A stretch of DNA of 64,000 bases from Rathayibacter sp. VKM Ac-2879. Lineage in GTDB: Bacteria; Actinomycetota; Actinomycetes; Actinomycetales; Microbacteriaceae. Made by a program: the position numbers and the translations under genes. Location: NCBI RefSeq assembly GCF_015351245.1, contig NZ_JADKSO010000001.1:620001-684000 (forward strand), given 5' to 3'. Positions 1-64,000 of this stretch are shown here, one piece after another; within the stretch, counting starts at the first letter, position 1, and every line of letters starts with the position of its first letter. The notes beneath the pieces were generated by a model. That model was not told the origin of the DNA and ran no database searches. It saw nothing but the letters and a program-made list of their open reading frames with translations.

Positions 1-145
1 CCGAGAAGACCAGTCGCAGAGTGACAGTGCCGATAGGGCCGGCCGCGGGGAACACCAGCACCGCGAACGAGGCGCCGAGCTGGACGCTCGCGACCGAGCC
101 CAGGACGAGGCCGATCGAGCCGGCGCTGCCCCGCGGTCTGGCCAT
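1..145 (-). CDS. EamA/RhtA-type DMT transporter, N-terminal fragment
   Basis: Only the first 48 codons lie in the window; the gene runs off the left edge. After a short basic N-terminus (MARPRGSAG) comes a hydrophobic first helix (SIGLVLGSVASVQLGASFAVLV), broken by a proline-glycine turn (FPAAGPIG). This matches the start of RhtA-like members of the drug/metabolite transporter superfamily, ten-helix inner-membrane exporters of amino acids or metabolites. The ATG lies 5 bases after the stop of the phosphatase gene on the same strand, so the two are probably co-transcribed. The family call rests on this short N-terminus alone and the substrate is unknown. Confidence 0.6.
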   Translation of the reverse strand, partial: MARPRGSAGSIGLVLGSVASVQLGASFAVLVFPAAGPIGTVTLRLVFS

Positions 146-150
146 CGGGA

Positions 151-777
151 TCAGCTGGAGCGTCGCTGCGTCTGGACGGGCTGCACGTTGTAGCCGAGCA
201 GGCCGATTCCCGTGGCGTCCCAGCGCAGGGTCGTCAGCGACACGTTGTCGACCACGGGGAAGGTGTGGCGGTAGGTCTCGGGGTTGATGCCGAGGTAGGC
301 GCAGAGCAGGAGGCGGATGAGCGTTCCGTGCGCGACGACGAGCACGCGGCCGTCGGGATGCTCTCGGTGGATGCGGGCGAGCGAGGTGTTGGCGCGGGCG
401 ACCGCATCGAGCCCAGACTCGCCTCCCGGCAGGGGCTGGATCGCCGGCGCGGCGACCCACGCGTGGTAGGCGTCGGGGAACCGCTTCTCCATCTCCTCGG
501 TCGTCAGGCCCTCGCCCTCGCCGAAGTCGACCTCGACGAGTGCCGGGTCGGAACGTACCTCGAGATGCGCCGCGCGTGCGGCCGGGACCGCGGTCCGCAC
601 CGCGCGCACCAGGGTGGAGGAGTAGACCGCCTCAAGCCCCGCGTCCACGGACCACGCGGCAAGGGTCGCCGCCTGGTCGTGTCCGCGCGCGGTCAGCGCG
701 ATGTCGGAGGAGCCCGCGAAGCGGTTCTCGGAGTGCCAGACAGTCTCTCCGTGTCTGGCGAGGATCAGCGTCGTCAC
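151..777 (-). CDS. Histidine phosphatase (phosphoglycerate mutase-like)
   Basis: 208 residues. The catalytic RHGET motif is at residues 8-12 (LILARHGETVW), and the second catalytic histidine is in VVAHGTLIR near residue 148, as in the histidine-phosphatase superfamily. These cytosolic enzymes form a phosphohistidine intermediate on small phospho-substrates; members include broad-specificity phosphatases and cobalamin-pathway phosphatases. No cobalamin genes are nearby, so the substrate is open. The GTG start is preceded six bases upstream by TAGGCT (784-789), which suggests a leaderless transcript. The gene leads into the EamA exporter. Confidence 0.85.
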   Translation of the reverse strand: MTTLILARHGETVWHSENRFAGSSDIALTARGHDQAATLAAWSVDAGLEAVYSSTLVRAVRTAVPAARAAHLEVRSDPALVEVDFGEGEGLTTEEMEKRFPDAYHAWVAAPAIQPLPGGESGLDAVARANTSLARIHREHPDGRVLVVAHGTLIRLLLCAYLGINPETYRHTFPVVDNVSLTTLRWDATGIGLLGYNVQPVQTQRRSS

Positions 778-783
778 CCCCTG

Positions 784-789
784 AGCCTA
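784..789 (-). promoter_or_regulatory. -10 element of a leaderless promoter for the phosphatase
   Basis: TAGGCT on the minus strand ends exactly six bases before the GTG at 777. A -10 box at this distance puts the transcription start at or next to the start codon. The same spacing recurs at many genes in this window. Confidence 0.5.
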
Positions 790-829
790 TCGAGGGCCCG
801 CCGAGTGTCGTCGGCGAGCGGGCCGACGG

Positions 830-1528
830 TCAGGCGGAGGCGCCGGCGTAGTGTGCGTCGACCAGCACGGGGAGGTGGTCGGAGAGCCCCTGCGGCAGCG
901 TCGACACGCGTTCGATGCGCACCGAGTCGCTGATCGCGAAGTCGAAGTGTCCGCTGAAGTACCGGTAGCGGGCGTAGGTGGGAGCGTCGCTTCGCGACAC
1001 GAGATAGCCGTTCCGCGTCATCCTTCGGTCGAGTCCGCGGAAGAACCAGGGGTAGTTGTAATCGCCGACCATCAGGGAGGGCACATCCGGTGCGTAGCTC
1101 CGCAGTCGCTCGAGGGCCTCGTCGATCTGCTTGCGACGCAACGCGTTGCCGGCTGAGAGTGGGGCAGCGTGGAACGAGGAGACGACGATCGAACCACCCT
1201 CGCGATCCTCCAGCCGCACGGCCAGGAGGCGTTCGTGGGCGGGCGACATCACCCGGTCGTGCATCGACTTGCTCAGCTCGAAGGCGGCGCTGCCCGCGAG
1301 GTCGAAGCGCGACTGCGAGTAGTAGACCGCGAGCCCGAGCCTGTTGCGCGCGGTGACGGAGGCGAGGCGCAGCTCGCCCACCTCTTGCGGGAGCTTGGTG
1401 GTGTCGCACTCCTGGAGGCACAGCACGTCGACATCGTGGCGGGCCGCGAGCGGCGCGATCTCGACGTGCGCCCGGTGCTCGCGGAGGTTGTACGAGATCA
1501 CGCGGAGGGCGCGTTCGATCTGCTGCAT
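830..1528 (-). CDS. Endonuclease/exonuclease/phosphatase family protein
   Basis: 232 residues with the motif series of the EEP metal-dependent phosphoesterase fold: VISYNLRE near residue 10, CLQEC near 37-41 (metal-binding Glu), GDYNYPW near 155 (Asp-Asn pair) and SDHLPV near the C-terminus (catalytic His). No signal peptide is visible, so it is probably cytosolic. The fold covers nucleases, sphingomyelinases and inositol phosphatases, and the substrate cannot be read from sequence. It is transcribed alone, 52 bases upstream of the histidine phosphatase. The start is supported by a -10-like TACACT six bases ahead. Confidence 0.85.
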   Translation of the reverse strand: MQQIERALRVISYNLREHRAHVEIAPLAARHDVDVLCLQECDTTKLPQEVGELRLASVTARNRLGLAVYYSQSRFDLAGSAAFELSKSMHDRVMSPAHERLLAVRLEDREGGSIVVSSFHAAPLSAGNALRRKQIDEALERLRSYAPDVPSLMVGDYNYPWFFRGLDRRMTRNGYLVSRSDAPTYARYRYFSGHFDFAISDSVRIERVSTLPQGLSDHLPVLVDAHYAGASA

Positions 1529-1534
1529 TTCGCC

Positions 1535-1540
1535 AGTGTA
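1535..1540 (-). promoter_or_regulatory. -10 element of a leaderless promoter for the EEP gene
   Basis: TACACT on the minus strand, six bases (GGCGAA) before the ATG at 1528. There is no Shine-Dalgarno sequence between them, so a leaderless mRNA is expected. Confidence 0.55.
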
Positions 1541-1633
1541 GGGCGGGTCGCCTGGCGATCCGGCGACGCCGGGGCGAACACGGAGGGACGTTCGCGGTCG
1601 CGTCGGGTGCCCGTCGGAGCTCCTGGCGAAGGC

Positions 1634-1960
1634 TCAGCCGCGCCCGGAGTCGCCGCCCTCGGCGTCGGTGCCGTGGACGCCGTCGGTGGGGCCCCAGTCG
1701 GGCAGGGGCGGGTTCTGCGCCTCGCCGTCCGGGCCGTCGCCGTCGTCGTCTCCTGCGTCGGTGATCTCGGGGGAGGGGCCGCCGATCTCGTCCAGACCTG
1801 CGACGTTCGTCGTCTCGGTCGCGGGGTCGGCGGGCCGCGCGATCTGCTCGGAGGCGCGCGTGGCGTCCTCCTGCCCCGGGTCGTTCACCTGGGTCGGCTC
1901 GGTGTCGTTGTCCATGCTGCTCATGCCTTCACGGTAGGTCGCACGCTCCCCATCGGGCAC
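1634..1960 (-). CDS. Small acidic hypothetical protein
   Basis: 108 residues, very rich in Asp, Glu, Gly and Pro, low in hydrophobic residues and with no recognisable domain. The composition suggests an intrinsically disordered cytosolic protein. The ATG at 1960 has a good ribosome site (AAGGGGG, six bases away). Downstream ATGs at 1924 (MSSMDNDTE) or 1915 are alternatives, because the first residues (MPDGERATYREG) are less acidic than the rest. Function is unknown, and coding status rests mainly on codon-position GC bias and the start signal. Confidence 0.55.
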   Translation of the reverse strand: MPDGERATYREGMSSMDNDTEPTQVNDPGQEDATRASEQIARPADPATETTNVAGLDEIGGPSPEITDAGDDDGDGPDGEAQNPPLPDWGPTDGVHGTDAEGGDSGRG

Positions 1961-2131
1961 CCCCTTGCGTTCCGCTCCGGGGCGAGGGACGGCCCCTGCC
2001 CGGGGGGTCCGGGGCTTCTGTACCCCCTGTTAGGGGTGCACGCCGAGCGCCCTTGATCGAGGGTGTCGCCGACGGGCACGATCACGGAGATCCCTGCTCT
2101 TCCGGCCATACGCCGGGACCCAGGGATGCAC

Positions 2132-2163
2132 CCCCCTGAGTGAAAAGCCCCCTGAGTGAAAGG
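2132..2163. repeat. 16-bp tandem duplication
   Basis: Two adjacent copies of CCCCCTGAGTGAAAAG and CCCCCTGAGTGAAAGG, differing by one base. The second copy supplies the AAAGG ribosome site of the secreted-protein gene starting at 2171, so the duplication is in its translation-initiation region. Confidence 0.8.
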
Positions 2164-2170
2164 CCCTCCT

Positions 2171-2701
2171 GTGATCCACCACTCGTCCGACTCGCCCTCC
2201 TCTCTCGTCCCGAACGACGATCGCCTCGTCTCGCGCCGCACCGTCGGCACCGCCGCTGCCTGGTCCGTCCCTGCGGTTGCTGTCGCGCTCGCGACCCCCG
2301 CCGCGGCCGCCTCGAACGTCGACGTCGGCGCCTTCCTCCTCACCGGCTCCTGCGGCATCCTCGGGGTCCTCGGTCCGGGCTTCACTCTCACGGCCTCCGG
2401 GACGGCCCCGATCCCCGCGGGGACGACGGTGACGATCATCGGCAGCGGCGTCGCGAACATCGGCGTGTTCAGCGTCACGGGAGGCGCGGCGTCCGTCATC
2501 GTCCTCAGCGGGACGGGACGCCAGATCACGGTGACCGCGCCGCTCCCAGCGGGCGCGACGATCGCCTTCCGTACGACGCTGTCGACCTCGGTCGCCTTCC
2601 GCCTGAACGCCGTCGCGGAGCTTCCCGAGGGCTATTCCGGCACGGGAGCCAAGACGGCGGCCACAGTCAACTCCACTCTTATCCTCTGCTCCGCGACCTG
2701 A
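2171..2701 (+). CDS. Secreted protein with Tat-like signal peptide
   Basis: About 176 residues from the GTG at 2171, chosen because AAAGG lies seven bases before it; an upstream GTG at 2156 has no ribosome site. The N-terminus is a twin-arginine-like signal (LVSRRTVGTAAAWSVPAVAVALA, then TPAAAAS), so export and cleavage near the Ala run are likely. The mature part is small, Gly/Thr/Val-rich and beta-strand-like, with two cysteines (SCGI and LCSAT) that could form a disulfide. Such short exported proteins are common in Microbacteriaceae but uncharacterised. No enzyme motif is visible. Confidence 0.75.
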   Translation: MIHHSSDSPSSLVPNDDRLVSRRTVGTAAAWSVPAVAVALATPAAAASNVDVGAFLLTGSCGILGVLGPGFTLTASGTAPIPAGTTVTIIGSGVANIGVFSVTGGAASVIVLSGTGRQITVTAPLPAGATIAFRTTLSTSVAFRLNAVAELPEGYSGTGAKTAATVNSTLILCSAT

Positions 2702-2720
2702 GGCCCGGGCGCCCATGAGG

Positions 2721-2758
2721 AAGGCCCTCCCACTCCGAGTCTCGGAGGGGAGGGCCTT
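2721..2758. terminator. Bidirectional terminator hairpin
   Basis: A perfect 11-bp stem, AAGGCCCTCCC (2721-2731) with GGGAGGGCCTT (2748-2758), and an inner CTCCGAG/CTCGGAG stem. It sits between the convergent ends of the secreted-protein gene (2701) and the desaturase (2786), so it can serve both. Confidence 0.85.
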
Positions 2759-2785
2759 CTGGGTGTCTGGGCCGTCGGGGAGGCG

Positions 2786-3907
2786 TCAGCGCCCGTAGGC
2801 CGAGGCCGCGGGGCAGTCGAACGGGTCGCCTCCGGCGGAGAGGCCCACGCGGTTGAGGTAGCGCACCACGATGCCGTACGACTCGAGGAGCGACGTCTCG
2901 GTGTAGGGGATCTGGTGGGTGGCGCAGTATTCCTTGGCGATGACCTGTGCGCGACGCAGAGCCGGGCGGGGCATGTTCGGGAACAGGTGGTGCTCGACCT
3001 GATAGTTGAGGCCACCCATGTAGAGGTCGGTGAACCAGGTGCTGCGGATGCTGCGCGAGGTCAGGACCTGGCGGCGCAGGAAGTCGACACGCGCCTCCGT
3101 GGGCAGCAGCGGCATGCCCTTGTGGTTCGGTGCGAACGAGGCGCCCATGTAGAGGCCGAAGACGCCGAGCTGCACTCCGACGAAGGCGAACGCCATTCCC
3201 AGCGGGAGCGCCCAGAAGACGACGGCCAGGTAGAGACCCACGCGGACGACGAGCATGGAGATCTCGACCCAGCGCTTGTCGACCTTGCCCTTGCCGAACA
3301 CGGTGCGGAACCCGTGGACGTGCAGGTTGAGGCCCTCGAGCAGCAGCAGCGGGAAGAAGGCGTATCCCTGTCGGCGGGTCAGCCAGGCGTAGAGGCCTCG
3401 CGAGCGGGCGGCGTCTTCGGGAGTGAACGAGACGACGTCGCGGGCGATGTCGGGGTCTTTGCCGAGGACGTTGGGGTTGGCGTGGTGGCGGCTGTGCTTG
3501 TTCATCCACCACGAGTAGCTGATGCCGACCACGAGGTTGGCCAGCGTGCGGCCGGCGATGTCGTTGGCCTTGCCCGACTCGAACACCTGGCGGTGCGAGG
3601 CCTCGTGCGCGAGGAACGCGAACTGTGTGAGCACGATGCCCAGCGCGGCGGCGAGGAGGAGCTGGAACCAGGAGTCTCCCAGCAGGACGAAGCCCGTCAC
3701 GATGCCGCCGAGCGCGAGGGTCAGTGCACCGAACATCGTGTAATAGAAGCCCGTGCGGCGGCGCAGGAGGCCGGCATCGCGAACGGTATTGAGCAGGCCG
3801 GAGTATTCGCTCGTCGGGTTGACGCGGCCGTCTGCGCGCGGGCGGGTGCGAATGACGCGGGGAGCGGTTGCTCCGTCGGACACTGGGGAGATGGTGGGGG
3901 TGCTCAT
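2786..3907 (-). CDS. Membrane fatty-acid (acyl-CoA) desaturase
   Basis: 373 residues from the ATG at 3907. The three histidine clusters that bind the di-iron centre are present: HEASH (about 101-105), HSRHH (about 138-142) and QVEHH near residue 295. Hydrophobic pairs lie between them (around 55-95 and 215-255), as in front-end and delta-9 acyl desaturases. The enzyme introduces double bases of unsaturation into membrane acyl chains using O2 and ferredoxin, which is important for fluidity in the cold. The open frame extends to 4018, but those extra 37 residues are polar and unlike the family; GAGG six bases before 3907 favours the later start. No two-component thermosensor is nearby. Confidence 0.88.
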   Translation of the reverse strand: MSTPTISPVSDGATAPRVIRTRPRADGRVNPTSEYSGLLNTVRDAGLLRRRTGFYYTMFGALTLALGGIVTGFVLLGDSWFQLLLAAALGIVLTQFAFLAHEASHRQVFESGKANDIAGRTLANLVVGISYSWWMNKHSRHHANPNVLGKDPDIARDVVSFTPEDAARSRGLYAWLTRRQGYAFFPLLLLEGLNLHVHGFRTVFGKGKVDKRWVEISMLVVRVGLYLAVVFWALPLGMAFAFVGVQLGVFGLYMGASFAPNHKGMPLLPTEARVDFLRRQVLTSRSIRSTWFTDLYMGGLNYQVEHHLFPNMPRPALRRAQVIAKEYCATHQIPYTETSLLESYGIVVRYLNRVGLSAGGDPFDCPAASAYGR

Positions 3908-4120
3908 CGGCGCCTCGCTCTTCGTGGCGGTCGTCGGCCTGGACGACCTCTCGGTGAGCGATCCCGGTGGGGCGGTCCGCTCGTGGTTCACCACGTCGGT
4001 AGGGGCCGGACGTGGCATCAGGGCGACCGCCGTGAGGGGTGACCTTAGTGAAGACTAGGGGGCCCGCGAGGCCCGCGCACCAGGGCGATTGCCAGCCTTC
4101 GTTCGAGGCGCATCGAGAAC

Positions 4121-4173
4121 GGCGCATGCCTCCGAGCGCCGCGGCGCGATCCGTGCCGCAGGAGGCATGCGCC
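4121..4173. repeat. Perfect 13-bp inverted repeat upstream of the OYE gene
   Basis: GGCGCATGCCTCC (4121-4133) and GGAGGCATGCGCC (4161-4173) are exact inverted copies separated by 27 bases, in the divergent gap between the desaturase and the ene-reductase. It could be an operator pair or a stable RNA hairpin. Apart from this, the 3908-4353 gap shows no gene. Confidence 0.75.
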
Positions 4174-4353
4174 GGTCAGGAATCGAGCGCGTCCTCCGGG
4201 CGGCCGCCTTCGGAGCGGCGAGGCGAGCCTCGGCCGGCCGGCCGCGAAGAAGCGCGGGATGGGAGAACGCCGGGAGCCGGAATGGGCTCGCCGCGACGGT
4301 GGTTCTCGACCGGGTGCGACACCCGCACTGCCCCTTCCCACGAAAGGCGATCC

Positions 4354-5427
4354 ATGGATCCGTTCTCTCCCCTTGCCGTCGGTGACCTCGCCCTGCCCAA
4401 CCGCATCGTGATGGCGCCGATGACGCGCCTCCGCGCCGACGAGAGAGGCGTGCCCGGAGCGCTGATCGCCGAGTACTACGCCCAGCGGGCCGGCACCGGG
4501 CTCATCATCAGCGAGGGCGTGTTCCCCAGCGCGGAGTCGAAGGGCTACCCCGGCCAGCCGGGCATCGCCACCGACGAGCAGGCAGAAGGCTGGCGTGTCG
4601 TCGCCGAGGCGGTCCACGCCGCGGGGGGCCGCATCGTGATGCAGATCATGAATGCGGGCCGCGTCTCCCACCCGGCGATCACCGGCACCGACCGGATCGT
4701 CGCGCCGAGCGCCCTCGCGATCGACGGAGAGGTCCGCACCCCCAACGGCGCGGACCGCTTCCCCGTCCCGCACGCGCTGAGCGCCGACGAGCTCGCGACG
4801 GTGCGCGACGAGTTCGTCGCCGCCGCCCGTCGTGCCCTCGACGCCGGCGTCGACGGCGTCGAGGTGCACTCGGCGAACGGCTACCTGCTGCACGAGTTCC
4901 TCTCGCCGGTCTCGAACGTGCGCACCGACGCCTACGGCGGCTCTCCCGCCGCACGGGCGGCGTTCCCCCTCGAGGTGACGCGCGCGATCGTCGACGAGGT
5001 GGGCGCCGGCCGGGTGGGCATCCGTCTCTCGCCGAGCCACAACATCCAGGACGTGCTCGAGACCGACGCCGACGACGTGCGCGCCACCTACGAGGCCCTC
5101 GTCGACGGCCTCGCGCCGCTGGGCCTCGCCTACCTCAGCGTGCTGCACGCCGAGCCGACGGGCGGGCTCGTGCAGGATCTGCGTGCGCGTTTCCACGGGG
5201 TCTTCGTCGCCAACAGCGGCTTCAGCTCGCCGACGACCCGCGAGGAGGCGATCGCGCTCATCGCCGAGGGCCACGCCGACGCCGTCGCCGTCGGCCGGCC
5301 CCTGATCGCCAACCCCGACCTCGTCGAGCGCTGGCAGGGCGGTCACTCCGAGAACGAGGTCGACCAGGCGACGGTGTATGCCGGCGGCGCCAAGGGGTAC
5401 ACCGACTACGAGCCGCTCTCTGCCTGA
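4354..5427 (+). CDS. Old Yellow Enzyme family ene-reductase (NADH:flavin oxidoreductase)
   Basis: 357 residues forming a TIM-barrel flavoprotein. The start MDPFSPLAVGDLALPNRIVM is the classical OYE N-terminus. VEVHSANGYLLHEFLSP (near residue 170), RTDAYGGS and the C-terminal phosphate-binding VGRPLIANPDLVER complete the signature. FMN-bound OYEs reduce activated C=C bonds with NAD(P)H and often act in detoxification of electrophiles. The ATG at 4354 follows GAAAGG at a good distance; the frame is open much further upstream, but that part is not OYE-like. It is a single gene between a divergent desaturase and a downstream terminator. Confidence 0.92.
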   Translation: MDPFSPLAVGDLALPNRIVMAPMTRLRADERGVPGALIAEYYAQRAGTGLIISEGVFPSAESKGYPGQPGIATDEQAEGWRVVAEAVHAAGGRIVMQIMNAGRVSHPAITGTDRIVAPSALAIDGEVRTPNGADRFPVPHALSADELATVRDEFVAAARRALDAGVDGVEVHSANGYLLHEFLSPVSNVRTDAYGGSPAARAAFPLEVTRAIVDEVGAGRVGIRLSPSHNIQDVLETDADDVRATYEALVDGLAPLGLAYLSVLHAEPTGGLVQDLRARFHGVFVANSGFSSPTTREEAIALIAEGHADAVAVGRPLIANPDLVERWQGGHSENEVDQATVYAGGAKGYTDYEPLSA

Positions 5428-5452
5428 GCCGACACGGCCGGCCTGAGCCGTC

Positions 5453-5500
5453 GACGACGAGAAGACCCGCTCTCTCGCAGGGGCGGGCCTTCTCATCGTC
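5453..5500. terminator. Terminator hairpin between convergent genes
   Basis: GACGACGAGAAGACCCGC pairs with GCGGGCCTTCTCATCGTC (two mismatches) across a 12-base loop, between the ene-reductase stop (5427) and the minus-strand gene ending at 5525. Confidence 0.75.
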
Positions 5501-5524
5501 CCGGGCCTCCTGGCCCGGCGTGTC

Positions 5525-5683
5525 TCACTCGGGAGGCGCGAGCCTCGTCTCGGCGGCCTCGTCCTCCACGGTCCCGGCGGGATCCTCGGCGTCCGGCTCC
5601 ACTGCATCGCCGCGGCGCCCCTCGCCGAGCGCTCGGATCGAGGCGAGTTCGTCCGCGAGCGCCGGGTCCTCCGCGCGGCTCAC
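5525..5683 (-). CDS. 52-residue acidic hypothetical protein
   Basis: A small frame (MSRAEDPALADELASIRALG...) starting at GTG 5683, whose first bases overlap the stop of the 80-residue gene upstream (GTGA, four-base overlap). This is a typical translational-coupling arrangement. It is Glu/Asp/Ala-rich with no recognisable domain. It is called because of the coupled start and the exact fit before the terminator; conservation was not tested. Confidence 0.5.
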   Translation of the reverse strand: MSRAEDPALADELASIRALGEGRRGDAVEPDAEDPAGTVEDEAAETRLAPPE

Positions 5684-5922
5684 GAGGCCACCTCGATCTG
5701 GCCCGCCGAGATCGCCTCCGCGTACGTGCGGAGGTCGGGTCCGGGCTCGAAGTCGATGAAGCGGTCTTTGAGGCGTGCGGTCAGCTCCGCGAACACGTCC
5801 TCCCAGGGCTCGCCCCTCTTGCTCGCCGCGAGCTCGACGACGGCCTCGCGGAGGACCCTGTCCGAGTCGTCGAGGATCTTGGTCCGGGCTTCGTCGTTCC
5901 AGCGGATGTCCTGTGCGTCCAT
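5680..5922 (-). CDS. Small hypothetical protein (80 residues)
   Basis: 80 residues, predicted helical and highly charged (MDAQDIRWNDEARTKILDD...), with a conserved-looking segment WEDVFAELTARLKDRFIDFEPGPDL. No signal peptide or membrane segment is present. It overlaps the next small gene by four bases, forming a two-gene unit that could be a regulator pair. It matches no toxin-antitoxin family I recognise, so no function is assigned. Confidence 0.65.
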   Translation of the reverse strand: MDAQDIRWNDEARTKILDDSDRVLREAVVELAASKRGEPWEDVFAELTARLKDRFIDFEPGPDLRTYAEAISAGQIEVAS

Positions 5923-6059
5923 GTGTCGACCGTAGGCGCGGCCGTGCCGCGGCCGCAGGGACTTGCGGCACCGGAAGCGGAGGCGTAGAGGCCGCGTGGC
6001 CAGGAGTGGACCGCCACCCGGCTCGGCTGCGCTGGCCGCGGCGTCTAGGGTGTCCAGAG

Positions 6060-6866
6060 ATGCTGACGTTCACCGACGACCTCGGTCTGGCCGTCCTCGC
6101 GCTGATGGTCCTCGCCGCCTTCGCGGCAGGATGGATCGACGCGGTGGTGGGAGGCGGGGGCCTGCTCCAATTGCCCGCCCTGCTCCTCGTGCCCGGTATC
6201 TCGCCGGTCCAGGCCCTGGCGACGAACAAGCTCGCCTCGGTGTTCGGCACGACCACCAGCGCGATCACCTTCTTCCGCCGCGCCAGACCCGACCTGAGGA
6301 CCGCGCTGCCGATGGCGGCGGTCGCCCTCGTGGGCAGCTACTCCGGCGCGAACCTCGCTGGCCTGCTGCCCGCCTCCGTCTTCAAGCCGATCATCGTCGT
6401 GGCGCTCGTCGTCGTCGCGGTCGTGACGATCGCCCGCCCCGCGCTCGGCAGCGTCACCGCGCTCAAGCACGCGGGGCGCCGACACCTCGTGACGGCTGCG
6501 GTGCTGGGCCTGCTGATCGGCTTCTACGACGGACTGATCGGCCCCGGGACCGGGACCTTCCTCATCATCGCCCTCATCACCGCCCTCGGCTACGACTTCG
6601 TCCTCGCGAGCGCGAAGGCGAAGATCGTCAACGTGGCCACGAATGTGGGGGCGCTTCTCTTCTTCGTGCCCGGCGGGCACGTGATCGGCGTGCTCGGACT
6701 CCTCATGGGGCTGGCCAACGTGGCCGGCGCCTATCTGGGGTCGCGGATGGCGGTCGCGCGGGGCAGCCGCTTCATCCGCGTCGCCTTCCTGCTCGTCGTC
6801 GGTGCGCTGATCGTCAAGCTCGGCGTCGATGTCTGGACCGAGAACCTGGCCCCGCTTCTCGCCTGA
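6060..6866 (+). CDS. TSUP family permease (TauE/SafE type)
   Basis: 268 residues with eight or so hydrophobic helices in two repeats, characteristic of the TauE/SafE sulfite-exporter family. Family hallmarks include GWIDAVVGGGGLLQLPALL at residues 22-40 and GFYDGLIGPGTGTFL near residue 160, the two glycine-rich inverted-repeat signatures. Members move sulfite, sulfoacetate or other small organosulfur anions across the inner membrane. The ATG at 6060 follows a TAGGGT eight bases away. No sulfur genes are adjacent, so the substrate is unknown. Confidence 0.88.
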   Translation: MLTFTDDLGLAVLALMVLAAFAAGWIDAVVGGGGLLQLPALLLVPGISPVQALATNKLASVFGTTTSAITFFRRARPDLRTALPMAAVALVGSYSGANLAGLLPASVFKPIIVVALVVVAVVTIARPALGSVTALKHAGRRHLVTAAVLGLLIGFYDGLIGPGTGTFLIIALITALGYDFVLASAKAKIVNVATNVGALLFFVPGGHVIGVLGLLMGLANVAGAYLGSRMAVARGSRFIRVAFLLVVGALIVKLGVDVWTENLAPLLA

Positions 6867-6896
6867 GCCCGCGCGGGGCGTCCCCGCCAGCGGCTC
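6865..6896. terminator. Probable terminator between permease and citrate carrier
   Basis: GCGGGG-CGT-CCCCGC forms a tight hairpin, flanked by an outer GAGCC/GGCTC pair, between the convergent stops at 6866 and 6928. There is no clear U-tract, which is usual in high-GC actinobacteria. Confidence 0.5.
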
Positions 6897-6927
6897 CCTC
6901 CAGACTCCAGAAGCCTTGCGCCCCGGC

Positions 6928-8394
6928 TCATCCGAACGGGATGGAGCCGACCAGGACACCGACGGCGAGCATCACCAGTGACACGACCACCGCGCGCCAC
7001 AGCACCTTGCGGTGATGGTCGCCGAGGTTCACGGAGGCGAGCGAGACCAGGAGGAGGATCGCCGGCACGAGCGGGCTCTGCAGGTGCACCGGCTGCCCGG
7101 TGATGGAGGCTCGGGCCATCTCGACCGGCGAGATGCCGTAGTTGGCCGCGCTCTGCGAGAGCACCGGCAGGATCCCGTAGTAGAACGCGTCGTTCGACAT
7201 GAAGAAGGTCATCGGGATGCTCAGCACGCCCGTGATCGCGGCGAGGAACGGGCCGAGCGCGGGCGGGATGACCCCCACGACCCACTGCGCCATCGCGTCG
7301 ACCATGCCGGTGCCGTTGAGTACGCCGATCAGCACGCCCGCCGCGAGCACCATCGACACGACGCCGACGATGCTCGGCGCGTGCTTGACGATCTCGGCCG
7401 CCTGCTCCTTCATCTTCGGGAAGTTGATCAGCAACGCGACCGCCGAGCCGACCATGAACACGTAGGGCAGCGGCAGGATGTCGGCCACCAGCAGGGTCAT
7501 GACCGCGAGGGTGAGCACGAGGTTGACCCAGATCAGCTTCGGGCGCAGCGTCGCGCGGTCGGGGTCGAGCATCGTGTCGGCCATGGCGGTGTCGGCGTCG
7601 TCGGCCTGGACGCGGGCGGCGACGGCGACCTGGGCGCCGCGCAGCGCCTCCGGACCGCGCAGGAAGGAGAAGCGCTCGCGGGCGAGGGTGCGGATGCCTC
7701 CGGTCAGGGCCGCCAGGCCGCCGGTGCGCGGCGCGGAGCCGGCGCCCACCGCCTCGAACACCGGCTCGGCCAGCGCGAGAGAGCCGAGGCGGCGGCGCTC
7801 GCCGAGCCCGAGGAACCAGGCGAACACGAGCGTGACGACCACGCCGACCGCGAGCGAGGGGAGCATCGGCACGAAGATGTCGGTCGGCGAGACCTGGAGG
7901 GCCGCCGCGGCGCGCACCGTCGGCCCGCCCCACGGGACGATGTTGAGCGTCCCGTTCGCCAGCCCGGCGACACAGGTGAGCACGACGGGATTCATCCCGA
8001 GGCGGAGGTAGATCGGCAGCATCGCGGCCGTCGTCACGATGAAGGTGGTCGAGCCGTCGCCGTCGAGGGACACTGCTCCGGCGAGCAGCGCCGTGCCGAG
8101 CACGACCTTCGCCGGATCGTCGCCGAGAGCGCGGACGATGAAGCGGATCAGCGGGTCGAACAGTCCGACGTCGATCATGATGCCGAAGTACATGATCGCG
8201 AACATGAGCAGCGCGGCCGTCGGAGCGAGGGTGCCGATCGCCTCCATCACCATGTCGCCGATGCCGAGGCCTGCTCCGGCGAAGAGCCCGAAGATCGTCG
8301 GCACGACGATCAACGCGACCATGGGCGTCAGCCGCTTGGTCATGATGAGGGCCATGAAGGCCAGGATCATCGTGAATCCGAGTAGTACCAGCAC
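6928..8394 (-). CDS. CitMHS family citrate/metal-citrate carrier
   Basis: 488 residues with about 12 membrane segments. The N-terminal run MLVLLGFTMILAFMALIMTK, then LSLDGDGSTTFIVTTAA-like and NIVPWGGPTVRAA motifs, are typical of the CitMHS proton symporters that import citrate complexed with Mg2+ or Ca2+ (Bacillus CitM and CitH). A hydrophilic loop near residues 205-290 separates the two halves. The gene is divergent from a CitA/CitB-like two-component system (8562-10897), strongly suggesting that citrate or a related tricarboxylate induces it. Divergent control probably acts through the boxes at 8508-8542. Confidence 0.92.
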   Translation of the reverse strand: MLVLLGFTMILAFMALIMTKRLTPMVALIVVPTIFGLFAGAGLGIGDMVMEAIGTLAPTAALLMFAIMYFGIMIDVGLFDPLIRFIVRALGDDPAKVVLGTALLAGAVSLDGDGSTTFIVTTAAMLPIYLRLGMNPVVLTCVAGLANGTLNIVPWGGPTVRAAAALQVSPTDIFVPMLPSLAVGVVVTLVFAWFLGLGERRRLGSLALAEPVFEAVGAGSAPRTGGLAALTGGIRTLARERFSFLRGPEALRGAQVAVAARVQADDADTAMADTMLDPDRATLRPKLIWVNLVLTLAVMTLLVADILPLPYVFMVGSAVALLINFPKMKEQAAEIVKHAPSIVGVVSMVLAAGVLIGVLNGTGMVDAMAQWVVGVIPPALGPFLAAITGVLSIPMTFFMSNDAFYYGILPVLSQSAANYGISPVEMARASITGQPVHLQSPLVPAILLLVSLASVNLGDHHRKVLWRAVVVSLVMLAVGVLVGSIPFG

Positions 8395-8507
8395 AGCTGA
8401 CTCCTTCGTCGTGGCGTTCCGTGCGCCGTGGGAGCCTCGCTCTCACGGTCGTCGCCACCCTAGGGAGACGCGTCGGCCGCCCAGGGGTATCGCTCATTTG
8501 CGCGGGA

Positions 8508-8542
8508 TCTGCGCATAGTGTGGGTTCTGCGCATTCTGCGCA
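8508..8542 (+). promoter_or_regulatory. Three TCTGCGCA direct repeats in the divergent citrate-gene promoter region
   Basis: Exact TCTGCGCA copies begin at 8508, 8526 and 8535, spaced 18 and 9 bases; a weaker TTTGCGCG lies at 8497. They fall just before the sensor-kinase start and upstream of the carrier. Direct repeats are typical of DcuR/CitB-type response-regulator sites, so this is the best candidate operator for the regulator at 10232. Binding is inferred. Confidence 0.55.
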
Positions 8543-8561
8543 AGGAGGGCGGGGAGGCGCG

Positions 8562-10235
8562 ATGCGGTTCGCGACGCACGTCCTGGTGCTCCAGCTCGCC
8601 ACGGTCTCGGCCTCGGTCCTCGTCTGCGCCGGGCTCGTCACCGCTCTGAGCGTTCACCAGCTGCGCGGCGAAGCGGAGGGGACCGCGCTCGCCATCGCAC
8701 GCACCGTGGCCGAGGACTCGGACGTCCGCGACGCGGTGACCGCCTCCTCCGCCGACCCCGCCGTCCCCACGCGGGACGAGCTGCAGGCCGGGCCGCTCGA
8801 AGGAGTCGCCGCCGCCGTCGAACGGCGCACCGGCGCGCTCTTCGTGGTCATCACCGACGATCAGGGCATCCGCCTTGCGCATCCCGACGAGGCACGGCTC
8901 GGCGAGAGGGTATCGACGAGTCCGGACGATGCGCTCGCCGGCAACGAGAGCGTCTCGTGGGGGACGGGCACTCTCGGCGAGTCCGCGCGCGCGAAGGTGC
9001 CGGTGATCGAGGCAGGAGGGTCGAGGGTGGTGGGCGAGGTCAGCATCGGCTTCGCGCGCTCCAGCGTCTTCACCGACCTGCCGACCTCGCTGCTCGGGGT
9101 GCTCGCGGCGGCCCTCGCCGGGCTGGCGTTGGCCGTCGTCGCCTCCGTCTTCATCCGACGCCGTCTGCTCCGGCTGACGCTCGGGCTCGCTCCGGAGGAG
9201 GTGACCGCACTCGTCCAGGATCAGGCCGCGGTGCTCGACGGCGTCGATGAGGGCGTCCTCGCATTCGACCGCGACGGGCGTGTCGGCGTCTGCAACGCGC
9301 GAGCGGCGGGTCTGCTGGGCGTCGAGGACCCCGCCCTGCTGCACGGGCGTGCGCTCGCCGAGCTCGGGCTGCCGGCGCCTCTGGCCGAGGCGGTGGCCCG
9401 GGCGCTCGGTGCGGCGGAGGTGCCCCGCGGCGTCGGCGAGGAGGGTTTCGTCGTGCGCTCCCGCATCGTCTACGTCGACATTCGGAGGGTGACCCGGGGC
9501 GACCGCGACCTGGGCGTCGTCGTCGTGCTGCGCGATCGCACCGCCGTGGCGGCCCTCAGTCGCCGCCTCGACGCGGTGGGAGCGATGACGAACGCCCTGC
9601 GGGTGCAGCGACACGAGTTCGCCAACCGCTTGCACGTGGTGTCGGGGCTGATCGACGCCGGGCGCGTCGACTCCGCCCGCGACTACCTCGACGAGGTGCT
9701 CACGCGAGGTCCGCTGAAGTACCCGGTGCAGCACGCCGACCGACTCCAGGAGCCCTACCTCCAGGCCCTTGTCGGCGCGAAGGGCATCGAGGCCGCCGAG
9801 CGCGGCGTCCTCCTGACGCTGGGGGAGGAGACGCTCGTGCGCGGCACCGTCGTCGAGCCGGAGGATGTCGCGACCGTCGTCGGCAACCTCGTCGACAACG
9901 CGGTGCGGGCGGCCGTCGAGGGGCGGCGCGATGTCCGCTTCGTCGAGGTCGAGCTGCTCGATGACGGCGACACCCTGTTCGTCACCGTCGCGGACTCGGG
10001 CGACGGGGTCGCCGATCCGGTCTCGCTCTTCGACCGCGCCGGCTCGGGCGACGAGGGTGAGGAGGACCGCGTGCACGGCCGCGGCTTCGGCCTGCCCCTC
10101 TGCCGCGACGTCGCGGCGCGCCGCGGCGGGGAGGTGTGGCTCGCGGATGCGGGCGGCGAGACATCCGGGGCGGTGCTGTGCGCGCGCCTCCCGGGAGCGG
10201 TACGGCCGCCCGCGGCGGGAGAGGATCAGGCATGA
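8562..10235 (+). CDS. CitA/DcuS-type sensor histidine kinase
   Basis: 557 residues from the ATG at 8562 (GGAGG seven bases before). A first helix at about 7-30, an extracytoplasmic sensor domain (about 35-165) and a second helix (about 172-197) are followed by a PAS domain, a phosphoacceptor VQRHEFANRLHVVSGL near residue 348, and an ATPase module (GNLVDNAVRAA, DSGDGV, GRGFGLPL). This is the layout of kinases that sense citrate or C4-dicarboxylates outside the cell. Its stop overlaps the response-regulator start by four bases (ATGA). It is likely the inducer sensor for the divergent CitMHS carrier. Confidence 0.93.
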   Translation: MRFATHVLVLQLATVSASVLVCAGLVTALSVHQLRGEAEGTALAIARTVAEDSDVRDAVTASSADPAVPTRDELQAGPLEGVAAAVERRTGALFVVITDDQGIRLAHPDEARLGERVSTSPDDALAGNESVSWGTGTLGESARAKVPVIEAGGSRVVGEVSIGFARSSVFTDLPTSLLGVLAAALAGLALAVVASVFIRRRLLRLTLGLAPEEVTALVQDQAAVLDGVDEGVLAFDRDGRVGVCNARAAGLLGVEDPALLHGRALAELGLPAPLAEAVARALGAAEVPRGVGEEGFVVRSRIVYVDIRRVTRGDRDLGVVVVLRDRTAVAALSRRLDAVGAMTNALRVQRHEFANRLHVVSGLIDAGRVDSARDYLDEVLTRGPLKYPVQHADRLQEPYLQALVGAKGIEAAERGVLLTLGEETLVRGTVVEPEDVATVVGNLVDNAVRAAVEGRRDVRFVEVELLDDGDTLFVTVADSGDGVADPVSLFDRAGSGDEGEEDRVHGRGFGLPLCRDVAARRGGEVWLADAGGETSGAVLCARLPGAVRPPAAGEDQA

Positions 10236-10897
10236 GCACCGATCCGACGCGCACCGTCCTGGTCGTCGACGACGACTTCCGGGTGGCGCAGCTGCACGCC
10301 GATCTGGTGGAGGCGCGGCAGGGCCTGCGGGCGCTGCCTCCTGTGCACACCGCGCGAGCGGCCAGGGCTGCCGTGCTCGAGCACGCGCCGGACCTGGTGC
10401 TGCTCGACATGCACCTGCCCGACCAGAGCGGGATCGCGTTGTTGCGCGAACTCGACACCGACGCTTTCGTGGTGAGCGCCGCGTCCGACGGTGCCACGGT
10501 GCGTCGCGCACTGCATGCCGGAGCGCTCGGCTACCTGATCAAGCCGTTCGACGCGCGGCTGCTCGGCGAGCGCCTCGACGCCTACGTGCGCTTCCGCAAC
10601 GTGCTGCGCGAGGACCGCGTTGCCGATCAGGAGGCGGTCGAGCGTGCCTTGCGCATCCTGCATTCGGGAGACGCGGCGGCCGCCCCGCCCTCGCGTTCGG
10701 CGACCGAGCAGCTCGTGCTGGCTCGCCTGGTCGAGTCGGGCGCCGAGCTCTCAGCCCTCGATGTCGCCGAACGCGCGGGCATCTCGCGGGCGACCGCTCA
10801 GCGCTACCTCTCGGGCCTCGCGGGCCGCGGCCTCGTCGAGATGACGCTCAGCTACGGAACCACCGGCCGCCCCGAGCACCGCTACCGCGCGCTCTGA
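10232..10897 (+). CDS. CitB/DcuR-family response regulator
   Basis: 221 residues. The receiver domain has the acidic pocket (VVDDDF), phosphoacceptor Asp in LLDMHLP near 57, and the conserved Lys in YLIKPF near 106. The C-terminal helix-turn-helix (ALDVAERAGISRATAQRYLSG) is the form found in CitB/DpiA/DcuR regulators, rather than OmpR or NarL types. Its start overlaps the kinase stop (ATGA), so the pair is co-translated. Expected targets are the TCTGCGCA repeats and the divergent CitMHS gene. Confidence 0.93.
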   Translation: MSTDPTRTVLVVDDDFRVAQLHADLVEARQGLRALPPVHTARAARAAVLEHAPDLVLLDMHLPDQSGIALLRELDTDAFVVSAASDGATVRRALHAGALGYLIKPFDARLLGERLDAYVRFRNVLREDRVADQEAVERALRILHSGDAAAAPPSRSATEQLVLARLVESGAELSALDVAERAGISRATAQRYLSGLAGRGLVEMTLSYGTTGRPEHRYRAL

Positions 10898-10905
10898 GCC
10901 GGGGC

Positions 10906-11922
10906 TCAGTGCCCGGCGCCGGCGTCCGCCGCCACCCGGCGGCGTTCAGCGGCCTCGGCCGCCATCCGGCGTCCCTTCGGGCTCACGAGCGAGGCGATCA
11001 CGGTGACGAGCAGCACGCCGATGATGACCGAGAGCGAGAGCCCGGTGCCGATCTCGAAGACCTCCACGTGCTCGCCGTTGTTGATGAACGGGAGGGTGTT
11101 CTCGTGCAGCGCGTGCAGGATCAGCTTCACGCCGATGAACGCGAGGATCGCCGCGAGGCCGATGCTGAGGTAGACGAGGCGGTCGAGCAGGCCGTCGATG
11201 AGGAAGTACAGCTGGCGCAGGCCGAGCAGCGAGAACGCGGTGGCCGTGAACACGATGAAGACGTCGCTCGTCAGCCCGAAGATCGCCGGCACGCTGTCGA
11301 GGGCGAAGAGGATGTCGGTGCCGCCGATCGCGGCCATGACCAGGATCATGGGCGTCAGCACGCGCTTGCCGTCGACCTCCGTGAAGAACTTGTCGCCGTC
11401 GTACTTGTCGCTCGTCTTGAAGATCCGCTTGGCCAGGCGCACCATCACGTTGTCGCCGGAGTGGTCGTCTCCGGGCTTGACCAGGTTGAACGCGGTGAGC
11501 AGCAGGATCAGGCCGAAGAGGTAGAAGACCCAGGCGAAGGAGTTGATCAGCGCGGCGCCGAGGAAGATGAAGCCCGTGCGGGCGATCAGCGCGAACACGA
11601 TGCCGAAGAGCAGCACCTTCTGCTGATCGGCGCGCGGCACCTTGAAGCTCGCCATGATGATGAGGAAGACGAAGAGGTTGTCGACCGACAGCGCCTTCTC
11701 GGTGATGTAGCCCGCGAAGTATTCGGCGCCCGCCGTCGATCCGCCGAAGAGCAGCACTCCGACTCCGAAGAGCACCGCGATGCCCACGTAGAGCGCCGAC
11801 CACAGGGCCGACTCCCTGAGCGTGGGCTCGTGGGCCTTGCGGACGTGGAAGAAGAAGTCGAAGAGCAGGAGCAGGACGATGAAGACGATCGTCAGGGTCC
11901 AGATCAGGGGCGACACGGTCAT
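10906..11922 (-). CDS. TerC family membrane protein
   Basis: 338 residues from the ATG at 11922. Nine or so helices are present, with the TerC signatures EKALSVDNLFVFLIIM near residue 78 and GGTDILFALDSVPAIFG near residue 205, whose acidic residues are thought to bind metal. TerC/Alx proteins are inner-membrane Mn2+ exporters that also help metalate exported proteins; older names refer to tellurium resistance. The open frame extends to 12144, but that N-terminus is not TerC-like. I looked for a yybP-ykoY manganese riboswitch ahead of it and could not make one out. It is convergent with the response regulator (8-base gap). Confidence 0.9.
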   Translation of the reverse strand: MTVSPLIWTLTIVFIVLLLLFDFFFHVRKAHEPTLRESALWSALYVGIAVLFGVGVLLFGGSTAGAEYFAGYITEKALSVDNLFVFLIIMASFKVPRADQQKVLLFGIVFALIARTGFIFLGAALINSFAWVFYLFGLILLLTAFNLVKPGDDHSGDNVMVRLAKRIFKTSDKYDGDKFFTEVDGKRVLTPMILVMAAIGGTDILFALDSVPAIFGLTSDVFIVFTATAFSLLGLRQLYFLIDGLLDRLVYLSIGLAAILAFIGVKLILHALHENTLPFINNGEHVEVFEIGTGLSLSVIIGVLLVTVIASLVSPKGRRMAAEAAERRRVAADAGAGH

Positions 11923-12094
11923 GTAGGGGCTGGCCTCGCTCGGGAAGGGGTGGGGACGGTCGTGATGGTCGCTCGTCGCTAGAACGCTAGCGAGCCGCGG
12001 TGGGCGCCGAAGCGATCTGGACGGGATCATGAGTATCTTCTCAGTTCGTGCGATCGTGACCGCGTCGTGCGGCCCGTGCCGCACACTGAGACCC

Positions 12095-12967
12095 ATGCCC
12101 GGCACCGCAGTCGACAGGACGTTCGAGGACGCGTATGGCGTCACGATCCACTACCGCTGGTGGCCGCATCCCTCGCCCCGCGCCCTCGTGCAGCTCGCGC
12201 ACGGGGTCGGCGAGCACTCGGGCCGCTACACCGAGCTGGCGGAGGCGCTCGTCGCCGCCGGGTATGCGGTCGCCGCCGACGACCACCGCGGCCACGGGCG
12301 CACAGGGATGCAGCAGCACGGCGGCGATGCCTCCCGACTCGGACTGCTCGGCCCCGGCGGCCTCCGCGCGACGGAGGCCGCCATCGTCCGCCTCACCCGC
12401 GAGCTCGCCGCCGAGAGCCCGGGCACGCCGATCGTGCTGCTCGGCCACTCGTGGGGGTCGCTGATGGCCCAGCGGATCGTCGACCGCCACGCGGAGGCCT
12501 ATGCGGCGCTCGTGCTCAGCGGCACGGCCTACCGCCTCCCCGGCTTCATGAACGCGGGCGACCTCGCCCGACGACACCGCGTTCCGGGCGGGCTCGGACT
12601 CGAGTGGCTCTCGCGCGACCCGGAGGTGTGGCAGCGTTTCCACGACGACCCCCTCACGTTCACGACTCCTCTGGCGAAGCGGATCGGGCTGATCGAGACC
12701 CTGAGGCTCGTGGGCCGCCCCGCGCGGCAGACCGCTCCCGGACGTCCCCTCCTGCTCGTCGTAGGCGCCGACGACACGCTCGGAGGCGAACGCTCGGTGC
12801 GCGCGCTCGCGCAGGCGTACCGTCGGCGCGCCGGGTACACCGACGTCTCGGTGCGGGTGTATCCGGAGGCGCGCCACGAGCTGTTCCAGGAGCTCAACCG
12901 CGCCGAGGTGACGGCAGACGTGGTCGCGTGGCTCGACGACCGCTTCCCGAGAACTCCCGCGGCCTAG
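12095..12967 (+). CDS. Alpha/beta hydrolase (monoacylglycerol lipase-like, serine aminopeptidase S33 fold)
   Basis: 290 residues. The oxyanion segment LAHGVGEHSGRY (near 34-45), nucleophile elbow GHSWGSLMA (near 116) and a late catalytic His in YPEARHELFQELN match the lysophospholipase/monoglyceride-lipase branch of alpha/beta hydrolases. No signal peptide is present, so it acts in the cytosol on acyl esters, perhaps lysophospholipids. Its TAG stop is the first part of the -10 hexamer of the next gene. The ATG at 12095 has only a weak ribosome site; a CACACT lies twelve bases upstream. Confidence 0.85.
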   Translation: MPGTAVDRTFEDAYGVTIHYRWWPHPSPRALVQLAHGVGEHSGRYTELAEALVAAGYAVAADDHRGHGRTGMQQHGGDASRLGLLGPGGLRATEAAIVRLTRELAAESPGTPIVLLGHSWGSLMAQRIVDRHAEAYAALVLSGTAYRLPGFMNAGDLARRHRVPGGLGLEWLSRDPEVWQRFHDDPLTFTTPLAKRIGLIETLRLVGRPARQTAPGRPLLLVVGADDTLGGERSVRALAQAYRRRAGYTDVSVRVYPEARHELFQELNRAEVTADVVAWLDDRFPRTPAA

Positions 12968-12970
12968 GCT
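12965..12970 (+). promoter_or_regulatory. -10 element of a leaderless promoter for the lipoate ligase
   Basis: TAGGCT ends six bases before the ATG at 12977. It overlaps the TAG stop codon of the upstream hydrolase, so the ligase probably has its own promoter inside the end of that gene. Confidence 0.5.
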
Positions 12971-12976
12971 GGCGTC

Positions 12977-14026
12977 ATGCATGGCGAGTACAAGGTCCCC
13001 GGCGGAAAACTCGTGGTCGTCGATCTCGACGTCCTCGACGGGAGGTTCGCCGGGTTCCGGCTCGCGGGCGACTTCTTCCTCGAGCCCGACACGGCGCTCG
13101 ACGACATCGACCGGGCGGTGGTCGGGCTTCCCGTCGAGACCGACGCCACGTCGATCGCCGCAGCGATCCGTGCGGCGCTGCCGAGCGATGCGGTGCTGCT
13201 GGGGTTCACCCCCGAGGCCGTCGCCGTCGCCATCCGCCGTTCGCTGAAGCAGGCGACGAGCTGGCGCGACTACGACTGGCAGATCGTGCACGACCGGGCC
13301 GTGCCTCCGGCCATGCACCTCGCGCTCGACGAGGTGCTGACCGCCGCGGTGGGCGAGGGCCGGCGGCAGCCGACCCTCCGCATCTGGGAGTGGGACCAGC
13401 CGGCCGTCGTGATCGGCAGCTTCCAGTCGTTGCGCAACGAGGTCGACCTCGACAACGCGGCGACGTACGGCATCGACGTGGTCAGACGCGTCTCGGGCGG
13501 CGGCGCGATGTTCATGGAGGCGGGCAGCGTCATCACCTACTCGCTCTCGGTGCCGGGCGATCTCGTGCAGGGACTCACCTTCGCCGACTCCTACGCGTTC
13601 CTCGACGAGTGGGCGGTCAACGCGTTGCAGTCGCTCGGCATCGACGCGGTCTACCAGCCGCTCAACGACATCACCTCACCGTCCGGCAAGATCGGCGGAG
13701 CGGCGCAGAAGCGACTCGGCTCGGGCGCGGTCCTACACCACGTCACCATGAGCTACGACATCGACGCCGAGAAGATGGTGCAGGTGCTGCGCATCGGGCG
13801 CGAGAAGCTGTCCGACAAGGGCATCGCCTCCGCCGTCAAGCGCGTCGACCCGCTGCGCAGCCAGACGGGGCTCAGCCGGGCCGAGATCATCGAGCGGATG
13901 AAGGCGACCTTCGTGCAGCTGCACGGGGGCACGGCCGGATCGCTCACGGCCGAGGAGTACGCGGCGGCGGAAGAGCTGGTACGGACGAAGTATGCGACTC
14001 CGGAGTGGCTGCGGCGAGTGCCGTAG
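12977..14026 (+). CDS. Lipoate--protein ligase with N-terminal accessory domain
   Basis: 349 residues in two parts. Residues 1-85 match the small LplA accessory (LplB/C-terminal) domain: HGEYKVPGGKLV, then LAGDFFLEP. Residues 95-345 are the catalytic biotin/lipoate-ligase fold: IWEWDQPAVVIGSFQSL, the lipoyl-AMP-binding VRRVSGGGAMF near 175, and SGKIGGAAQKR with the catalytic Lys near 240. In E. coli LplA the accessory domain follows the catalytic one, so here the order is reversed. The enzyme charges E2 and GcvH proteins with scavenged lipoate using ATP. No lipoyl-domain genes are nearby. Confidence 0.85.
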   Translation: MHGEYKVPGGKLVVVDLDVLDGRFAGFRLAGDFFLEPDTALDDIDRAVVGLPVETDATSIAAAIRAALPSDAVLLGFTPEAVAVAIRRSLKQATSWRDYDWQIVHDRAVPPAMHLALDEVLTAAVGEGRRQPTLRIWEWDQPAVVIGSFQSLRNEVDLDNAATYGIDVVRRVSGGGAMFMEAGSVITYSLSVPGDLVQGLTFADSYAFLDEWAVNALQSLGIDAVYQPLNDITSPSGKIGGAAQKRLGSGAVLHHVTMSYDIDAEKMVQVLRIGREKLSDKGIASAVKRVDPLRSQTGLSRAEIIERMKATFVQLHGGTAGSLTAEEYAAAEELVRTKYATPEWLRRVP

Positions 14027-14049
14027 GGGAGGCTGCTCTTCCGCGCGGC

Positions 14050-14334
14050 TCAGCTCGCGAGGAGCTCCTGGTAGTCGGGATGCTCGGCGATGAACTCGGC
14101 GACGAACGGGCACGCCGGCACGATGTGGGCGCCGAAACGCTCGTGCGCGTCGTCGAGAGCTGCTCCGACGAGCGTGTCGCCGAGGCCCTCGTGGCGGCGA
14201 GCGGGGGCGATCTCGGTGTGCAGGAAGACGACGTCGGCACCGCGGCGGGCGTAGTCGGCGAGTCCCACCGCCTCGCCGTCGACCCACAGCGTGTAGCGGG
14301 AACGGTCTTCGTCGTGGCGCACTTCCGAGGTCAT
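14050..14334 (-). CDS. GNAT-like N-acetyltransferase, short (YjdJ type)
   Basis: 94 residues. A beta-sheet start (YTLWVDGEAVGLADYARRG) leads to the acetyl-CoA-binding turn RRHEGLGDTLVGAALDDA and the ending VPACPFVAEFIAEHPDYQEL. This is the compact Gcn5-related family (N-acetyltransferase domain of the YjdJ/GNAT_2 type), widespread in actinobacteria with unknown substrate. The start has TAGAGT exactly six bases upstream, consistent with a leaderless transcript. Confidence 0.88.
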   Translation of the reverse strand: MTSEVRHDEDRSRYTLWVDGEAVGLADYARRGADVVFLHTEIAPARRHEGLGDTLVGAALDDAHERFGAHIVPACPFVAEFIAEHPDYQELLAS

Positions 14335-14340
14335 CGCGTC

Positions 14341-14346
14341 ACTCTA
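14341..14346 (-). promoter_or_regulatory. -10 element of a leaderless promoter for the GNAT gene
   Basis: TAGAGT on the minus strand, six bases (GACGCG) before the ATG at 14334. Confidence 0.5.
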
Positions 14347-14421
14347 CGCCGGGCCCAGGGGAGGCCCGCCGAGGCCGGGACTGGACCCGTCGGCGTGTCC
14401 GGGGGCGCGCCACGGCCCTGG

Positions 14422-14427
14422 CACAAT
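14422..14427 (+). promoter_or_regulatory. -10 element of a leaderless promoter for the methyltransferase
   Basis: CACAAT followed by exactly six bases and then the ATG at 14434, with no ribosome-binding site in between. Confidence 0.5.
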
Positions 14428-14433
14428 TGCCGA

Positions 14434-15306
14434 ATGCCCACCCGCTCCGCGACCGCCGACGGCGTTCCCGGAACCCACAACGCGGTGTTCCATGCCGAGA
14501 ACCTCGAGGTGTTGCCCCTGCTGGAGGACGGCGCGTTCACCGTCGTCTACCTCGATCCTCCGTTCAACACGGGGCGTGCGCAGGTGCGCACCTCGACGAC
14601 CTCCGTGCGCTCGGCGAGCGGCACGATCGCAGGGTTCAAGGGCCGCAGCTACGAGCGGATCCGCGGCGACCTGCTCCGCTACGACGACCAGTTCGACGAC
14701 TACTGGTCGTTCCTGGAGCCGCGGCTCGCCCACGCCTGGCGCCTGCTCGCGGAGGACGGCACCCTCTACCTGCACCTCGACTATCGGGAGGCGCACTATG
14801 CGAAGGTGCTGCTCGACGCGCTCTTCGGCCGCGAGTGCTTCCTCAACGAGATCATCTGGGCCTACGACTACGGGGCCAAGGCGACGCGGCGCTGGCCGAC
14901 CAAGCACGACACGATCCTCGTCTACGTGAAGGACCCGCGCCGCTACCACTTCGACTCCGTCGCCGTCGACCGGGAGCCGTACATGGCGCCCGGTCTCGTG
15001 ACGCCCGAGAAGGCGGCGCGGGGCAAGCGTCCGACGGACGTGTGGTGGCACACGATCGTGTCGCCGACGGGGCGCGAGAAGACGGGCTATCCCACTCAGA
15101 AGCCGGAGGGGATCCTCCGCCGCATCGTGCAGGCGTCGAGCCGCGAGGGCGACGCGGTGCTCGACTTCTTCGCCGGCTCGGGGACGACGGGGGCCGTGGC
15201 GCACGCGCTGGGCCGGAGGTTCGTCCTCGTCGACGAGCACGCGGACGCGGTGGCCGTGATGCGTCGGCGCTTCGCCGAGATGGAGCCTCCGCCGCTGTTC
15301 CTCTGA
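14434..15306 (+). CDS. Orphan beta-class DNA methyltransferase (N6-adenine/N4-cytosine)
   Basis: 290 residues. Catalytic motif IV, YLDPPFNTG, comes early (about residue 41-49), and the AdoMet-binding motif I, DFFAGSGTTGAVA, comes late (about 242-254). That order defines the beta class of amino-methyltransferases. The intervening region holds the target-recognition segment (YDYGAKATRRWPTKHDTILVY and following). No restriction endonuclease or specificity subunit is nearby, so it is a solitary methylase that may mark DNA for regulation or replication control. The recognition sequence cannot be read from the protein. Confidence 0.9.
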   Translation: MPTRSATADGVPGTHNAVFHAENLEVLPLLEDGAFTVVYLDPPFNTGRAQVRTSTTSVRSASGTIAGFKGRSYERIRGDLLRYDDQFDDYWSFLEPRLAHAWRLLAEDGTLYLHLDYREAHYAKVLLDALFGRECFLNEIIWAYDYGAKATRRWPTKHDTILVYVKDPRRYHFDSVAVDREPYMAPGLVTPEKAARGKRPTDVWWHTIVSPTGREKTGYPTQKPEGILRRIVQASSREGDAVLDFFAGSGTTGAVAHALGRRFVLVDEHADAVAVMRRRFAEMEPPPLFL

Positions 15307-15329
15307 CGGGCGGCACGTGTGGACGTTCG

Positions 15330-16352
15330 TCAGCTGCTCGAGCGCACGATCAGCTCGGTCGGCATGAGCGTCCGTTGCTCCATGGGCAGTCCCTCGATCC
15401 GGGCGGTGAGCACCTCAGCCATTCGGGCGCCCAGCTCGACGGGACGCTGCCGCACCGTGGTCAGCGCGGGCACGGCGCGCCGGGCGAAGGTGTCGTCGTC
15501 GAAGCCGGCGACGGCGACGTCCTCGGGGATGCGGCGGCCCGCCTCCCGGAGCGCCGCATAGGCGCCCACGGCCATCTGGTCGTTCGCGGCGAAGACGGCG
15601 TCGAGCTCGGGCTCTCGAGCGAGGAGGCGTCGCATCGCTTCGGTCCCGCTGTCGGGTGCGAAGTCGCCCCACTCGACGAGATCGTCGTCGAGCCCGGCGT
15701 TCGAGAGCGCCGTGCGCCAGCCGATCAGCCGGTCCACCCCGGGAGGCATGTCGGCCGGTCCGGCGATTGTCGCGAGGCGTCGCCTCCCGCGCTCGATGAG
15801 GTGCGCGGTCGCAGCGGCCGCCCCCTCTGCGTTGTCGACGTCGACGTAGTACGAGCCGCGCTCCTCCGGAGCGAGCGGCCGACCGCCGAAGACGACCGGG
15901 AGCGAGCCCGAGAGCGCGGCGTACGAGTGGTCACCCGAGTGGTGCGAGACGACGAGTGCTCCGTCGACGTTGCCGCCGAGGAGGTAGCGGCGGGTCTTCT
16001 CGCCGTCGGTCTCGGACGCGATCAGCATCGACAGCGTGTAGTCGGTGTCGGCGAGACGCATCGCCGCGCCCTGCACGATCGACGCGAAGAACGGGTCCGC
16101 GAACACGCGCGCCGTCGACTCGGGGACGATCAGGGCGATCGATTGCGCGCGTCGCGACGCGAGCATCCGTGCCGCGTGGTTCGGCACGTAGTCGAGCTCG
16201 TCGATCGCCTTCTCGACCGCGGCGACGATCTCGGCCGCCACCTGCGGCGCACCGTTCACGACGCGCGAGACGGTCGCGCGCGAGACTCCCGCGCGCGCGG
16301 CGACCATCTCGAGCGTCGGTGCGCGTCCCGCGTTCCGAAGAGACTCCGTCAT
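15330..16352 (-). CDS. LacI family repressor of the beta-glucosidase operon
   Basis: 340 residues. The N-terminal helix-turn-helix is canonical (TLEMVAARAGVSRATVSRVVNG, residues 13-34) with hinge PNHAARMLASRR. A periplasmic-binding-like sugar domain follows (NVDGALVVSHH, AGFDDDTFARRAVPALTTVRQ). It starts three bases after the stop of the GH1 beta-glucosidase, so both are one transcript and the repressor is autoregulated. The likely operator is the AGAGCGCTCT palindrome upstream of the glucosidase. By analogy with CebR/CelR/BglR regulators, the effector is expected to be a beta-glucoside such as cellobiose. Confidence 0.93.
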   Translation of the reverse strand: MTESLRNAGRAPTLEMVAARAGVSRATVSRVVNGAPQVAAEIVAAVEKAIDELDYVPNHAARMLASRRAQSIALIVPESTARVFADPFFASIVQGAAMRLADTDYTLSMLIASETDGEKTRRYLLGGNVDGALVVSHHSGDHSYAALSGSLPVVFGGRPLAPEERGSYYVDVDNAEGAAAATAHLIERGRRRLATIAGPADMPPGVDRLIGWRTALSNAGLDDDLVEWGDFAPDSGTEAMRRLLAREPELDAVFAANDQMAVGAYAALREAGRRIPEDVAVAGFDDDTFARRAVPALTTVRQRPVELGARMAEVLTARIEGLPMEQRTLMPTELIVRSSS

Positions 16353-16355
16353 CGC

Positions 16356-17831
16356 TCAGCCCAGCCGCTCGGCCGCGCTGCCGCCGATCAGGCGCGCGTA
16401 GACGAGGCCGGAGTCCTTCACGGTCCGCTCCTGCGAGTCGTAGTCGACCCGGACGATGCCGAACCGCTTGTCGTAGCCCCACGCCCATTCGAAGTTGTCG
16501 AGCAGTGACCACACGAAGTAGCCGCGGACGTCGGCGCCCTGGTCGATGGCGTCGGCGACCTTCTCGACGTGGTCGAGCACGTACTGGGTCCGATCGAGGT
16601 CGTGCACGCGGCCGGACTCGACGACATCGTCGTAGGCGGCGCCGTTCTCGGTCACGTACAGCGGAGGCAGGTTCTCGTACTCGAGGCCGAGGCGGGTGAG
16701 CAGGTAGCGCAGGCCGTCGGGGTTTACCTCCCAGTCCATCGCGGTGCGTGGCAGACCGCGGGAGGGGAAGGTGAGGAACTCCGAGCCCACCCACGGCGAG
16801 CCGAGCTCGCGCTCGGTCGCCTGCGCGAAGTCCTCGGCCCCCTCGGGCAGCGGATGAGCCGAGACGTTGTCGTCGTGATAGTGATTCACGCCGAGGAAGT
16901 CGAGCGGGAGGGAGACGAGGTCGAGGTCCCCGTTGACGACGAGCTCCTCCAGTCCCAGGCCGGCGATGTCCTCGAGAAGGTCCTCCGGGTAGTCGCCGCG
17001 CAGCAGAGGGTCGAGGAAGATGCGGTTCTGCAGCGCGTCGAAGCGGCGAGCGGCATCGAGATCGGCCTCGTCCTCGGGATCGTCTGGGACGGCGTTCGAG
17101 AGGTTCAGGGTGATGCCGAGGTTCTGCGCTCCGAGCTGACGCAGCGTCGAGACCGCGAGCCCATGAGCGAGATGGGTGTGGTGCACGGCCGCGAGCGCGG
17201 CCTGCTGCGAGATCACGCCGGGAGCGTGCACGCCGGCGCCGTACGAGAGGAGCGTCGAGCAGAACGGCTCGTTGAACGTCGTCCAGTGCTCGACGCGATC
17301 GCCGAGGTGCTCGTACACCGCCTCCGCGTAGTCGCGGAAGCGCTCCGCGGTATCGCGGTTCGTCCAGCCGCCGGTCTCCTCGACGGCCTGCGGCAGATCC
17401 CAGTGGTAGAGAGTGAGCCACGGGAGGATGCCCGCGCCGAGCAGCTCGTCGACGAGGCGTGAGTAGAAGTCGAGGCCCTCGGGATTGATCGAGCGGTCGC
17501 CAGGCTTGACGCGCGACCAGCTCACCGAGAAGCGGTACGAGCCGAGCCCCAGCTCCTTCATCAGCTGCACGTCGGCGGGCATGCGATGGATATGGTCGAC
17601 GGCGACCTCGGGGGTGTCTCCGTTCGCGACCGCGCCGGGCACGCGCGCGAAGGCATCCCAGATGCTGTCTTCTTTGCCGCCCTCGTGGCCGGCCCCTTCG
17701 ATCTGGGCCGCGGCGGTGGCCGAGCCCCAGAGGAATCCGACGGGCCAGTCGCGCACGGCGAGGCGCTCGGCGCGCTGGCTCTGCTGAGAGAGTGTCGGCG
17801 AGGGGAGGGAGGGGGTGGGGGCGGCGCTCAT
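16356..17831 (-). CDS. GH1 family beta-glucosidase
   Basis: 491 residues, the normal length for a cytosolic glycoside hydrolase family 1 enzyme. Visible landmarks are FLWGSATAAAQIEGA near residue 33, the acid/base TFNEPF near 184, and the nucleophile YVTENGAAYDD near 395. It hydrolyses beta-glucosides such as cellobiose to glucose. The ATG has an excellent ribosome site (AAGGAG, eight bases away). No sugar ABC transporter lies in this cluster, so uptake must be encoded elsewhere. It is first in an operon with its LacI regulator. Confidence 0.95.
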   Translation of the reverse strand: MSAAPTPSLPSPTLSQQSQRAERLAVRDWPVGFLWGSATAAAQIEGAGHEGGKEDSIWDAFARVPGAVANGDTPEVAVDHIHRMPADVQLMKELGLGSYRFSVSWSRVKPGDRSINPEGLDFYSRLVDELLGAGILPWLTLYHWDLPQAVEETGGWTNRDTAERFRDYAEAVYEHLGDRVEHWTTFNEPFCSTLLSYGAGVHAPGVISQQAALAAVHHTHLAHGLAVSTLRQLGAQNLGITLNLSNAVPDDPEDEADLDAARRFDALQNRIFLDPLLRGDYPEDLLEDIAGLGLEELVVNGDLDLVSLPLDFLGVNHYHDDNVSAHPLPEGAEDFAQATERELGSPWVGSEFLTFPSRGLPRTAMDWEVNPDGLRYLLTRLGLEYENLPPLYVTENGAAYDDVVESGRVHDLDRTQYVLDHVEKVADAIDQGADVRGYFVWSLLDNFEWAWGYDKRFGIVRVDYDSQERTVKDSGLVYARLIGGSAAERLG

Positions 17832-17859
17832 TGCAGACTCCTTCGGCGGCTGTCCTGCA

Positions 17860-17865
17860 ATTCTA
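17860..17865 (-). promoter_or_regulatory. -10 element of the beta-glucosidase promoter
   Basis: TAGAAT on the minus strand, 28 bases before the ATG at 17831. The LacI-type operator lies just upstream of it, in the spacer or -35 region. Confidence 0.5.
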
Positions 17866-17871
17866 GAGTGC

Positions 17872-17889
17872 TGGTAGAGCGCTCTCTCG
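17872..17889. promoter_or_regulatory. CebR/LacI-type operator upstream of the beta-glucosidase
   Basis: TGGTAGAGCGCTCTCTCG contains the perfect palindrome AGAGCGCTCT (17876-17885). Its GAGCGCTC core is the centre of the CebR/CelR box TGGGAGCGCTCCCA known from Streptomyces and Thermobifida. Its position across the promoter fits repression by the LacI protein encoded downstream. Confidence 0.7.
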
Positions 17890-17901
17890 GTGCAAGCTCA
17901 G

Positions 17902-17953
17902 GGGCGCATCGCGACGAGCCCACCCGCGGGGAGGGAATCGTCGCGATGCGCCC
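17902..17953. terminator. Terminator of the DHA2 exporter gene
   Basis: A perfect 16-bp stem, GGGCGCATCGCGACGA (17902-17917) with TCGTCGCGATGCGCCC (17938-17953), 11 bases after the exporter stop. It insulates the exporter from the beta-glucosidase promoter. Confidence 0.88.
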
Positions 17954-17964
17954 ACGTGCGATGG

Positions 17965-19794
17965 TCAGGCGCGGTGCGCGCCGTGCCCGTCACGCGTGAT
18001 GGTGCGGAGGGAGTCGGTCGTCACGTCGGGAGCGATGCTTCCCGCGGCCAGGTCGGCACCGGCCCGCGCCGCGAGCTGCGGATCGGTGCGACGCAGCTCC
18101 GCCGCATCCTCGGCCGCGAGGTCGTGCGCCTCCTGCATGGCCGACTTCGCCCGCAGCGGCGGAGTCTTGAGGAACCACGAGAGCACGAAAGCCAGCAGCA
18201 CCACGCCCAGCGAGACCGTGAACACGGTGACGGTCGCGTCGTTGAAGCCGGTCAGGAAGGGCGCCGAGAGAGCCTTGTCGGCGGTGTTGAGGAACGACGT
18301 GTCTCCGTCGAGGGCAGAGCCGATCGCCGCGGAGTCTTGCGACTGCAGCAGCTTGAGGATGCCCGCGTTCGCCGGGTTCGACACCACACTCGGGTCGGAG
18401 ACAGCGCGTTGCAGATCGCCCGACAGGGTCGGGTTCTTGAATGCGGCGGCGATCGTCTCCGGAATGCGGGTGAACAGCACCGAGAAGATGACCGCCGTGC
18501 CCAGCGTTCCACCGATCTGACGGAAGAACGTGGACGCGCTGGTCGCGACTCCCATGTTCGCGACGTCGACGGAGTTCTGCGACGCGAGGGTGAGCGTCTG
18601 CATCATCTGCCCGAGGCCCAGGCCCAGCAGCAGCATTCCGCCCATCATGAAGACGACCGGCTTGTCGATCGAGACGAAGGTGAAGTAGAAGAACGCGGCC
18701 GACATCAGGAAGGTGCCCACGATCGGGAAGGCGCGGTAGCGACCGGTGCGCGAGATGATCTGGCCCGAGACGATCGAGGCGATCATCAGGCCGAGGATCA
18801 TCGGCAGCATCAGGAAGCCGGACTCGGTCGGCGTGGCACCGTCGACGAGCTGGAGGTACAGCGGGATCGCCATCATCCCGCCGAACATGCCGAAGCCGAC
18901 GAGCACGCCCAGGATGGTCGCCATCGAGAAGGTGGGCGAGCGGAAGAGCTTGAGGGGGATCAGCGCGTCGTCCCCCATCATCCGCTCAGCGAGGATGAAG
19001 CCCGCGATGCCGAGGCCGCCGATGATGTAGCAGACCCAGGCCACGGCCGAGCCCCAGCCCCACTCGCGCCCCTGCTCGGCGATCAGGAGCAGCGGGCCAG
19101 CGGCGACGATGACCAGGGCTGCGCCCCACCAGTCGATGCGGACCGAGCGAATGCCGGCGCGCTTGGGCAGGTGGAGGAAGCGCACGACGATGAACAGCGC
19201 CACGGCGCCGATGGGCAGGTTGATCAGGAACACCCAGCGCCAGCCGGTGATGAAGAGGATCTCGGGTGTGCCCGCGAGGACGCCGCCGATGAGCGGCCCG
19301 ACGACGCTCGAGATGCCGAAGACGGCCAGGAAGTAGCCCTGGTACTTCGCGCGCTCGCGCGGCGGGAGGATGTCGCCCATCACGGTCAACGCGAGAGACA
19401 TGAGTCCACCGGCGCCAAGGCCCTGCACGGCGCGGAAACCGGCGAGGCCGAGCATGGAGGTCGAGAACCCGGCGAGGGTCGAGCCGATCAGGAAGAGCAC
19501 GATCGCGATCAGATACAGCGGTCGCCTCCCGAAGATGTCGGAGAGCTTGCCGTAGATGGGCGTCGCGATCGTCGAGACGATCAGGTAGGCGGTGGTCACC
19601 CACGCCTGTTGGGAGAGGCCGTCGAGATCATCCGCGATGGTGCGCATCGAGGTGCCGACGATCGTCTGGTCGAGGGAGGACAGGAACATCCCCGCCATCA
19701 GCCCGAAGATCACGAACAGGATCTGGCGGTGGCTCATCACGGCACCCGACGGTGCCGCGGGTACGGAGTGCGAAGTAGAAGCGGTATCGGCCAC
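17965..19794 (-). CDS. DHA2 family MFS drug exporter (EmrB/QacA type)
   Basis: About 609 residues from GTG 19794, chosen for AAGGGG seven bases upstream. Fourteen membrane helices are expected. Family motifs are LDQTIVGTSMRTIADDL (motif D1, near residue 43), GKLSDIFGRRPLY (motif A) and GPLIGGVLAG (motif C, antiporter). A long extracytoplasmic loop near residues 440-520 and a basic cytosolic tail follow. It exports cationic or hydrophobic drugs by proton antiport. No regulator gene is adjacent, but an inverted repeat upstream at 19848-19862 may be an operator. Confidence 0.93.
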   Translation of the reverse strand: MADTASTSHSVPAAPSGAVMSHRQILFVIFGLMAGMFLSSLDQTIVGTSMRTIADDLDGLSQQAWVTTAYLIVSTIATPIYGKLSDIFGRRPLYLIAIVLFLIGSTLAGFSTSMLGLAGFRAVQGLGAGGLMSLALTVMGDILPPRERAKYQGYFLAVFGISSVVGPLIGGVLAGTPEILFITGWRWVFLINLPIGAVALFIVVRFLHLPKRAGIRSVRIDWWGAALVIVAAGPLLLIAEQGREWGWGSAVAWVCYIIGGLGIAGFILAERMMGDDALIPLKLFRSPTFSMATILGVLVGFGMFGGMMAIPLYLQLVDGATPTESGFLMLPMILGLMIASIVSGQIISRTGRYRAFPIVGTFLMSAAFFYFTFVSIDKPVVFMMGGMLLLGLGLGQMMQTLTLASQNSVDVANMGVATSASTFFRQIGGTLGTAVIFSVLFTRIPETIAAAFKNPTLSGDLQRAVSDPSVVSNPANAGILKLLQSQDSAAIGSALDGDTSFLNTADKALSAPFLTGFNDATVTVFTVSLGVVLLAFVLSWFLKTPPLRAKSAMQEAHDLAAEDAAELRRTDPQLAARAGADLAAGSIAPDVTTDSLRTITRDGHGAHRA

Positions 19795-19847
19795 GAGGGT
19801 CCCCTTGTCTGGCGGACGCGTCCAGGCACGGCGATCCGCCGCAAACA

Positions 19848-19862
19848 TTGCGTGCTGCGCAA
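19848..19862. promoter_or_regulatory. Inverted repeat in the exporter promoter region
   Basis: TTGCG-TGCTG-CGCAA, 54 bases upstream of the exporter start. Short palindromes of this kind are typical TetR or MarR operators for drug-pump genes. The cognate regulator is not in the neighbourhood. Confidence 0.4.
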
Positions 19863-19946
19863 AGTTACACCGCGTGCGAGGGTCACGACAGGGGCTGCGG
19901 CGAGCCTGAGCAGGATCTCAGGAGGAGCGGTCCGGGCGACGGGGAG

Positions 19947-21494
19947 TCAGAGCTGCGCGGCGACCGCCTCATCGGCCCAGCCGGCCTCGCGCAGCGCCGC
20001 TCGCGCCTCCGCACGGGCCGAGTACGGCGTACGCACGCCGCGAATGTCGCGGTAGTCCTGGTGCCCCGGGCCGGCCCAGAGGATCGCATCGCCCTCCTGC
20101 GCGAGAGCGACGGCCACGCGAATCGCCCGCTCGGGCTCCTCCACCTCGTGCAGCTCGGCATCCGGCCGCGCCACGCGAGCCGCCTCCATCAGGGTGCGGC
20201 GGATGGAGGCGGGGTCCTCGAAGCGGGGATGGTGGTCGGTGACCACGAGGACATCGCTGCCGGTCACCGCCGCCTCCGCCATCGCCGGACGCTTGAGCGC
20301 GTCGCGGTCGCCGTCGGCCCCGAACACCATGATCACGCGACCCGGCGTCACGGCGCGCACCGCCGCGAGCGTGCGCTCGAACGCGTCGGCGCTGTGGCCG
20401 AAGTCGACGTAGACGGTGGGTCCGCGCTCGCCCGAGACGCGCTCGGTACGGCCGGGGAGGGAGGCGTCCAGCCCGCCGTCGCGGTGGAGCGCCACGCGGA
20501 TCTCCTCGAGCGGCCACCCCGCCTCGGCCAGCATCGCGATCGCGAGGCCTGCGTTCGCGGCCATGTGCGCGCCGAGGATCGGCACGGATGTCGTGATGCC
20601 GCGGCCCTCGCGGTCCTCGATGCGGAAGTGCGTCCGTCCGAACTCCTGTTCGAGCACCTGCACGCGCCAGTCCGCGTCGAGGTGGGGGAGCGAAGTGATC
20701 GTGGTGACGGGGACGCCCGCGAGGTCAAGGAGCCGTTCGCCGGCGGTCGAGTCGAGGGAGACGACTGCGCGACGGGAGCGCTCGGGCTGGAAGAGCTGCA
20801 CCTTCTGGGCGAAATAGGTGTCCATGTCGCCGTAGTCGTCAAGGTGGTCGTGGCTGAGGTTGGTGAAGCCGGCGACGTCGAAGACGACTCCGTCGACCCG
20901 ATGGCGTGTGAGCGCCTGCGCGCTGACCTCGATCGCCGCCGCGCCGACTCCCTCCTCCTCCATGCGGGCGACCAGCGCGTGCAGCTCGGTCGCCTCGGGA
21001 GTCGTCAGCCCGCTGCGCACGGCCGTGTCGCCGATGTGCCGCTCGGCCGTCGAGCTGAGGCCGGCTACCACGCCGAGCTGGCGCAGGAGCCCCTCGATCA
21101 TGTGCACGGTCGATGTCTTGCCATTCGTGCCGGTCACGCCGAAGAGGGCGGGAGAGCGCCCGGTCGTCCCGTAGACGGCGGCGGCGACGGCGCCCAAGCG
21201 GGAGCGCGGATCCTCGACGACCAGCACGGGAAGGCCCGTTGAGCGCGCGGCCGTCTCTCCGGCAGGATCGGTGAGCACGGCGACGGCCCGCCGCTCGCGT
21301 GCCTGCGCGACGAAGTCGGCGCCGTGGCGGTGCACACCCGGAAGCGCGACGAAGAGATCGCCCGGCTCGACCTCCCCGGCGACGAGGGTGACGCCCGACA
21401 CCTCGGTCGACGCATCGTCGCCCTCTGGGCCGAGTTCGAGGGTGCGGGCGAGCGCGGCGAGGGGGATGGTCGGCGCGTTTCGGGGTCGGAGCAT
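19947..21494 (-). CDS. Orphan MurE-like Mur ligase
   Basis: 515 residues with the three Mur ligase domains: an N-terminal UDP-binding domain (ALPGVHRHGADFVAQA), a central ATPase with P-loop GVTGTNGKTSTVHM near 119 and the carbamylated-Lys segment DTYFAQKVQLF near 228, and a C-terminal ligase domain (VYVDFGHSADAFERTL, VFGADGDRDALKR). It resembles UDP-MurNAc-tripeptide synthetase, which adds the third stem-peptide residue. The substrate motif that reads DNPR in diaminopimelate enzymes is TDHHPRFEDP here. It stands alone, outside any division/cell-wall cluster, so it could be a second MurE-like ligase with a different substrate, or the MurE of this lineage. Confidence 0.82.
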   Translation of the reverse strand: MLRPRNAPTIPLAALARTLELGPEGDDASTEVSGVTLVAGEVEPGDLFVALPGVHRHGADFVAQARERRAVAVLTDPAGETAARSTGLPVLVVEDPRSRLGAVAAAVYGTTGRSPALFGVTGTNGKTSTVHMIEGLLRQLGVVAGLSSTAERHIGDTAVRSGLTTPEATELHALVARMEEEGVGAAAIEVSAQALTRHRVDGVVFDVAGFTNLSHDHLDDYGDMDTYFAQKVQLFQPERSRRAVVSLDSTAGERLLDLAGVPVTTITSLPHLDADWRVQVLEQEFGRTHFRIEDREGRGITTSVPILGAHMAANAGLAIAMLAEAGWPLEEIRVALHRDGGLDASLPGRTERVSGERGPTVYVDFGHSADAFERTLAAVRAVTPGRVIMVFGADGDRDALKRPAMAEAAVTGSDVLVVTDHHPRFEDPASIRRTLMEAARVARPDAELHEVEEPERAIRVAVALAQEGDAILWAGPGHQDYRDIRGVRTPYSARAEARAALREAGWADEAVAAQL

Positions 21495-21695
21495 GATGTC
21501 CTCTCGTCGCCGATCGCGCGAGACCTGACTCCCAAGGGGCGGAGGTGGGCGCGATCGGGGCTGTCGGCGGAGGTCGGGGGCCCTCCAGCGATTCCTTCGA
21601 ATCTATACAGACATATCGCGCGAGGGGATGACTAGACAACGGGGCCGCCGCGTGCTTCGCCAGCGCGCACACCGGCCCCTTCGAGGAGTCCTGTC

Positions 21696-21701
21696 TAGGC
21701 T
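21696..21701 (+). promoter_or_regulatory. -10 element upstream of the M15 carboxypeptidase
   Basis: TAGGCT, then CGGAGG, then the ATG at 21708. The six-base gap matches the leaderless pattern, although GGAGG also lies there and would be too close to act as a normal ribosome site. Confidence 0.45.
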
Positions 21702-21707
21702 CGGAGG

Positions 21708-22562
21708 ATGACGTCGAGCGAGAATCACAGCGGGGCGCAGAGCCCCGTCCGGCGCCGGGCCATCCTCATCGGAGGCGTCGCCGCGGCGGCCGGTGTCTCG
21801 GCCTTCGGCGTCAGCAGGGCGCTCGGGAGCGGGGGAGGGGTCGCAGCTCCCGCGGTCCCGTCGACCTCCGCAGCGGCCGTCGTCGAGAGCCCGACTCCGA
21901 CTCCGAGCCAGACCGCCTCCCCCTCGCCCACCCCGAGCTTCGACCTCTCTGCCCATTCGATCGACGATCCCGCGAGCATCTGGGTCGTGGTCAACAAGCT
22001 CCGCTCGCTCGACCCCGCCGACTACGCACCGGCGGACCTCGTCTTTCCCGACGTCTCGTACGTGAACCGCCAGCCCATGCGGCAGGCGACGGCGGACGCT
22101 CTCGTCCCTCTGTTCGCCGCCGCCTCGAGCGAGGCGGGACTCTCGCTCGCCGTCCAGAGCGCCTACCGCTCCTACGAGACTCAGGTCAGCGTCTACGCGG
22201 GCTGGGTGTCGTCGCGGGGGCAGGCCGGGGCGGATGCCACCAGCGCGCGGCCGGGGCACAGCGAGCACCAGACCGGCTGGGCGGTCGACGTGACCGGCGC
22301 GTCCGGCACCTGCGCGCTCGAGATCTGCTGGGGCGATACTCCGGAGGGTCGCTGGGTCGACGCGAACGCGTATCGCTTCGGGTTCCTGGTGCGCTATCTG
22401 GCCGACACGACTCCGATCACGGGGTACGAGTCGGAGCCGTACCACCTCCGCTTCGTCGGCACCGAGCTCACCCGTTATCTGCACGACTCCGGCATAACGA
22501 CGCTCGAACGGGCATTCGGGCTTCCGGATGCGCCCGATTACGCGCCCGGAACGACGAATTAG
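21708..22562 (+). CDS. M15 family D-alanyl-D-alanine carboxypeptidase (VanY-like), exported
   Basis: 284 residues. The N-terminus carries an RRRAILIGGVAAAAG export signal (twin-arginine-like), then a Pro/Ser/Thr-rich linker (about 55-78). The catalytic domain has the zinc motif SARPGHSEHQTGWAVDV (His and Asp ligands, near 180-196) and the second site EPYHLRFVG (catalytic Glu and third His ligand, near 247). Such enzymes trim the terminal D-Ala from peptidoglycan stem peptides outside the cell. It is divergent from the MurE-like gene, an association consistent with wall metabolism. Confidence 0.9.
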   Translation: MTSSENHSGAQSPVRRRAILIGGVAAAAGVSAFGVSRALGSGGGVAAPAVPSTSAAAVVESPTPTPSQTASPSPTPSFDLSAHSIDDPASIWVVVNKLRSLDPADYAPADLVFPDVSYVNRQPMRQATADALVPLFAAASSEAGLSLAVQSAYRSYETQVSVYAGWVSSRGQAGADATSARPGHSEHQTGWAVDVTGASGTCALEICWGDTPEGRWVDANAYRFGFLVRYLADTTPITGYESEPYHLRFVGTELTRYLHDSGITTLERAFGLPDAPDYAPGTTN

Positions 22563-22676
22563 CGACTCCGGCACTCAGAGTCGGATGAGATCGGGCGTGA
22601 CACACGCCGCTCGTTACCGTACTGTTATTCGGAGCCCTTTCGGAGGCCCGTCTGACGGGTCTCCCACCATCGCCTG

Positions 22677-24239
22677 GTGACATGGCCGCTTCCCCCGCTC
22701 CTCCGGCACGGACCCCCGACCGTGCAGCCGATCCGTGAGACCTCTGTGCCCCGTCGTTCCCCCGTTCAGTCCCCCTCCTCCGTGACCCCTCGGTCCTCCC
22801 CGCCGCCCCGCCCGTCGCGCACGGTTGCGCCCGCAGATCCCCCGAGCTCGGACGGCGCGAGACCGCTCGCCGCGCCACCGCTGACCCGCCGCGAGGCGCG
22901 CGAACGCGAGGGCCGCCTCCGCGATGCCCCGCGCCCCTCGGCGCCCGCATCGCCGCGCATCGCGGAAAGAGCCGCCTCCGCCGCTCCGCCGAGTGCCTTC
23001 GCCTCCCGCCGCGATCGCCGCGCCGCCGAGGGCCGCCGCGCGCACGCGTCGCGCGCCGGCGCCTCCTTCTTCCGTCCGACGACGAAGCACCTCGTCCTGG
23101 CGATGTCGGGCGGACTCGTCGTCGTGGCCGTCGCCTCGGGTGTCGGCCTCACGGTGGGCTCGACCGAGTCGGCCGAGTCGGCCTCCGCGAGCCCCTCGCC
23201 GACGAGCGTGCCGATGCTGCCGACGACCGCCCCCGCCTCCTCCCGCGTCGCGCTGAGCGCGGTCTCGACCACGTCCGGCACGGTCGCCGGCGGCACGAGC
23301 GTCACCCTCTCGGGCGCGAACCTCGACGCGGTCGCCGCGGTCCGCTTCGGCGGCTCCGAGGGCACGGTCGCCATCGACAACCCCGACCAGATCACCGTCA
23401 CCGCGCCCCCGGCGAGCGGGCAGACCGAAGGAGTCGTGCCGGTCGCGTTCTTCGACGCGAGCGGGGCGCCTATCACCTTCGATGCCGTGACGGACGCTGC
23501 GGCGGCCGTGACGGTCGACGGTGCGCCGGCCGACACCGTGCAGTCCGCGGTCGACACGAGCGGCGAAGACCTCGACACCACGGCCGCACCCACCGCCCAG
23601 CCCGCGGCGGACGTCACCGCACCGACCGCCACTCCCCCTGCCGAAGCGGATGCCTCCGCCACGGCCGAGCGCATCGCCACGGAGCCCACCCCTACCGGTG
23701 TGCTGGCCGCGGCGAAGGTCGTCGCCTCGGCGATCACCTTCGCGTACACCCCCGACCCCGCGGTCGAGGCGGCGAAAGCCGAGGCCGCTCTCGCCGCAAG
23801 CCGCCTCGCCTCGCAGCTCGACTACCTCCGCACCTACTGGTCCGACTACAACAGCGCCCAGTACGGAGTGATCGGCGGCAACGACTGCGTCAACTTCACC
23901 TCGCAGTCGCTCATCGCGCGCGGCTGGACGATGGACGGCGAGTGGAACTACTCGCGTGCCGCCGGGTACAGCTCCGCCTGGGCCTCCTCGACGGCGTTCA
24001 ACGCCTATCTCACGGCGCACCCCGAGCGGGCGACCCCGATCGCGAACTCGCAGCGCGAGAGGGTCAAGCCGGGCGACATCGTGCAGTTCGACTGGGACGG
24101 CTCCGGAGACTGGGACCACACGGGCGTCGTGACGAGCGTCACGGGAAACACGATCCTGTACTCCTCGCACACGGCCGACAATCACGATCAGAGCGTCGAC
24201 TCCGCCTCGGCCGCGCGCATCATGTTCTGGGGCATCTGA
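22677..24239 (+). CDS. Exported amidase-domain protein with IPT/TIG domain
   Basis: Up to 520 residues; GTG 22677 is the longest start and a GTG near 22746 (VPRRSPVQ) is possible. Residues 1-130 are Pro/Arg/Ser-rich and disordered, then one membrane anchor (LVLAMSGGLVVVAVASGVGL). An IPT/TIG beta-domain follows (SGTVAGGTSVTLSGANLD...), then an Ala/Thr/Pro linker and a C-terminal Amidase_6-type domain with GNDCVNFTSQ (catalytic Cys) and GDWDHTGVVT (catalytic His). The domain is of the NlpC/P60-CHAP-like fold, so hydrolysis of peptidoglycan or a secreted peptide is likely. The long N-terminal cytosolic tail is unusual. Confidence 0.8.
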   Translation: MTWPLPPLLRHGPPTVQPIRETSVPRRSPVQSPSSVTPRSSPPPRPSRTVAPADPPSSDGARPLAAPPLTRREAREREGRLRDAPRPSAPASPRIAERAASAAPPSAFASRRDRRAAEGRRAHASRAGASFFRPTTKHLVLAMSGGLVVVAVASGVGLTVGSTESAESASASPSPTSVPMLPTTAPASSRVALSAVSTTSGTVAGGTSVTLSGANLDAVAAVRFGGSEGTVAIDNPDQITVTAPPASGQTEGVVPVAFFDASGAPITFDAVTDAAAAVTVDGAPADTVQSAVDTSGEDLDTTAAPTAQPAADVTAPTATPPAEADASATAERIATEPTPTGVLAAAKVVASAITFAYTPDPAVEAAKAEAALAASRLASQLDYLRTYWSDYNSAQYGVIGGNDCVNFTSQSLIARGWTMDGEWNYSRAAGYSSAWASSTAFNAYLTAHPERATPIANSQRERVKPGDIVQFDWDGSGDWDHTGVVTSVTGNTILYSSHTADNHDQSVDSASAARIMFWGI

Positions 24240-24265
24240 GCCGGCGACGCCACACCCCGGACACG

Positions 24266-24307
24266 TCGAAGGGGCCGTCACCGCTCAGCGGGGACGACCC
24301 CTTCGGA
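24266..24307. terminator. Bidirectional terminator
   Basis: TCGAAGGGGCCGTC pairs with GACGACCCCTTCGGA (near-perfect), between the convergent amidase gene (24239) and the CsbD gene (24314). Confidence 0.8.
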
Positions 24308-24313
24308 CGATTC

Positions 24314-24487
24314 CTACTTCCTGAAGACGTCCTTGACGTCTTCTCCGACCTTCTTGGCCTGCGCCTTGGTCTGGTCGGCCTGACCCTCGGCCTCGAGGCG
24401 CTCGTTGTCGGTCAGCTTGCCGACCGCCTCCTTCGCCTTTCCGACCAGGTTCTCGGCCGCGTTGCGGATCTTGTCATCAGCACCCAT
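24314..24487 (-). CDS. CsbD family stress protein
   Basis: 57 residues, matching the CsbD family: MGADDKIRNAAENLVGKAKE at the start, then DNERLEAEGQADQTKA. It is highly charged and helical. CsbD-like proteins are among the most strongly induced general-stress proteins in Bacillus and relatives; their function is unknown. AAAGGAG lies eight bases before the ATG, indicating strong translation. It is the last gene of the Asp23-type operon (74-base gap), which supports a stress role for that operon. Confidence 0.92.
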   Translation of the reverse strand: MGADDKIRNAAENLVGKAKEAVGKLTDNERLEAEGQADQTKAQAKKVGEDVKDVFRK

Positions 24488-24560
24488 GAGGGGCTCCTTT
24501 CGTTCGATTCGGTTCTTCTCCGGCGAGTGCCGGAGACGGTGAGGGCGGAGGCCGCGTGGA

Positions 24561-25184
24561 TCAGGCCACGCGGTCCTCTTTCGAGAAGCCGGCGCGTGCA
24601 CTCGAGGCGATCTCGAGGACGACGGGGAGGCGTGCTCCCAGCAGCCGGTCCATCGAGACGACCTCCTCGTGCACGGCGTCGACCACTGCACGGGGAGAGA
24701 CGCCGGCGCGGGGGAGTGCGCGGACCTTGAGGGCGGTCTCGGAGCCGTGGCGGTACGCCGAGACGGTGACGTCGAGGAGGTCGCCGCGACCCGCGAGCGC
24801 GTTCTCCAGGACGTCCTCCGCGAACCCGGTCGCGATCTCGATGCGACCCGCCGGCCCGGCCCCGTCCGCCTCGTCGGTCAGCACGGTGCCCGTGCGTCCT
24901 CGGCCGTGGGCCAGGGCCAGCGCGAGGGCGAGCACGATGCACAGGAGGCAGATCCCGACGATCGCGTAGAGAGGCCACAGGACCGCGGCGTCGCTCCACG
25001 TCGTGCCCGCCTCGGGCGAGATCCGCGAGACGAGAGCGGCCCCCCGACCTTCGCCGAAGGAGGCGACAGAGTCGCGGACCGGCTGCGAGACGGCGACGAG
25101 GGTGAGCCCGGCGGCCACCGCGGCGAGCACGAGCCCGACGAGGAGCAGCACGAAGCGATTGACGAAGCGGTTGCTCGTGGTCAT
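24561..25184 (-). CDS. amaP-like: AmaP-like membrane anchor for Asp23 proteins
   Basis: 207 residues with two membrane helices (about 10-32 and 70-95) and a cytosolic C-terminal domain with alternating strands and helices (RIEIATGFAEDVLENALAG, ALPRAGVSPRAVVDAVHEE). This topology matches AmaP, the alkaline-shock membrane anchor that tethers Asp23 to the membrane in Staphylococcus. It lies directly after the DUF6286-like gene (TGATG, one-base overlap). The name is an inference from topology and context; sequence similarity was not computed. Confidence 0.65.
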   Translation of the reverse strand: MTTSNRFVNRFVLLLVGLVLAAVAAGLTLVAVSQPVRDSVASFGEGRGAALVSRISPEAGTTWSDAAVLWPLYAIVGICLLCIVLALALALAHGRGRTGTVLTDEADGAGPAGRIEIATGFAEDVLENALAGRGDLLDVTVSAYRHGSETALKVRALPRAGVSPRAVVDAVHEEVVSMDRLLGARLPVVLEIASSARAGFSKEDRVA

Positions 25185-25783
25185 CAGATCCTCCCGGAGT
25201 CGGCGACGCGCACGGAGGCGCGCGGCGCGGGCGCGGCGGCGATGCGGGCGAGCTCGGCGTCGACTGCCGACTGCACACCGTCGCGGTCAACGGCGATTCC
25301 GGACGAGGGCGTGATCTCGACGATCGCGGAGCGACGCCCTACCGAGGCCCTCGTGTCCTCGCGCCGCGAGCGGGCACTCGTGCGAGCGGTGCGCGCGAGG
25401 GCTGAGGCGATCACGCCGTCGTCGACGACCACGGCAAGGCGATCATCGTCGATGGTGTGTCGGGCGCGGGCTCCGGGCGCCACGGCCAGCACGATCAGGA
25501 TCAGCGCGAGCACTCCCACGACCACGGCGATGCCGATCAGCGCGCCGGAGGCGAGCGACCCGACTCCGACGATCGCCGCCAGGATCGCCGAGGGGGCGAA
25601 GAGCAGCGGTGCGGCACCGATCACGGCGAGCACCGCCTCCGTGCCGACGTAGGCGGCGACCAGGGCGAGGATCGCCAGGACGACGATCTGCGCCGCGGAT
25701 CGGGAGCGGTGCGTCTCGCGTCGCAGATAGCGGCGGTAGTGCGTGTCCGGAGCGAGGGTGCGCGCCGGGGTCGCGGAACTCAT
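25184..25783 (-). CDS. DUF6286-like membrane protein
   Basis: 199 residues. Two or three hydrophobic segments (about 28-50, 58-80, 82-106) precede a soluble C-terminal domain containing the DDDRLAVVVDDGVIASALARTAR stretch and SSGIAVDRDGVQSAVDAEL, which resembles the small alpha-beta modules of the Asp23 world. Similar proteins sit in Asp23 clusters of many actinobacteria. It overlaps the upstream Asp23-like gene by four bases and the AmaP-like gene by one. Its biochemical role is unknown. Confidence 0.7.
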   Translation of the reverse strand: MSSATPARTLAPDTHYRRYLRRETHRSRSAAQIVVLAILALVAAYVGTEAVLAVIGAAPLLFAPSAILAAIVGVGSLASGALIGIAVVVGVLALILIVLAVAPGARARHTIDDDRLAVVVDDGVIASALARTARTSARSRREDTRASVGRRSAIVEITPSSGIAVDRDGVQSAVDAELARIAAAPAPRASVRVADSGRI

Positions 25784-26127
25784 ACGACTCTCCTCGTGGG
25801 TCGGGTGCGGGTGCCGGTGACGCGGACGTCCACCCGGCTGACGGAGCGACCGGTGAGGGCCTCCATCCGGGAGGCGATCCGGGCGCGGCCTCGGTGGAGG
25901 CGCTCGAGCACCGTCTCGGACGAGGCCGGGGCGTCCGGGTCGACCACCACGGGGGTGGTGACAGCGAGTGCGAGCCCGCCATGATCGTCGGAGAGGTGGA
26001 CGCGGATCGCGGAGAACTCCACGTTCAGCTCCTCGTGCACGATCGCCGACGCCATCCGCTCGATCGAGCGCGCAGAGACGGTGACGGTGCCCGCCACCGC
26101 TGCGGGACGCGTGTCGAGAACGGTCAT
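25780..26127 (-). CDS. Asp23/Gls24-like protein (second paralogue)
   Basis: 115 residues from the ATG at 26127. It has the Asp23 core: GTVTVSARSIERMASAIVHEE, then IRVHLSDDHGGLALAVTTPVVV, an amphipathic helix, and a last strand SVSRVDVRVTGTRTRP. It lacks the long N-terminal extension of the first paralogue. Asp23/Gls24 proteins form membrane-proximal assemblies that report envelope stress. It starts 8 bases after the DUF2273-like gene and overlaps the next gene by four bases. Confidence 0.8.
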   Translation of the reverse strand: MTVLDTRPAAVAGTVTVSARSIERMASAIVHEELNVEFSAIRVHLSDDHGGLALAVTTPVVVDPDAPASSETVLERLHRGRARIASRMEALTGRSVSRVDVRVTGTRTRPTRRVV

Positions 26128-26135
26128 GACGACTC

Positions 26136-26363
26136 CTAGCGCGAGGTGGTGCGGCCGCGGAACACGTCGACCAGGCTGCGCAGGTCGAGGGTCCCGTCGA
26201 GGACGCGGGCGATCACGACGCCGAGGCCCATGAAGACGGCGGTGAGGACGAATCCCCAGAAGCCGAAGGCCAGCGCCGCGAAGGCGAGGATGGCGCCGAC
26301 GGCGACGCCGAGGACGGTGCTGCGGTTGCTGGGCGTGCGGCCGGTGCCGCTGAACTCGCTCAT
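26136..26363 (-). CDS. DUF2273-like small integral membrane protein
   Basis: 75 residues with two membrane segments (about 17-35 and 38-55) and a C-terminal RSLVDVFRGRTTSR tail. DUF2273 proteins are the second membrane partner found beside Asp23 and AmaP in Firmicutes and Actinobacteria. The start overlaps the stop of the asp23 gene (ATGA). Confidence 0.8.
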   Translation of the reverse strand: MSEFSGTGRTPSNRSTVLGVAVGAILAFAALAFGFWGFVLTAVFMGLGVVIARVLDGTLDLRSLVDVFRGRTTSR

Positions 26364-26836
26364 CGGACGCGGCTCTCGGTGTCGTCGTCGCCCTTGTCGT
26401 CGCCGGGGATGTGGACGTCGACGATCGCGACGTTGATCTCGGCGACGTCCATGCCGAGCAGCTCGGTGATGGCGTCGGCGACGGCCGCGCGCACGGAGTC
26501 GGCGACCTGCTGCATCGGGACCGGGTAGTCGACGACGACGGTGACGTCGGCGGCGACCTGGGTCTCACCGACCTCGACGCTCACGCCCTGTGCGTGGTCG
26601 TTGCCGCCGACGGCCTGTCGGAGCGCGCCGAAGGCGCGGGCGGCGTTGTTGCCGAGCGCGTAGACGCCGGGGACCTCGCGAGCGGCGATGCCGGCGACCT
26701 TCGCCACGACGCTGTCTTCGATGACGGTGCGGCCCTGGGCGACGCCGGAGGCGGCGCTGCCGCCGAGGCTCGTCACCGTCTCGACGGTGGAGCCCCCGGC
26801 GGTCGGGGCGGAGGGAGTGCGAGTGCTGTCGCTCAT
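26360..26836 (-). CDS. asp23: Asp23/Gls24 family envelope stress response protein
   Basis: 158 residues from the ATG at 26836 (AGGAGA ribosome site). A Ser/Thr/Gly-rich N-terminus of about 35 residues leads into the canonical Asp23 domain: GRTVIEDSVVAKVAGIAAREVPGV, then VSVEVGETQVAADVTVVVDY, QVADSVRAAVADAITELLGM and VAIVDVHIPG. This is the classical form, abundant and membrane-associated in Gram-positives and induced by alkaline or antibiotic stress. It heads a six-gene operon (asp23, DUF2273-like, Asp23-like, DUF6286-like, AmaP-like, CsbD), divergent from the ECF sigma gene. Confidence 0.92.
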   Translation of the reverse strand: MSDSTRTPSAPTAGGSTVETVTSLGGSAASGVAQGRTVIEDSVVAKVAGIAAREVPGVYALGNNAARAFGALRQAVGGNDHAQGVSVEVGETQVAADVTVVVDYPVPMQQVADSVRAAVADAITELLGMDVAEINVAIVDVHIPGDDKGDDDTESRVR

Positions 26837-27025
26837 GATGTCTCCTGGACGTCTTGTCGGCTGCGGTTGCTGAGCAGGCCGGTGGTGGGCCCGGCGGAAA
26901 CCCGGTCGGGCTGTGCTTTCATGGGAGAGACGGAGCCTCAAGGGGGATCGTCACGGTACGAATCGACTTTTTCCTGACCGTTGCCTGTGTACCGAGGGCC
27001 CGGGTCGGAGCGGAGGGGGTGCACC

Positions 27026-27574
27026 GTGCCCGGACTGGACGCGGCGAGCGATGCGCTCCTCGCCGAGCGTGCCGCGGAGGGCGATGTGCGAGCCTTCGAG
27101 GTGCTGGTCAAACGGCACCAGTCGCTTCTGCGCGCGTACGCCTGGCGGTTCACCGGCTCGCAGGCCGACGCCTCCGACGCCGTGCAGAACGCCCTCATCA
27201 CCGTCTGGGCGCAGCTTCCGCAGCTCAAAGAGCCGGCGAGCGTGCGCAGCTGGATGATGCGGATCGTGAGCCGCGCGAGCGTCGACCTGCTCCGACAGCG
27301 GCGCCCCACCGACGACGTCGATGCGGTCGAGCATCCGCCTGCCCGCGAGCCGGGCCCCTTCGAGGCGGCCGAGCAGAGCGACGCGATGAAGGCGCTGGCC
27401 GCGGCGCTCGCCGAGCTTCCGGAGTCGCAGCGGCAGTGCTGGCTGCTCCGCGAGGTCGGCGGAGAGTCCTACGGTGAGATCGCCGAGCACCTGGGCCTGA
27501 CGGTCACCGCCGTGCGGGGCAAGCTCGCACGTGCGAGGGAGTCGCTGGTCGTTGCGATGGAGGACTGGCGATGA
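27026..27574 (+). CDS. ECF-type RNA polymerase sigma factor
   Basis: 182 residues from GTG 27026 (GGAGGGGG six bases upstream; the earlier in-frame start at 26981 has none). Region 2 is at about 20-95 (FEVLVKRHQSLLRAYAWRF, DASDAVQNALITVWAQL) and region 4 at about 125-180 (AELPESQRQCWLLREVGG, YGEIAEHLGLTVTAVRGKLARAR). Regions 1 and 3 are missing, as in extracytoplasmic-function sigma factors. The next gene looks like its anti-sigma partner, and the divergent asp23 operon is a probable target. Autoregulation is expected, but the promoter motif cannot be fixed from one sequence. Confidence 0.9.
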   Translation: MPGLDAASDALLAERAAEGDVRAFEVLVKRHQSLLRAYAWRFTGSQADASDAVQNALITVWAQLPQLKEPASVRSWMMRIVSRASVDLLRQRRPTDDVDAVEHPPAREPGPFEAAEQSDAMKALAAALAELPESQRQCWLLREVGGESYGEIAEHLGLTVTAVRGKLARARESLVVAMEDWR

Positions 27575-27587
27575 GGGAGCAGACGCA

Positions 27588-28250
27588 ATGAACGCCGACG
27601 ACACGCCTGGCGTCCCTGGGCGGGGCGACCGGCTCGAGCGTGACGACGCCCTCGAGGTCGTCGCGCCGGGCGAGCCGGGAAACGACGAGACCCCAGAGGG
27701 CATCGGGATCGACGAGCTGGGCGACTACCTCGATCGAGGGCGCGTGCCCTACGACCCCGCGATCGAGGAGTCACCGGAGCACCGACGGATCCTGCAGGCC
27801 CTCGAGCGGGTGCGCGCACTCTCCGGTGCGCTCATCGACGACGACGCCGAGCGGCTCCCGGCCCCCAGCGACAGCTGGTTCGGCTCGATCCTCACGCAGG
27901 TCAGTCGGGAGGCTCGCGCTGGTCGCGACATCCCCCTGGCAAGCGTGCAGCCCGACGTGGCGCTGACGATCACGGAGGGCGCGGTCCGGGGCCTGGTGCG
28001 GGAGGCGGGTGACAGCGTCCCCGGGGTCCTGGTCGGGCGGTGTCGCCTCGTGGGCGCGGTCGACGAGCCCGGCGCGGAGGTCCTGGTCGAGGTGACCCTC
28101 TCGGTGTTCTGGGGAGTGCCCATCGCGCGGGCCGCCCAGCAGGTGCGCGAGCGCATCCACTCGCGACTGCTCACGCAGACAGAGCTGCGGGTCTCGACGA
28201 TCGACATCCGTGTCGAGGACGTCTACGTCCCTGAAGTGGAGGAATCGTGA
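27588..28250 (+). CDS. Anti-sigma-like domain fused to an Asp23-like domain
   Basis: 220 residues. Residues about 40-100 read IGIDELGDYLDRGRVPYDP and then SPEHRRILQALERVRALSGAL, closely following the shape of zinc anti-sigma domains (LxxYLDGEL ... CPxC ... LRALSAAL), with Ser-Pro-Glu-His where the cysteines would be. Residues 115-215 are an Asp23-like module (VALTITEGAVRGLVREA, VLVEVTLSVFWGVPI, QQVRERIHSRLLTQTELRVSTIDIRVEDVYV). It starts 13 bases after the sigma gene. The proposed role, holding the sigma factor in check until the Asp23 module senses envelope stress, is inference. There is no membrane helix, so sensing would be cytosolic. Confidence 0.75.
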   Translation: MNADDTPGVPGRGDRLERDDALEVVAPGEPGNDETPEGIGIDELGDYLDRGRVPYDPAIEESPEHRRILQALERVRALSGALIDDDAERLPAPSDSWFGSILTQVSREARAGRDIPLASVQPDVALTITEGAVRGLVREAGDSVPGVLVGRCRLVGAVDEPGAEVLVEVTLSVFWGVPIARAAQQVRERIHSRLLTQTELRVSTIDIRVEDVYVPEVEES

Positions 28251-28621
28251 GCGGCGGCGACATCTCCGCCCAGGGCGCGACCCTCTCGGCCGCGATCGGA
28301 GCCTTGGTACGCGGACTCGACGGCGTGGCGATGCTCGTCCCCGCGCGCTCGGAGGTGCGCGACGTGATCGCCCACGCGGCGGGGAGGCTCGCTCCGGCGG
28401 GCAGCGCGCTCGGTGCCGCTACGGGCGGCACCTTCGCCGAGCCTGTGCTCGTGCGCGTCACCGCGGAGGAGATCGTCGTGGCCGTCGACGCGTGCGTCGG
28501 CGCAGACTCCTCGGCGCCCGACGTCGCCCGTGCGATCGGGGCCGCGGTGCGAGAGTGGTGCCTCCGCGAGCACCCGCAGCGAGCACCGCGGGTCAGCGTG
28601 CGGATCGCGGGCGTCGACTAG
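28247..28621 (+). CDS. Small Asp23-like protein of the sigma operon
   Basis: 124 residues from GTG 28247, overlapping the upstream stop by four bases (GTGA). An N-terminal helical part (AALIGALVRGLDGVAMLVPAR-like) is followed by VLVRVTAEEIVVAVDACVG, a helix DVARAIGAAVREWCLREH and a last strand PRVSVRIAGVD. This is the strand-helix-strand arrangement of the Asp23 fold in truncated form. It is the third gene of the sigma operon. Its stop overlaps the stop of the convergent kinase gene. No closer function can be given. Confidence 0.65.
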   Translation: MSGGDISAQGATLSAAIGALVRGLDGVAMLVPARSEVRDVIAHAAGRLAPAGSALGAATGGTFAEPVLVRVTAEEIVVAVDACVGADSSAPDVARAIGAAVREWCLREHPQRAPRVSVRIAGVD

Positions 28622-29553
28622 CGGTCCTCGCGGTCACGGAGGAACGCCTCGACCTCCTCGGCGCTCGGCGCGGACACGGCAGCGCCGGCCCGGGTGACCG
28701 AGAGCGCTGCGGCAGCGCTCGCCCAGATCGCGAGCGCGAGCAGCGCGTCTGGGTCATCGAGCGCGGTGCCCTCGGCGGCGAGTCGCGCCGCGAAGGCGCC
28801 GCAGAAGGTGTCGCCCGCGCCCGTGGTGTCGACGACGTCGACTCGGAAGGCGGGGGCACGCAGCGGCTCGCGGTCGCGTACGGCCACGACGACCCCGTCG
28901 CCGCCGAGAGTCACGACCACCAGCGGCACCAGTGCGGTCAGGGCCGCAGCGAGGGCGGAGTCGTCGGGCTCGGCGATCCTGCGGGTCGCCGCCAGCTCGC
29001 GCGCCTCGTGCTCGTTGACGATGAGCACGTCGAGGGCGTCGAGGAGCGGGGCCGGGAGAGGCCTGATCGGCGCGGCATTGAGGATGGCGGTCGTGCCGGC
29101 CGAGTGGGCCGTACGCACCGCCTCCAGCACGGCCTCCAGCGGTGTCTCGAGCTGCAGGAGGAGCGCCCGCGCCTCGCGGACGAGCCGCGCCTCCTGCTCG
29201 CTCAGGCCGACGAGCGCGGCGTTGGCGCCGGAGTCGACGACGATCGCGTTCTCTCCCGCGGCATCGACCGTGATCTGCGCCGTGCCGGTGCGCGTCTCGC
29301 CTCGGCGCGCGTGCAGCTCGAGCGGCTCCCGGGCGAGCACGGCCGCGAGCTCGTCGCCTGCGGAGTCGGAGCCGAGGCTCGTGACGAACACGGTGCCCGA
29401 CGCGGTGCGTGCCGCCGCGACCGCCTGGTTGAGGCCCTTGCCGCCGGGGAAGGTGCGGGCGTCGAGCGCGAGCACCGTCTCGCCGGGCGCGGGGATGCGC
29501 GCGACCCTGTGCACGTGGTCGAGGTTGGCGCTGCCGAGGACGAGGAGGGACAT
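28618..29553 (-). CDS. PfkB family carbohydrate kinase (ribokinase-like)
   Basis: 311 residues. The PfkB signatures are clear: GSANLDHVHRVARIPAPGET at the N-terminus, the sugar-binding FPGGKGLNQAVAAAR near 35-49, and the C-terminal DTTGAGDTFCGAFAARLA near 240, with the catalytic Asp and anion hole. The pattern is closest to ribokinase (PGGKGxNQA), which phosphorylates ribose at O5. No rbs transport genes are adjacent, so other sugars or nucleosides are possible. Convergent with the Asp23 operon, with overlapping stop codons. Confidence 0.9.
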   Translation of the reverse strand: MSLLVLGSANLDHVHRVARIPAPGETVLALDARTFPGGKGLNQAVAAARTASGTVFVTSLGSDSAGDELAAVLAREPLELHARRGETRTGTAQITVDAAGENAIVVDSGANAALVGLSEQEARLVREARALLLQLETPLEAVLEAVRTAHSAGTTAILNAAPIRPLPAPLLDALDVLIVNEHEARELAATRRIAEPDDSALAAALTALVPLVVVTLGGDGVVVAVRDREPLRAPAFRVDVVDTTGAGDTFCGAFAARLAAEGTALDDPDALLALAIWASAAAALSVTRAGAAVSAPSAEEVEAFLRDREDR

Positions 29554-29605
29554 GCCGTCGACGTTAGGGCACGCGCAAGGGGGTCCGTGGCGCGCCGGCC
29601 GCGCC

Positions 29606-29611
29606 TACGGT
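29606..29611 (+). promoter_or_regulatory. -10-like element ahead of the aldo/keto reductase
   Basis: TACGGT followed by GGAGGC and the ATG at 29618. The six-base spacing matches the leaderless pattern. The GGAGG would be too close for a standard ribosome site. Confidence 0.4.
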
Positions 29612-29617
29612 GGAGGC

Positions 29618-30604
29618 ATGCAGACTCGAATCTTCGGACGCACCGGTGTGCCCGTCTCCGTCGTCGGCCTCGGAACCTGGCAGCTCGGCGCCGACTGGGG
29701 TGACGTCGCCGACAGCGAGGCGCTCGCCGTGCTCGACGCCGCCGTCGACTCGGGTGTGACCCTCTTCGACACCGCCGATGTGTACGGCGACGGTCGCAGC
29801 GAGCGCACGATCGGCGCCTACCGAGCTGCGCATCCTGACGCCCCCGTCTTCGTCGCCACGAAGATAGGACGGCGACTCGAGCAGGTCCCGTCGAACTACG
29901 TGCTCGAGAACTTCCGTGCGTGGACCGATCGCTCGCGCACCAACCTGGGCGTCGACACCCTCGATCTCGTGCAGCTGCACTGCCCGCCCACCCCCGTCTA
30001 CTCGGACGATGCGGTCTACGACGCCCTCGACACGCTCGTCGCCGAGGGCGCGATCGCGCACTACGGCGTCTCGGTCGAGCGCACGGAGGAGGCGCTCGCC
30101 GCGATCGCGCGCCCGAACGTCGCGAGCGTGCAGATCATCCTCAACGCGTTCCGCCTGAAGCCGCTCGACGAGGTGCTGCCTGCAGCCCAGGAGGCGGGCG
30201 TCGGCGTCCTCGCGCGCGTACCGCTCGCCTCGGGGCTGCTCAGCGGCCGCTACACGACCGAGACCACCTTCGCTCCCGACGACCACCGTGCCTACAACCG
30301 CGACGGCTCCGCTTTCGACGTCGGCGAGACCTTCTCGGGCGTCGACTTCGCGACCGGCGTCGAGGCTGCTCAGGAGTTCTCTTGGCTCGCCGAGGGCCAC
30401 GGCCTGTCGCCGGCGGCCGCGGCCCTCGCCTGGATTCTCGAGCGGGACGGCGTGACCGCGGCGATCCCGGGCGCACGCTCCGTCGAGCAGGCGCGGGCGA
30501 ACGCCTCCGCCGCCGATGCCGTCCCTCTCGGCCCCGCCTTCACGGAGGCGGTCACAGCGCTCTACGACACGTACTTCCGCCCCACTCTCCACGCGCGCTG
30601 GTGA
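29618..30604 (+). CDS. Aldo/keto reductase
   Basis: 328 residues of the AKR TIM-barrel family: GTWQLGADWG near the N-terminus, the DTADVYGDGRSE catalytic segment (Asp and Tyr, near 50-58), VATKIGRR (Lys near 85), DLVQLHCPP and the C-terminal NADPH-binding IPGARSVEQARANASA. It reduces carbonyls with NADPH and probably belongs to the YghZ/L-glyceraldehyde reductase-like group. It is transcribed alone, divergent from the kinase gene. Confidence 0.92.
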   Translation: MQTRIFGRTGVPVSVVGLGTWQLGADWGDVADSEALAVLDAAVDSGVTLFDTADVYGDGRSERTIGAYRAAHPDAPVFVATKIGRRLEQVPSNYVLENFRAWTDRSRTNLGVDTLDLVQLHCPPTPVYSDDAVYDALDTLVAEGAIAHYGVSVERTEEALAAIARPNVASVQIILNAFRLKPLDEVLPAAQEAGVGVLARVPLASGLLSGRYTTETTFAPDDHRAYNRDGSAFDVGETFSGVDFATGVEAAQEFSWLAEGHGLSPAAAALAWILERDGVTAAIPGARSVEQARANASAADAVPLGPAFTEAVTALYDTYFRPTLHARW

Positions 30605-30700
30605 CGTCCGACTCCCCGTGGAGGGGGAGGGGCGCTGCCCAGAGCGGCCCGGCCGTCTGCCGGCAGGCACAGGCGTCGTGAGGCGAGTCCTCGAACGTGC

Positions 30701-30880
30701 GTGTCGGACATGTCGACCATCACTGTCACCGACGCGCGGGCCAGCTTCTCTGACCTGATCGCTCGCTCCCACGCCGAAGAGGTGTTCGTCGAGCGCCGCG
30801 GTCGCGCCGGGGCCGACGATGCGCAGGCCTTCGATGCCGCGATGGCCGAGGAAGGCGAGAACATCCCCTGGGCTCAGGCG
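30701..30880 (+). pseudogene. Remnant of a Phd/YefM-family antitoxin with internal deletion
   Basis: From GTG 30701 (or ATG 30710) the frame reads STITVTDARASFSDLIARS, then EEVFVERRGR, the classic Phd/YefM N-terminus. It jumps directly to AFDAAMAEEGENIPWAQA, the C-terminal toxin-binding part. The middle segment, normally about 25 residues (RAAVVISPERYE... region), is missing. The frame then runs on without the normal end into the transporter upstream region, and no toxin gene follows. It is therefore a decayed toxin-antitoxin locus. The rest of 30605-31007 shows no gene. Confidence 0.7.
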
Positions 30881-31007
30881 GATCAGCGCATCCAGGGTGT
30901 CATCGCCCTCCTCGGCGAGGGGCCACGGCCCCCCGAGCGAAGTCGTCAGCGCCGGGTGCGGTCGGCTCCTTCGAGACGGAGTCGCGTGCCGGCGTGCCCT
31001 TGGCTTC

Positions 31008-31036
31008 TTGACCTCGTCATGTCCTGCCGCCATACT
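31008..31036 (+). promoter_or_regulatory. Promoter of the TRAP-permease/RraA operon
   Basis: TTGACC (31008-31013) and CATACT (31031-31036) separated by exactly 17 bases. This is the closest match to a housekeeping promoter in the window; the expected start is near 31043. The first gene (ATG 31106) lies about 60 bases downstream, so the 5' leader contains the palindrome at 31053-31071. Confidence 0.65.
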
Positions 31037-31045
31037 CGTCGGAAC

Positions 31046-31071
31046 GAACTATCAGTTCATCTGATGAACTG
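31046..31071. promoter_or_regulatory. Overlapping palindromes, candidate IclR operator
   Basis: CAGTTCATC-T-GATGAACTG (31053-31071) is a perfect 19-bp palindrome. Its left part also pairs with an upstream half as GAACT-ATC-AGTTC (31046-31058). Three half-sites thus lie at about +4 to +29 of the predicted transcript. The IclR-family regulator encoded in this operon (33416) is the obvious candidate binder. Confidence 0.7.
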
Positions 31072-31105
31072 CTACTCCCTCAACGTCGAGCGGAAGGAAC
31101 ACCCC

Positions 31106-32452
31106 ATGGGGTTGGCTGTCTGGGCCCTCATCGCGTACATCGCGATCATCGTGATCTGGAGCGTCGCTCTCAAACGCGGCATCGGCGAGGCCATGGTCGT
31201 CGGCTTCCTGGCCGTCTGCGCGTTCGGCGGAGGCGACTTCCTGCGCCTCGTGCTGGTCGGCATGCAGGCCGCGTTCGACCAGGAGATCGTGTTTGCGGCG
31301 CTCGCGTTCACCTTCATCGGCTTCCTGCTGGCGTCGACCGGAGTGATCGACCGGCAGGTCGACCTGCTCAACTCTCTGCTCGGACGGCTGCGCGGCGGAG
31401 CGGGCTACGTCGCGACGGTGGGCTCGGCTCTGTTCGGAGCCGTCGCGCACTCCGGGTCCGCGAACGCGGCGACGATGGGCTCGGTCGCCATCCCGTGGAT
31501 GAAGCGCTCGAACTGGCCGCCGCACGTGGCGGCGACTCTGATCGCCGGCAACGCCGGCAACGGAACGGTCATCCCTCCGAGCGCATCCTTCTTCATCCTG
31601 ATCGGCACTGCCACCGTGGCGCCCTACGTCTCGATCGACCAGCTCCTCCTGGCGATGTTCGCCGCAGCCGCCTGGTGCATCCTCTGGCGCCTCATCGTCG
31701 TCTTCTACTTCGTCCGCAAGTACAAGATCGGCCGCGTCGCCGCGGCCGACATCCTGCCCTTCGCGAAGTCGTTCCGACGCGGCTGGACCTCGCTGCTCGT
31801 GTTCCTGGGCATCATCATCCCCGTGCTCGTCACCCTCGGACCCACGGGCGAGGCCTTGACCGGAGTGCTCGGCGAGGACGTCATGGATTCCATCAGCATC
31901 ATCGTCTGGATCCCGGTGCTACTCGGTATCTTCGCCGCCCTGCTCGGCTGGAGAGGACTGCCCAAGTCGGGCTCGGAGTGGTATGGGTTCGTCGCGAAGA
32001 CCGCGCCGCGCTACCGCGATATCGGAGCGACTCTCGTGTTCGCCTTCGCCGGCGGCGCCGTGCTCACCGAACTCGGTCTCGCCGAGCAGCTCTCGAGCGT
32101 GCTCAACGGCCTCAACGCGTCACCCGTCGTCATGTCGGTCATCGTCGCCGTCATGGTCGTCCTCGTCGCCGGACCGCTGAGCTCGACCGCGACGATCGCC
32201 ACCATCGGAGGCATCGGCTTCAGCGTCCTCGTGGCCTCGGGCGTCGATCCAGTCCTCGCGGCCTGCGTCGTCCTGGTCGCGGCCTCGACCGAGGGCGCCT
32301 CCCCTCCCGGCGCGGCAGCGATCTACATCGCCACCGGCATTGCTCAAGTGAACCCGGTCAAGACATTCGTTCCCCTGATCGTCCTCTACGTGATCCCCAT
32401 CCTCGTCATTGCCGCCCTCATCGGTCCGGGATGGCTGCCGGTGCCGCACTGA
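31106..32452 (+). CDS. TRAP-type large permease (DctM-like)
   Basis: 448 residues from the ATG at 31106 (AAGGA seven bases upstream). About twelve hydrophobic segments are present. Key loops are HSGSANAATMGSVAIPWMK, AGNAGNGTVIPPSASFFILIG and STEGASPPGAAAIYIATG; the Pro-Pro-Ser and Gly-rich loops are like those of the DctM subunit of TRAP carriers for organic acids. No periplasmic binding protein gene is in the operon, which is unusual. The neighbouring RraA and dehydrogenase suggest a hydroxy- or oxo-acid substrate. The longer open frame (from 30701) is the decayed antitoxin read-through. Confidence 0.8.
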   Translation: MGLAVWALIAYIAIIVIWSVALKRGIGEAMVVGFLAVCAFGGGDFLRLVLVGMQAAFDQEIVFAALAFTFIGFLLASTGVIDRQVDLLNSLLGRLRGGAGYVATVGSALFGAVAHSGSANAATMGSVAIPWMKRSNWPPHVAATLIAGNAGNGTVIPPSASFFILIGTATVAPYVSIDQLLLAMFAAAAWCILWRLIVVFYFVRKYKIGRVAAADILPFAKSFRRGWTSLLVFLGIIIPVLVTLGPTGEALTGVLGEDVMDSISIIVWIPVLLGIFAALLGWRGLPKSGSEWYGFVAKTAPRYRDIGATLVFAFAGGAVLTELGLAEQLSSVLNGLNASPVVMSVIVAVMVVLVAGPLSSTATIATIGGIGFSVLVASGVDPVLAACVVLVAASTEGASPPGAAAIYIATGIAQVNPVKTFVPLIVLYVIPILVIAALIGPGWLPVPH

Positions 32453-32498
32453 TGCGCGCCCGCCTCCCCCTCTTCTCGCACTTCTCAAGGAGCCTCTG

Positions 32499-32777
32499 AT
32501 GCCCGAAGAATCCGCCCCTCGCGACACCCCGCACGGCCCCGGCCGGCAACGCGTCATTTCCGTCATGACCACGGTCTTCGTCGTCCTCCTCGTCACGATG
32601 CTCGTGCTCGGCGCGATCCTCGTCCTGCTGCAGATCGCCGGCTTGATCGTCGTGAACGGCGGCTTCATCACCGAAGTCTCGGCCGTGCTCAGCCCGTGGA
32701 CCTTCGGCGTCGCCGGCGTGCTCGGGATCTGGACGCTGCTCCTCTCTTACGCCCACGGATGGAAGCCCGCCGACTAG
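32499..32777 (+). CDS. Small membrane protein of the TRAP operon
   Basis: 92 residues with two hydrophobic segments (about 22-48 and 62-82), a polar N-terminus and a short cytosolic tail. AAGGAG lies eight bases before the ATG. The position right after the large permease is where a TRAP small subunit (DctQ, normally four helices, 150-200 residues) is usually found, so it may be a shortened small subunit. The sequence itself does not show DctQ motifs. Confidence 0.7.
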   Translation: MPEESAPRDTPHGPGRQRVISVMTTVFVVLLVTMLVLGAILVLLQIAGLIVVNGGFITEVSAVLSPWTFGVAGVLGIWTLLLSYAHGWKPAD

Positions 32778-32783
32778 GCGGGC
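32765..32783 (+). terminator. Hairpin spanning the stop codon of the small membrane gene
   Basis: GCCCGCC-GACTA-GGCGGGC is a perfect 7-bp stem whose loop and right arm contain the TAG stop (32775-32777). It has no U-run and the next gene begins 24 bases later, so it may reduce read-through (attenuation) rather than end transcription. Confidence 0.5.
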
Positions 32784-32806
32784 CCGCGACACGGAACGAG
32801 ACCGAT

Positions 32807-33391
32807 ATGACTGGAAAGACTCTCCTCGAGCGCTTCGCCGCTCTCCCCGTCGCCAATGTCGGCGACTCCATGGATCGCCTCGGCGTGGTCGACGCGGCGA
32901 TCCGGCCCGTCTGGCGCGGCGCCCGCCTCGCTGGCCCCGCCTACACGGTCGAAGTCGCCGGTGGTGACAACGCCGGCATCCACGAGGCGATCACCCGACT
33001 CAGCCCCGGCGACGTCCTCGTCGTGAACGGCCACGGTATCCAGGACCGCGCGCTCGTCGGCGAACTGATCGGCGAGCGGCTGCGCAAGGTCGGCTGCATC
33101 GGCATCGTCATCGACGGCGCCCTGCGCGACGTCGACGACCTCGAGGAGATGGGCTTCCCCGCCTTCGCCCGCGCCGTCAGCCCCGCCGGGCCGTACAAGA
33201 ACGGTCCTTTCCGGCTCGGCGTGCCCGTCGCGATCGGCTCGGTCGTGGTCGCGCCTGGCGACCTCGTCCTCGGCGACTCCGACGGCCTGGCGATCGTCCC
33301 GCGCGGTGAGGCGGAGGCCGTGCTCGGGCGGGCGGAGGCGAAGCACGCCACCGAGTCCCAGACCCGGAAGAGCATCGTGGCGGGACCGTGA
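32807..33391 (+). CDS. RraA family protein (aldolase/RraA-like)
   Basis: 194 residues with the RraA fold motifs: LPVANVGDSMDRLG near the N-terminus, AGPAYTVEVAGGDN, GDVLVVNGHGIQDRALVG near 65-82, GCIGIVIDGALRDVDDLEEM near 97-116 and APGDLVLGDSDGLAIVPRG. RraA relatives are either RNase E inhibitors or class II aldolases acting on 4-hydroxy-4-methyl-2-oxoglutarate and similar acids (metal-binding GxxxDGxxRD pattern, here IDGALRDVDD). Context with a TRAP permease and a 3-hydroxyacid-dehydrogenase relative favours the aldolase role. Confidence 0.85.
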   Translation: MTGKTLLERFAALPVANVGDSMDRLGVVDAAIRPVWRGARLAGPAYTVEVAGGDNAGIHEAITRLSPGDVLVVNGHGIQDRALVGELIGERLRKVGCIGIVIDGALRDVDDLEEMGFPAFARAVSPAGPYKNGPFRLGVPVAIGSVVVAPGDLVLGDSDGLAIVPRGEAEAVLGRAEAKHATESQTRKSIVAGP

Positions 33392-33415
33392 GCGCCCCCC
33401 GGGAGAATAGGGGCC

Positions 33416-34174
33416 ATGGCCCAGACTCCCGCGGACACGTCCGCCTCGACCGTGCGCAGCATCGACCGTGCGCTCGACCTGCTCGAGCTCCTCGAGTCCA
33501 GCGAGACACCGATGCGCTTGGTGGAACTGAGTCGAGGATCCGGTTTGCACAACGCGACCGTGCTGCGGATCCTCGGCTCGCTCCAGCATCGCGGATTCGT
33601 CGCCACCGAGAACGGGCTTTACCGCCTGGGCCCGGCGGCGCTCGGCATGGGCCACAGCTATCTGGTCACCGATCCGTTGAGCAGCCGAGCCCGACCTGTG
33701 CTGCAACAGCTGGCGAGCAGCACCGGCCTGACCGCCTCGCTCTACGTGCGGATCGGCGACTCCCGGATCCTCACGGTCCGCGTGGACGGGCAGGACCCAC
33801 TGCGCTACCAGCTTCCCCTCGGCCGACGGCTCCCGCTGCACGTCGGCGCCGGGAAGAACATCCTGGCCGCCCTGCCGGACGACGAGCTCGACCGGATCCT
33901 CGACGGACTCGGCGACACCGCCACCGCGGCCGGCGAGAAGGTCACGGCCCAGGAGTTGCGCGCACAGCTCGAGCAGGTCCGCAGGGATGGCTCGCACATC
34001 TCCATCAACGAACGCGAGACCGGCGTCGCCGCCGTAAGCGTCCCCCTGCACGCCTCCTCCGGTGATGTGATCGCCGCGATCTCGGCCTCGGGTCCCCTCG
34101 AGACCACCCTCCGCGCCCGCCTCGAGGCGCAGGTGCCAGAACTGCGCAGAGCGGCAGCCGCTCTTCAGCGCTAG
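33416..34174 (+). CDS. IclR family transcriptional regulator
   Basis: 252 residues. The N-terminal winged helix-turn-helix (SIDRALDLLELLESS, RLVELSRGSGLHNATVLRILGSLQHRGFV) and the C-terminal effector domain (LTASLYVRIGDSRI, PLHVGAGKNILAALPDDEL, DGSHISINERETGVAAVSVPL) are complete. It lies inside the operon it probably controls, 24 bases after rraA. The best candidate operator is the palindrome at 31053-31071. IclR repressors are usually released by the pathway substrate. Confidence 0.93.
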   Translation: MAQTPADTSASTVRSIDRALDLLELLESSETPMRLVELSRGSGLHNATVLRILGSLQHRGFVATENGLYRLGPAALGMGHSYLVTDPLSSRARPVLQQLASSTGLTASLYVRIGDSRILTVRVDGQDPLRYQLPLGRRLPLHVGAGKNILAALPDDELDRILDGLGDTATAAGEKVTAQELRAQLEQVRRDGSHISINERETGVAAVSVPLHASSGDVIAAISASGPLETTLRARLEAQVPELRRAAAALQR

Positions 34175-34216
34175 ACCGCCGCGTCGCATGGGCGTCCGGC
34201 GAAGGAAGGACACACG

Positions 34217-34987
34217 ATGCGAATCGGATTCATCGGACTCGGCGAGGCCGGAGCTCTCTACGCTGCGGCCGCCGCCGCTCACGGCGACACCGTCTCGGGG
34301 TTCGACCCCGCGGCGCCCACCACACCCGAGGGGGTCCAGCGGACGCCCGATGCTACGACCGCCGTCGCCTCCGCCGACCTGGTCATCGTGCTGACCGCCG
34401 CATCCCTCAGCGAGCGGATCGCGCGCGACGCCGCGCCCCACCTGCGGGAGGGCGCCGTCTACGCCGACTTCACCACAGCCTCCCCGACCACGATGGAAAC
34501 CGTCGAACGCATCGTCTCAGACGCTGGCGGGCGCTTCGCCGACGTCGCCATCCTCGGACCGGTCCCGACGAAAGGTGCGCGGACCGAGACGATCGTCAGC
34601 GGAGCCGCAGCGGCAGACGTCGAGGCGTACCTCACCTCACTCGGCGCCGACGTCGAGCTGATCGAGGGGCCGGCCGGCGTCGCCACCTCACGCAAACTCC
34701 TCCGCAGCGTGCTGATGAAGAGCCTCGCCGCCGTCGTCGTCGAAGCAGTCATCGCCGGACGCGCAGCCGGCTGCGAGCCGTGGATCCGCGAGCAGATCGC
34801 CGCTCAGCTCTCAGGCGACGTCGAGGCCAAAATCGAGCGTTATGAGACAGGCAGCCGCAAGCACGCCGTCCGGCGCGGCCATGAGATGGCCTCGGTCGTC
34901 GAGTACCTCGACTCGCTCGGGGTCCCGTCCGAGATGTCCGCCGCATCCCGGAGCTTCCTCGAACGACTCGCGAAGGAGAACGCATAG
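34217..34987 (+). CDS. NAD(P)-dependent oxidoreductase of the 3-hydroxyisobutyrate dehydrogenase family (DUF1932 type)
   Basis: 256 residues. The Rossmann start is MRIGFIGLGEAGALYAAAAA; ILGPVPTKGARTETIVSG and AGVATSRKLLRSVLMKSLAAV (catalytic Lys near 167 in KLLRS) match beta-hydroxyacid dehydrogenases, and the C-terminal half fits DUF1932. Such enzymes oxidise or reduce small 3-hydroxy acids. As the last gene of the TRAP/RraA/IclR operon, it probably works on the same imported acid or its aldol product. A strong terminator follows at 35013. Confidence 0.88.
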   Translation: MRIGFIGLGEAGALYAAAAAAHGDTVSGFDPAAPTTPEGVQRTPDATTAVASADLVIVLTAASLSERIARDAAPHLREGAVYADFTTASPTTMETVERIVSDAGGRFADVAILGPVPTKGARTETIVSGAAAADVEAYLTSLGADVELIEGPAGVATSRKLLRSVLMKSLAAVVVEAVIAGRAAGCEPWIREQIAAQLSGDVEAKIERYETGSRKHAVRRGHEMASVVEYLDSLGVPSEMSAASRSFLERLAKENA

Positions 34988-35012
34988 ACACCGCTCAGCC
35001 CTGCCTCCACGG

Positions 35013-35064
35013 AGCGGCCGTCACCGTCGTTCTGCCCTCCGTGCTCTCGACGGTGACGGCCGCT
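35013..35064. terminator. Bidirectional terminator, 17-bp perfect stem
   Basis: AGCGGCCGTCACCGTCG (35013-35029) and CGACGGTGACGGCCGCT (35048-35064) are exact inverted copies across an 18-base loop, between the convergent dehydrogenase (34987) and pgm (35078). Confidence 0.92.
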
Positions 35065-35077
35065 GAGGAGACGCGCC

Positions 35078-36700
<1,623 letters not shown>

Positions 36701-36746
36701 AGGTCCCATAGTGGCAGTCCCGGTCCAGCCCCGGTACCGCGCTGGC

Positions 36747-36752
36747 TAGGCT
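36747..36752 (+). promoter_or_regulatory. -10 element of the pheA promoter
   Basis: TAGGCT followed by seven bases and the ATG at 36760, so the transcript probably starts at or next to the initiation codon. Confidence 0.5.
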
Positions 36753-36759
36753 GTGCGCC

Positions 36760-37719
36760 ATGCCCGATAGCGTCTCCGCGACCCGTACCTACAGCTACCT
36801 CGGGCCCAGCGGCACATTCACGGAGGCGGCTCTCGCGCAGGTCCCCGAGGCGCGCGGTCACGAGTGGCGCAGCGTCGCGAACGTGGGGGAGGCGCTCAAC
36901 GACCTCGTGACCGGCCGGAGCGACGGCGCGGTGATCGCCATCGAGAACTCGGTCGATGGAGGCGTCACCGCCGCGCAGGACGCGCTCGCGAAGATCCCGG
37001 GGCTGCGCATCGTCGGCGAGTATCTCGTCCCCGTCTCCTTCATCCTCGTGGGCCGGCCCGGCGCGCGCCTCGAGGAGGTACGGGTCGTCGCCGCGCACCC
37101 GGTCGCCTACGGCCAGTGCCGCCGCTGGCTCGACAGGGAGATCCCCAGCCACGAGCACCTCCCGGCGTCCAGCAATGTGCAGGCGACCCTCGACCTGCTG
37201 AGCGGATCGCCCGCGCAGGCGGCGATCGCGCCTCCGGGGATCGTCGCCCACCATGCTGTCGAGGTGCTCGCGGAGGACATCGGCGACAACCCGAACGCGG
37301 TGACTCGCTTCGTCCACGTGACGCGTTCGCGCCTGCTGCCGGACGCGACCGGCGCCGACAAGACGAGTATCATCGTCGAGCTGCCGTCCGACGAGCCCGG
37401 CGCGCTGCTCGATCTGCTCGAGCAGTTCGCGACGCGCGGGGTGAACCTGAGCATGATCCAGTCGCGACCCATCGGCGACGCGCTCGGCCGCTACCGCTTC
37501 GTCATCGACCTCGACGGCCATGTGCGTGATGAGAGAGTGGCCGACGCGCTGATGGGGCTGCGGCGCTTCTCGCCGCAGGTGATCTTCCTCGGCTCGTATC
37601 CGCGCGCGGATCGACGTCCGGTCACCTCCGTGCGACGCTACGACGACGAGGTGTTCATCGAGGCCCGCGACTGGTTGCGCGGAATCCTCGGCGGCGAGCC
37701 GGAGGTCGACGATGACTGA
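36760..37719 (+). CDS. pheA: Prephenate dehydratase
   Basis: 319 residues, a stand-alone dehydratase without chorismate mutase. YLGPSGTFTEAAL is at about 12-24, VIAIENSVDGGVTAAQDAL at about 58-76, and the catalytic Thr-Arg-Phe in NAVTRFVHVTRS near 186. The C-terminal ACT domain (KTSIIVELPSDEPGALLDLLEQFATRG, SMIQSRP) is the phenylalanine feedback site. It converts prephenate to phenylpyruvate in phenylalanine synthesis. Its stop lies in the first copy of a 17-bp duplication that leads to the next gene. Confidence 0.95.
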   Translation: MPDSVSATRTYSYLGPSGTFTEAALAQVPEARGHEWRSVANVGEALNDLVTGRSDGAVIAIENSVDGGVTAAQDALAKIPGLRIVGEYLVPVSFILVGRPGARLEEVRVVAAHPVAYGQCRRWLDREIPSHEHLPASSNVQATLDLLSGSPAQAAIAPPGIVAHHAVEVLAEDIGDNPNAVTRFVHVTRSRLLPDATGADKTSIIVELPSDEPGALLDLLEQFATRGVNLSMIQSRPIGDALGRYRFVIDLDGHVRDERVADALMGLRRFSPQVIFLGSYPRADRRPVTSVRRYDDEVFIEARDWLRGILGGEPEVDDD

Positions 37720-37744
37720 GCAGGGACGATGACCGAGCAGGGTG
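37711..37744. repeat. 17-bp tandem duplication at the pheA stop
   Basis: GATGACTGAGCAGGGAC and GATGACCGAGCAGGGTG follow each other (two or three mismatches). Each copy holds an ATG and the beginning MTEQG. The first lies over the pheA stop and its frame ends at once; the second is the start of the next gene. Confidence 0.75.
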
Positions 37745-38481
37745 GAGCGGGACGCGACGACGACGGGCGTGAGGCGGCGTCCGAGCGACTCGATCCGCGG
37801 TTCGACCCGGCGTTCCAGCGAGGTTTTGGAGGAGGCGTCGAGCGGGTTCGCGCCGACGATCGCCCCTTCGCCCGGCCGGGAACGCGGCCAGAGGAGTCGG
37901 CATCCGGCGCCTTCGCTCCTCGCGCCCGTCGTGCAGGCCCCGCCCTCCCCGAGATCGCCGCTGCCGCCGACTCGCGACGAGAGCACCGGGAGCGGAGGGA
38001 AACCGCTGCCGGGCGCCTCCCCGCCCCGGCGAGCGACGAGCCGTCCGGGCAGTCGCAGTCGCCGGCGGTCTCGCCCCGCGAGGCGCCGCTCCTGCGCAAC
38101 CCCTGGCTGCTCGTGCTGCTGCTGGCCGGGCTCGCAGGCAGCGTCGTCGGCGCCGCGATGGTCTACGCCGGCTACGCGGCGCCGTCCGCGCCCTACTACG
38201 GAGACTCGGACACGCCGTCGCCCGAGTACATCCAGCGCCAGCTCGTCTACTACGCGTCGATCCCGCTCCTGGGCTGCCTCCCGTTCTCGGTGCTGATCGC
38301 GCTGGGCGTCGCGGCTCTGCGGTGGCGCGGACGCCCGGTGCGGCCGGCCCTTGAGCCGGACGCCCCTCGCGTCGCCTCGGACGAGGACGGGGAGGAGAGC
38401 CGCCCGCGTCACGCGCCATTCGGCTCAGGCCCCGGCTCGGCTCAGACCCCGGAGGCGCCGAACAGCAGCCCGAGCAGGTAG
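37729..38481 (+). CDS. Hypothetical membrane protein downstream of pheA
   Basis: 250 residues. The first 125 are Arg/Pro/Glu-rich and disordered. Two helices follow (NPWLLVLLLAGLAGSVVGAAMVYAG, about 124-148, and a second at about 175-200 containing PLLGCLPFSVLIALGVAAL). A second disordered tail ends the protein. There is no known domain. The last 40 bases overlap the convergent VIT1-like gene, so the true end of the tail is a little uncertain. Co-transcription with pheA is likely, with a functional link unknown. Confidence 0.65.
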   Translation: MTEQGGAGRDDDGREAASERLDPRFDPAFQRGFGGGVERVRADDRPFARPGTRPEESASGAFAPRARRAGPALPEIAAAADSRREHRERRETAAGRLPAPASDEPSGQSQSPAVSPREAPLLRNPWLLVLLLAGLAGSVVGAAMVYAGYAAPSAPYYGDSDTPSPEYIQRQLVYYASIPLLGCLPFSVLIALGVAALRWRGRPVRPALEPDAPRVASDEDGEESRPRHAPFGSGPGSAQTPEAPNSSPSR

Positions 38482-39539
38482 GTCACGAGCGCCGCGCCGT
38501 AGCCGATTCCGAGCTGGCGCAACGCGCGGGCGAGCGGAGGCGCCCCCGAGAGCAGCCCGACGACCGCGCCGGTCGCGAGCAGCGCGATGCCGACCAGGAC
38601 GCACGCGACGACCACCGCAGCGAGCCCCGTGAGCCCCAGCAGGTACGGCAGAACCGGGATGATCGCGCCAGACGCGAAGAAGCAGAAGCTCGACAGGGCC
38701 GCACCCATGCCGGTGCCGACCGACTCGTGCTCGTCGAAGTCGGGGTCGGCCGCCGGACCGCCGAGGGTGATCGGTGAGGTGATCGCGCCTCCGCGGAGGC
38801 CGGCGAAGACGGAGGCGGCGCGCGCGTCCGCCTCCTCCTGCGTCATCCCGCGCGCCCGGTAGACCAGGGCGAGCTCGTTCGCGTCGACGTCCAGGTCGGG
38901 CACGACGCCATTCGCGTCGAGGTCGGGGCTCGACGCCGACAGCAGCTCGCGCTGGGAGCGCACCGACACGAACTCGCCCGCCCCCATCGAGAGCGCGCCC
39001 GCCAACAGCCCGGCGATGCCGGTGAACAGGACCACGCTCGTCGCGACCCCGCTCGCTCCGACGCCCAAGACCAGCGCGAGGTTCGAGACCAGCCCGTCGT
39101 TCGCCCCGAACACCGCCGCGCGGAACGTGCCAGAGAGCCGGTTGCGTCCGCGTTCCGCGAGGCCGCGCACGACCTCGCCGTGGATCCGCTCGTCGGCGGC
39201 CATCGCCTCCGTGGCATCGTCGTCGTCGGCGTAGGGCGAGCGGGCCTCGGCGCGCTGGATCAGCGCGAGCACGAAGACCGACCCGAAGCGCCGGGTGAGG
39301 AAGCCGAGCAGGCGCGTGCGCAGGTCGGGTCGCGGAGACGGCTCGGCCGCGGCTCCCAGCAGCTCCCGCCAATGCTCCTCGTGGCGGCCCTCGGCTGCCG
39401 CGAGCGCGAGCAGGATCTCGCGTTCCTCGCCCGTGCGACGCTGAGCGAGGTCGCGGTAGGTCGCCGCCTCCGCGAGCTCGTCGGCGAGGTAGCGGCGCCA
39501 ACGGCGCACCTGGGTGGGAGTGGGGCTGGTGGTCGCCAT
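38442..39539 (-). CDS. VIT1/CCC1 family iron or manganese transporter with N-terminal ferritin-like domain
   Basis: 365 residues from the ATG at 39539 (AGGAGA ribosome site). Residues 10-100 are a ferritin/rubrerythrin-like helical domain (DELAEAATYRDLAQR, AAAEGRHEEHWRELLG). Residues about 135-365 are the VIT1/CCC1 membrane domain: AAVFGANDGLVSNLALVLGVGAS, GALSMGAGEFVSVRSQREL and four to five helices. This fusion matches MbfA-like membrane-bound ferritins, which export iron and protect against peroxide. It is divergent from serS. Confidence 0.88.
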   Translation of the reverse strand: MATTSPTPTQVRRWRRYLADELAEAATYRDLAQRRTGEEREILLALAAAEGRHEEHWRELLGAAAEPSPRPDLRTRLLGFLTRRFGSVFVLALIQRAEARSPYADDDDATEAMAADERIHGEVVRGLAERGRNRLSGTFRAAVFGANDGLVSNLALVLGVGASGVATSVVLFTGIAGLLAGALSMGAGEFVSVRSQRELLSASSPDLDANGVVPDLDVDANELALVYRARGMTQEEADARAASVFAGLRGGAITSPITLGGPAADPDFDEHESVGTGMGAALSSFCFFASGAIIPVLPYLLGLTGLAAVVVACVLVGIALLATGAVVGLLSGAPPLARALRQLGIGYGAALVTYLLGLLFGASGV

Positions 39540-39837
39540 GCGATCTCCTGGGGTAGGCCCGCCGACCCGCGCGAGAGGACCGGTCAGGACGTGCGTCGAC
39601 TGACCGAAGGTCTCGTTCGCCCGGGTCCTCGCGGAGCCGGGTGGCGCGCCGGGCCCGGATCGTCCCGGACCAGCATGTCGACGTGCCTCGTCGCCCGCTC
39701 GGCGGGCGGTGGGAACTACTCCCCTTCGCGGGCTCCACCGTAGCCGAGATCGGCGGTCGGTGCTTCCGGAGCGGGGGAACACCTCCGCGGCAACCTTCGG
39801 GCCTCAGTGCGACCGAGCCCGACGCGGGAGCTCCCTC

Positions 39838-39843
39838 TACACT
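39838..39843 (+). promoter_or_regulatory. -10 element of a leaderless serS promoter
   Basis: TACACT followed by six bases (GCTGGG) and the GTG at 39850. No T-box or other leader can fit, since the mRNA should begin at the start codon. The rest of the 39540-39837 gap shows nothing else recognisable. Confidence 0.6.
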
Positions 39844-39849
39844 GCTGGG

Positions 39850-41115
39850 GTGATTGATCCCGTACTTCTGCGCGAGAACCCGGACATCCTCAAGCGCTCG
39901 CAGGAGGCGCGCGGCGACTCCGTCGAACTCGTCGACGAGGCCCTGGAGGCCGACCGGCTCCGTCGCGCGGCGATCACCGAGGCGGAGCGGCTGCGAGCCG
40001 AGCAGAACGCGTTCGGCAAGACGGTCGCCACGGCTCCGAAAGACGAGAAGGCGGCGCTCGTGGCCGAGGCCCAGCGTCTCGCCTCCGCCGCCAAGGCTGC
40101 CCAGCAGGAGGCGTCGGACGCCGACGAGCGCTTCACCGTGCTCGTGAAGCGCCTCGCCAACCCGATCATCGACGGCGTGCCGGCCGGCGGCGAGGAGGCG
40201 TTCGCACTCGTCAAGACGGTCGGCGAGCGGCCGGTCTTCGACTTCACCCCCCGAGACCACCTCGAGATCGGCGAGCTGCTCGACGGCATCGACATGCAGC
40301 GCGGCGCCAAGGTCAGCGGCGCGCGCTTCTACTTCCTCAAGGGGCTCGTCGCCCGCCTCGAGATCGCGCTGATGAACCTCGGGCTCGAGAAGGCGCTCGC
40401 CGCTGGCTTCACGCCGCTGATCACGCCGACCCTCGTGCGCCCCGAGATCATGGACGGGACCGGTTTCCTGGGCGAGCACGACGACGAGGTGTACCGCCTC
40501 CGCGACGACGACCTCTACCTCACCGGCACCAGCGAGGTCGCGCTCGCCGGCTACCACGCCGACGAGATCCTCGACCTCTCGGCGGGAGCCAAGCGCTACG
40601 CGGGCTGGAGCACCTGCTACCGGCGGGAGGCTGGCTCGGGCGGGCGCGACACCCGCGGCATCATCCGTGTGCACCAATTCTCGAAGCTCGAGATGTTCGT
40701 CTACACGCTCCCGGAGGAGGCGGAGGCCGAGCATGCGCGCCTGCTCTCCTACCAGGAGGACATCTTGCAGAGCCTCGGCCTGCACTACCGCGTGATCGAC
40801 ACCGCCGCCGGCGATCTCGGCCAGAGCGCCGCCCGCAAGTTCGACGTGGAGGCGTGGGTGCCGACGCAGGGGACCTTCCGCGAGCTCACCTCCACCTCGA
40901 ACTGCACCACGTTCCAGGCTCGGCGCCTCGACACCCGCTACCGCACCGAGTCGGGGAAGACGGCTCCGGTCGCCACCCTCAACGGCACCCTGGTCACCAC
41001 TCGCTGGATCGTCGCCCTGCTCGAGACCCACCAGCGAGCCGACGGCTCGGTCCTCGTGCCGGAGGCGCTGCGCCCGCACCTGGGCGGCCTCGAGGTCCTC
41101 GAGCCCGTCGCGTGA
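39850..41115 (+). CDS. serS: Seryl-tRNA synthetase
   Basis: 421 residues, normal length. The N-terminal coiled-coil arm (about 30-100) binds the long variable arm of tRNA-Ser. The class II core follows with motif 2 ([18 protein letters not shown]), the serine pocket ([10 protein letters not shown]), and motif 3 ([18 protein letters not shown]). It charges tRNA-Ser in the cytosol and supplies selenocysteine synthesis in species that have it. The GTG start has TACACT six bases ahead. The HAD gene overlaps its stop by four bases, followed by a tRNA-Ser gene. Confidence 0.97.
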
Positions 41116-41921
41116 GCGTGGAGCAGGCTCGCCGCCTCATCGCCCTCGACATCGACGGCACCGTGATGCACGAGGACGGCACCATCACGGAGGCGGTCGT
41201 CGAGGCGATCTCCCGCGTCGTCGCGGCCGGCAACGAGGTCATGCTCGCCACCGGTCGCTCGCCGGGCGCGACGCTCCCCGTGGCGGCACGCCTGGGCATC
41301 ACGCCCGAGTATGTGGTGTGCTGCAACGGCGCGGTGACCCTGCGTCGCGACGAGGAGGGCGGCTACCGCCCGCATGTCGTGGAGACGTTCGATCCGAGCG
41401 AGATCCTGCAGAGCATCTTCCGGTTCCTCCCCGACGCGCACTACGCCGTCGAGGACGCGGACGGCGCGTTCTTCCACACCGAGTCGTTCCCGGGAGGCGC
41501 GGTGCTCGGCGCCGAGACCCAGCGCGTGCCCTTCGAGGAGCTGCTCGGGAGGCTCTGCACTCGCGTCGTCGTCATCTCGCCCGAGACGGGCATCGACGAG
41601 TTCTCGGGCCTGATCGAGAAGATGGGCCTGCACCAGGTCAGCTACGCGATCGGGTGGACCGCGTGGCTCGACATCGCTCCCTTCGGCGTCAACAAGTCGA
41701 CCGCGCTCGAACTCGTCCGACAAGACCTCGGCATCGAGCGCAGCGCCGTGCTCGCCGTCGGCGACGGCCGCAACGACATCGAGATGCTCACCTGGGCCGC
41801 CGAGGAGGGCGTGGGCCTGGCGATGGGTCAGGCGCCGGAGGAAGTACGGGCGGTCGCGTCGTCGGTGGTTCCGGCCGTGGAGCAGGACGGCGTGGTCGCA
41901 GCGCTCGCGACGGTGCACTGA
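41112..41921 (+). CDS. HAD superfamily Cof-type phosphatase
   Basis: 269 residues from GTG 41112, which overlaps the serS stop (GTGA). Motif I is [15 protein letters not shown] (near 9-20), motif II lies in MLATGRSPG, motif III is a Lys in VNKSTAL, and motif IV is [15 protein letters not shown]. The Cof-type cap domain lies between. Cof-like HADs dephosphorylate sugar phosphates, FMN or pyridoxal phosphate with low specificity. Coupling to serS is conserved in several actinobacteria, to my knowledge. Confidence 0.9.
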
Positions 41922-41978
41922 CGCGCTCCGCTGACGCCCGTCGGTTACTATCGGGTGTCTCTCCCACGGGAGCGACCA

Positions 41979-42063
41979 GGAGGGCTGTCCGAGCGGCCGA
42001 TGGAGCCAGTCTTGAAAACTGGTGGGCAGAAATGTCTCGTGGGTTCGAATCCCACGCCCTCCG
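41979..42063 (+). tRNA. tRNA-Ser(UGA)
   Basis: 85 nt class II tRNA. Acceptor GGAGGGC pairs with GCCCTCC, discriminator G. The anticodon stem CCAGT/ACTGG encloses CTTGAAA, anticodon TGA. There is a long variable arm (GGGCAGAAATGTCTC) and T-arm GTGGG-TTCGAAT-CCCAC. CCA is not encoded. It reads UCA/UCG-type serine codons. It lies just downstream of serS and the HAD gene and could be an integration site for the accessory segment that follows. Confidence 0.96.
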
Positions 42064-42145
42064 CTTTCTGGCAGGCGCCGACAACCCGCGATCCGCCGAC
42101 TTCCGGGCTTCTTCGCTCACGGCTGGCTGTCCTCACTCACGTCGC

Positions 42146-42163
42146 GGGCACACGTTTGTGCCC
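42146..42163. repeat. Hairpin downstream of tRNA-Ser(UGA)
   Basis: GGGCACA-CGTT-TGTGCCC is a perfect 7-bp stem, followed by AATTGGTGCCCAC. It may be the tRNA terminator, or a fragment of an attachment region left by an element once inserted at the tRNA. The interval 42064-42248 has no convincing gene. Confidence 0.55.
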
Positions 42164-42248
42164 AATTGGTGCCCACGGCCGAGCCCCTGCGACCCGCGCA
42201 TGGTGGCTCGACCGTCACGGCGATCGACGCTGTGCTTCTGGCGCTGGT

Positions 42249-43001
42249 TTAGAGGGTGGATGCGCCGCCGTCGACGGGGAGGATGACGCCGTGGATGTAC
42301 TTCGCGTCGTCGCCGACGAGGAATGAGACGGCTGCGGCGACTTCTTCGGGCTGGCCGACGCGGTTTGCTGGGGTGCCTTCGTGGAACACGCTGAGGCCCT
42401 CACCGAACGGTGCGGTGCCGGGCGTGGCGATGGGGCCGGGGCTGACTGCGTTGACGCGTACCCCGCTGGGGCCGAACTCGGCCGCCCAGACCTTGGTGAG
42501 GGTCTCGACGGCGGCTTTGCTGGATGCGTAGAGCGATGCGCCCGCGATGCCCTTGGTGGCCAGCGCGGTCGACAGGTTGACGATGACGCCTTCGCCGCGA
42601 TCGATCATCTGCGAGACCAGCGCGGTGGTGAGCAGGAAGGGCGCCTTGACGTTGAGCGTGTAGATGTCGTCGAACTGCTTCGCCGTCAGCTCGGTGCTCG
42701 GCGCGAACGGGTAGATGCCGGCGGCGTTGACGAGGATGTCGATGTGTCCGTGCTCTTCGAGTTGGACGGAGTCGAGGACGAGGCCTCCCAGCTTGTCGGT
42801 GTCGGAGAGGTCGTAGCGGAGGAAGTAGGCGACGCCTCCTGCCGCGGCGATCGCGGAAACGGTCTCCGCTCCCCGGCCCGTGTCTCGGCCCACCACGATC
42901 ACGTGCGCGCCCTGCGAGGCCAGGTTCTCCGCGATCGCACGGCCGATTCCGCTGGTAGATCCGGTGACCAGTGCAGTCTTCCCGGTGAGATCCGTAGACA
43001 T
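42249..43001 (-). CDS. SDR family oxidoreductase
   Basis: 250 residues, classical short-chain dehydrogenase. The NAD(P) motif is TGSTSGIGRAIAE (near 14-26), NAAGIYPF follows near 88, and the catalytic pair is in the Ser of LSTALATKG and in YASSKAAVE (Tyr-x-x-x-Lys near 159). The C-terminal VRVNAVSPGPIATPG and PVDGGAS are also typical. AAAGGAG precedes the ATG. It is divergent from the TetR gene; the shared gap holds the TetR-type operators, so it is likely a TetR target. Confidence 0.93.
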   Translation of the reverse strand: MSTDLTGKTALVTGSTSGIGRAIAENLASQGAHVIVVGRDTGRGAETVSAIAAAGGVAYFLRYDLSDTDKLGGLVLDSVQLEEHGHIDILVNAAGIYPFAPSTELTAKQFDDIYTLNVKAPFLLTTALVSQMIDRGEGVIVNLSTALATKGIAGASLYASSKAAVETLTKVWAAEFGPSGVRVNAVSPGPIATPGTAPFGEGLSVFHEGTPANRVGQPEEVAAAVSFLVGDDAKYIHGVILPVDGGASTL

Positions 43002-43017
43002 GTCGTGTAGCTCCTTT

Positions 43018-43053
43018 TTGGTACGAGCGACCCAATTGGGTTGCTCGTACCAA
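43018..43053. promoter_or_regulatory. 36-bp palindrome, candidate TetR operator
   Basis: TTGGTACGAGCGACCCAA followed by TTGGGTTGCTCGTACCAA: inverted copies with one mismatch, lying 17 bases before the SDR start. Recurrence of the half-site at 43099 supports a specific binding function. Confidence 0.8.
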
Positions 43054-43098
43054 CTTGGCCCTGCTCGTCTGGGTTGTCAAGACAAAAAACCGTGCACT

Positions 43099-43115
43099 TT
43101 GGGTTGCGAGTACCA
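43099..43115. promoter_or_regulatory. Third operator half-site in the tetR promoter
   Basis: TTGGGTTGCGAGTACCA repeats the right arm of the 43018-43053 palindrome with two mismatches. It covers the expected -35 region of the tetR promoter (-10 TAGGCT at 43126), so bound TetR would shut off its own gene. Confidence 0.65.
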
Positions 43116-43125
43116 GAAACGAGGC

Positions 43126-43131
43126 TAGGCT
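43126..43131 (+). promoter_or_regulatory. -10 element of a leaderless tetR promoter
   Basis: TAGGCT, six bases (CCACCC), then the ATG at 43138. Confidence 0.55.
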
Positions 43132-43137
43132 CCACCC

Positions 43138-43791
43138 ATGAGCACCAAGGAGCTGCCGGCGCGTGAACGTGATGACGAACCCGCGCTGACTCCGAAGGGA
43201 CGCGCGACGCGGGCTCGCGTTCTCGCAGCCGCCGCGACGCTCATGCACGATCACGGCGTTGCGGCGACGAGCATCGACGACGTCAAGCGGGAAGCCAGCG
43301 TCAGCGCGGGTCAGGTCGCCCATTACTTCGGCGACAAGCACGCACTGATCAAGGCGGTCATCGGATACCAGACCGAGGAGACGCTCGATTCGCAGCGCCC
43401 ACTGCTCGATCAACTCGACAGCTTCGAGCGACTCGAGGCCTGGGCGGAGCTGAACGCGGCGGGGCTCGAGGCCAGCGGGTGCGTCGGTGGATGTCGGATC
43501 GGATCCCTCGCCGCTCAGCTCTCGGAGAGCGCCCCGGACCTCCGGGAGGACCTCGCACGCGGGTTCGAGCGGTGGCGCGAGCCGATCCGCGATGGACTTG
43601 CGGCGATGCGCGACCGCGGAGAGCTGCAGCCAACGGCAGATCCCGAGACCCTCGCGACCGCGTTCCTGGCGGCGTTGGAGGGCGGAACGCTGCTGTCCCA
43701 GACGAGCCGCGACCCCGCGCCGCTGCGCATCGCGCTCGACACGATGCTGAGCTACGTGAAGACCCTCGCAAGCCTCGTCCCCGCCCGCTGA
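43138..43791 (+). CDS. TetR family repressor
   Basis: 217 residues. The N-terminal helix-turn-helix lies at about 20-65 (ATRARVLAAAATLMHDHGV, TSIDDVKREASVSAGQVAHYFGDKHALI), the TetR signature with Y-F-x-D/N-K. A ligand-binding helical domain follows, with a Cys-rich GCVGGCRIGSL segment typical of the TetR_C_6/LmrA-like subgroup. It probably represses itself, the divergent SDR and the downstream nitroreductase. The ligand is unknown, perhaps a quinone or nitro compound given the neighbouring enzymes. Confidence 0.93.
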   Translation: MSTKELPARERDDEPALTPKGRATRARVLAAAATLMHDHGVAATSIDDVKREASVSAGQVAHYFGDKHALIKAVIGYQTEETLDSQRPLLDQLDSFERLEAWAELNAAGLEASGCVGGCRIGSLAAQLSESAPDLREDLARGFERWREPIRDGLAAMRDRGELQPTADPETLATAFLAALEGGTLLSQTSRDPAPLRIALDTMLSYVKTLASLVPAR

Positions 43792-43824
43792 CGCGCTAAA
43801 CGACTCAAAGCAGAAGGAACACGA

Positions 43825-44280
43825 ATGCCTCTCACCGGTACGTACGAGCCCAGCACCAACGCCTGGGCTCGCGAGCAAGCGGAGACCTATCAAGCGACCG
43901 ACGGGCGCGAAGCGAACACACTGCAGGGTCGACCCATCATCGTGCTGACATCTGTCGGAGCGAAGTCGGGGAACCTTCGGATCAACCCCCTGATGCGGAT
44001 CGAGCACGGCGGCTCGTACGCGATCCTCGCTTCCAATGGCGGGAGCCTGAAGAACCCGACCTGGTACAACAACGTCGTCAAGCACCCGCACGTCGAACTG
44101 CAGGACGGCGCGGACAAGAGTGACTTCTACGCGCATCTCGCTGAGGGCGAGGAGCGCGCCCAATGGTGGAAGCAGGCCGTGAAGACCTGGCCAGACTTCG
44201 ACAAGTACGTCATCGGTCTCGAACGAGAGATTCCGGTGTTCGTGCTCACGCCGCTCCCCGCGAACGACGAACGCAGGTAA
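43825..44280 (+). CDS. Deazaflavin (F420)-dependent nitroreductase family protein
   Basis: 151 residues with the Ddn/FDR-A split-barrel pattern: PIIVLTSVGAKSGNLRINPL near 38-57, YAILASNGGSLKNPTWYNNVVKHP near 66-90, then ERAQWWKQAVKTWPDFDKY and VFVLTPL. Family members (TIGR00026) reduce nitro compounds, quinones or aflatoxins with reduced F420 and sit at the membrane. The AAGGAA ribosome site and the 33-base distance to tetR suggest one transcript. This implies the host makes F420. Confidence 0.92.
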   Translation: MPLTGTYEPSTNAWAREQAETYQATDGREANTLQGRPIIVLTSVGAKSGNLRINPLMRIEHGGSYAILASNGGSLKNPTWYNNVVKHPHVELQDGADKSDFYAHLAEGEERAQWWKQAVKTWPDFDKYVIGLEREIPVFVLTPLPANDERR

Positions 44281-44340
44281 CTGAGGGGCAACGGGCGCCC
44301 CCTCGGCGCCCCCGTCGAGCAGGACAGGGTGAGTAGAGCG

Positions 44341-44544
44341 ATGCGAGCGATCACCTTTTCGAGATTCGGCGACCCTGACGTACTGAAAGTCGCACGCGTT
44401 CCCTAACCGCACCCGAGGCGCGGCGAGGTGAAGATCCGCGTGCTGTTCGCAGCGGTCAACCCGGCCGACACCATGCTGCGAAGCGGAACGCTCGCCCGCT
44501 ACCTCGACGGGCTCCCCGGCCCCCACATTCCTGGATGGGATGCA
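44341..44544 (+). pseudogene. Broken zinc-type/quinone reductase (MDR family)
   Basis: Translation reads RAITFSRFGDPDVLKVARVP, then a TAA stop (44404), then in the same frame PHPRRGEVKIRVLFAAVNPADTMLRSG and GPHIPGWDA. This is the N-terminal third of an NADPH:quinone reductase-like medium-chain dehydrogenase. The stop is one base from the expected Glu codon (GAA to TAA), and homology ends abruptly at 44544 where GWDAAG... should continue. Both a nonsense change and a truncation are present. It probably completed the redox-stress set controlled by the TetR. Confidence 0.85.
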
Positions 44545-44590
44545 TATTGGGCCGTCGGCGCGAGTCTCGCCTCCTCCCCGCCGGCGAACC

Positions 44591-44618
44591 TTCGAATCGC
44601 GCCACGACTCTGTATAGG
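44591..44618 (+). promoter_or_regulatory. Candidate promoter of the LCP genes
   Basis: TTCGAA (44591-44596) and TATAGG (44613-44618) separated by 16 bases, about 70 bases before the first LCP start. It lies just past the end of the broken MDR gene. Confidence 0.4.
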
Positions 44619-44688
44619 ATGGCGCGACGCCCGGGAGACCCCGCGGCCCCTCCTCCGCACCACTGACGCCTCGACACCCAGGAGACGG

Positions 44689-46023
44689 ATGCGCCGCACG
44701 GGCCCTTCGACACAGCGACCGACTCGAGACGACCACCGCACACCGCGGCCTTTCGTCCGGCACGGACGCCAGAAGCGGCACTCGCTGGCGCGCACCCTCG
44801 TCGTTGCGGCGGCGACCATCGGCGGAGTCGGCGTCGTCGCGTCCGTGTCGGTCCTCGCGATCGCCGCGAGCCTTCTCGTGCAGTCCGCGCGACCTTCCGT
44901 CGACCTGCATCCCGTGGCTGCCGGTTCACGAGTGGAGGCGGCGGCCGAGGCGCCCGCGATCGGGGCTCTCGAGGGCGGCTTCAACATGCTCCTCGTCGGC
45001 AGCGACTCGCGTCAGGGGCAGGGAGACGCCTACGGGGACCCGGACGAGGAGACGAGCGTCCTCAACGACGTCAACATGCTCTTGCACGTGTCGGCCGACC
45101 ATCGCACGGCGACCGTCGTCAGCTTCCCGCGCGACATGTACGTCGACATCCCGAGCTGCGTCGACGTGGGGACCGGCGAGACGGTCCCGGCGCGCTCCGA
45201 CACGAAGATCAACGAGGCGATGGGCAAAGACGTCAGCCTCGGCTGTGTCGCGGGAGTGGTCGAGGATCTGCTCGGGATCCGGGTCGACTACGGCGCGGTC
45301 GTGCAGTTCAACGGCGTCATCGAGATGTCGAACGCGATCGGGGGAGTCGACGTGTGCGTCGCGACCGAGATCGCCGACCCCTACACCAACACCTATCTCG
45401 AGCCGGGCACACACTCGCTGCAGGGAATGGCGGCGCTGCAGTTCCTCCGCAGCCGTCACGGCATCGGCGACGGCAGCGACCTGACTCGCATCAGCAATCA
45501 GCAGGTGTTCCTCTCGGCGCTCGTGCGGCAGGTGAAGAGCGCCGACACGCTGCTGAACCCGGTCGCGCTCTACGGACTCGCCAAAGCGGCCCTCGGCAAC
45601 ATGACGCTCTCGAACGAGCTCAACAACGTCAACACGATGGTGCAGATGGGTCTTGCGCTCAAGGACGTCGACCTCGCCGACGTCGTCTTCGTGCAGTACC
45701 CCACGGGCTCCGTCTCGGGCGGAGTGGTGCCCGCCCGGGAAGCGGGCGATGTGCTTGCCGCGGCCCTGCAAAACGATCAGCCGATCGCGATCACGGGAGG
45801 GACGGGCGCCGGAGCGACCGTCGAGGACGGTGCCGCGACTCCCGAGGCCACGTCCACCGAGGTGCCCGAGGGTCCGGCGACGACCGAGCCGATCGCGACC
45901 GCGGAGGCTACTCCTGGGAGCACTCCTGCGGCTCCCGCGGGCGAATCCAAGGTTGCGCTGCCAGAATCGGTGACCGGCCAGAGCGCCGACCAGCAGACCT
46001 GCTCGGTCGGGTTCTTCGGCTGA
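44689..46023 (+). CDS. LytR-CpsA-Psr (LCP) family wall-polymer ligase, first copy
   Basis: 444 residues from the ATG at 44689 (AGGAGA ribosome site). A basic cytosolic tail and one membrane anchor (about 43-68) precede the LCP catalytic domain: NMLLVGSDSRQG, VVSFPRDMYVDIPS (arginine and aspartate of the pyrophosphate site), GGVDVCVATEI, LQFLRSRHGIGDGSDLTRISNQQ. The C-terminal 90 residues are a Thr/Ala/Pro-rich tail ending QQTCSVGFFG. LCP enzymes transfer anionic polymers or arabinogalactan-like glycans from lipid carriers to peptidoglycan. The second copy follows 91 bases later. Confidence 0.93.
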   Translation: MRRTGPSTQRPTRDDHRTPRPFVRHGRQKRHSLARTLVVAAATIGGVGVVASVSVLAIAASLLVQSARPSVDLHPVAAGSRVEAAAEAPAIGALEGGFNMLLVGSDSRQGQGDAYGDPDEETSVLNDVNMLLHVSADHRTATVVSFPRDMYVDIPSCVDVGTGETVPARSDTKINEAMGKDVSLGCVAGVVEDLLGIRVDYGAVVQFNGVIEMSNAIGGVDVCVATEIADPYTNTYLEPGTHSLQGMAALQFLRSRHGIGDGSDLTRISNQQVFLSALVRQVKSADTLLNPVALYGLAKAALGNMTLSNELNNVNTMVQMGLALKDVDLADVVFVQYPTGSVSGGVVPAREAGDVLAAALQNDQPIAITGGTGAGATVEDGAATPEATSTEVPEGPATTEPIATAEATPGSTPAAPAGESKVALPESVTGQSADQQTCSVGFFG

Positions 46024-46114
46024 GCCGAGAGCGGCCGGCATCCCCGGATGTCGTCTTCCTCGAGCCCTGACCCGTGACGAGCGTCGTCGCGCGGCCGAGA
46101 GAGATGACGACTCG

Positions 46115-47374
46115 ATGAGCGCACCCGCCCCCTCCCGCCGACCCGCTGCCCGGCACGGGCGGCTGCGTCCGCAGAGCGGGTGGCGGTTCGTGGCGCGAGT
46201 CCTGGCCGCCTGCGTGGGGGTCGGCGTCGTGAGCGCGGTCTGCGTGGTCGCGATCGCCGTGTCGATGATCGCGGGCAGCGCGCGCGCCTCCGTCGACCTC
46301 GACATCGGCTCGACGGCCGGCCCGGTACCCGAGATCGGCGCGATCGAGGGAGGAGTCAACATCCTCCTCGCGGGGAGTGACAGCGCCCAGGGCTCCGCGG
46401 CAGGCGCCTACGGCGACCGCTCCGAGAACCTCAACGACGTGACCATGCTGATGCACATCTCGCAAGACCACTCCACGGTCGAGGTCATCAGTTTCCCGCG
46501 CGACATGTACGTCCCGATCCCCTCGTGCACTGACCCGACCACGGGCGCCGTCTCGGATCCGCTGCGCTCGTCGAAGATCAACACCTCCCTGAGCTACGGC
46601 GGCCTGGCCTGCACGGTCAAGACGGTGGAGCAGCTGACGGGCCTCAAGATCCCGTATGCGGCACTGATCCAGTTCCAGGGTGTCATCGAGATGTCCAACG
46701 CGGTGGGCGGAGTCGACGTCTGCGTCGCCTCGCCCATCCAGGACGAGTACACGGGCCTCAGCCTCGACGCAGGCACCCACACTCTCGTGGGCGCCGAGGC
46801 GCTGGCGTTCCTACGCACACGCCACGGAGTCGGCGACGGCAGCGACCTCACGCGCATTTCGAGCCAGCAGGTGTACCTCTCGTCGCTGGTGCGCAAGGTG
46901 AAGAGCGCGTCCACGCTCTCGAACCCCGTCAGCCTCTACGGCCTCGCCAAGGCAGCCGTCTCGAACATGCAGCTCTCGACCTCGCTCGAGAACGTCAACA
47001 CGCTCGTCTCGATCGGGCTCGCGGTGAAGGACGTCGACCTGTCCAAGGTCGTCTTCGTGCAGTACCCGACCTACATCAAGGGCGACGGCGTCTACCCCAG
47101 CGAGGCGGCGGCGACGACGCTGAACTCGGCGCTCCTGGCCGACCAGCCGATCTCGTTGACGGGCACGACCGGCGGAGGATCGGAGTCGACGAACACGCCG
47201 GCGGCGACGGGCGCGCCCGCCCCGGCAGACACGTCGACCAGTACTCCGACGGACTCCGCCTCGGCTGCTCCGTCGACGGCGCCCGACGGCCCCGTGACGC
47301 TGCCGAGCGATGTCTCCGGTCAGACCGCGCAGCAAGAGACCTGCACGGTCGGGCGCACGCTCGACGAGCAGTAG
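46115..47374 (+). CDS. LytR-CpsA-Psr (LCP) family wall-polymer ligase, second copy
   Basis: 419 residues, clearly homologous to the preceding protein along its length. Anchor at about 26-50; catalytic landmarks VNILLAGSDSAQG, EVISFPRDMYVPIPS, GGVDVCVASPI, LAFLRTRHGVGDGSDLTRISSQQ; then a Ser/Thr/Pro tail ending QQETCTVGRTLDEQ. The two genes look like a tandem duplication whose tails have diverged, which suggests separate acceptors or partners. They lie between two tRNA-Ser genes. Confidence 0.93.
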   Translation: MSAPAPSRRPAARHGRLRPQSGWRFVARVLAACVGVGVVSAVCVVAIAVSMIAGSARASVDLDIGSTAGPVPEIGAIEGGVNILLAGSDSAQGSAAGAYGDRSENLNDVTMLMHISQDHSTVEVISFPRDMYVPIPSCTDPTTGAVSDPLRSSKINTSLSYGGLACTVKTVEQLTGLKIPYAALIQFQGVIEMSNAVGGVDVCVASPIQDEYTGLSLDAGTHTLVGAEALAFLRTRHGVGDGSDLTRISSQQVYLSSLVRKVKSASTLSNPVSLYGLAKAAVSNMQLSTSLENVNTLVSIGLAVKDVDLSKVVFVQYPTYIKGDGVYPSEAAATTLNSALLADQPISLTGTTGGGSESTNTPAATGAPAPADTSTSTPTDSASAAPSTAPDGPVTLPSDVSGQTAQQETCTVGRTLDEQ

Positions 47375-47451
47375 CGCCTCCTCCAGCGATGTCATGCCGC
47401 GGGGGAGGGTGTGGTTATGATGGTCGTCGTGCGTCCGCCTGCGGGCGCCCA

Positions 47452-47542
47452 GGAGTCGTCGCATAGTCCGGTCGAGTGCACCACCCTGCTAAGGTGGAGA
47501 ACCCTTTATTGGGTTCCGTGGGTTCAAATCCCACCGACTCCG
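47452..47542 (+). tRNA. tRNA-Ser(GCU)
   Basis: 91 nt class II tRNA. Acceptor GGAGTCG pairs with CGACTCC, discriminator G. Anticodon stem CCACC/GGTGG encloses CTGCTAA, anticodon GCT. There is a long variable arm (AGAACCCTTTATTGGGTTCC) and T-arm GTGGG-TTCAAAT-CCCAC. No encoded CCA. It reads AGC/AGU. A strong terminator follows 8 bases later. Confidence 0.96.
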
Positions 47543-47550
47543 CGTCTGTC

Positions 47551-47576
47551 GAAAGCCCCGCTCGCGCGGGGCTTTC
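47551..47576 (+). terminator. Terminator of tRNA-Ser(GCU)
   Basis: GAAAGCCCCGC-TCGC-GCGGGGCTTTC, a perfect 11-bp stem with a four-base loop, immediately after the tRNA. Confidence 0.92.
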
Positions 47577-47629
47577 GTCGTCTCGGCGGGCATTTCGTTC
47601 CCTCTGGGCAGGGGCGGGAGGCGAAGGGC

Positions 47630-47635
47630 TACCCT
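47630..47635 (+). promoter_or_regulatory. -10 element of a leaderless promoter
   Basis: TACCCT, six bases (GAGCGG), then the ATG at 47642. Confidence 0.5.
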
Positions 47636-47641
47636 GAGCGG

Positions 47642-48151
47642 ATGGCCAGCCCGATCCCCGATGCCCTGTCCGCGCCTCCCGCACGGAGGGACGTCGCCGC
47701 GATCCGGGCGGCTCTCGCCGAGATCGGCGTGGGCGACTCCGTCCGCGTCCTCGTCCGCTCGCCGCGCTACGGCCTCTACGGCATCGAGGGCGTGGCACGA
47801 CAGGCGGTCGGTGGCGAGCTCGTCGCCGCCGACGTGTTCCTCGGCACCGGCGCCGAGGTGCAGAGCATCGCGCTCGCCCCGGAGGCGACGGAGGCCGACG
47901 GGCCGCGCTCGGCGGAGGGGCTGCAGCACGGCGACGCTGTGCGGGTGACCTTCTCGACGCCGGCGCTCGGCCCGTTCACCATCACCGGGCCGCTGACGGC
48001 GGGAGGACGCGACGCTTTCCTCCTCGTGGGCAGTTGGGTCGTGACCGAGGGCGCGAAGGTGGGCCGCCACGTCGACCGCGTGGAGCGGCTGACCGAGCTG
48101 ACACTGCACCCGAAGCACGTGCCAGGGCATCGCTCCGCCGTCGAGGAGTGA
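47642..48151 (+). CDS. Conserved hypothetical actinobacterial protein
   Basis: 169 residues. The sequence is beta-rich, with VGDSVRVLVRSPRYGLYGIEGVAR near 30-53, DAVRVTFSTPALGPFTITGPLT near 100 and FLLVGSWVVTEG near 135. There is no signal peptide, membrane segment or catalytic motif. The repeated beta-barrel-like pattern resembles small OB or SH3-like modules, but this is only an impression. It is convergent with the nei gene. Confidence 0.7.
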   Translation: MASPIPDALSAPPARRDVAAIRAALAEIGVGDSVRVLVRSPRYGLYGIEGVARQAVGGELVAADVFLGTGAEVQSIALAPEATEADGPRSAEGLQHGDAVRVTFSTPALGPFTITGPLTAGGRDAFLLVGSWVVTEGAKVGRHVDRVERLTELTLHPKHVPGHRSAVEE

Positions 48152-48160
48152 CTCTCGGCG

Positions 48161-48952
48161 TCAGCTCTGGCAGCGCGGGCACCAATAGGTGACCCGCAGC
48201 TGCAGCTCGTCGTCGCCGAGTTCGCCGCGCTCGATCGGAGTGCCGCAACGTCGACACGGGCGATGGTCGCGGCCGTAGACCCACAGTTGCTGCCCCGGAC
48301 GCAGGTTGCCGGTCGTCGTGCGCTCGATGCGTTCGCGGTTGACGGTGATCATCCGCTGGGCCAGCGCGATCGTACGGTCGAGGTCGCCGCTCTCGCCGAC
48401 CGGTCGCGTGGGCAGCACCCCGCGGAGGAAGCAGAGCTCGGCCCGGTAGACGTTGCCGAGACCCGCCATGATCCGCTGGTCGAGCAGAGCCAGACCGATC
48501 GGGCGTTCGGGGTCGGCCGACAGGCGGCGTAACGCCTCGCCGGGATCCCAGTCGGGGCCGAGCAGGTCGGGGCCGAGGTAGCCGACCACCTCCTCTTCGG
48601 CCGAGCGCGGCACGATCTCGAGCACGCCGAGTTCGAAGCCGACTGCCTGCCAGTCCGCGGTCTCGAGCACGATGCGCGCCTGGTAGGCGGGCCGACGCCA
48701 CGTCGGGCGCTGCCCCTCTTTCCGCGCGTAAAGATGCCAGCTGCCCTCCATCTTGAGGTGGGAGTGGATGAGCGCGTCACCCACCCGCATCAGCAGATGC
48801 TTGCCGCGCGCGACGACCGCCTCGATCGTCTCGCCGGTCAGGTCGACCGTCGCGTACTTCGGCACACGGACATCGCACCGTGTCAGGACCGTGCCGTCGA
48901 GAGCCTCGGCGAGGTTGTGGGCGGAGCGGTAGACGGTGTCACCCTCGGGCAC
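48161..48952 (-). CDS. nei: Endonuclease VIII-family DNA glycosylase (Nei2-like)
   Basis: 263 residues. The N-terminus MPEGDTVYRSAHNL carries the catalytic Pro2 and Glu3. The Lys in VARGKHLLMR (near 53), the H2TH helices (GLGNVYRAELCFL) and the C-terminal zinc finger (CRRCGTP ... YWCPRCQS) complete the Fpg/Nei plan. It excises oxidised pyrimidines and opens the abasic site. The PEGD start resembles mycobacterial Nei2. It lies 18 bases downstream of lhr on the same strand, a repair pairing also known in mycobacteria. Confidence 0.93.
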   Translation of the reverse strand: MPEGDTVYRSAHNLAEALDGTVLTRCDVRVPKYATVDLTGETIEAVVARGKHLLMRVGDALIHSHLKMEGSWHLYARKEGQRPTWRRPAYQARIVLETADWQAVGFELGVLEIVPRSAEEEVVGYLGPDLLGPDWDPGEALRRLSADPERPIGLALLDQRIMAGLGNVYRAELCFLRGVLPTRPVGESGDLDRTIALAQRMITVNRERIERTTTGNLRPGQQLWVYGRDHRPCRRCGTPIERGELGDDELQLRVTYWCPRCQS

Positions 48953-48970
48953 GGCGGCTCCTCTGGGCGC

Positions 48971-51900
48971 TCATGAGCGCATCCTCAGCCCACGCGGGTT
49001 CGCGACGAAGCCGGCGGCGACGAGGGCGTCACCGAAGGGCGTGCCGAGCGCGAACACGCCGTCGATCTTCTCGACGGTCAGCTTTTCGACGCCTCGAGAG
49101 CGGACCAGCTGCGAGAGCGCGCCGGCTGCGTCGGCGAGGGCCGCCTCTTCGTCGGTGAATGTGAGAGCGGTTTTGCCGCCGCGTTCGAGGTAGACCGCGA
49201 GAGCACCGTCGACGATGGCGACGAGCGCGCCAGCCTTGCGTCCGGGGCGGTGGCCCTCGACCTGCGGCCAGGGCAGGGCCGCGCCGAACGGGTTCGCGGG
49301 GTCGGTCGCGGCGAGCGCGAGGACCGGCCGCGGCCGGTCCTGGGCCTCGTCCTGTGGCGCGAACGTGCGGAGGCGATCGACGCTGCCCGCGGTACCGAAT
49401 TGCGCGGCGCCGAGCTTCTCGATGAAGTAGCCGCGGCGGGCGCGGCCCTGCTGCTCGAAGCCGCTGAGCACCTTGTAGGCGAGTGCGAAGCCGCCCAGGA
49501 CGCCCTCGGCCTGCACCGAGCCTCGGGTGACGATGCCGTAGCGCTCGAGCAGCGTCTCACCGAGCGCGTGGCCGCGGATCGTCGCGTCCGACTCCGCCAG
49601 GGGGACGATCGACCAGCGGCCGCCCGCGGTGGGCGGCCCGACCCGGGTGGCCATCGTGGTGCGCGTCATCGCCCGGCCGCGGGGAGCGCGGGCGCGGGCA
49701 GGCGCGCGCGGTTGGCGATGGGCGCCTCCGGTCGACCCGACGAGAGTGCGCAGCGGAGCGAGGGTGTCATTGGTGACCAGGCCCCCCCAGACCAGCTCCC
49801 AGAGGGTGTCGACGAGTCCGGTGTCGTCGGTCGACCCGACTGCGTCCGAGAGCTGGCGGAAGAAGTAGCCGCCGCCCGAGCCCAGTACGCCGACGATCTC
49901 TTGCTGAAGCTCGCCCAGGGGGACCGCCTCTGCGGCAGGGACGGGAAGGGTCACCCCGGCGGTGTCGGCAAGGTGCAGGCTCACCCAGCCGTCGTTGCCC
50001 GGGAGGGTTCCCGCCCCGGCCCAGAGCACCTCGCCCGTGGCGGTCAGCTCGTCGAGCATCGCAGGGGAGTAGTCACGGACGCGCGCGGGGAGGACCAGCG
50101 ACTCCCACGCCGAGGCCGGGATCGGCGTGCCCGCGAGCTGATCGATGACCGAGGCGACGCCGTCGACGCCGCGCAGGGAGCCTCCGACGTGCTGCCAGGC
50201 CGGCAGAAAGCGGCCGTAGGAGGCCGCATCGACCGGCTCGACCTCTTTGCGGAGCGCCGCCAGCGAGCGGCTGCGCAGACGCCGCAGCACCTCGGCGTCG
50301 CACCACTCGGTTCCGGTGCCCGTGGGGCGGAACTCGCCCTCGGAGACCCGCCGCTCGCCCGAGAGCCGGCGGAGCGTGTCGGTGACCACCGCGACGCCCA
50401 GACCCAGACGGCCGGCGACGGCCGTGGCGGTGAACGGCCCGTGGGTGCGCGCGTAGCGGGCCACGAGATCGCCGAGAGGGTCGCGGACCGGGTCGATGAA
50501 CGCCACCGGCACACCGATGGGAAGGGGCACGCCGAGCGCGTCGCGCAGTCGGGAGGCGTCCTCCATCGAGGCGTAGCGCTGCTCGCCGGCGAGGCCGACC
50601 GGTAGGACGCGCTTGGCCCGCACGAGCGCGGCGACGTGAGTCTCGAGCACGTCGCGGGCGAGAGGGGCCGCCTTCGCCACCTCGGCTGACGGGACGGACT
50701 CGTCGACGAGCCTCTCGCCGAGCTCGTCGAGGGTGAGCGGCCCGAGCAGGCGAAGCAGGTCGGCGGCCCCCTCGAGTCCGCGCAGACGCCGCTCCGGTTC
50801 GATCCGCTGCAATTCGCGTTCGATCTGCGCGAGCACCGCCGGGTCGAGCAGCTCGCGCAGCTCGGCGCGCCCGAGGAGCTCACCCAGCAGGGCAGCATCG
50901 ACCGAGAGGGCGGCGGCACGTCGCTCGGCCAGCGGGCTATCGCCCTCGTACATGAACGCGGCGACGTAGCCGAAGAGCATCGAGCGCGCGAAGGGACTGG
51001 CGGTCGGTGTCTCGACCTCGAGGATCCGCAGTTCGCGACCGTCCAGGCGCGCGGCGAGGCGGAGCAGCGCGGGCAGGTCGTAGACGTCCTGGAGGCATTC
51101 GCGCACGGTCTCGAGGATGATCGGGAAGGTCGGGTAGGTCCGCGCCACGTCGAGCAGCTGGGCAGCGCGCTGACGTTGCTGCCAGAGCGGCGAGCGCTTG
51201 CCGGGGTTGTAGCGGGGGAGGAGCAGCGCCCGGGCCGCGCACTCGCGGAACCGAGCGGCGAACAGCGCCGACCCGCCGACTTCGCCCGTGACCAGTTGTT
51301 CGAGCTCGTCGCGCTCGAAGAGGAAGAGCTCGGCGCCGGGTGGCTCGGACTCGGTATCGGGGATGCGCACCACGATGCCGTCGTCGCCGGCCATCGCTGC
51401 TCCGTCGACCCCGTGACGCTCACGGACTCGCGCGCCGATGGCGAGTGCCCACGGCGAGTGCACCTGCATGCCGTAGGGGGAGTGCAGCACGAGTCGCCAG
51501 TCGCCCAGCTCGTCGCGGAAGCGCTCGAGGACGAGCGTCCGGTCGTCGGGGATCTGACCGGTGGCGAGCCGTTGCTCGTCGAGGAACGAGAGCAGATTGT
51601 TCGTCGCGTACTCGTCGAGCCCCGCAGCGGTGCAGCGTGCGCGCGCGGTCTCGGGCGCTGCCGAGCCGACCTCACGGGTGAAGGCGCCGATCGCCTCGCC
51701 CAACTCGGCCGGACGCCCCTGCGAGTCGCCCTTCCAGAACGGGAGACGTCCCGGCTCGCCGAACGCGGGCGTCACGATCACGCGGTCGTAGGTGATCTCT
51801 TGGATCCGCCAGCTCGTGGCACCGAGGGCGAAGACGTCGCCCACTCGCGATTCGTAGACCATCTCTTCGTCGAGCTCGCCGACGCGGTTGCCGGTCGAGC

Positions 51901-53650
51901 CGGGCTCGCCGACCATGAACACCCCGAACAGGCCGCGGTCGGGGATGGTGCCGCCGCTCGTCACGGCGAGCCGCTGCGCTCCGGGGCGGCCCGTGAGGGT
52001 GTTGGCGTCGCGGTCCCAGACGACGCGGGGCCGCAGCTCGGCGAACTGATCGGACGGGTATCGACCCGAGAGGAGGTCGAGCGTGGCCTCATAGGCGGAG
52101 CGGGGCAACGAGACGAACGGGGCGCTGCGGCGGACCGTGTCGAACCATTCATCGACGTCGAGCTCGTCGAGCGCGGTCGCGGCGACGGTCTGCTGGGCGA
52201 GGATGTCGAGCGGATTCGCGGGCACCGAGATCGCCTCGATCAGCCCCGCGCGCATCCGCTCGGTGGTGACGGCCGAGTGCAGGAGGTCGGCCCGGTGCTT
52301 GGGGTAGAACGACCCGCGGGAGACCTCACCAACCTGATGGCCCGCTCGGCCCACCCGCTGGAGGGCGCTCGCGACGGAGGGCGGCGTCTCGACCTGCACC
52401 ACGAGGTCGACCGCGCCCATGTCGATGCCGAGTTCGAGGCTCGAGGTCGCGACGACACAGCGCAGTCGACCCGACTTGAGATCGTCCTCGATGATCGCGC
52501 GCTGCTCCTTGCTCACCGAGCCGTGGTGGGCGCGGGCGAGCAGCGGCTCGTCGTCGGGCGAGGACTGCCCGCTGCCGCTCGTGCCTCCCGCGGCGCCCAT
52601 CAGCTCGGCGGGCGCGCGGCGGCGTGCCGAGGAGGCGGCAGCCTCGCCAAGGAGCGCCCCGACGGCGACCGGCTCGCCTGCCTCGCGTGTTCGCTCGGCG
52701 TCGCGTCTTTCGGCGTAGATCTCGTTGAGCCGTGCGGTCAGTCGCTCGGCCAGCCGCCGAGAGTTGGCGAAGACGATCGAGGAGGTGTGTGCGAGCACGC
52801 TGTCGACGATCGACTCCTCGACGTGCGGCCAGATCGATCCGCTCTGGGGGCCGGTAGCCCCCATCGTCGAGCCCTCCTGCGCAGCGGTGGCGCCGAGCTC
52901 GGACATGTCTTCGACGGGGACCACGACGCGGAGGTCCCACTGCTTCTCGGAGGCGGGCGCCACGATCGCGACGGGCGAGCGGCCTGCGAGGAAACGGGCC
53001 ACCTCCTCCCGTGGCCGCACGGTGGCCGAGAGGCCGATGCGCTGAACGGGCTTAGGGAGCAGGGCGTCGAGCCGCTCGAGCGAGACGGCGAGGTGCGCGC
53101 CGCGTTTGGTCGAGGCGACCGCGTGCACCTCGTCGACGATCACCGTCTCGACCCCGCGCAGCGACTCCCTCGCGGCCGAGGTGAGCATGAGGTAGAGCGA
53201 CTCGGGAGTGGTGATGAGGATGTCGGGTGGGGTCTTCTGCAGCAGGCGCCGCTCGGCGGCCGGCGTGTCTCCGGATCGCACGCCGACGGTGATCGTGGCG
53301 GGTGCCTCACCGATCCCCTCGGCGCTCAAGCGCAGCGCCGTCTGGGTGACGCCGACCAGCGGCGAGCGGAGATTGCGCTCGACGTCGACTCCGAGCGCCT
53401 TCAACGGCGAGACGTAGAGCACTCGCGTGCGGTGTAGCGGATCGCTCGGGGGCGGCCCCTGCACGAGCCGGTCGATCGCCCAGAGGAAGGCCGAGAGGGT
53501 CTTGCCGGAGCCGGTCGGCGCGACGACGAGCGCGTGCGCCCCGCTCGAGATCGCCGACCAGGCCCCCTCTTGGGCGGCCGTCGGAGCCGGGAACGCACCC
53601 TCGAACCACGCTCGCGTGGCGGGGGAGAAGCGCTCGAGGACATCCGACAT
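48971..53650 (-). CDS. lhr: Lhr-type ATP-dependent DNA/RNA helicase
   Basis: 1559 residues from the ATG at 53650 (GAGGAGG ribosome site); the longer frame to 53785 is not helicase-like. Superfamily 2 motifs: VVAPTGSGKTLSAFLWAI near 40, VIVDEVHAVASTKRG (DEVH), LSATVRPREEVA, VATSSLELGIDMGAVDLV and QRVGRAGHQ. The Lhr winged-helix and large C-terminal domains follow. Between motifs III and IV there is a low-complexity insert (about 245-265, GATAAQEGSTMGATGPQSG). Lhr unwinds 3'-5' in DNA repair and is DNA-damage induced in mycobacteria. It heads a unit with nei. Confidence 0.95.
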   Translation of the reverse strand: MSDVLERFSPATRAWFEGAFPAPTAAQEGAWSAISSGAHALVVAPTGSGKTLSAFLWAIDRLVQGPPPSDPLHRTRVLYVSPLKALGVDVERNLRSPLVGVTQTALRLSAEGIGEAPATITVGVRSGDTPAAERRLLQKTPPDILITTPESLYLMLTSAARESLRGVETVIVDEVHAVASTKRGAHLAVSLERLDALLPKPVQRIGLSATVRPREEVARFLAGRSPVAIVAPASEKQWDLRVVVPVEDMSELGATAAQEGSTMGATGPQSGSIWPHVEESIVDSVLAHTSSIVFANSRRLAERLTARLNEIYAERRDAERTREAGEPVAVGALLGEAAASSARRRAPAELMGAAGGTSGSGQSSPDDEPLLARAHHGSVSKEQRAIIEDDLKSGRLRCVVATSSLELGIDMGAVDLVVQVETPPSVASALQRVGRAGHQVGEVSRGSFYPKHRADLLHSAVTTERMRAGLIEAISVPANPLDILAQQTVAATALDELDVDEWFDTVRRSAPFVSLPRSAYEATLDLLSGRYPSDQFAELRPRVVWDRDANTLTGRPGAQRLAVTSGGTIPDRGLFGVFMVGEPGSTGNRVGELDEEMVYESRVGDVFALGATSWRIQEITYDRVIVTPAFGEPGRLPFWKGDSQGRPAELGEAIGAFTREVGSAAPETARARCTAAGLDEYATNNLLSFLDEQRLATGQIPDDRTLVLERFRDELGDWRLVLHSPYGMQVHSPWALAIGARVRERHGVDGAAMAGDDGIVVRIPDTESEPPGAELFLFERDELEQLVTGEVGGSALFAARFRECAARALLLPRYNPGKRSPLWQQRQRAAQLLDVARTYPTFPIILETVRECLQDVYDLPALLRLAARLDGRELRILEVETPTASPFARSMLFGYVAAFMYEGDSPLAERRAAALSVDAALLGELLGRAELRELLDPAVLAQIERELQRIEPERRLRGLEGAADLLRLLGPLTLDELGERLVDESVPSAEVAKAAPLARDVLETHVAALVRAKRVLPVGLAGEQRYASMEDASRLRDALGVPLPIGVPVAFIDPVRDPLGDLVARYARTHGPFTATAVAGRLGLGVAVVTDTLRRLSGERRVSEGEFRPTGTGTEWCDAEVLRRLRSRSLAALRKEVEPVDAASYGRFLPAWQHVGGSLRGVDGVASVIDQLAGTPIPASAWESLVLPARVRDYSPAMLDELTATGEVLWAGAGTLPGNDGWVSLHLADTAGVTLPVPAAEAVPLGELQQEIVGVLGSGGGYFFRQLSDAVGSTDDTGLVDTLWELVWGGLVTNDTLAPLRTLVGSTGGAHRQPRAPARARAPRGRAMTRTTMATRVGPPTAGGRWSIVPLAESDATIRGHALGETLLERYGIVTRGSVQAEGVLGGFALAYKVLSGFEQQGRARRGYFIEKLGAAQFGTAGSVDRLRTFAPQDEAQDRPRPVLALAATDPANPFGAALPWPQVEGHRPGRKAGALVAIVDGALAVYLERGGKTALTFTDEEAALADAAGALSQLVRSRGVEKLTVEKIDGVFALGTPFGDALVAAGFVANPRGLRMRS

Positions 53651-53812
53651 GCACTCATCCTCCTCGGCACCACCGACATTCGCCGGTCTCCGTCGAGGAG
53701 GCCTCCTCCGACGGTGCCAGGGACGCCGCTTCCTGGCCAACCCTTGACGTGCCCCGAAGTCGAACGCGGGCGCCCCCGTCGGCATCGGTGGCAGAGATCG
53801 TGAGCGAGCGCG

Positions 53813-54460
53813 TCAGGCGAAGCCCAGGCGCACGAAGGTGCCGATGTCGGCGAGCTCCGCCTGGCTCACCCCGTGGGCGACACCCTCGTAGACGCGCGCG
53901 TCGAGCGCGGTGTGCTCGGGGAACCAGGCGCCCGCCTCCCGCACGAGGTCTTCGGGGATCACTGCGTCGAGCGTGCCGCGACCCCAGAACAGCGGCGGCC
54001 GATCCCGCGCCAGCCGTTCGTCGGCATCGTCGCCCTCGGCCAGGGGCACGACGAACCCGGAGAGCGCGACCGTGAAGACGAAGCGGTCGGGCGCCCGTCG
54101 CAGCAGCTGCACTGCGAGGGCCGCGCCCTGCGAGAAGCCGAGCAGGCCGACCGGCCCCGCGTGGTCGAGGGAGTCGAGCCAGTCGAGGACCCCGCGCGTC
54201 GCCTCCTCCACCGCGGCAGGATCGGCGCGCGGCTCGCCCGGCTCGAGGGGGAGCCGCAGCGGCCACCACGCATTCGCGCCGCCTCCCAGAGCGAGGGGTG
54301 CGCGGAGGGACGCGAGCACCGGCTCCAGCGGGAGGTACGCGCCGAGCGAGAACAGGTCGCCTTCGTGCGAGCCGTAGCCGTGGAGCAGCACCAGCAGCGG
54401 GCGCCCCGCGCGATCGCGTTCGGAGGAGGACCACAGCACCGCGTTCGCGTCGATTCCCAT
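53813..54460 (-). CDS. Phospholipase/carboxylesterase-type alpha/beta hydrolase
   Basis: 215 residues from the ATG at 54460. LLVLLHGYGSHEGDLF forms the oxyanion loop near 22-37, GLLGFSQGAALAVQLL is the nucleophile elbow near 104, the acid is in WGRGTLDAVIPEDL near 162, and the catalytic His is in YEGVAHGVSQAEL near 196. This is the small esterase family (YpfH/Lysophospholipase II) with no signal peptide. The natural substrate is unknown. It is divergent from the NUDIX-like gene; the gap holds a 12-bp palindrome. Confidence 0.9.
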   Translation of the reverse strand: MGIDANAVLWSSSERDRAGRPLLVLLHGYGSHEGDLFSLGAYLPLEPVLASLRAPLALGGGANAWWPLRLPLEPGEPRADPAAVEEATRGVLDWLDSLDHAGPVGLLGFSQGAALAVQLLRRAPDRFVFTVALSGFVVPLAEGDDADERLARDRPPLFWGRGTLDAVIPEDLVREAGAWFPEHTALDARVYEGVAHGVSQAELADIGTFVRLGFA

Positions 54461-54493
54461 CGCACCATCATCCCCCGCGGCGGTCGGGAGGGT

Positions 54494-54505
54494 CCGACCG
54501 GTCGG
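54494..54505. promoter_or_regulatory. 12-bp palindrome in a divergent promoter region
   Basis: CCGACCGGTCGG, perfectly self-complementary, between the esterase start (54460) and the NUDIX-like start (54537). It would overlap the -35 region of the latter. The regulator is unknown and the function is inferred from position only. Confidence 0.4.
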
Positions 54506-54536
54506 AAGACCAGCCGGGTCGGGTAAGAATGGCTCC

Positions 54537-55076
54537 ATGAGCGTGCGAACCCCTGACCCCAACTCCGGGTGGCTGTCCGACGACGAGCTCGCCGAGATCC
54601 GTCGTCGGCTCCCGCTGCTGTACGTGGAGGCGGTGCCCGTGCGCGTCGACGGGCTCGGCCAGGTCACCGAGGTGGGGGTGCTGCTTCGCGCGACGGCGAC
54701 GGGGCAGATCACCCGCACGATCGTGTCCGGGCGCGTGATGTACGGAGAGACCCTGCGCGACGCGCTCTTCCGTCACCTCGAGAAAGACCTCGGCCCGATG
54801 GCGTTCCCGCTCCTGCCGGCGAGCCCGCACCCCTTCCACGTCGCCGAGTATTTCCCGATGCCCGGCATGGGTCCCTTCACAGATGAGCGTCAGCACGCCG
54901 TGTCGCTCGCCTACGTCGTGCCCGTCACCGGAACCTGCGACCCACGACAGGATGCGCTCGAGCTGACGTGGATGACTCCTGACGAGGCGTCCTCCGACGC
55001 CGTCTCAGCCGAGATGGAGGGAGGTCGCGGCGCACTCGTCCGCGCCGCCCTCGCCTCGGTGGGCAAGCTGCGCTGA
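54537..55076 (+). CDS. NUDIX-fold protein, DUF4916 family
   Basis: 179 residues. The pattern WLSDDELAEIRRRLPLLYVEAVPVRVD, then ITRTIVSGRVMYGETLRDALFRHLEKDLG, HPFHVAEYFP and ELTWMTPDEASS is that of the actinobacterial DUF4916 family, structurally NUDIX-like. The helix GRVMYGETLRDALFRHLEKDLG takes the place of the Nudix box but lacks its REUXEE glutamates, so hydrolase activity is uncertain. An AAGAAT six bases before the ATG suggests a leaderless start. Confidence 0.88.
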   Translation: MSVRTPDPNSGWLSDDELAEIRRRLPLLYVEAVPVRVDGLGQVTEVGVLLRATATGQITRTIVSGRVMYGETLRDALFRHLEKDLGPMAFPLLPASPHPFHVAEYFPMPGMGPFTDERQHAVSLAYVVPVTGTCDPRQDALELTWMTPDEASSDAVSAEMEGGRGALVRAALASVGKLR

Positions 55077-55084
55077 CAGCAGAA

Positions 55085-55120
55085 GGGCCCCTCCGCTGAC
55101 GTGATGTCACGGAGGGGCCC
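55085..55120. terminator. Bidirectional terminator
   Basis: GGGCCCCTCCG pairs exactly with CGGAGGGGCCC around an inner TGAC/GTCA stem, just after the NUDIX-like gene (55076) and 87 bases before the end of the helicase gene on the other strand. Confidence 0.9.
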
Positions 55121-55207
55121 CTCTTCCTCATCGGCGGCTCCCGCTCTGCTTCTCGCGAGGCGGGATCTGCCGACCGGGGTGCGCCGCCGAGCGGCGCACG
55201 ATCGGGC

Positions 55208-56755
55208 TCAGCCTTGCGCGCGGCGCCCGCCGCGGCGCTGGCCGCCGGAGGTCTCGCGGGCGGGAGCGGCCGAGGACGCGCCTCCGGTGGCCGTGCTGTA
55301 GAACGAGCGCGAGCCTCCCGAGGTGGCGGGGGCTGCGCCCGAGCGGCCGCGGCCACCTCGAGCGCCGCCGCGGGCCGCTCCCTCGGAGGCGGTGCGGTCG
55401 CGGCGGGGACGGTCGGAGCCGCCCGTGGTCGACGACGCACCCGAGCGAGCGCCGCGGGGGGCGGCGGTGCCGTCGGTGCGAGCCGCACGCTTGCGCTGAG
55501 CGTTCGCGCCCTGCGAGCGGCCGCCCTGCGACTGGCCGCGGACGGGCTCGACCACGGCGGTGGGCGTCACATAGGGCGCGACCTCGCCGACGAGCTCGGT
55601 GACCGCGCGGGAGTCTGCGGTGACCTGCTGCGGGGTGACCGCGATCGCGGCCTTGCGCAGGAGCGTCTTCACGTCGCTGCGCTGCGTGGGCAGCACGACC
55701 GTGACGACGTCTCCCTCGCTGCCGGCACGGGCGGTGCGGCCGGAGCGGTGCAGGTATGCCTTGTGCTCCATCGGCGGGTCGACGTGGATCACGAGCTCGA
55801 CGTCATCGACGTGCACGCCACGGGCGGCGACGTCGGTCGCGACGAGCACCTTCACGGTGCCGGCGCCGAAGGCCGCGAGGTTGCGATCGCGCGCCACCTG
55901 CGAGAGGTTGCCGTGCAGGTCGACCGCGGGGATGCCCTGGCTGCTGAGCTGCTTGGCGAGCTTCTTCGCGTGGTGCTTGGTGCGCATGAAGAGGATGCGG
56001 CGGCCGGTGCCGGAGGCGAGGGTCTTCACGAGCGCGTTCTTGGCGTCGATGCCGTCGACCTCGAAGACGTGGTGGGTCATCAGTGCGACCGGCGAGTTGG
56101 CCTCGTCGACCGAGTGCAGCACCTCGTTCTGGAGGTACTTCTTCACCAGCTTGTCCACGCCGTTGTCGAGCGTCGCCGAGAACAGCAGACGCTGGCCTCC
56201 GCGGGGGGTCTTGTCGAGGATGCGCGTGACGACGGGCAGGAAGCCGAGGTCGGCCATGTGGTCGGCCTCGTCGAGCACGGTGATCTCCACAGCGTCGAGG
56301 TTCACGAAGCCCTGCTTCATGAGGTCCTCGAGGCGGCCGGGGCACGCCACGACGATGTCGACGCCCTGCTTGAGGGCGGCGACCTGGCGCTGCTGTGAGA
56401 CGCCTCCGAAGATCGTGGTCGTGACGATGCCGTAGGCGTCGGCGAGCGGCTGCATGGCCGCCGTGATCTGGGTGGCGAGTTCGCGGGTCGGCGCGAGCAC
56501 GAGACCGAGCGGGCGGCCGGGGCGGCGGCGTCCGCCGGCGAGGGAGCCACCGAGTCGGGCGATCATCGGGATGGCGAAGGCGAGGGTCTTGCCCGAGCCC
56601 GTCTTGCCGCGGCCGAGGACGTCGCGGCCGTTCAGGGTGTCGGGCAGCGTGTCGACCTGGATCGGGAACGGCTCGATGATGCCGCTCGCGGTGAGCGCGG
56701 CCACGAGGGGGGCCGGGACGCCGAGGGCACTGAAGGAGGAGGGGGTGTTCGACAT
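55208..56755 (-). CDS. DEAD-box RNA helicase with Arg/Gly-rich tail
   Basis: 515 residues from the ATG at 56755 (AAAGG eight bases ahead). Q-motif EPFPIQVDTLPDTL, Walker A GRGKTGSGKTLAFAIP near 47, Ia PTRELATQI, DEAD in VLDEADHMADLG near 180, LLFSATLDNGVD, VATDVAARGVHVDD and HRSGRTARAG. The last 110 residues are basic and Gly/Ser/Arg-rich (GRSGAAPATSGGSR, GGQRRGGRRAQG), an RNA-binding tail as in RhlE or CsdA. It resolves RNA structure for ribosome assembly, often in the cold. Walker A has Gly instead of the usual Ala before the Lys-Thr. The gap 56756-57007 upstream shows no gene. Confidence 0.94.
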   Translation of the reverse strand: MSNTPSSFSALGVPAPLVAALTASGIIEPFPIQVDTLPDTLNGRDVLGRGKTGSGKTLAFAIPMIARLGGSLAGGRRRPGRPLGLVLAPTRELATQITAAMQPLADAYGIVTTTIFGGVSQQRQVAALKQGVDIVVACPGRLEDLMKQGFVNLDAVEITVLDEADHMADLGFLPVVTRILDKTPRGGQRLLFSATLDNGVDKLVKKYLQNEVLHSVDEANSPVALMTHHVFEVDGIDAKNALVKTLASGTGRRILFMRTKHHAKKLAKQLSSQGIPAVDLHGNLSQVARDRNLAAFGAGTVKVLVATDVAARGVHVDDVELVIHVDPPMEHKAYLHRSGRTARAGSEGDVVTVVLPTQRSDVKTLLRKAAIAVTPQQVTADSRAVTELVGEVAPYVTPTAVVEPVRGQSQGGRSQGANAQRKRAARTDGTAAPRGARSGASSTTGGSDRPRRDRTASEGAARGGARGGRGRSGAAPATSGGSRSFYSTATGGASSAAPARETSGGQRRGGRRAQG

Positions 56756-57007
56756 GGAGTGGTGCCTTTCGAGGGCATCATGCCGATCGGACGTCGCGCG
56801 GGCGGTGGCCGGGGCGCGGGTGATCGGCGTTCGGGCGAAGGTGACGGTGGTCACATCCGTTCGCCGTACGATTCGGTGCGCGCGGCCGGGGGCCTCATGC
56901 ACGTGCGCCAGATGGTCGGGACGGATCCTCGACGGTCAGAGTCCTAGGGGACAAGGGGCGTTCTACGACGCGGGGGAGCGCAGTCTTCGCGCTCGCACCC
57001 CTCCACT

Positions 57008-57856
57008 CTAGCGGATGCCGATCCATCCCCGCATCGCCGCCTGCACGCGGGAGCCGTCGACGTCGCCGATCTTCATGCCCACGAACTCCCTCGCCCAGTC
57101 GGAGGTCTGCACCCGGAAGGGCGGCTCCTCCTCGCGCAGGACCGACAGGATCACCGCGGCGACATCGCTCGGCTCCTGGGCGTGCGTCGAGGCAAAGGAG
57201 GAGGCGGCGCGGTCGAGGTACGCGCCGAGGGCCGACGCGTAGGGCCCGGCCTGGGCGAGCATCGCGCTCGCGTCGACTCCCGCGTTGTCGACGAAGCTGC
57301 TGCGCACGGCGCCCGGTTCGACGAGGGAGACGCGCACGCCGACCGAGCCGGCGACCGGCGCGAGCGCCTCGAAGAATCCCTCGACGGCGAATTTCGCCGC
57401 GCAGTAGTCCTCGTTGAAGGGCTGGCCGATGGCGCCTCCGACGCTCGAGACCGTGACGAGGCGTCCGCGAGAGGAGCGGAGCATCGGCAGCGCGGCGCGC
57501 GTCAGCGCGACGGTGCCGAAGAAGTTGACCTCCATCACCTCGCGGAGCTCGGACGGCTCCTCGAGCTCCGCCGTGCCGAGGTGGCCGGCGCCGGCGTTGT
57601 TGACGAGCGCGTCGAGGGAGCCGTGCTCCTCCTCGATCAGGCGGATGCAGGCGTCGATGGAGTCGCTGTCCGTGAGGTCGAGCGGCCGGACGTCGACCTC
57701 GACGCGCGCTTCCTCGATCGCGGAGCGGAGCCCCTCGGCGTGATCGGGATCCCGGACCGTCGCGACGACCCTCCAGCCTGCGCGTGCCGCTTCGATCGCG
57801 GTGGCGCGGCCGATGCCGGAGGAGGTGCCTGTGACGAGGAGGACGGGACGGGGCAT
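57008..57856 (-). CDS. SDR family oxidoreductase (classical)
   Basis: 282 residues from the ATG at 57856. Cofactor motif LVTGTSSGIGRATA (near 6-19), VRDPD for NADP preference, VNNAGAGHLG near 84, catalytic Ser in VTVSSVGGAIG and YCAAKFAVEGFFEAL (Tyr-x-x-x-Lys near 150). The pattern SGRLV(T/N)VSSVGG and SVEGFFE occurs in dehydrogenases acting on hydrophobic alcohols. The substrate is unknown. Longer upstream reading (to 57922) has no ribosome site. Confidence 0.9.
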   Translation of the reverse strand: MPRPVLLVTGTSSGIGRATAIEAARAGWRVVATVRDPDHAEGLRSAIEEARVEVDVRPLDLTDSDSIDACIRLIEEEHGSLDALVNNAGAGHLGTAELEEPSELREVMEVNFFGTVALTRAALPMLRSSRGRLVTVSSVGGAIGQPFNEDYCAAKFAVEGFFEALAPVAGSVGVRVSLVEPGAVRSSFVDNAGVDASAMLAQAGPYASALGAYLDRAASSFASTHAQEPSDVAAVILSVLREEEPPFRVQTSDWAREFVGMKIGDVDGSRVQAAMRGWIGIR

Positions 57857-57976
57857 GCGAGATTCCTGCTTTCCGGCGCACGACGGCGCCGCCGGGAGGC
57901 TATCGGCCGCGTCTCCGAGCACACTCAGCCTCGCGGTCGCCCCCGCCGCCCCCGCCCGCTCCGCGTCCCCGTGGGC

Positions 57977-58723
57977 TCATCCGCGGTAGCGCTCGCCGAC
58001 CGGTACCTCGACCGCGAGCGTGTTGCCCGCCTGCGCCAGCGGGCACGCCCAGGCCGGGTCGTAGGCGCACGACGGGTTGTAGGCGAAGTTGAAGTCGAGA
58101 ACGAGCGTCGAGGGGGTCGCCCCGGCCCCCAGATCGGCGCCCTTGATCGTGTCGAGGAGGTAGCGGCCACCGCCGTAGGTGCCGCCCGGGCGGCCTGCGA
58201 GCGCGTCTTTCACGGGCAGGAAGATCCCTCCGCCGTACGAGGCGAGTCGCCAGACATCGAGACTCCCGGCGCCGGGCACCTCCACGACGCCGATCAGCTC
58301 GAAGGGGACGGTGCCGTCTGTGCCCGTCTCGACGTCCATCCGCCGCGACTCCTCGGCCGGGGAGATCGCGAGCTCGAACCGCCACGATGCGTCGTAGGGC
58401 GCGATGGGGAGGGAGCGGAAGTGCGCCCGATCGGCGGGCAGCAGCGGAGTGGAGGGGTGGCGCGCGAAGAGGGCGTTGCGCCCGCGGATCCACGCGGCGT
58501 GCGCGGCGAGCAGGTCGACGTTCGAGAGCCGCCGCACCTCGGCGTAGAGGGCGTGCACGTGGCGACGCCAGTCGGCCACTTCGATCGCGGAGGCGAGGCG
58601 GCGGCGTGGCGACACCGCCTCCTGCTCGTGGTCCTCCGACTCCTCGCCGGAGGGCCAGCGGAAGTGCAGCAGCTCGTTGCGCGAGAGCTCGATGGCCTCC
58701 TCGGCGGTGCCGTCGGCGCTCAT
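57977..58723 (-). CDS. DUF1684 domain protein
   Basis: 248 residues. The family hallmark sits at the C-terminus: LVLDFNFAYNPSCAYDPAW, then CPLAQAGNTLAVEVPVGE. Upstream are WRRHVHALYAEVRRLS and ELIGVVEVPGAGSLDVWRLASYGGGIFLPVKD. The function of DUF1684 proteins is unknown; the conserved Asn, Tyr, Cys and Asp suggest a metal or substrate site. It overlaps the preceding gene by four bases (ATGA), so they are translated together. Confidence 0.9.
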   Translation of the reverse strand: MSADGTAEEAIELSRNELLHFRWPSGEESEDHEQEAVSPRRRLASAIEVADWRRHVHALYAEVRRLSNVDLLAAHAAWIRGRNALFARHPSTPLLPADRAHFRSLPIAPYDASWRFELAISPAEESRRMDVETGTDGTVPFELIGVVEVPGAGSLDVWRLASYGGGIFLPVKDALAGRPGGTYGGGRYLLDTIKGADLGAGATPSTLVLDFNFAYNPSCAYDPAWACPLAQAGNTLAVEVPVGERYRG

Positions 58724-59247
58724 GCCGCGGCCTCCCCGCGCGGTCGGGCATCGGCTCCCACGTCGTGACGCCACGAGGGGGCGAGCGCCTGGATGCGGAG
58801 ACCGCGCCACTGCCAGAACGCCCACATCGACGGCCAGAGCGCGGCCGTGGCGAGTCCGGCTGAGAACTCGAGCTTGTCGCGGAACAGCGTGCGCCCGTCC
58901 GGGAGCGGCGCGACGGCCATGCGATGGTCCCACGCCGTGATCAGCCGGAGCGAGCCCGTCAGCGGGCCGCCATTGTCGCGGAGGATGCGCACCGCGGGCA
59001 TCGAGGGCACGCGCCGGTAAGAGAGGTCGATCTCCTGCGCGCCCATCGGCAGGATCCCCAGCGCATCCATCGCCACCTGGTGCGAGCCGAGGCCCCACGT
59101 CGGCCTGAAGCCGCCCGGGTCGAGCGACGCGGCGCTCAGGAGGGGGGACATCACCTCGCGGAACACGGCCGGACTCTGCAGGGCGCGCCAGGCGGAGTCG
59201 GCGTCGGTGTCGAGCACGTGCTTGAGCATCACCTTCACGCCGCCCAT
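58720..59247 (-). CDS. SRPBCC-like hypothetical protein
   Basis: 175 residues from the ATG at 59247 (GGAGG only three bases away, so GTG 59238 or ATG 59229 may be used). It opens like a START/polyketide-cyclase domain: VLDTDADSAWRALQSPAVFREVMSPLL. YRRVPSMPAVRILRDNGGPL and FRDKLEFSAGLATAALWPSMWAFWQWRGLRI follow. Such domains bind hydrophobic ligands. It overlaps the DUF1684 gene by four bases. No catalytic residue can be named. Confidence 0.75.
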   Translation of the reverse strand: MGGVKVMLKHVLDTDADSAWRALQSPAVFREVMSPLLSAASLDPGGFRPTWGLGSHQVAMDALGILPMGAQEIDLSYRRVPSMPAVRILRDNGGPLTGSLRLITAWDHRMAVAPLPDGRTLFRDKLEFSAGLATAALWPSMWAFWQWRGLRIQALAPSWRHDVGADARPRGEAAA

Positions 59248-59322
59248 TTTCCTCCGCCCCGCCCCGGTGCCGAAACCGGGTGCGCGCGGGCTCCGCGGCG
59301 TGTATGCACCGCCGACGCTCGC

Positions 59323-59328
59323 TACCGT
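59323..59328 (+). promoter_or_regulatory. -10 element of a leaderless promoter
   Basis: TACCGT, six bases (TGCAGC), then the GTG at 59335. Confidence 0.5.
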
Positions 59329-59334
59329 TGCAGC

Positions 59335-59859
59335 GTGAACGCCGCCTTCGATCAGTCGAGCTACCAGATCCGCTTCGAGTGGGGTGCGCGCGGACTGCGC
59401 GCCCTCGCCCCCGCTCCCGTTACCGTCGTCGTCGACGCGCTGCCTGGCTCGCTCGAGCTCGACCTCTCGGAGGTGGAGGGCCGGGTCGTCCGCGCCGGCC
59501 TCGCCGACCGCACCGCCGTCGCCCGCTGGATCCTCGCCCGGCAGCACGAGAACGGCGGCCGCACGAGCGTCAACATCGTGGCAGTGGGCGATGTCGACGA
59601 CGCGGGGGAGGCGCGCTTCGCCCTCGAGGACCAGCTCGCGGCCGGCGCGCTCGTCGACGCCCTGATCGGCCTCGGGATCGACCATGTCTCGCCCGACGCT
59701 GCCGTCGCCTCCGCGTCGTTCGAGGGGTTGCGGCGTGCGTGCGTGCATGTGCTGTCGGCGTCGGCCTCGGGTCGTCTGCTGAAGCAGCAGGGTCGCGCGG
59801 AGGAGGCGCTCGCCGCCGCGCGCCTGGACACCGTCGACGAGGTCACCGTCCTGCGCTGA
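59335..59859 (+). CDS. ComB-like 2-phosphosulfolactate phosphatase family protein
   Basis: 174 residues from GTG 59335. The N-terminal QSSYQIRFEWGARGLRALAP, the NIVAVGDVDDAGEARFALEDQLAAGALVDAL segment and a late FEGLRRACVHVLSASASGRLL helix follow the actinobacterial form of ComB. True ComB makes sulfolactate for coenzyme M. Coenzyme M is not expected here, so the family name should not be read as function; a small phosphatase is the most that can be said. Confidence 0.75.
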   Translation: MNAAFDQSSYQIRFEWGARGLRALAPAPVTVVVDALPGSLELDLSEVEGRVVRAGLADRTAVARWILARQHENGGRTSVNIVAVGDVDDAGEARFALEDQLAAGALVDALIGLGIDHVSPDAAVASASFEGLRRACVHVLSASASGRLLKQQGRAEEALAAARLDTVDEVTVLR

Positions 59860-59976
59860 GCGCCTGGGCCCGTGGCCCGGGCCGCCGTCCACCGCTCGAC
59901 CGGCGCGGCGCGCGGGCGTAGCGTTCCCCGCGAGCGCAGGAACGCCTCCGCCGCCTCCGACCGAAAGCTGGCCCGC

Positions 59977-60279
59977 ATGAAAGCCGTCCTGAACGATGTC
60001 GTCCTCGCCGACGCCCCCGACTCCGACCTCATCTCGATCGAGGGCAACTGGTACTTCCCTCCGTCGAGCGTGCGCACCGAGCTGCTCGAGCCGAGCGACA
60101 CCCCCTACACCTGCCCGTGGAAGGGCGAGTGCCAGTACTTCTCGGTGACCACTGACGGCGGGCTGCTCAAGGATCGCGCGTGGTCGTACCCGCGTCCCTA
60201 CCCGACCGCGTTCGACCGCGTCGGCAAGGACTTCTCGGGCTACGTCGCCTTCTGGAAGGAGGTCCGGGTCGTCGACTGA
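59977..60279 (+). CDS. DUF427 domain protein
   Basis: 100 residues. The family pattern is complete: LISIEGNWYFPPSSV, TPYTCPWKGECQYFSVTTDGG, AWSYPRPYPTA and GYVAFWKEVRV. DUF427 is a small beta-barrel fold of unknown function found widely in actinobacteria and proteobacteria. It is convergent with the CGNR gene, 8 bases from its stop. Confidence 0.92.
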   Translation: MKAVLNDVVLADAPDSDLISIEGNWYFPPSSVRTELLEPSDTPYTCPWKGECQYFSVTTDGGLLKDRAWSYPRPYPTAFDRVGKDFSGYVAFWKEVRVVD

Positions 60280-60287
60280 CGACCGCC

Positions 60288-60911
60288 TCAGTCGGCCCGG
60301 ACCGCCGCCGCCCGCTGCCGGTGCGCCCGCACCTTCGAGCGATTGCCGCAGCGCTGCATCGAGCACCAGCGCCTCGAGCGGGCGCGGGAGGTGTCGAGGT
60401 AGAGCAGCCGGCACTGCTCGTCGTCGCAGCGGCGGAGGCGGTCGGCCGCGGACGAGCCGAGGAGCGTCACCGCCTCGCGGGCGATCGCGGAGAGCGCGTG
60501 ACGGGCCCCCGCGTTCGATCGGCCGGCCTGGCGCGAGCCTCCCCCGAGCACCGGCGGGATGTCGGGAAGGGCGGCGAAGAGGTTGAGCACGTCGACCTGT
60601 CGGGGATCGGCTGACGTGCCGCCCTCGGCCGCCTCGACGAGGTGGGCGATCGCCGCACGCAGCATGAGCGCGTCGTCGAGTCGGGCGTCGCGGGTGCTCG
60701 GGTCGACGACGTCGAAGCGGTCGGCGAGCCAGGCGGAGAGCGCCTCGTCGGAGTCGAGCGCTTCGCGGCCGCTCGCGAAGGCGCCGGTGTGCGCGAAGTC
60801 GAGGGCGAGGCTCCCGGAGTCGAACCACCAGCGGTGCCCGTCGTCCTCGGCCAGCCACTGCCCGGTGCTCGGCGCCCGCCCGCGCAGGCCGTCGTGCCCG
60901 GAGGCGCTCAC
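60288..60911 (-). CDS. CGNR zinc-finger protein (ABATE domain)
   Basis: 207 residues from GTG 60911, which overlaps the SprT-like stop by four bases. The N-terminal stress-sensing ABATE-type domain has WFDSGSLALDFAHTG and LADRFDVVDPS. The C-terminal zinc finger has the hallmark CDDEQCRLLYLDTSRARSRRW, then CSMQRCGNRSKVRAHR. CGNR proteins are probably DNA-binding regulators found almost only in actinobacteria and some proteobacteria. It is the last gene of a TPR, SprT, CGNR unit. Confidence 0.93.
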   Translation of the reverse strand: MSASGHDGLRGRAPSTGQWLAEDDGHRWWFDSGSLALDFAHTGAFASGREALDSDEALSAWLADRFDVVDPSTRDARLDDALMLRAAIAHLVEAAEGGTSADPRQVDVLNLFAALPDIPPVLGGGSRQAGRSNAGARHALSAIAREAVTLLGSSAADRLRRCDDEQCRLLYLDTSRARSRRWCSMQRCGNRSKVRAHRQRAAAVRAD

Positions 60912-61369
60912 GGGGCGGGCACCGTGCGCCGCTGCCAGCGGATCGCGTGCGCCGCCTCGAACCTCCGGGCGCATCTCCCGCAGGCCAGGGGTCTGACCGG
61001 CCGGCGGTGGCGGTAGAAGAGGTGTCCGCTCGGGCACGTGCCCACCCACGGGGCCAGCTCATCGGCGGTCGGGTTGCTGTGCGTGCGCGCGCCGGTATAG
61101 CCCAGGCGGGAGGCGATCCTCCGCCACTCGGGACCGTGCGCCGCGCGCGGGCCCGCGAGCGCGTGCGCAATCTCGTGCAGGAGGGTCTGGCGCACCTCCT
61201 CGTCGCTCCAGCGGGCGGCGAGGTGGCGCGAGAGCGTGATGCGCCGGTCGCTCCAGTGGCAGGCGCCGCCGCGGGTGCGTGCGCGATCGAAGGCAAAGCT
61301 CCAGGAGGCGTCGAGGTGCTCTGCGAGCAGCTCATCCGCCCAGCCGAGGACCTGCTCGAGCTCAGCCAC
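60908..61369 (-). CDS. SprT-like zinc metalloprotease family protein
   Basis: 153 residues from GTG 61369. Residues 60-70 hold the metalloprotease motif LLHEIAHALAG (HExxH), and residues 25-50 RGGACHWSDRRITLSRHLA match the SprT-like core. The C-terminal zinc ribbon is GTCPSGHLFYRHRR and [11 protein letters not shown]. SprT/SPRTN-like enzymes are thought to cut DNA-bound or stalled proteins. It is translationally coupled to the CGNR gene and starts 18 bases after the TPR gene. Confidence 0.9.
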   Translation of the reverse strand: MAELEQVLGWADELLAEHLDASWSFAFDRARTRGGACHWSDRRITLSRHLAARWSDEEVRQTLLHEIAHALAGPRAAHGPEWRRIASRLGYTGARTHSNPTADELAPWVGTCPSGHLFYRHRRPVRPLACGRCARRFEAAHAIRWQRRTVPAP

Positions 61370-61387
61370 GCGTCTGCGGAGGCGTCG

Positions 61388-61966
61388 TCAGGCCTGGTCG
61401 CCGTCGGCGCGGCGACGACCGCGCACGGCACCATCGGTGCGGGGGGCGCGGGTCGACTCGTCTTGGAGCTCGGAGGCGGCCGCGAAGCCCAGCCGTACCA
61501 CGTCGAGCTCCTCCTCCGGCATGCCCACGCGGTCGCCGAGCGCGGTCGCGGCGTCGAAGTCGCGCGCCGCCTGCCCGAACTCGCCGAGCTCGAAGAGGAC
61601 CAGCCCGCGGTGCTTGAGCGCGAAGGCGTGTTCGGGGTGCCACTCGTGTGCGCGGGCCTCCTCGACGCACAGCGCGAGCTCCGAGAGGGCCTCGTCGGTG
61701 CGTCCACGGGCCTGCATCAGGCGAGCGCGGCGCACGCGCGCCAGGAGCAGTTCGGCGCGGTCTCCCGAGAAGCGGGTCCGGCGGAACGCCTCGTTCGCGA
61801 TGTCCCACGCCTCGTCGACCCGACCGAGCAGGCGCAGCAGTTCCGCCTTCTCGGTGAGCGCGGCGAGCGAGCGCAGAGCGCCGATCTCGTCAAGGCGCTC
61901 GTGCGCGGCGTCGACGTCGACCTCCTCGCGGAGCGTCGCAGGGTCATGTCGGATGATGATGCTCAG
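61388..61966 (-). CDS. TPR-repeat protein with apparent CTG start
   Basis: 192 residues if read from CTG 61966. The frame is TPR-like throughout: LTEKAELLRLLGRVDEAWDIA near 35-55, ARLMQARGRTDEALSELAL near 80-98 and HRGLVLFELGEFGQAARDFDAAT near 115-137, then a basic tail. No in-frame ATG, GTG or TTG lies between the stop at 62027 and 61735, yet the TPR sequence clearly extends back to about 61966, where AAGGA is nine bases before CTG. A start at GTG 61735 would cut a repeat array in half. Either CTG initiates, or a sequence error hides the start. TPR proteins are adaptors; the SprT neighbour could be a partner. Confidence 0.7.
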   Translation of the reverse strand: MSIIIRHDPATLREEVDVDAAHERLDEIGALRSLAALTEKAELLRLLGRVDEAWDIANEAFRRTRFSGDRAELLLARVRRARLMQARGRTDEALSELALCVEEARAHEWHPEHAFALKHRGLVLFELGEFGQAARDFDAATALGDRVGMPEEELDVVRLGFAAASELQDESTRAPRTDGAVRGRRRADGDQA

Positions 61967-62066
61967 AGCGGTGCTTCCTTGTGGAGTGCGGCTGCGGATC
62001 GTCGCGGACGGGGCGCGAACCCCTCCTCAACTGTACGGGCAAGTCGTCGGATGCGCCCGGCGGCGA

Positions 62067-62957
62067 TCAGCCGCGGCGCACCTGGAAGATGCTCCTGGCC
62101 GGAAGCGGCGAGGGCGTGGCCGTCGCGTCGGTCACGACGAGAGCGCCTGCGACGAAATTGTCGAGCTCGCGCCCCTGCACGAGCTTCGAGGGGGCCGGGT
62201 CGGAGGCGAGCCGCCGCGGCAGGCCATCCACTCGCAGCGCGTCGGCGGAGGCGAGCATCACGACGTTCCCGAAGCGCCGCGCCTTGAGCATCTGCGTGTC
62301 GGTGACGATCGCTGTGTGCGCGAACACGGAGGCGAGCGTCGCCGCCTGCGCACGGGCGAACGCGAGCGCGCCTCCATCGGCCACGTTGACCGCGACCATG
62401 CCACCGGGCGCGAGCAGGGGCGCGATCGCCGCGTAGAACTCGGCGCTCGTGACATGGGCGGGCGTCCGTGCCCCCGAGAAGATGTCGACGACGACGACAT
62501 CGACTGTCCCGAGGAGTCCGGGCGGGAGCTTGCCGAGGACGTCTCGCGCATCGCCCTGTCGGATGCGGATCTGGGCGCCGCGCGGCAGCGGGAGCGCCTC
62601 CCGCACCAGCTCGACGAGCGCGCCTTCGATCTCGACCACCTGCTGGCGTGAACCGGGACGGGTGGCGGCGACGTAGCGGGGGAGGGTCAGAGCGCCGGCG
62701 CCGAGGTGCAGGGCCGTGATGCTCTCGCCCTCGGGGGCGAGCAGGTCGATCGCGTGGCCGATGCGCCGCACGTACTCGAACGAGAGGTGGGTGGGGTCGG
62801 CGAGATCGACGTGCGACTGCGGCGTGCCGTCGACCACGAGCGTGGCGGAGTCGGGGGAATGGCGGTCGGGCTCGATCTGGGCCGTGTAGCCGCTCGCGAG
62901 CACGGCGCGGGGGTGCTCCGAGTCGTCTCCGCGGCGGCGTCCGGTGCGTTCCTGCAT
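62067..62957 (-). CDS. Spermidine synthase-like methyltransferase-fold protein
   Basis: 296 residues from the ATG at 62957. The Rossmann-like core has ITALHLGAGALTLPRYVA (motif I, near 95-112), VVEIEGALVELVREAL and VDVVVVDIFSGARTPAHVTS (near 168-187). It resembles the spermidine-synthase family, but lacks its N-terminal beta-domain and the polyamine-binding Asp-Asp pattern. Actinobacterial homologues are often called fused or orphan spermidine synthases without proof. CACACT six bases before the ATG suggests a leaderless start. It is divergent from rpoB. Confidence 0.85.
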   Translation of the reverse strand: MQERTGRRRGDDSEHPRAVLASGYTAQIEPDRHSPDSATLVVDGTPQSHVDLADPTHLSFEYVRRIGHAIDLLAPEGESITALHLGAGALTLPRYVAATRPGSRQQVVEIEGALVELVREALPLPRGAQIRIRQGDARDVLGKLPPGLLGTVDVVVVDIFSGARTPAHVTSAEFYAAIAPLLAPGGMVAVNVADGGALAFARAQAATLASVFAHTAIVTDTQMLKARRFGNVVMLASADALRVDGLPRRLASDPAPSKLVQGRELDNFVAGALVVTDATATPSPLPARSIFQVRRG

Positions 62958-62963
62958 CCGAAC

Positions 62964-62969
62964 AGTGTG
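62964..62969 (-). promoter_or_regulatory. -10 element of a leaderless promoter
   Basis: CACACT on the minus strand, six bases (GTTCGG) before the ATG at 62957. Confidence 0.5.
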
Positions 62970-63075
62970 CCTCGCGGGCGTCGTCGTCCGGGCGATCGGT
63001 GGCGACGGCACGTGCCGAACGGAGGCGATGCGCGTCCTCATACCGGACTCCGAGACGCGACGCAAGGATCTCCAC

Positions 63076-63105
63076 TTGCGCGGCGTGGCGTTGCGGGTCT
63101 ATATT
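63076..63105 (+). promoter_or_regulatory. Candidate rpoB promoter
   Basis: TTGCGC (63076-63081) and TATATT (63100-63105) with an 18-base spacer. TATATT is the most AT-rich hexamer in the gap. The predicted start near 63112 leaves a leader of about 215 bases ahead of rpoB, which includes a short GC-rich hairpin near 63262-63276. Nothing else is recognisable in 62970-63327. Confidence 0.55.
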
Positions 63106-63327
63106 CGTACTTTGCGCTCCCGAGTACCCATGCCCTCATATTGCGGTCGGCAGGTTCCGGAACCCGGCATCAGATGGTGGATGCCGATGCCACACTCTAG
63201 CCCCCGCCCCGAAGACCGCGTCACAGCGGTCTGGACGGCGTTGCGCCGAGTGTCGGCCCGCCCGGCGGGAGCCCACTCCACACATCCCACAGATTGAGGC
63301 CCGCAAGGGTCTACGGAGGTTCCTTCC

Positions 63328-64000
63328 TTGGCTGCTGCGTCCACCGCAACCACCACCTCACCCAAGAACGGACGCGGCGCATCGCGTCTCTCGTTCGCCA
63401 AGATCAGCGACACCCTGACCGTTCCGGATCTGCTCGCGCTGCAGACCGAGAGCTTCGACTGGCTCGTCGGCTCGGAGGCGTGGAAGACCCGCGTCGCGGA
63501 GGCGAAGGCCGCCGGCCGAGAGGACCTCCCCGCCAACTCGGGCCTCGACGAGATCTTCGAGGAGATCTCCCCGATCGAGGACCTCAGCGAGACGATGCAG
63601 CTGAGCTTCACGAACCCGTACCTCGAGCCCGAGAAGTACACGATCGAGGAGTGCAAGGAGCGCGGCAAGACCTACGCCGCCCCGCTGTACGTCGAGGCCG
63701 AGTTCATGAACCACCTCACGGGCGAGATCAAGACCCAGACGGTCTTCATGGGCGACTTCCCGCTGATGACCGAGAAGGGCACGTTCATCATCAACGGCAC
63801 CGAGCGTGTCGTCGTGTCGCAGCTCGTCCGTAGCCCCGGCGTCTACTTCGAGCGCCAGCAAGAGAAGACGTCCGACAAGGACATCTACTCGGCCCGCGTC
63901 ATCCCGAGCCGCGGTGCGTGGCTCGAGTTCGAGATCGACAAGCGCGACCAGGTCGGCGTGCGCATCGACCGCAAGCGCAAGCAGTCCGTCACCGTGTTCC
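63328..64000 (+). CDS. rpoB: RNA polymerase beta subunit, N-terminal fragment
   Basis: The first 224 residues lie in the window; the gene runs off the right edge. The start is TTG 63328, with GGAGG eight bases upstream, and the protein opens [20 protein letters not shown]. It enters the conserved beta-subunit core: [58 protein letters not shown] and [19 protein letters not shown]. It is the catalytic beta subunit of RNA polymerase and the target of rifampicin. The rifampicin-resistance region lies beyond the window. A long leader separates it from its promoter. Confidence 0.97.

Follow-up and report, generated by a model that had tools for sequence, protein, structure and literature searches.

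The locus described here raises the question of why a gene for an Asp23-family protein should lie immediately behind the gene for an ECF sigma factor and opposite an asp23 operon. The sigma gene (27026..27574, + strand) is part of a stretch of 64,000 nt, hereafter the window; it starts with GTG and codes for a product of 182 aa with Pfam matches to Sigma70_r2 (E = 6.5e-16) and Sigma70_r4_2 (E = 4e-15). It is followed on the same strand by the gene for a putative soluble anti-sigma factor of 220 aa (27588..28250; Pfam Asp23, E = 3.4e-7), designated the 27588 protein, and by a gene for a short protein of 124 aa, p3 (28247..28621, + strand), which was assigned as Asp23-like by profile comparison of position-matched homologues. 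On the opposite strand, six genes run leftward from position 26836, coding for an Asp23 protein (26360..26836; Pfam Asp23, E = 1.7e-25), a small membrane protein of family DUF2273 (26136..26363; Pfam, E = 1e-8), a short Asp23-like protein (25780..26127; also from position-matched profile comparison), a DUF6286 membrane protein (25184..25783; Pfam, E = 2.3e-7, below the cut-off with 31.7 vs 35 bits), an AmaP-like membrane protein (24561..25184; NCBIfam anchor_AmaP, E = 2.7e-6, below the cut-off with 27.2 vs 55 bits) and, at the operon end, a CsbD-like stress protein (24314..24487; Pfam CsbD, E = 4.9e-18). The closest relatives of the window are from Rathayibacter, the name borne by eight of the 13 loci that a search with the 27588 protein retrieved. 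This gene order recurs in all eight Rathayibacter loci, CsbD being present in seven of them, and the sigma factor is 90.1–94.5% identical across the eight.

Comparison with homologues divides the 27588 protein into a variable N-terminal tail (residues 1–40), a conserved N-domain (about residues 41–118, 27708..27941, + strand) and a C-terminal Asp23 domain (residues 127–215, 27966..28232, + strand), in which the Pfam match covers residues 162–212 with 31.1 bits, vs a cut-off of 28 bits. Hydropathy revealed no membrane helix in the protein, with a maximal Kyte-Doolittle mean of 1.52 over 19 residues; the maxima for the DUF2273, DUF6286 and AmaP-like proteins of the operon ranged from 2.45 to 3.32. 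The AF2 model of the whole protein had a pLDDT of 91.8. The initial annotation had read this gene as an anti-sigma-like segment devoid of HxxxCxxC, followed by an Asp23 module, a description that agrees with both the Pfam match and the residues found at the four zinc-ligand positions (E, A, S and H).

The N-domain of the window, residues 40–100 included, did not match any Pfam or NCBIfam family by itself, and its identity as an anti-sigma homologue therefore derives from its homologues. An alignment of 71 N-domains was compared by hhalign with a profile built from 30 independent zf-HC2 anti-sigma domains, 29 of which have a sigma ORF in their stretch, and the two families matched at 96.6% (E = 5e-10) in an alignment that stays collinear for 67 columns; none of 30 column shuffles exceeded 0.8%. 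The figure dropped to 38.4% with the 38 rows without CxxC and to only 9.9% with the 11 Cys-free rows. A search of PDB sequences with the N-domain profile gave as best match 3hug_B (E = 3.5e-4), labelled by the tool as a conserved membrane protein and which we take to be the chain of RslA, the anti-sigma factor of Mycobacterium tuberculosis SigL, in complex with SigL; the second match was RsiW (E = 0.076), and the same list contained unrelated proteins at E values of 0.1 to 0.14 and the anti-sigma factor DdvA at 0.23. Additionally, the NCBIfam model “anti-sigma factor” matched 12 of the 71 N-domains, that of the window not among them, with a best E value of 2.6e-5. Matches to zf-HC2 were limited to one of the 71 members (E = 0.017), and the Pfam cut-off for this family was never passed among the homologues scanned, the best being L133 with 17.3 vs 22.2 bits. 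Thus, comparison with anti-sigma profiles, suggested earlier for residues 40–100, succeeds with the family alignment and fails with the window's domain alone. Judged by the sequences of its homologues, the N-domain goes back to a zinc anti-sigma domain that has degenerated, and the proposal of an anti-sigma-like N-domain is backed by the family profile, the PDB and NCBIfam matches and the sigma linkage described below. The zinc ligands (an N-terminal Cys/His plus HxxxCxxC) that define a ZAS domain are absent from the window's copy, which, given its profile homology, is therefore best described as a zinc-free homologue of anti-sigma domains and not as a zinc anti-sigma domain.

In the AF2 model the N-domain is all-helical (pLDDT 87.3), with helices at residues 41–49, 63–89 and 95–109. 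Foldseek with this model did not retrieve any anti-sigma structure among 14 rows (best E = 1.1), and the VIA rows did not contain any anti-sigma chain either. The resemblance in shape that had been proposed for residues 40–100 was hence not supported by these fold searches, although the sequence profiles do support it.

To what extent the N-domain goes with a sigma factor was assessed in 114 loci, comprising the window, the 13 loci mentioned above and 100 fetched stretches. N-domain searches (E ≤ 0.01) had been positive for 53 of 150 genomes in the family and for 17 of 394 in the class, with the proviso for both that single weak rows may be due to chance. With the full-length alignment as query (E ≤ 1e-8), 90 of 394 genomes were retrieved, many of them through the Asp23 part alone. 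The fetched stretches were 40 of the 71 places from the N-domain search in the family plus 60 from the full-length search, and three N-domain places of the latter fall outside the sample (G380, G397 and G517). The N-domain was present in 89 of the 114 loci, and in all 89, window included, it was preceded on the same strand by an ECF sigma gene at most 414 nt away. Conversely, 25 loci showed a profile match to the Asp23 part only, and the sigma was absent from 22 of these. In these 22 sigma-less loci the match starts at or near the linker, with little N-domain-like sequence ahead, a p3-like second part follows towards the C-terminus in 21, and the Asp23 gene is divergent to an asp23 operon in all 22. 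These results indicate that the sigma and the N-domain come or go together and that the Asp23 part stays, the 22 loci possibly representing one or few independent events.

The sigma-less loci (L165–L168, L170–L180, L182–L185 and L187–L189) are mostly from large genomes. Two further loci, L181 and L186, contain a sigma gene, and in them the segment upstream of the Asp23 part no longer matches the N-domain. In a single case (L160:6603-8291, − strand), situated directly behind an asp23 operon, one reading frame codes for a natural fusion that combines an ECF sigma with the anti-sigma's Asp23 part, the N-domain being gone.

The zinc ligands form a graded series among the 89 N-domain loci: 26 have the complete set (C-H-C-C), one has D-H-C-C, eight have C-x-C-C without the His, and the other 54 retain two, one or no ligand letters, the window having none. 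A sigma tree was built from 81 of the 89 loci after eight near-copies had been dropped. The C-x-C-C rows (6) all lay on the same side of a single branch, and the distribution of the zinc-type rows (27, including the D-H-C-C locus) required two changes, with a mean of 22.9 after shuffling.

Neither p3 nor the short protein of the asp23 operon (25780..26127) is matched by Pfam Asp23. We compared profiles of their position-matched homologues with 70 Asp23 proteins, obtaining 95.1% for p3 (75 homologues; column shuffles, at most 0.6%) and 97.5% for the operon protein (52 homologues; shuffles, at most 3.2%). Using the closest relatives alone, these figures were only 4.2% for p3 (11 relatives) and 40.6% for the operon protein (28 relatives). 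An earlier version of the comparison (96.8% and 99.6%, respectively) was dropped, because Asp23 proteins of the operon could have drifted into the sets. A p3 ORF occurs in 75 of the 89 N-domain loci, as counted in the fetched stretches. The second short Asp23-like protein of the initial annotation is thus present as a gene and is Asp23-like by the larger profile only; neither Pfam nor its 11 closest relatives support the assignment.

Occurrence of the N-domain also follows that of the asp23 operon. Taking DUF2273 as operon marker, 46 of the 150 genomes of the family have it and 45 of these have the N-domain, which is found in eight of the 104 genomes without DUF2273 (Fisher p = 8.5e-29, uncorrected for kinship). 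At the level of individual loci, DUF2273 and AmaP accompany the N-domain in 60 of 89 cases within the fetched stretches, the other 29 not showing this combination.

The homology of the N-domain to anti-sigma domains (96.6%) and its invariable linkage to a sigma (89/89) would also suit an ordinary soluble anti-sigma factor, whose N-domain holds the sigma and whose Asp23 domain is a dimerisation or stability part with no sensing role, the signal entering elsewhere, e.g. by proteolysis. The fold of Asp23 is similar to the C-terminal domains of cation-efflux proteins, which often dimerise, in agreement with such a role. However, the Asp23 part is retained, divergent to the asp23 operon, in the 22 loci that have neither sigma nor N-domain, pointing to a separate function that it has together with this operon, and the co-occurrence of DUF2273 and the N-domain in 45 of 46 genomes likewise speaks against this reading. 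We regard an ordinary anti-sigma factor as unlikely.

A further connection between both operons was found in the region that separates them, which contains a near-palindromic element, GACG-N16-CGTC (26929..26952, without assigned strand), proposed to hold the promoter or promoters of the 27026 sigma. It ends 74 nt ahead of the sigma start and lies 93 nt ahead of the Asp23 start. In the window alone, its matches are not above chance (15 vs 10.8 expected). We examined its distribution in 55 loci that remained after de-duplication and after the main zinc-type group had been set aside, with L133, a locus with all four ligands, among the 55. Within 300 nt upstream, the element was present for the sigma in 32 of 55 cases and for asp23 in 27 of 40, vs a mean of 0.75 in 95 for shuffled sequences, and scanning the spacer from 8 to 25 nt (sigma) and from 10 to 22 nt (asp23) singled out 16 alone. 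It was rarer before other genes of these loci: DUF2273 (9/33), DUF6286 (4/44), AmaP (7/64), CsbD (2/20), p3 (4/43) and the anti-sigma gene (0/55). In divergent loci, one and the same element serves both the sigma and the asp23 counts. When the asp23 operon is not divergent from the sigma, it has its own copy in five of 12 cases (L090, L114, L118, L134 and L135) and none in seven, in a count that leaves out the Asp23 domain of the anti-sigma itself. The earlier suggestion that the divergent asp23 operon belongs with this sigma is thus strengthened by an element common to both and by their genomic co-occurrence.

The zinc-type loci (L139–L164) have instead a related, non-palindromic pair, GACA-N17-CTCA, before the sigma in 10 of 26 cases; upstream of asp23, GACG-N16-CGTC occurs in one of 23 and GACA-N17-CTCA in none of 23. 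Both patterns are absent from the 22 sigma-less loci, an absence that we rejected as proof, as the exact motif is lacking from the zinc-type loci too. A wider regulon was sought with RGACG-N16-CGTCACG, which occurs at 62 places in six Rathayibacter genomes, vs 19 for the reversed pattern. These places yielded 30 loci, 29 of them readable; five precede orthologues of the 27026 sigma, and the readable loci did not reveal any coherent further gene set. Two genomes with a Rathayibacter locus contain a second, diverged sigma/anti-sigma pair (L090:6016-7320 and L113:6871-8223), and since these pairs carry the same promoter-like element, the two sigmas may cross-talk.

Because its specified bases form an inverted repeat, GACG-N16-CGTC could also be the operator of an unlinked dimeric regulator, by which the sigma and asp23 genes would be co-regulated with the sigma acting on neither. 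Against this, the flanks differ by direction, with CGTCACG in 23 of 31 elements in the sigma reading and CGTGACG in 19 of 27 in the asp23 reading, although these counts are not independent, because divergent loci contribute the same elements read from two sides. Moreover, the counterpart in the zinc-type loci, before the sigma in 10 of 26, is non-palindromic, and we find an operator improbable.

The N-domain homology, the sigma linkage, the shared element and the co-occurrence with asp23 come from comparison; we infer the binding and inhibition of the sigma, the docking, the direction of the switch and its signal. We consider it likely that the 27588 protein acts on the 27026 sigma as a soluble anti-sigma factor, that its Asp23 domain links this sigma to an Asp23/AmaP envelope complex, and that the freed sigma drives both operons. 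Its N-domain would be an anti-sigma domain that lost zinc and kept its partner, holding the 27026 sigma, and its Asp23 domain would probably dock on an assembly of Asp23, AmaP and DUF6286 at the inner face of the membrane. The state of this assembly would determine if the sigma stays held or is let go, and stress might free it either from the membrane or from free anti-sigma. Once free, the sigma would transcribe both operons, its own and that of asp23, starting at the common GACG-N16-CGTC element. The newly made Asp23 proteins would feed back on the anti-sigma, by which the sigma could adjust the supply of Asp23. In Staphylococcus aureus, asp23 is controlled by SigB. The staphylococcal Asp23 and AmaP are encoded in one operon, AmaP holds Asp23 at the membrane and Asp23 forms filaments (PMC6954212); an Asp23 domain carried by an anti-sigma could therefore join an assembly of this kind. 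It is there that the likeness lies, the single operon for Asp23 and AmaP, and the difference is the fused anti-sigma domain, which is not known from the staphylococcal system.

The signal would be envelope stress or drying. A study on Curtobacterium reports that Asp23, GlsB and CsbD rise on desiccation, along with two sigma genes that are not specified (PMC12029717), making drying a candidate signal, by analogy with genes likened by name. Conversely, a decrease of an Asp23/Gls24 gene after ethanol shock is reported for Streptomyces venezuelae (PMC9769785), which, again for a gene likened by name, fits less well with simple induction by envelope stress. A more specific version, which we put forward as tentative and more doubtful than the general one, is that what the switch senses is the Asp23 scaffold: the anti-sigma would be a grafted subunit of a membrane-bound Asp23 polymer, the assembly or shortage of Asp23 at the membrane would set the amount of free sigma, and the sigma would make Asp23. 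If true, this would be an envelope scaffold that measures itself and needs neither zinc nor proteolysis nor an anti-sigma that spans the membrane. The zinc ligands lost in the lineage of the window, the lack of anti-sigma matches in the fold search and the one natural sigma-Asp23 fusion without N-domain (L160) could also suggest that the 27588 protein has a structural place in the Asp23 complex and that its N-domain brings in the sigma as a partner or co-activator without inhibiting it, more so after the loss of zinc, but this is very improbable, as conservation of the N-domain (residues 42–118) and the 89/89 linkage outlast ligand loss and zinc-free anti-sigma domains are common and do inhibit.

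The Asp23-linked soluble anti-sigma factor that we favour is related to several known systems. The groups ECF286 and ECF292 reportedly stem from the ECF classification of Casas-Pastor et al. in 2021. According to a later review, both have an ECF sigma beside a soluble Asp23-family protein, proposed as anti-sigma and for which there were no experimental data at the time (PMC8999054); a sigma switch of this kind is therefore already in print as a prediction, contrary to the initial annotation, which knew of none. The likeness that we note is in the neighbour gene: the 27588 protein is also a soluble Asp23-family neighbour (Pfam, E = 3.4e-7; no membrane helix by hydropathy). What the window's side adds is the identification of an anti-sigma domain, the loss of the zinc ligands from this domain, and a description of the divergent asp23 operon and the shared element. 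Thus, the general idea is known as a prediction, and the addition made here, which follows from sequence comparison, would be the zinc-free version and a putative circuit laid out enough to test. In the open-licence literature we did not find any experiment on an Asp23-type sigma/anti-sigma pair, a zinc-free form or a joint loss of sigma and N-domain.

RsrA, ChrR and RshA are soluble zinc anti-sigma factors with a cupin or a redox-active stretch at the C-terminus. The 27588 protein resembles them in being soluble, with an N-terminal anti-sigma domain and a gene near that of the sigma, and some of its homologues keep the C and HxxxCxxC; it differs in lacking the ligand set and in having Asp23 as its C-terminal part instead. 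The best PDB sequence match of the N-domain family (3hug_B, E = 3.5e-4) is taken to be RslA, the partner of M. tuberculosis SigL; RslA is membrane-bound and contains zinc, and the window's protein has neither feature. The N-domain family offers a natural series that runs from complete zinc ligands to their full loss and throughout which the sigma stays linked; this would make the role of zinc in anti-sigma domains approachable. Asp23 proteins are envelope proteins of wide occurrence; an anti-sigma that reads their state of assembly would, if true, be a direct reporter of what Asp23 senses.

The genes around the locus were inspected by eye. Upstream of the asp23 operon, positions 21708–24239 code for two putative secreted proteins, one D,D-carboxypeptidase-like and the other with a C-terminus similar to cell-wall amidases. 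On the other side, positions 28618–34174 contain a putative adjoining carbohydrate-acid cluster, with ribokinase-, aldo/keto reductase-, permease- and RraA-like genes and a regulator of the IclR type.
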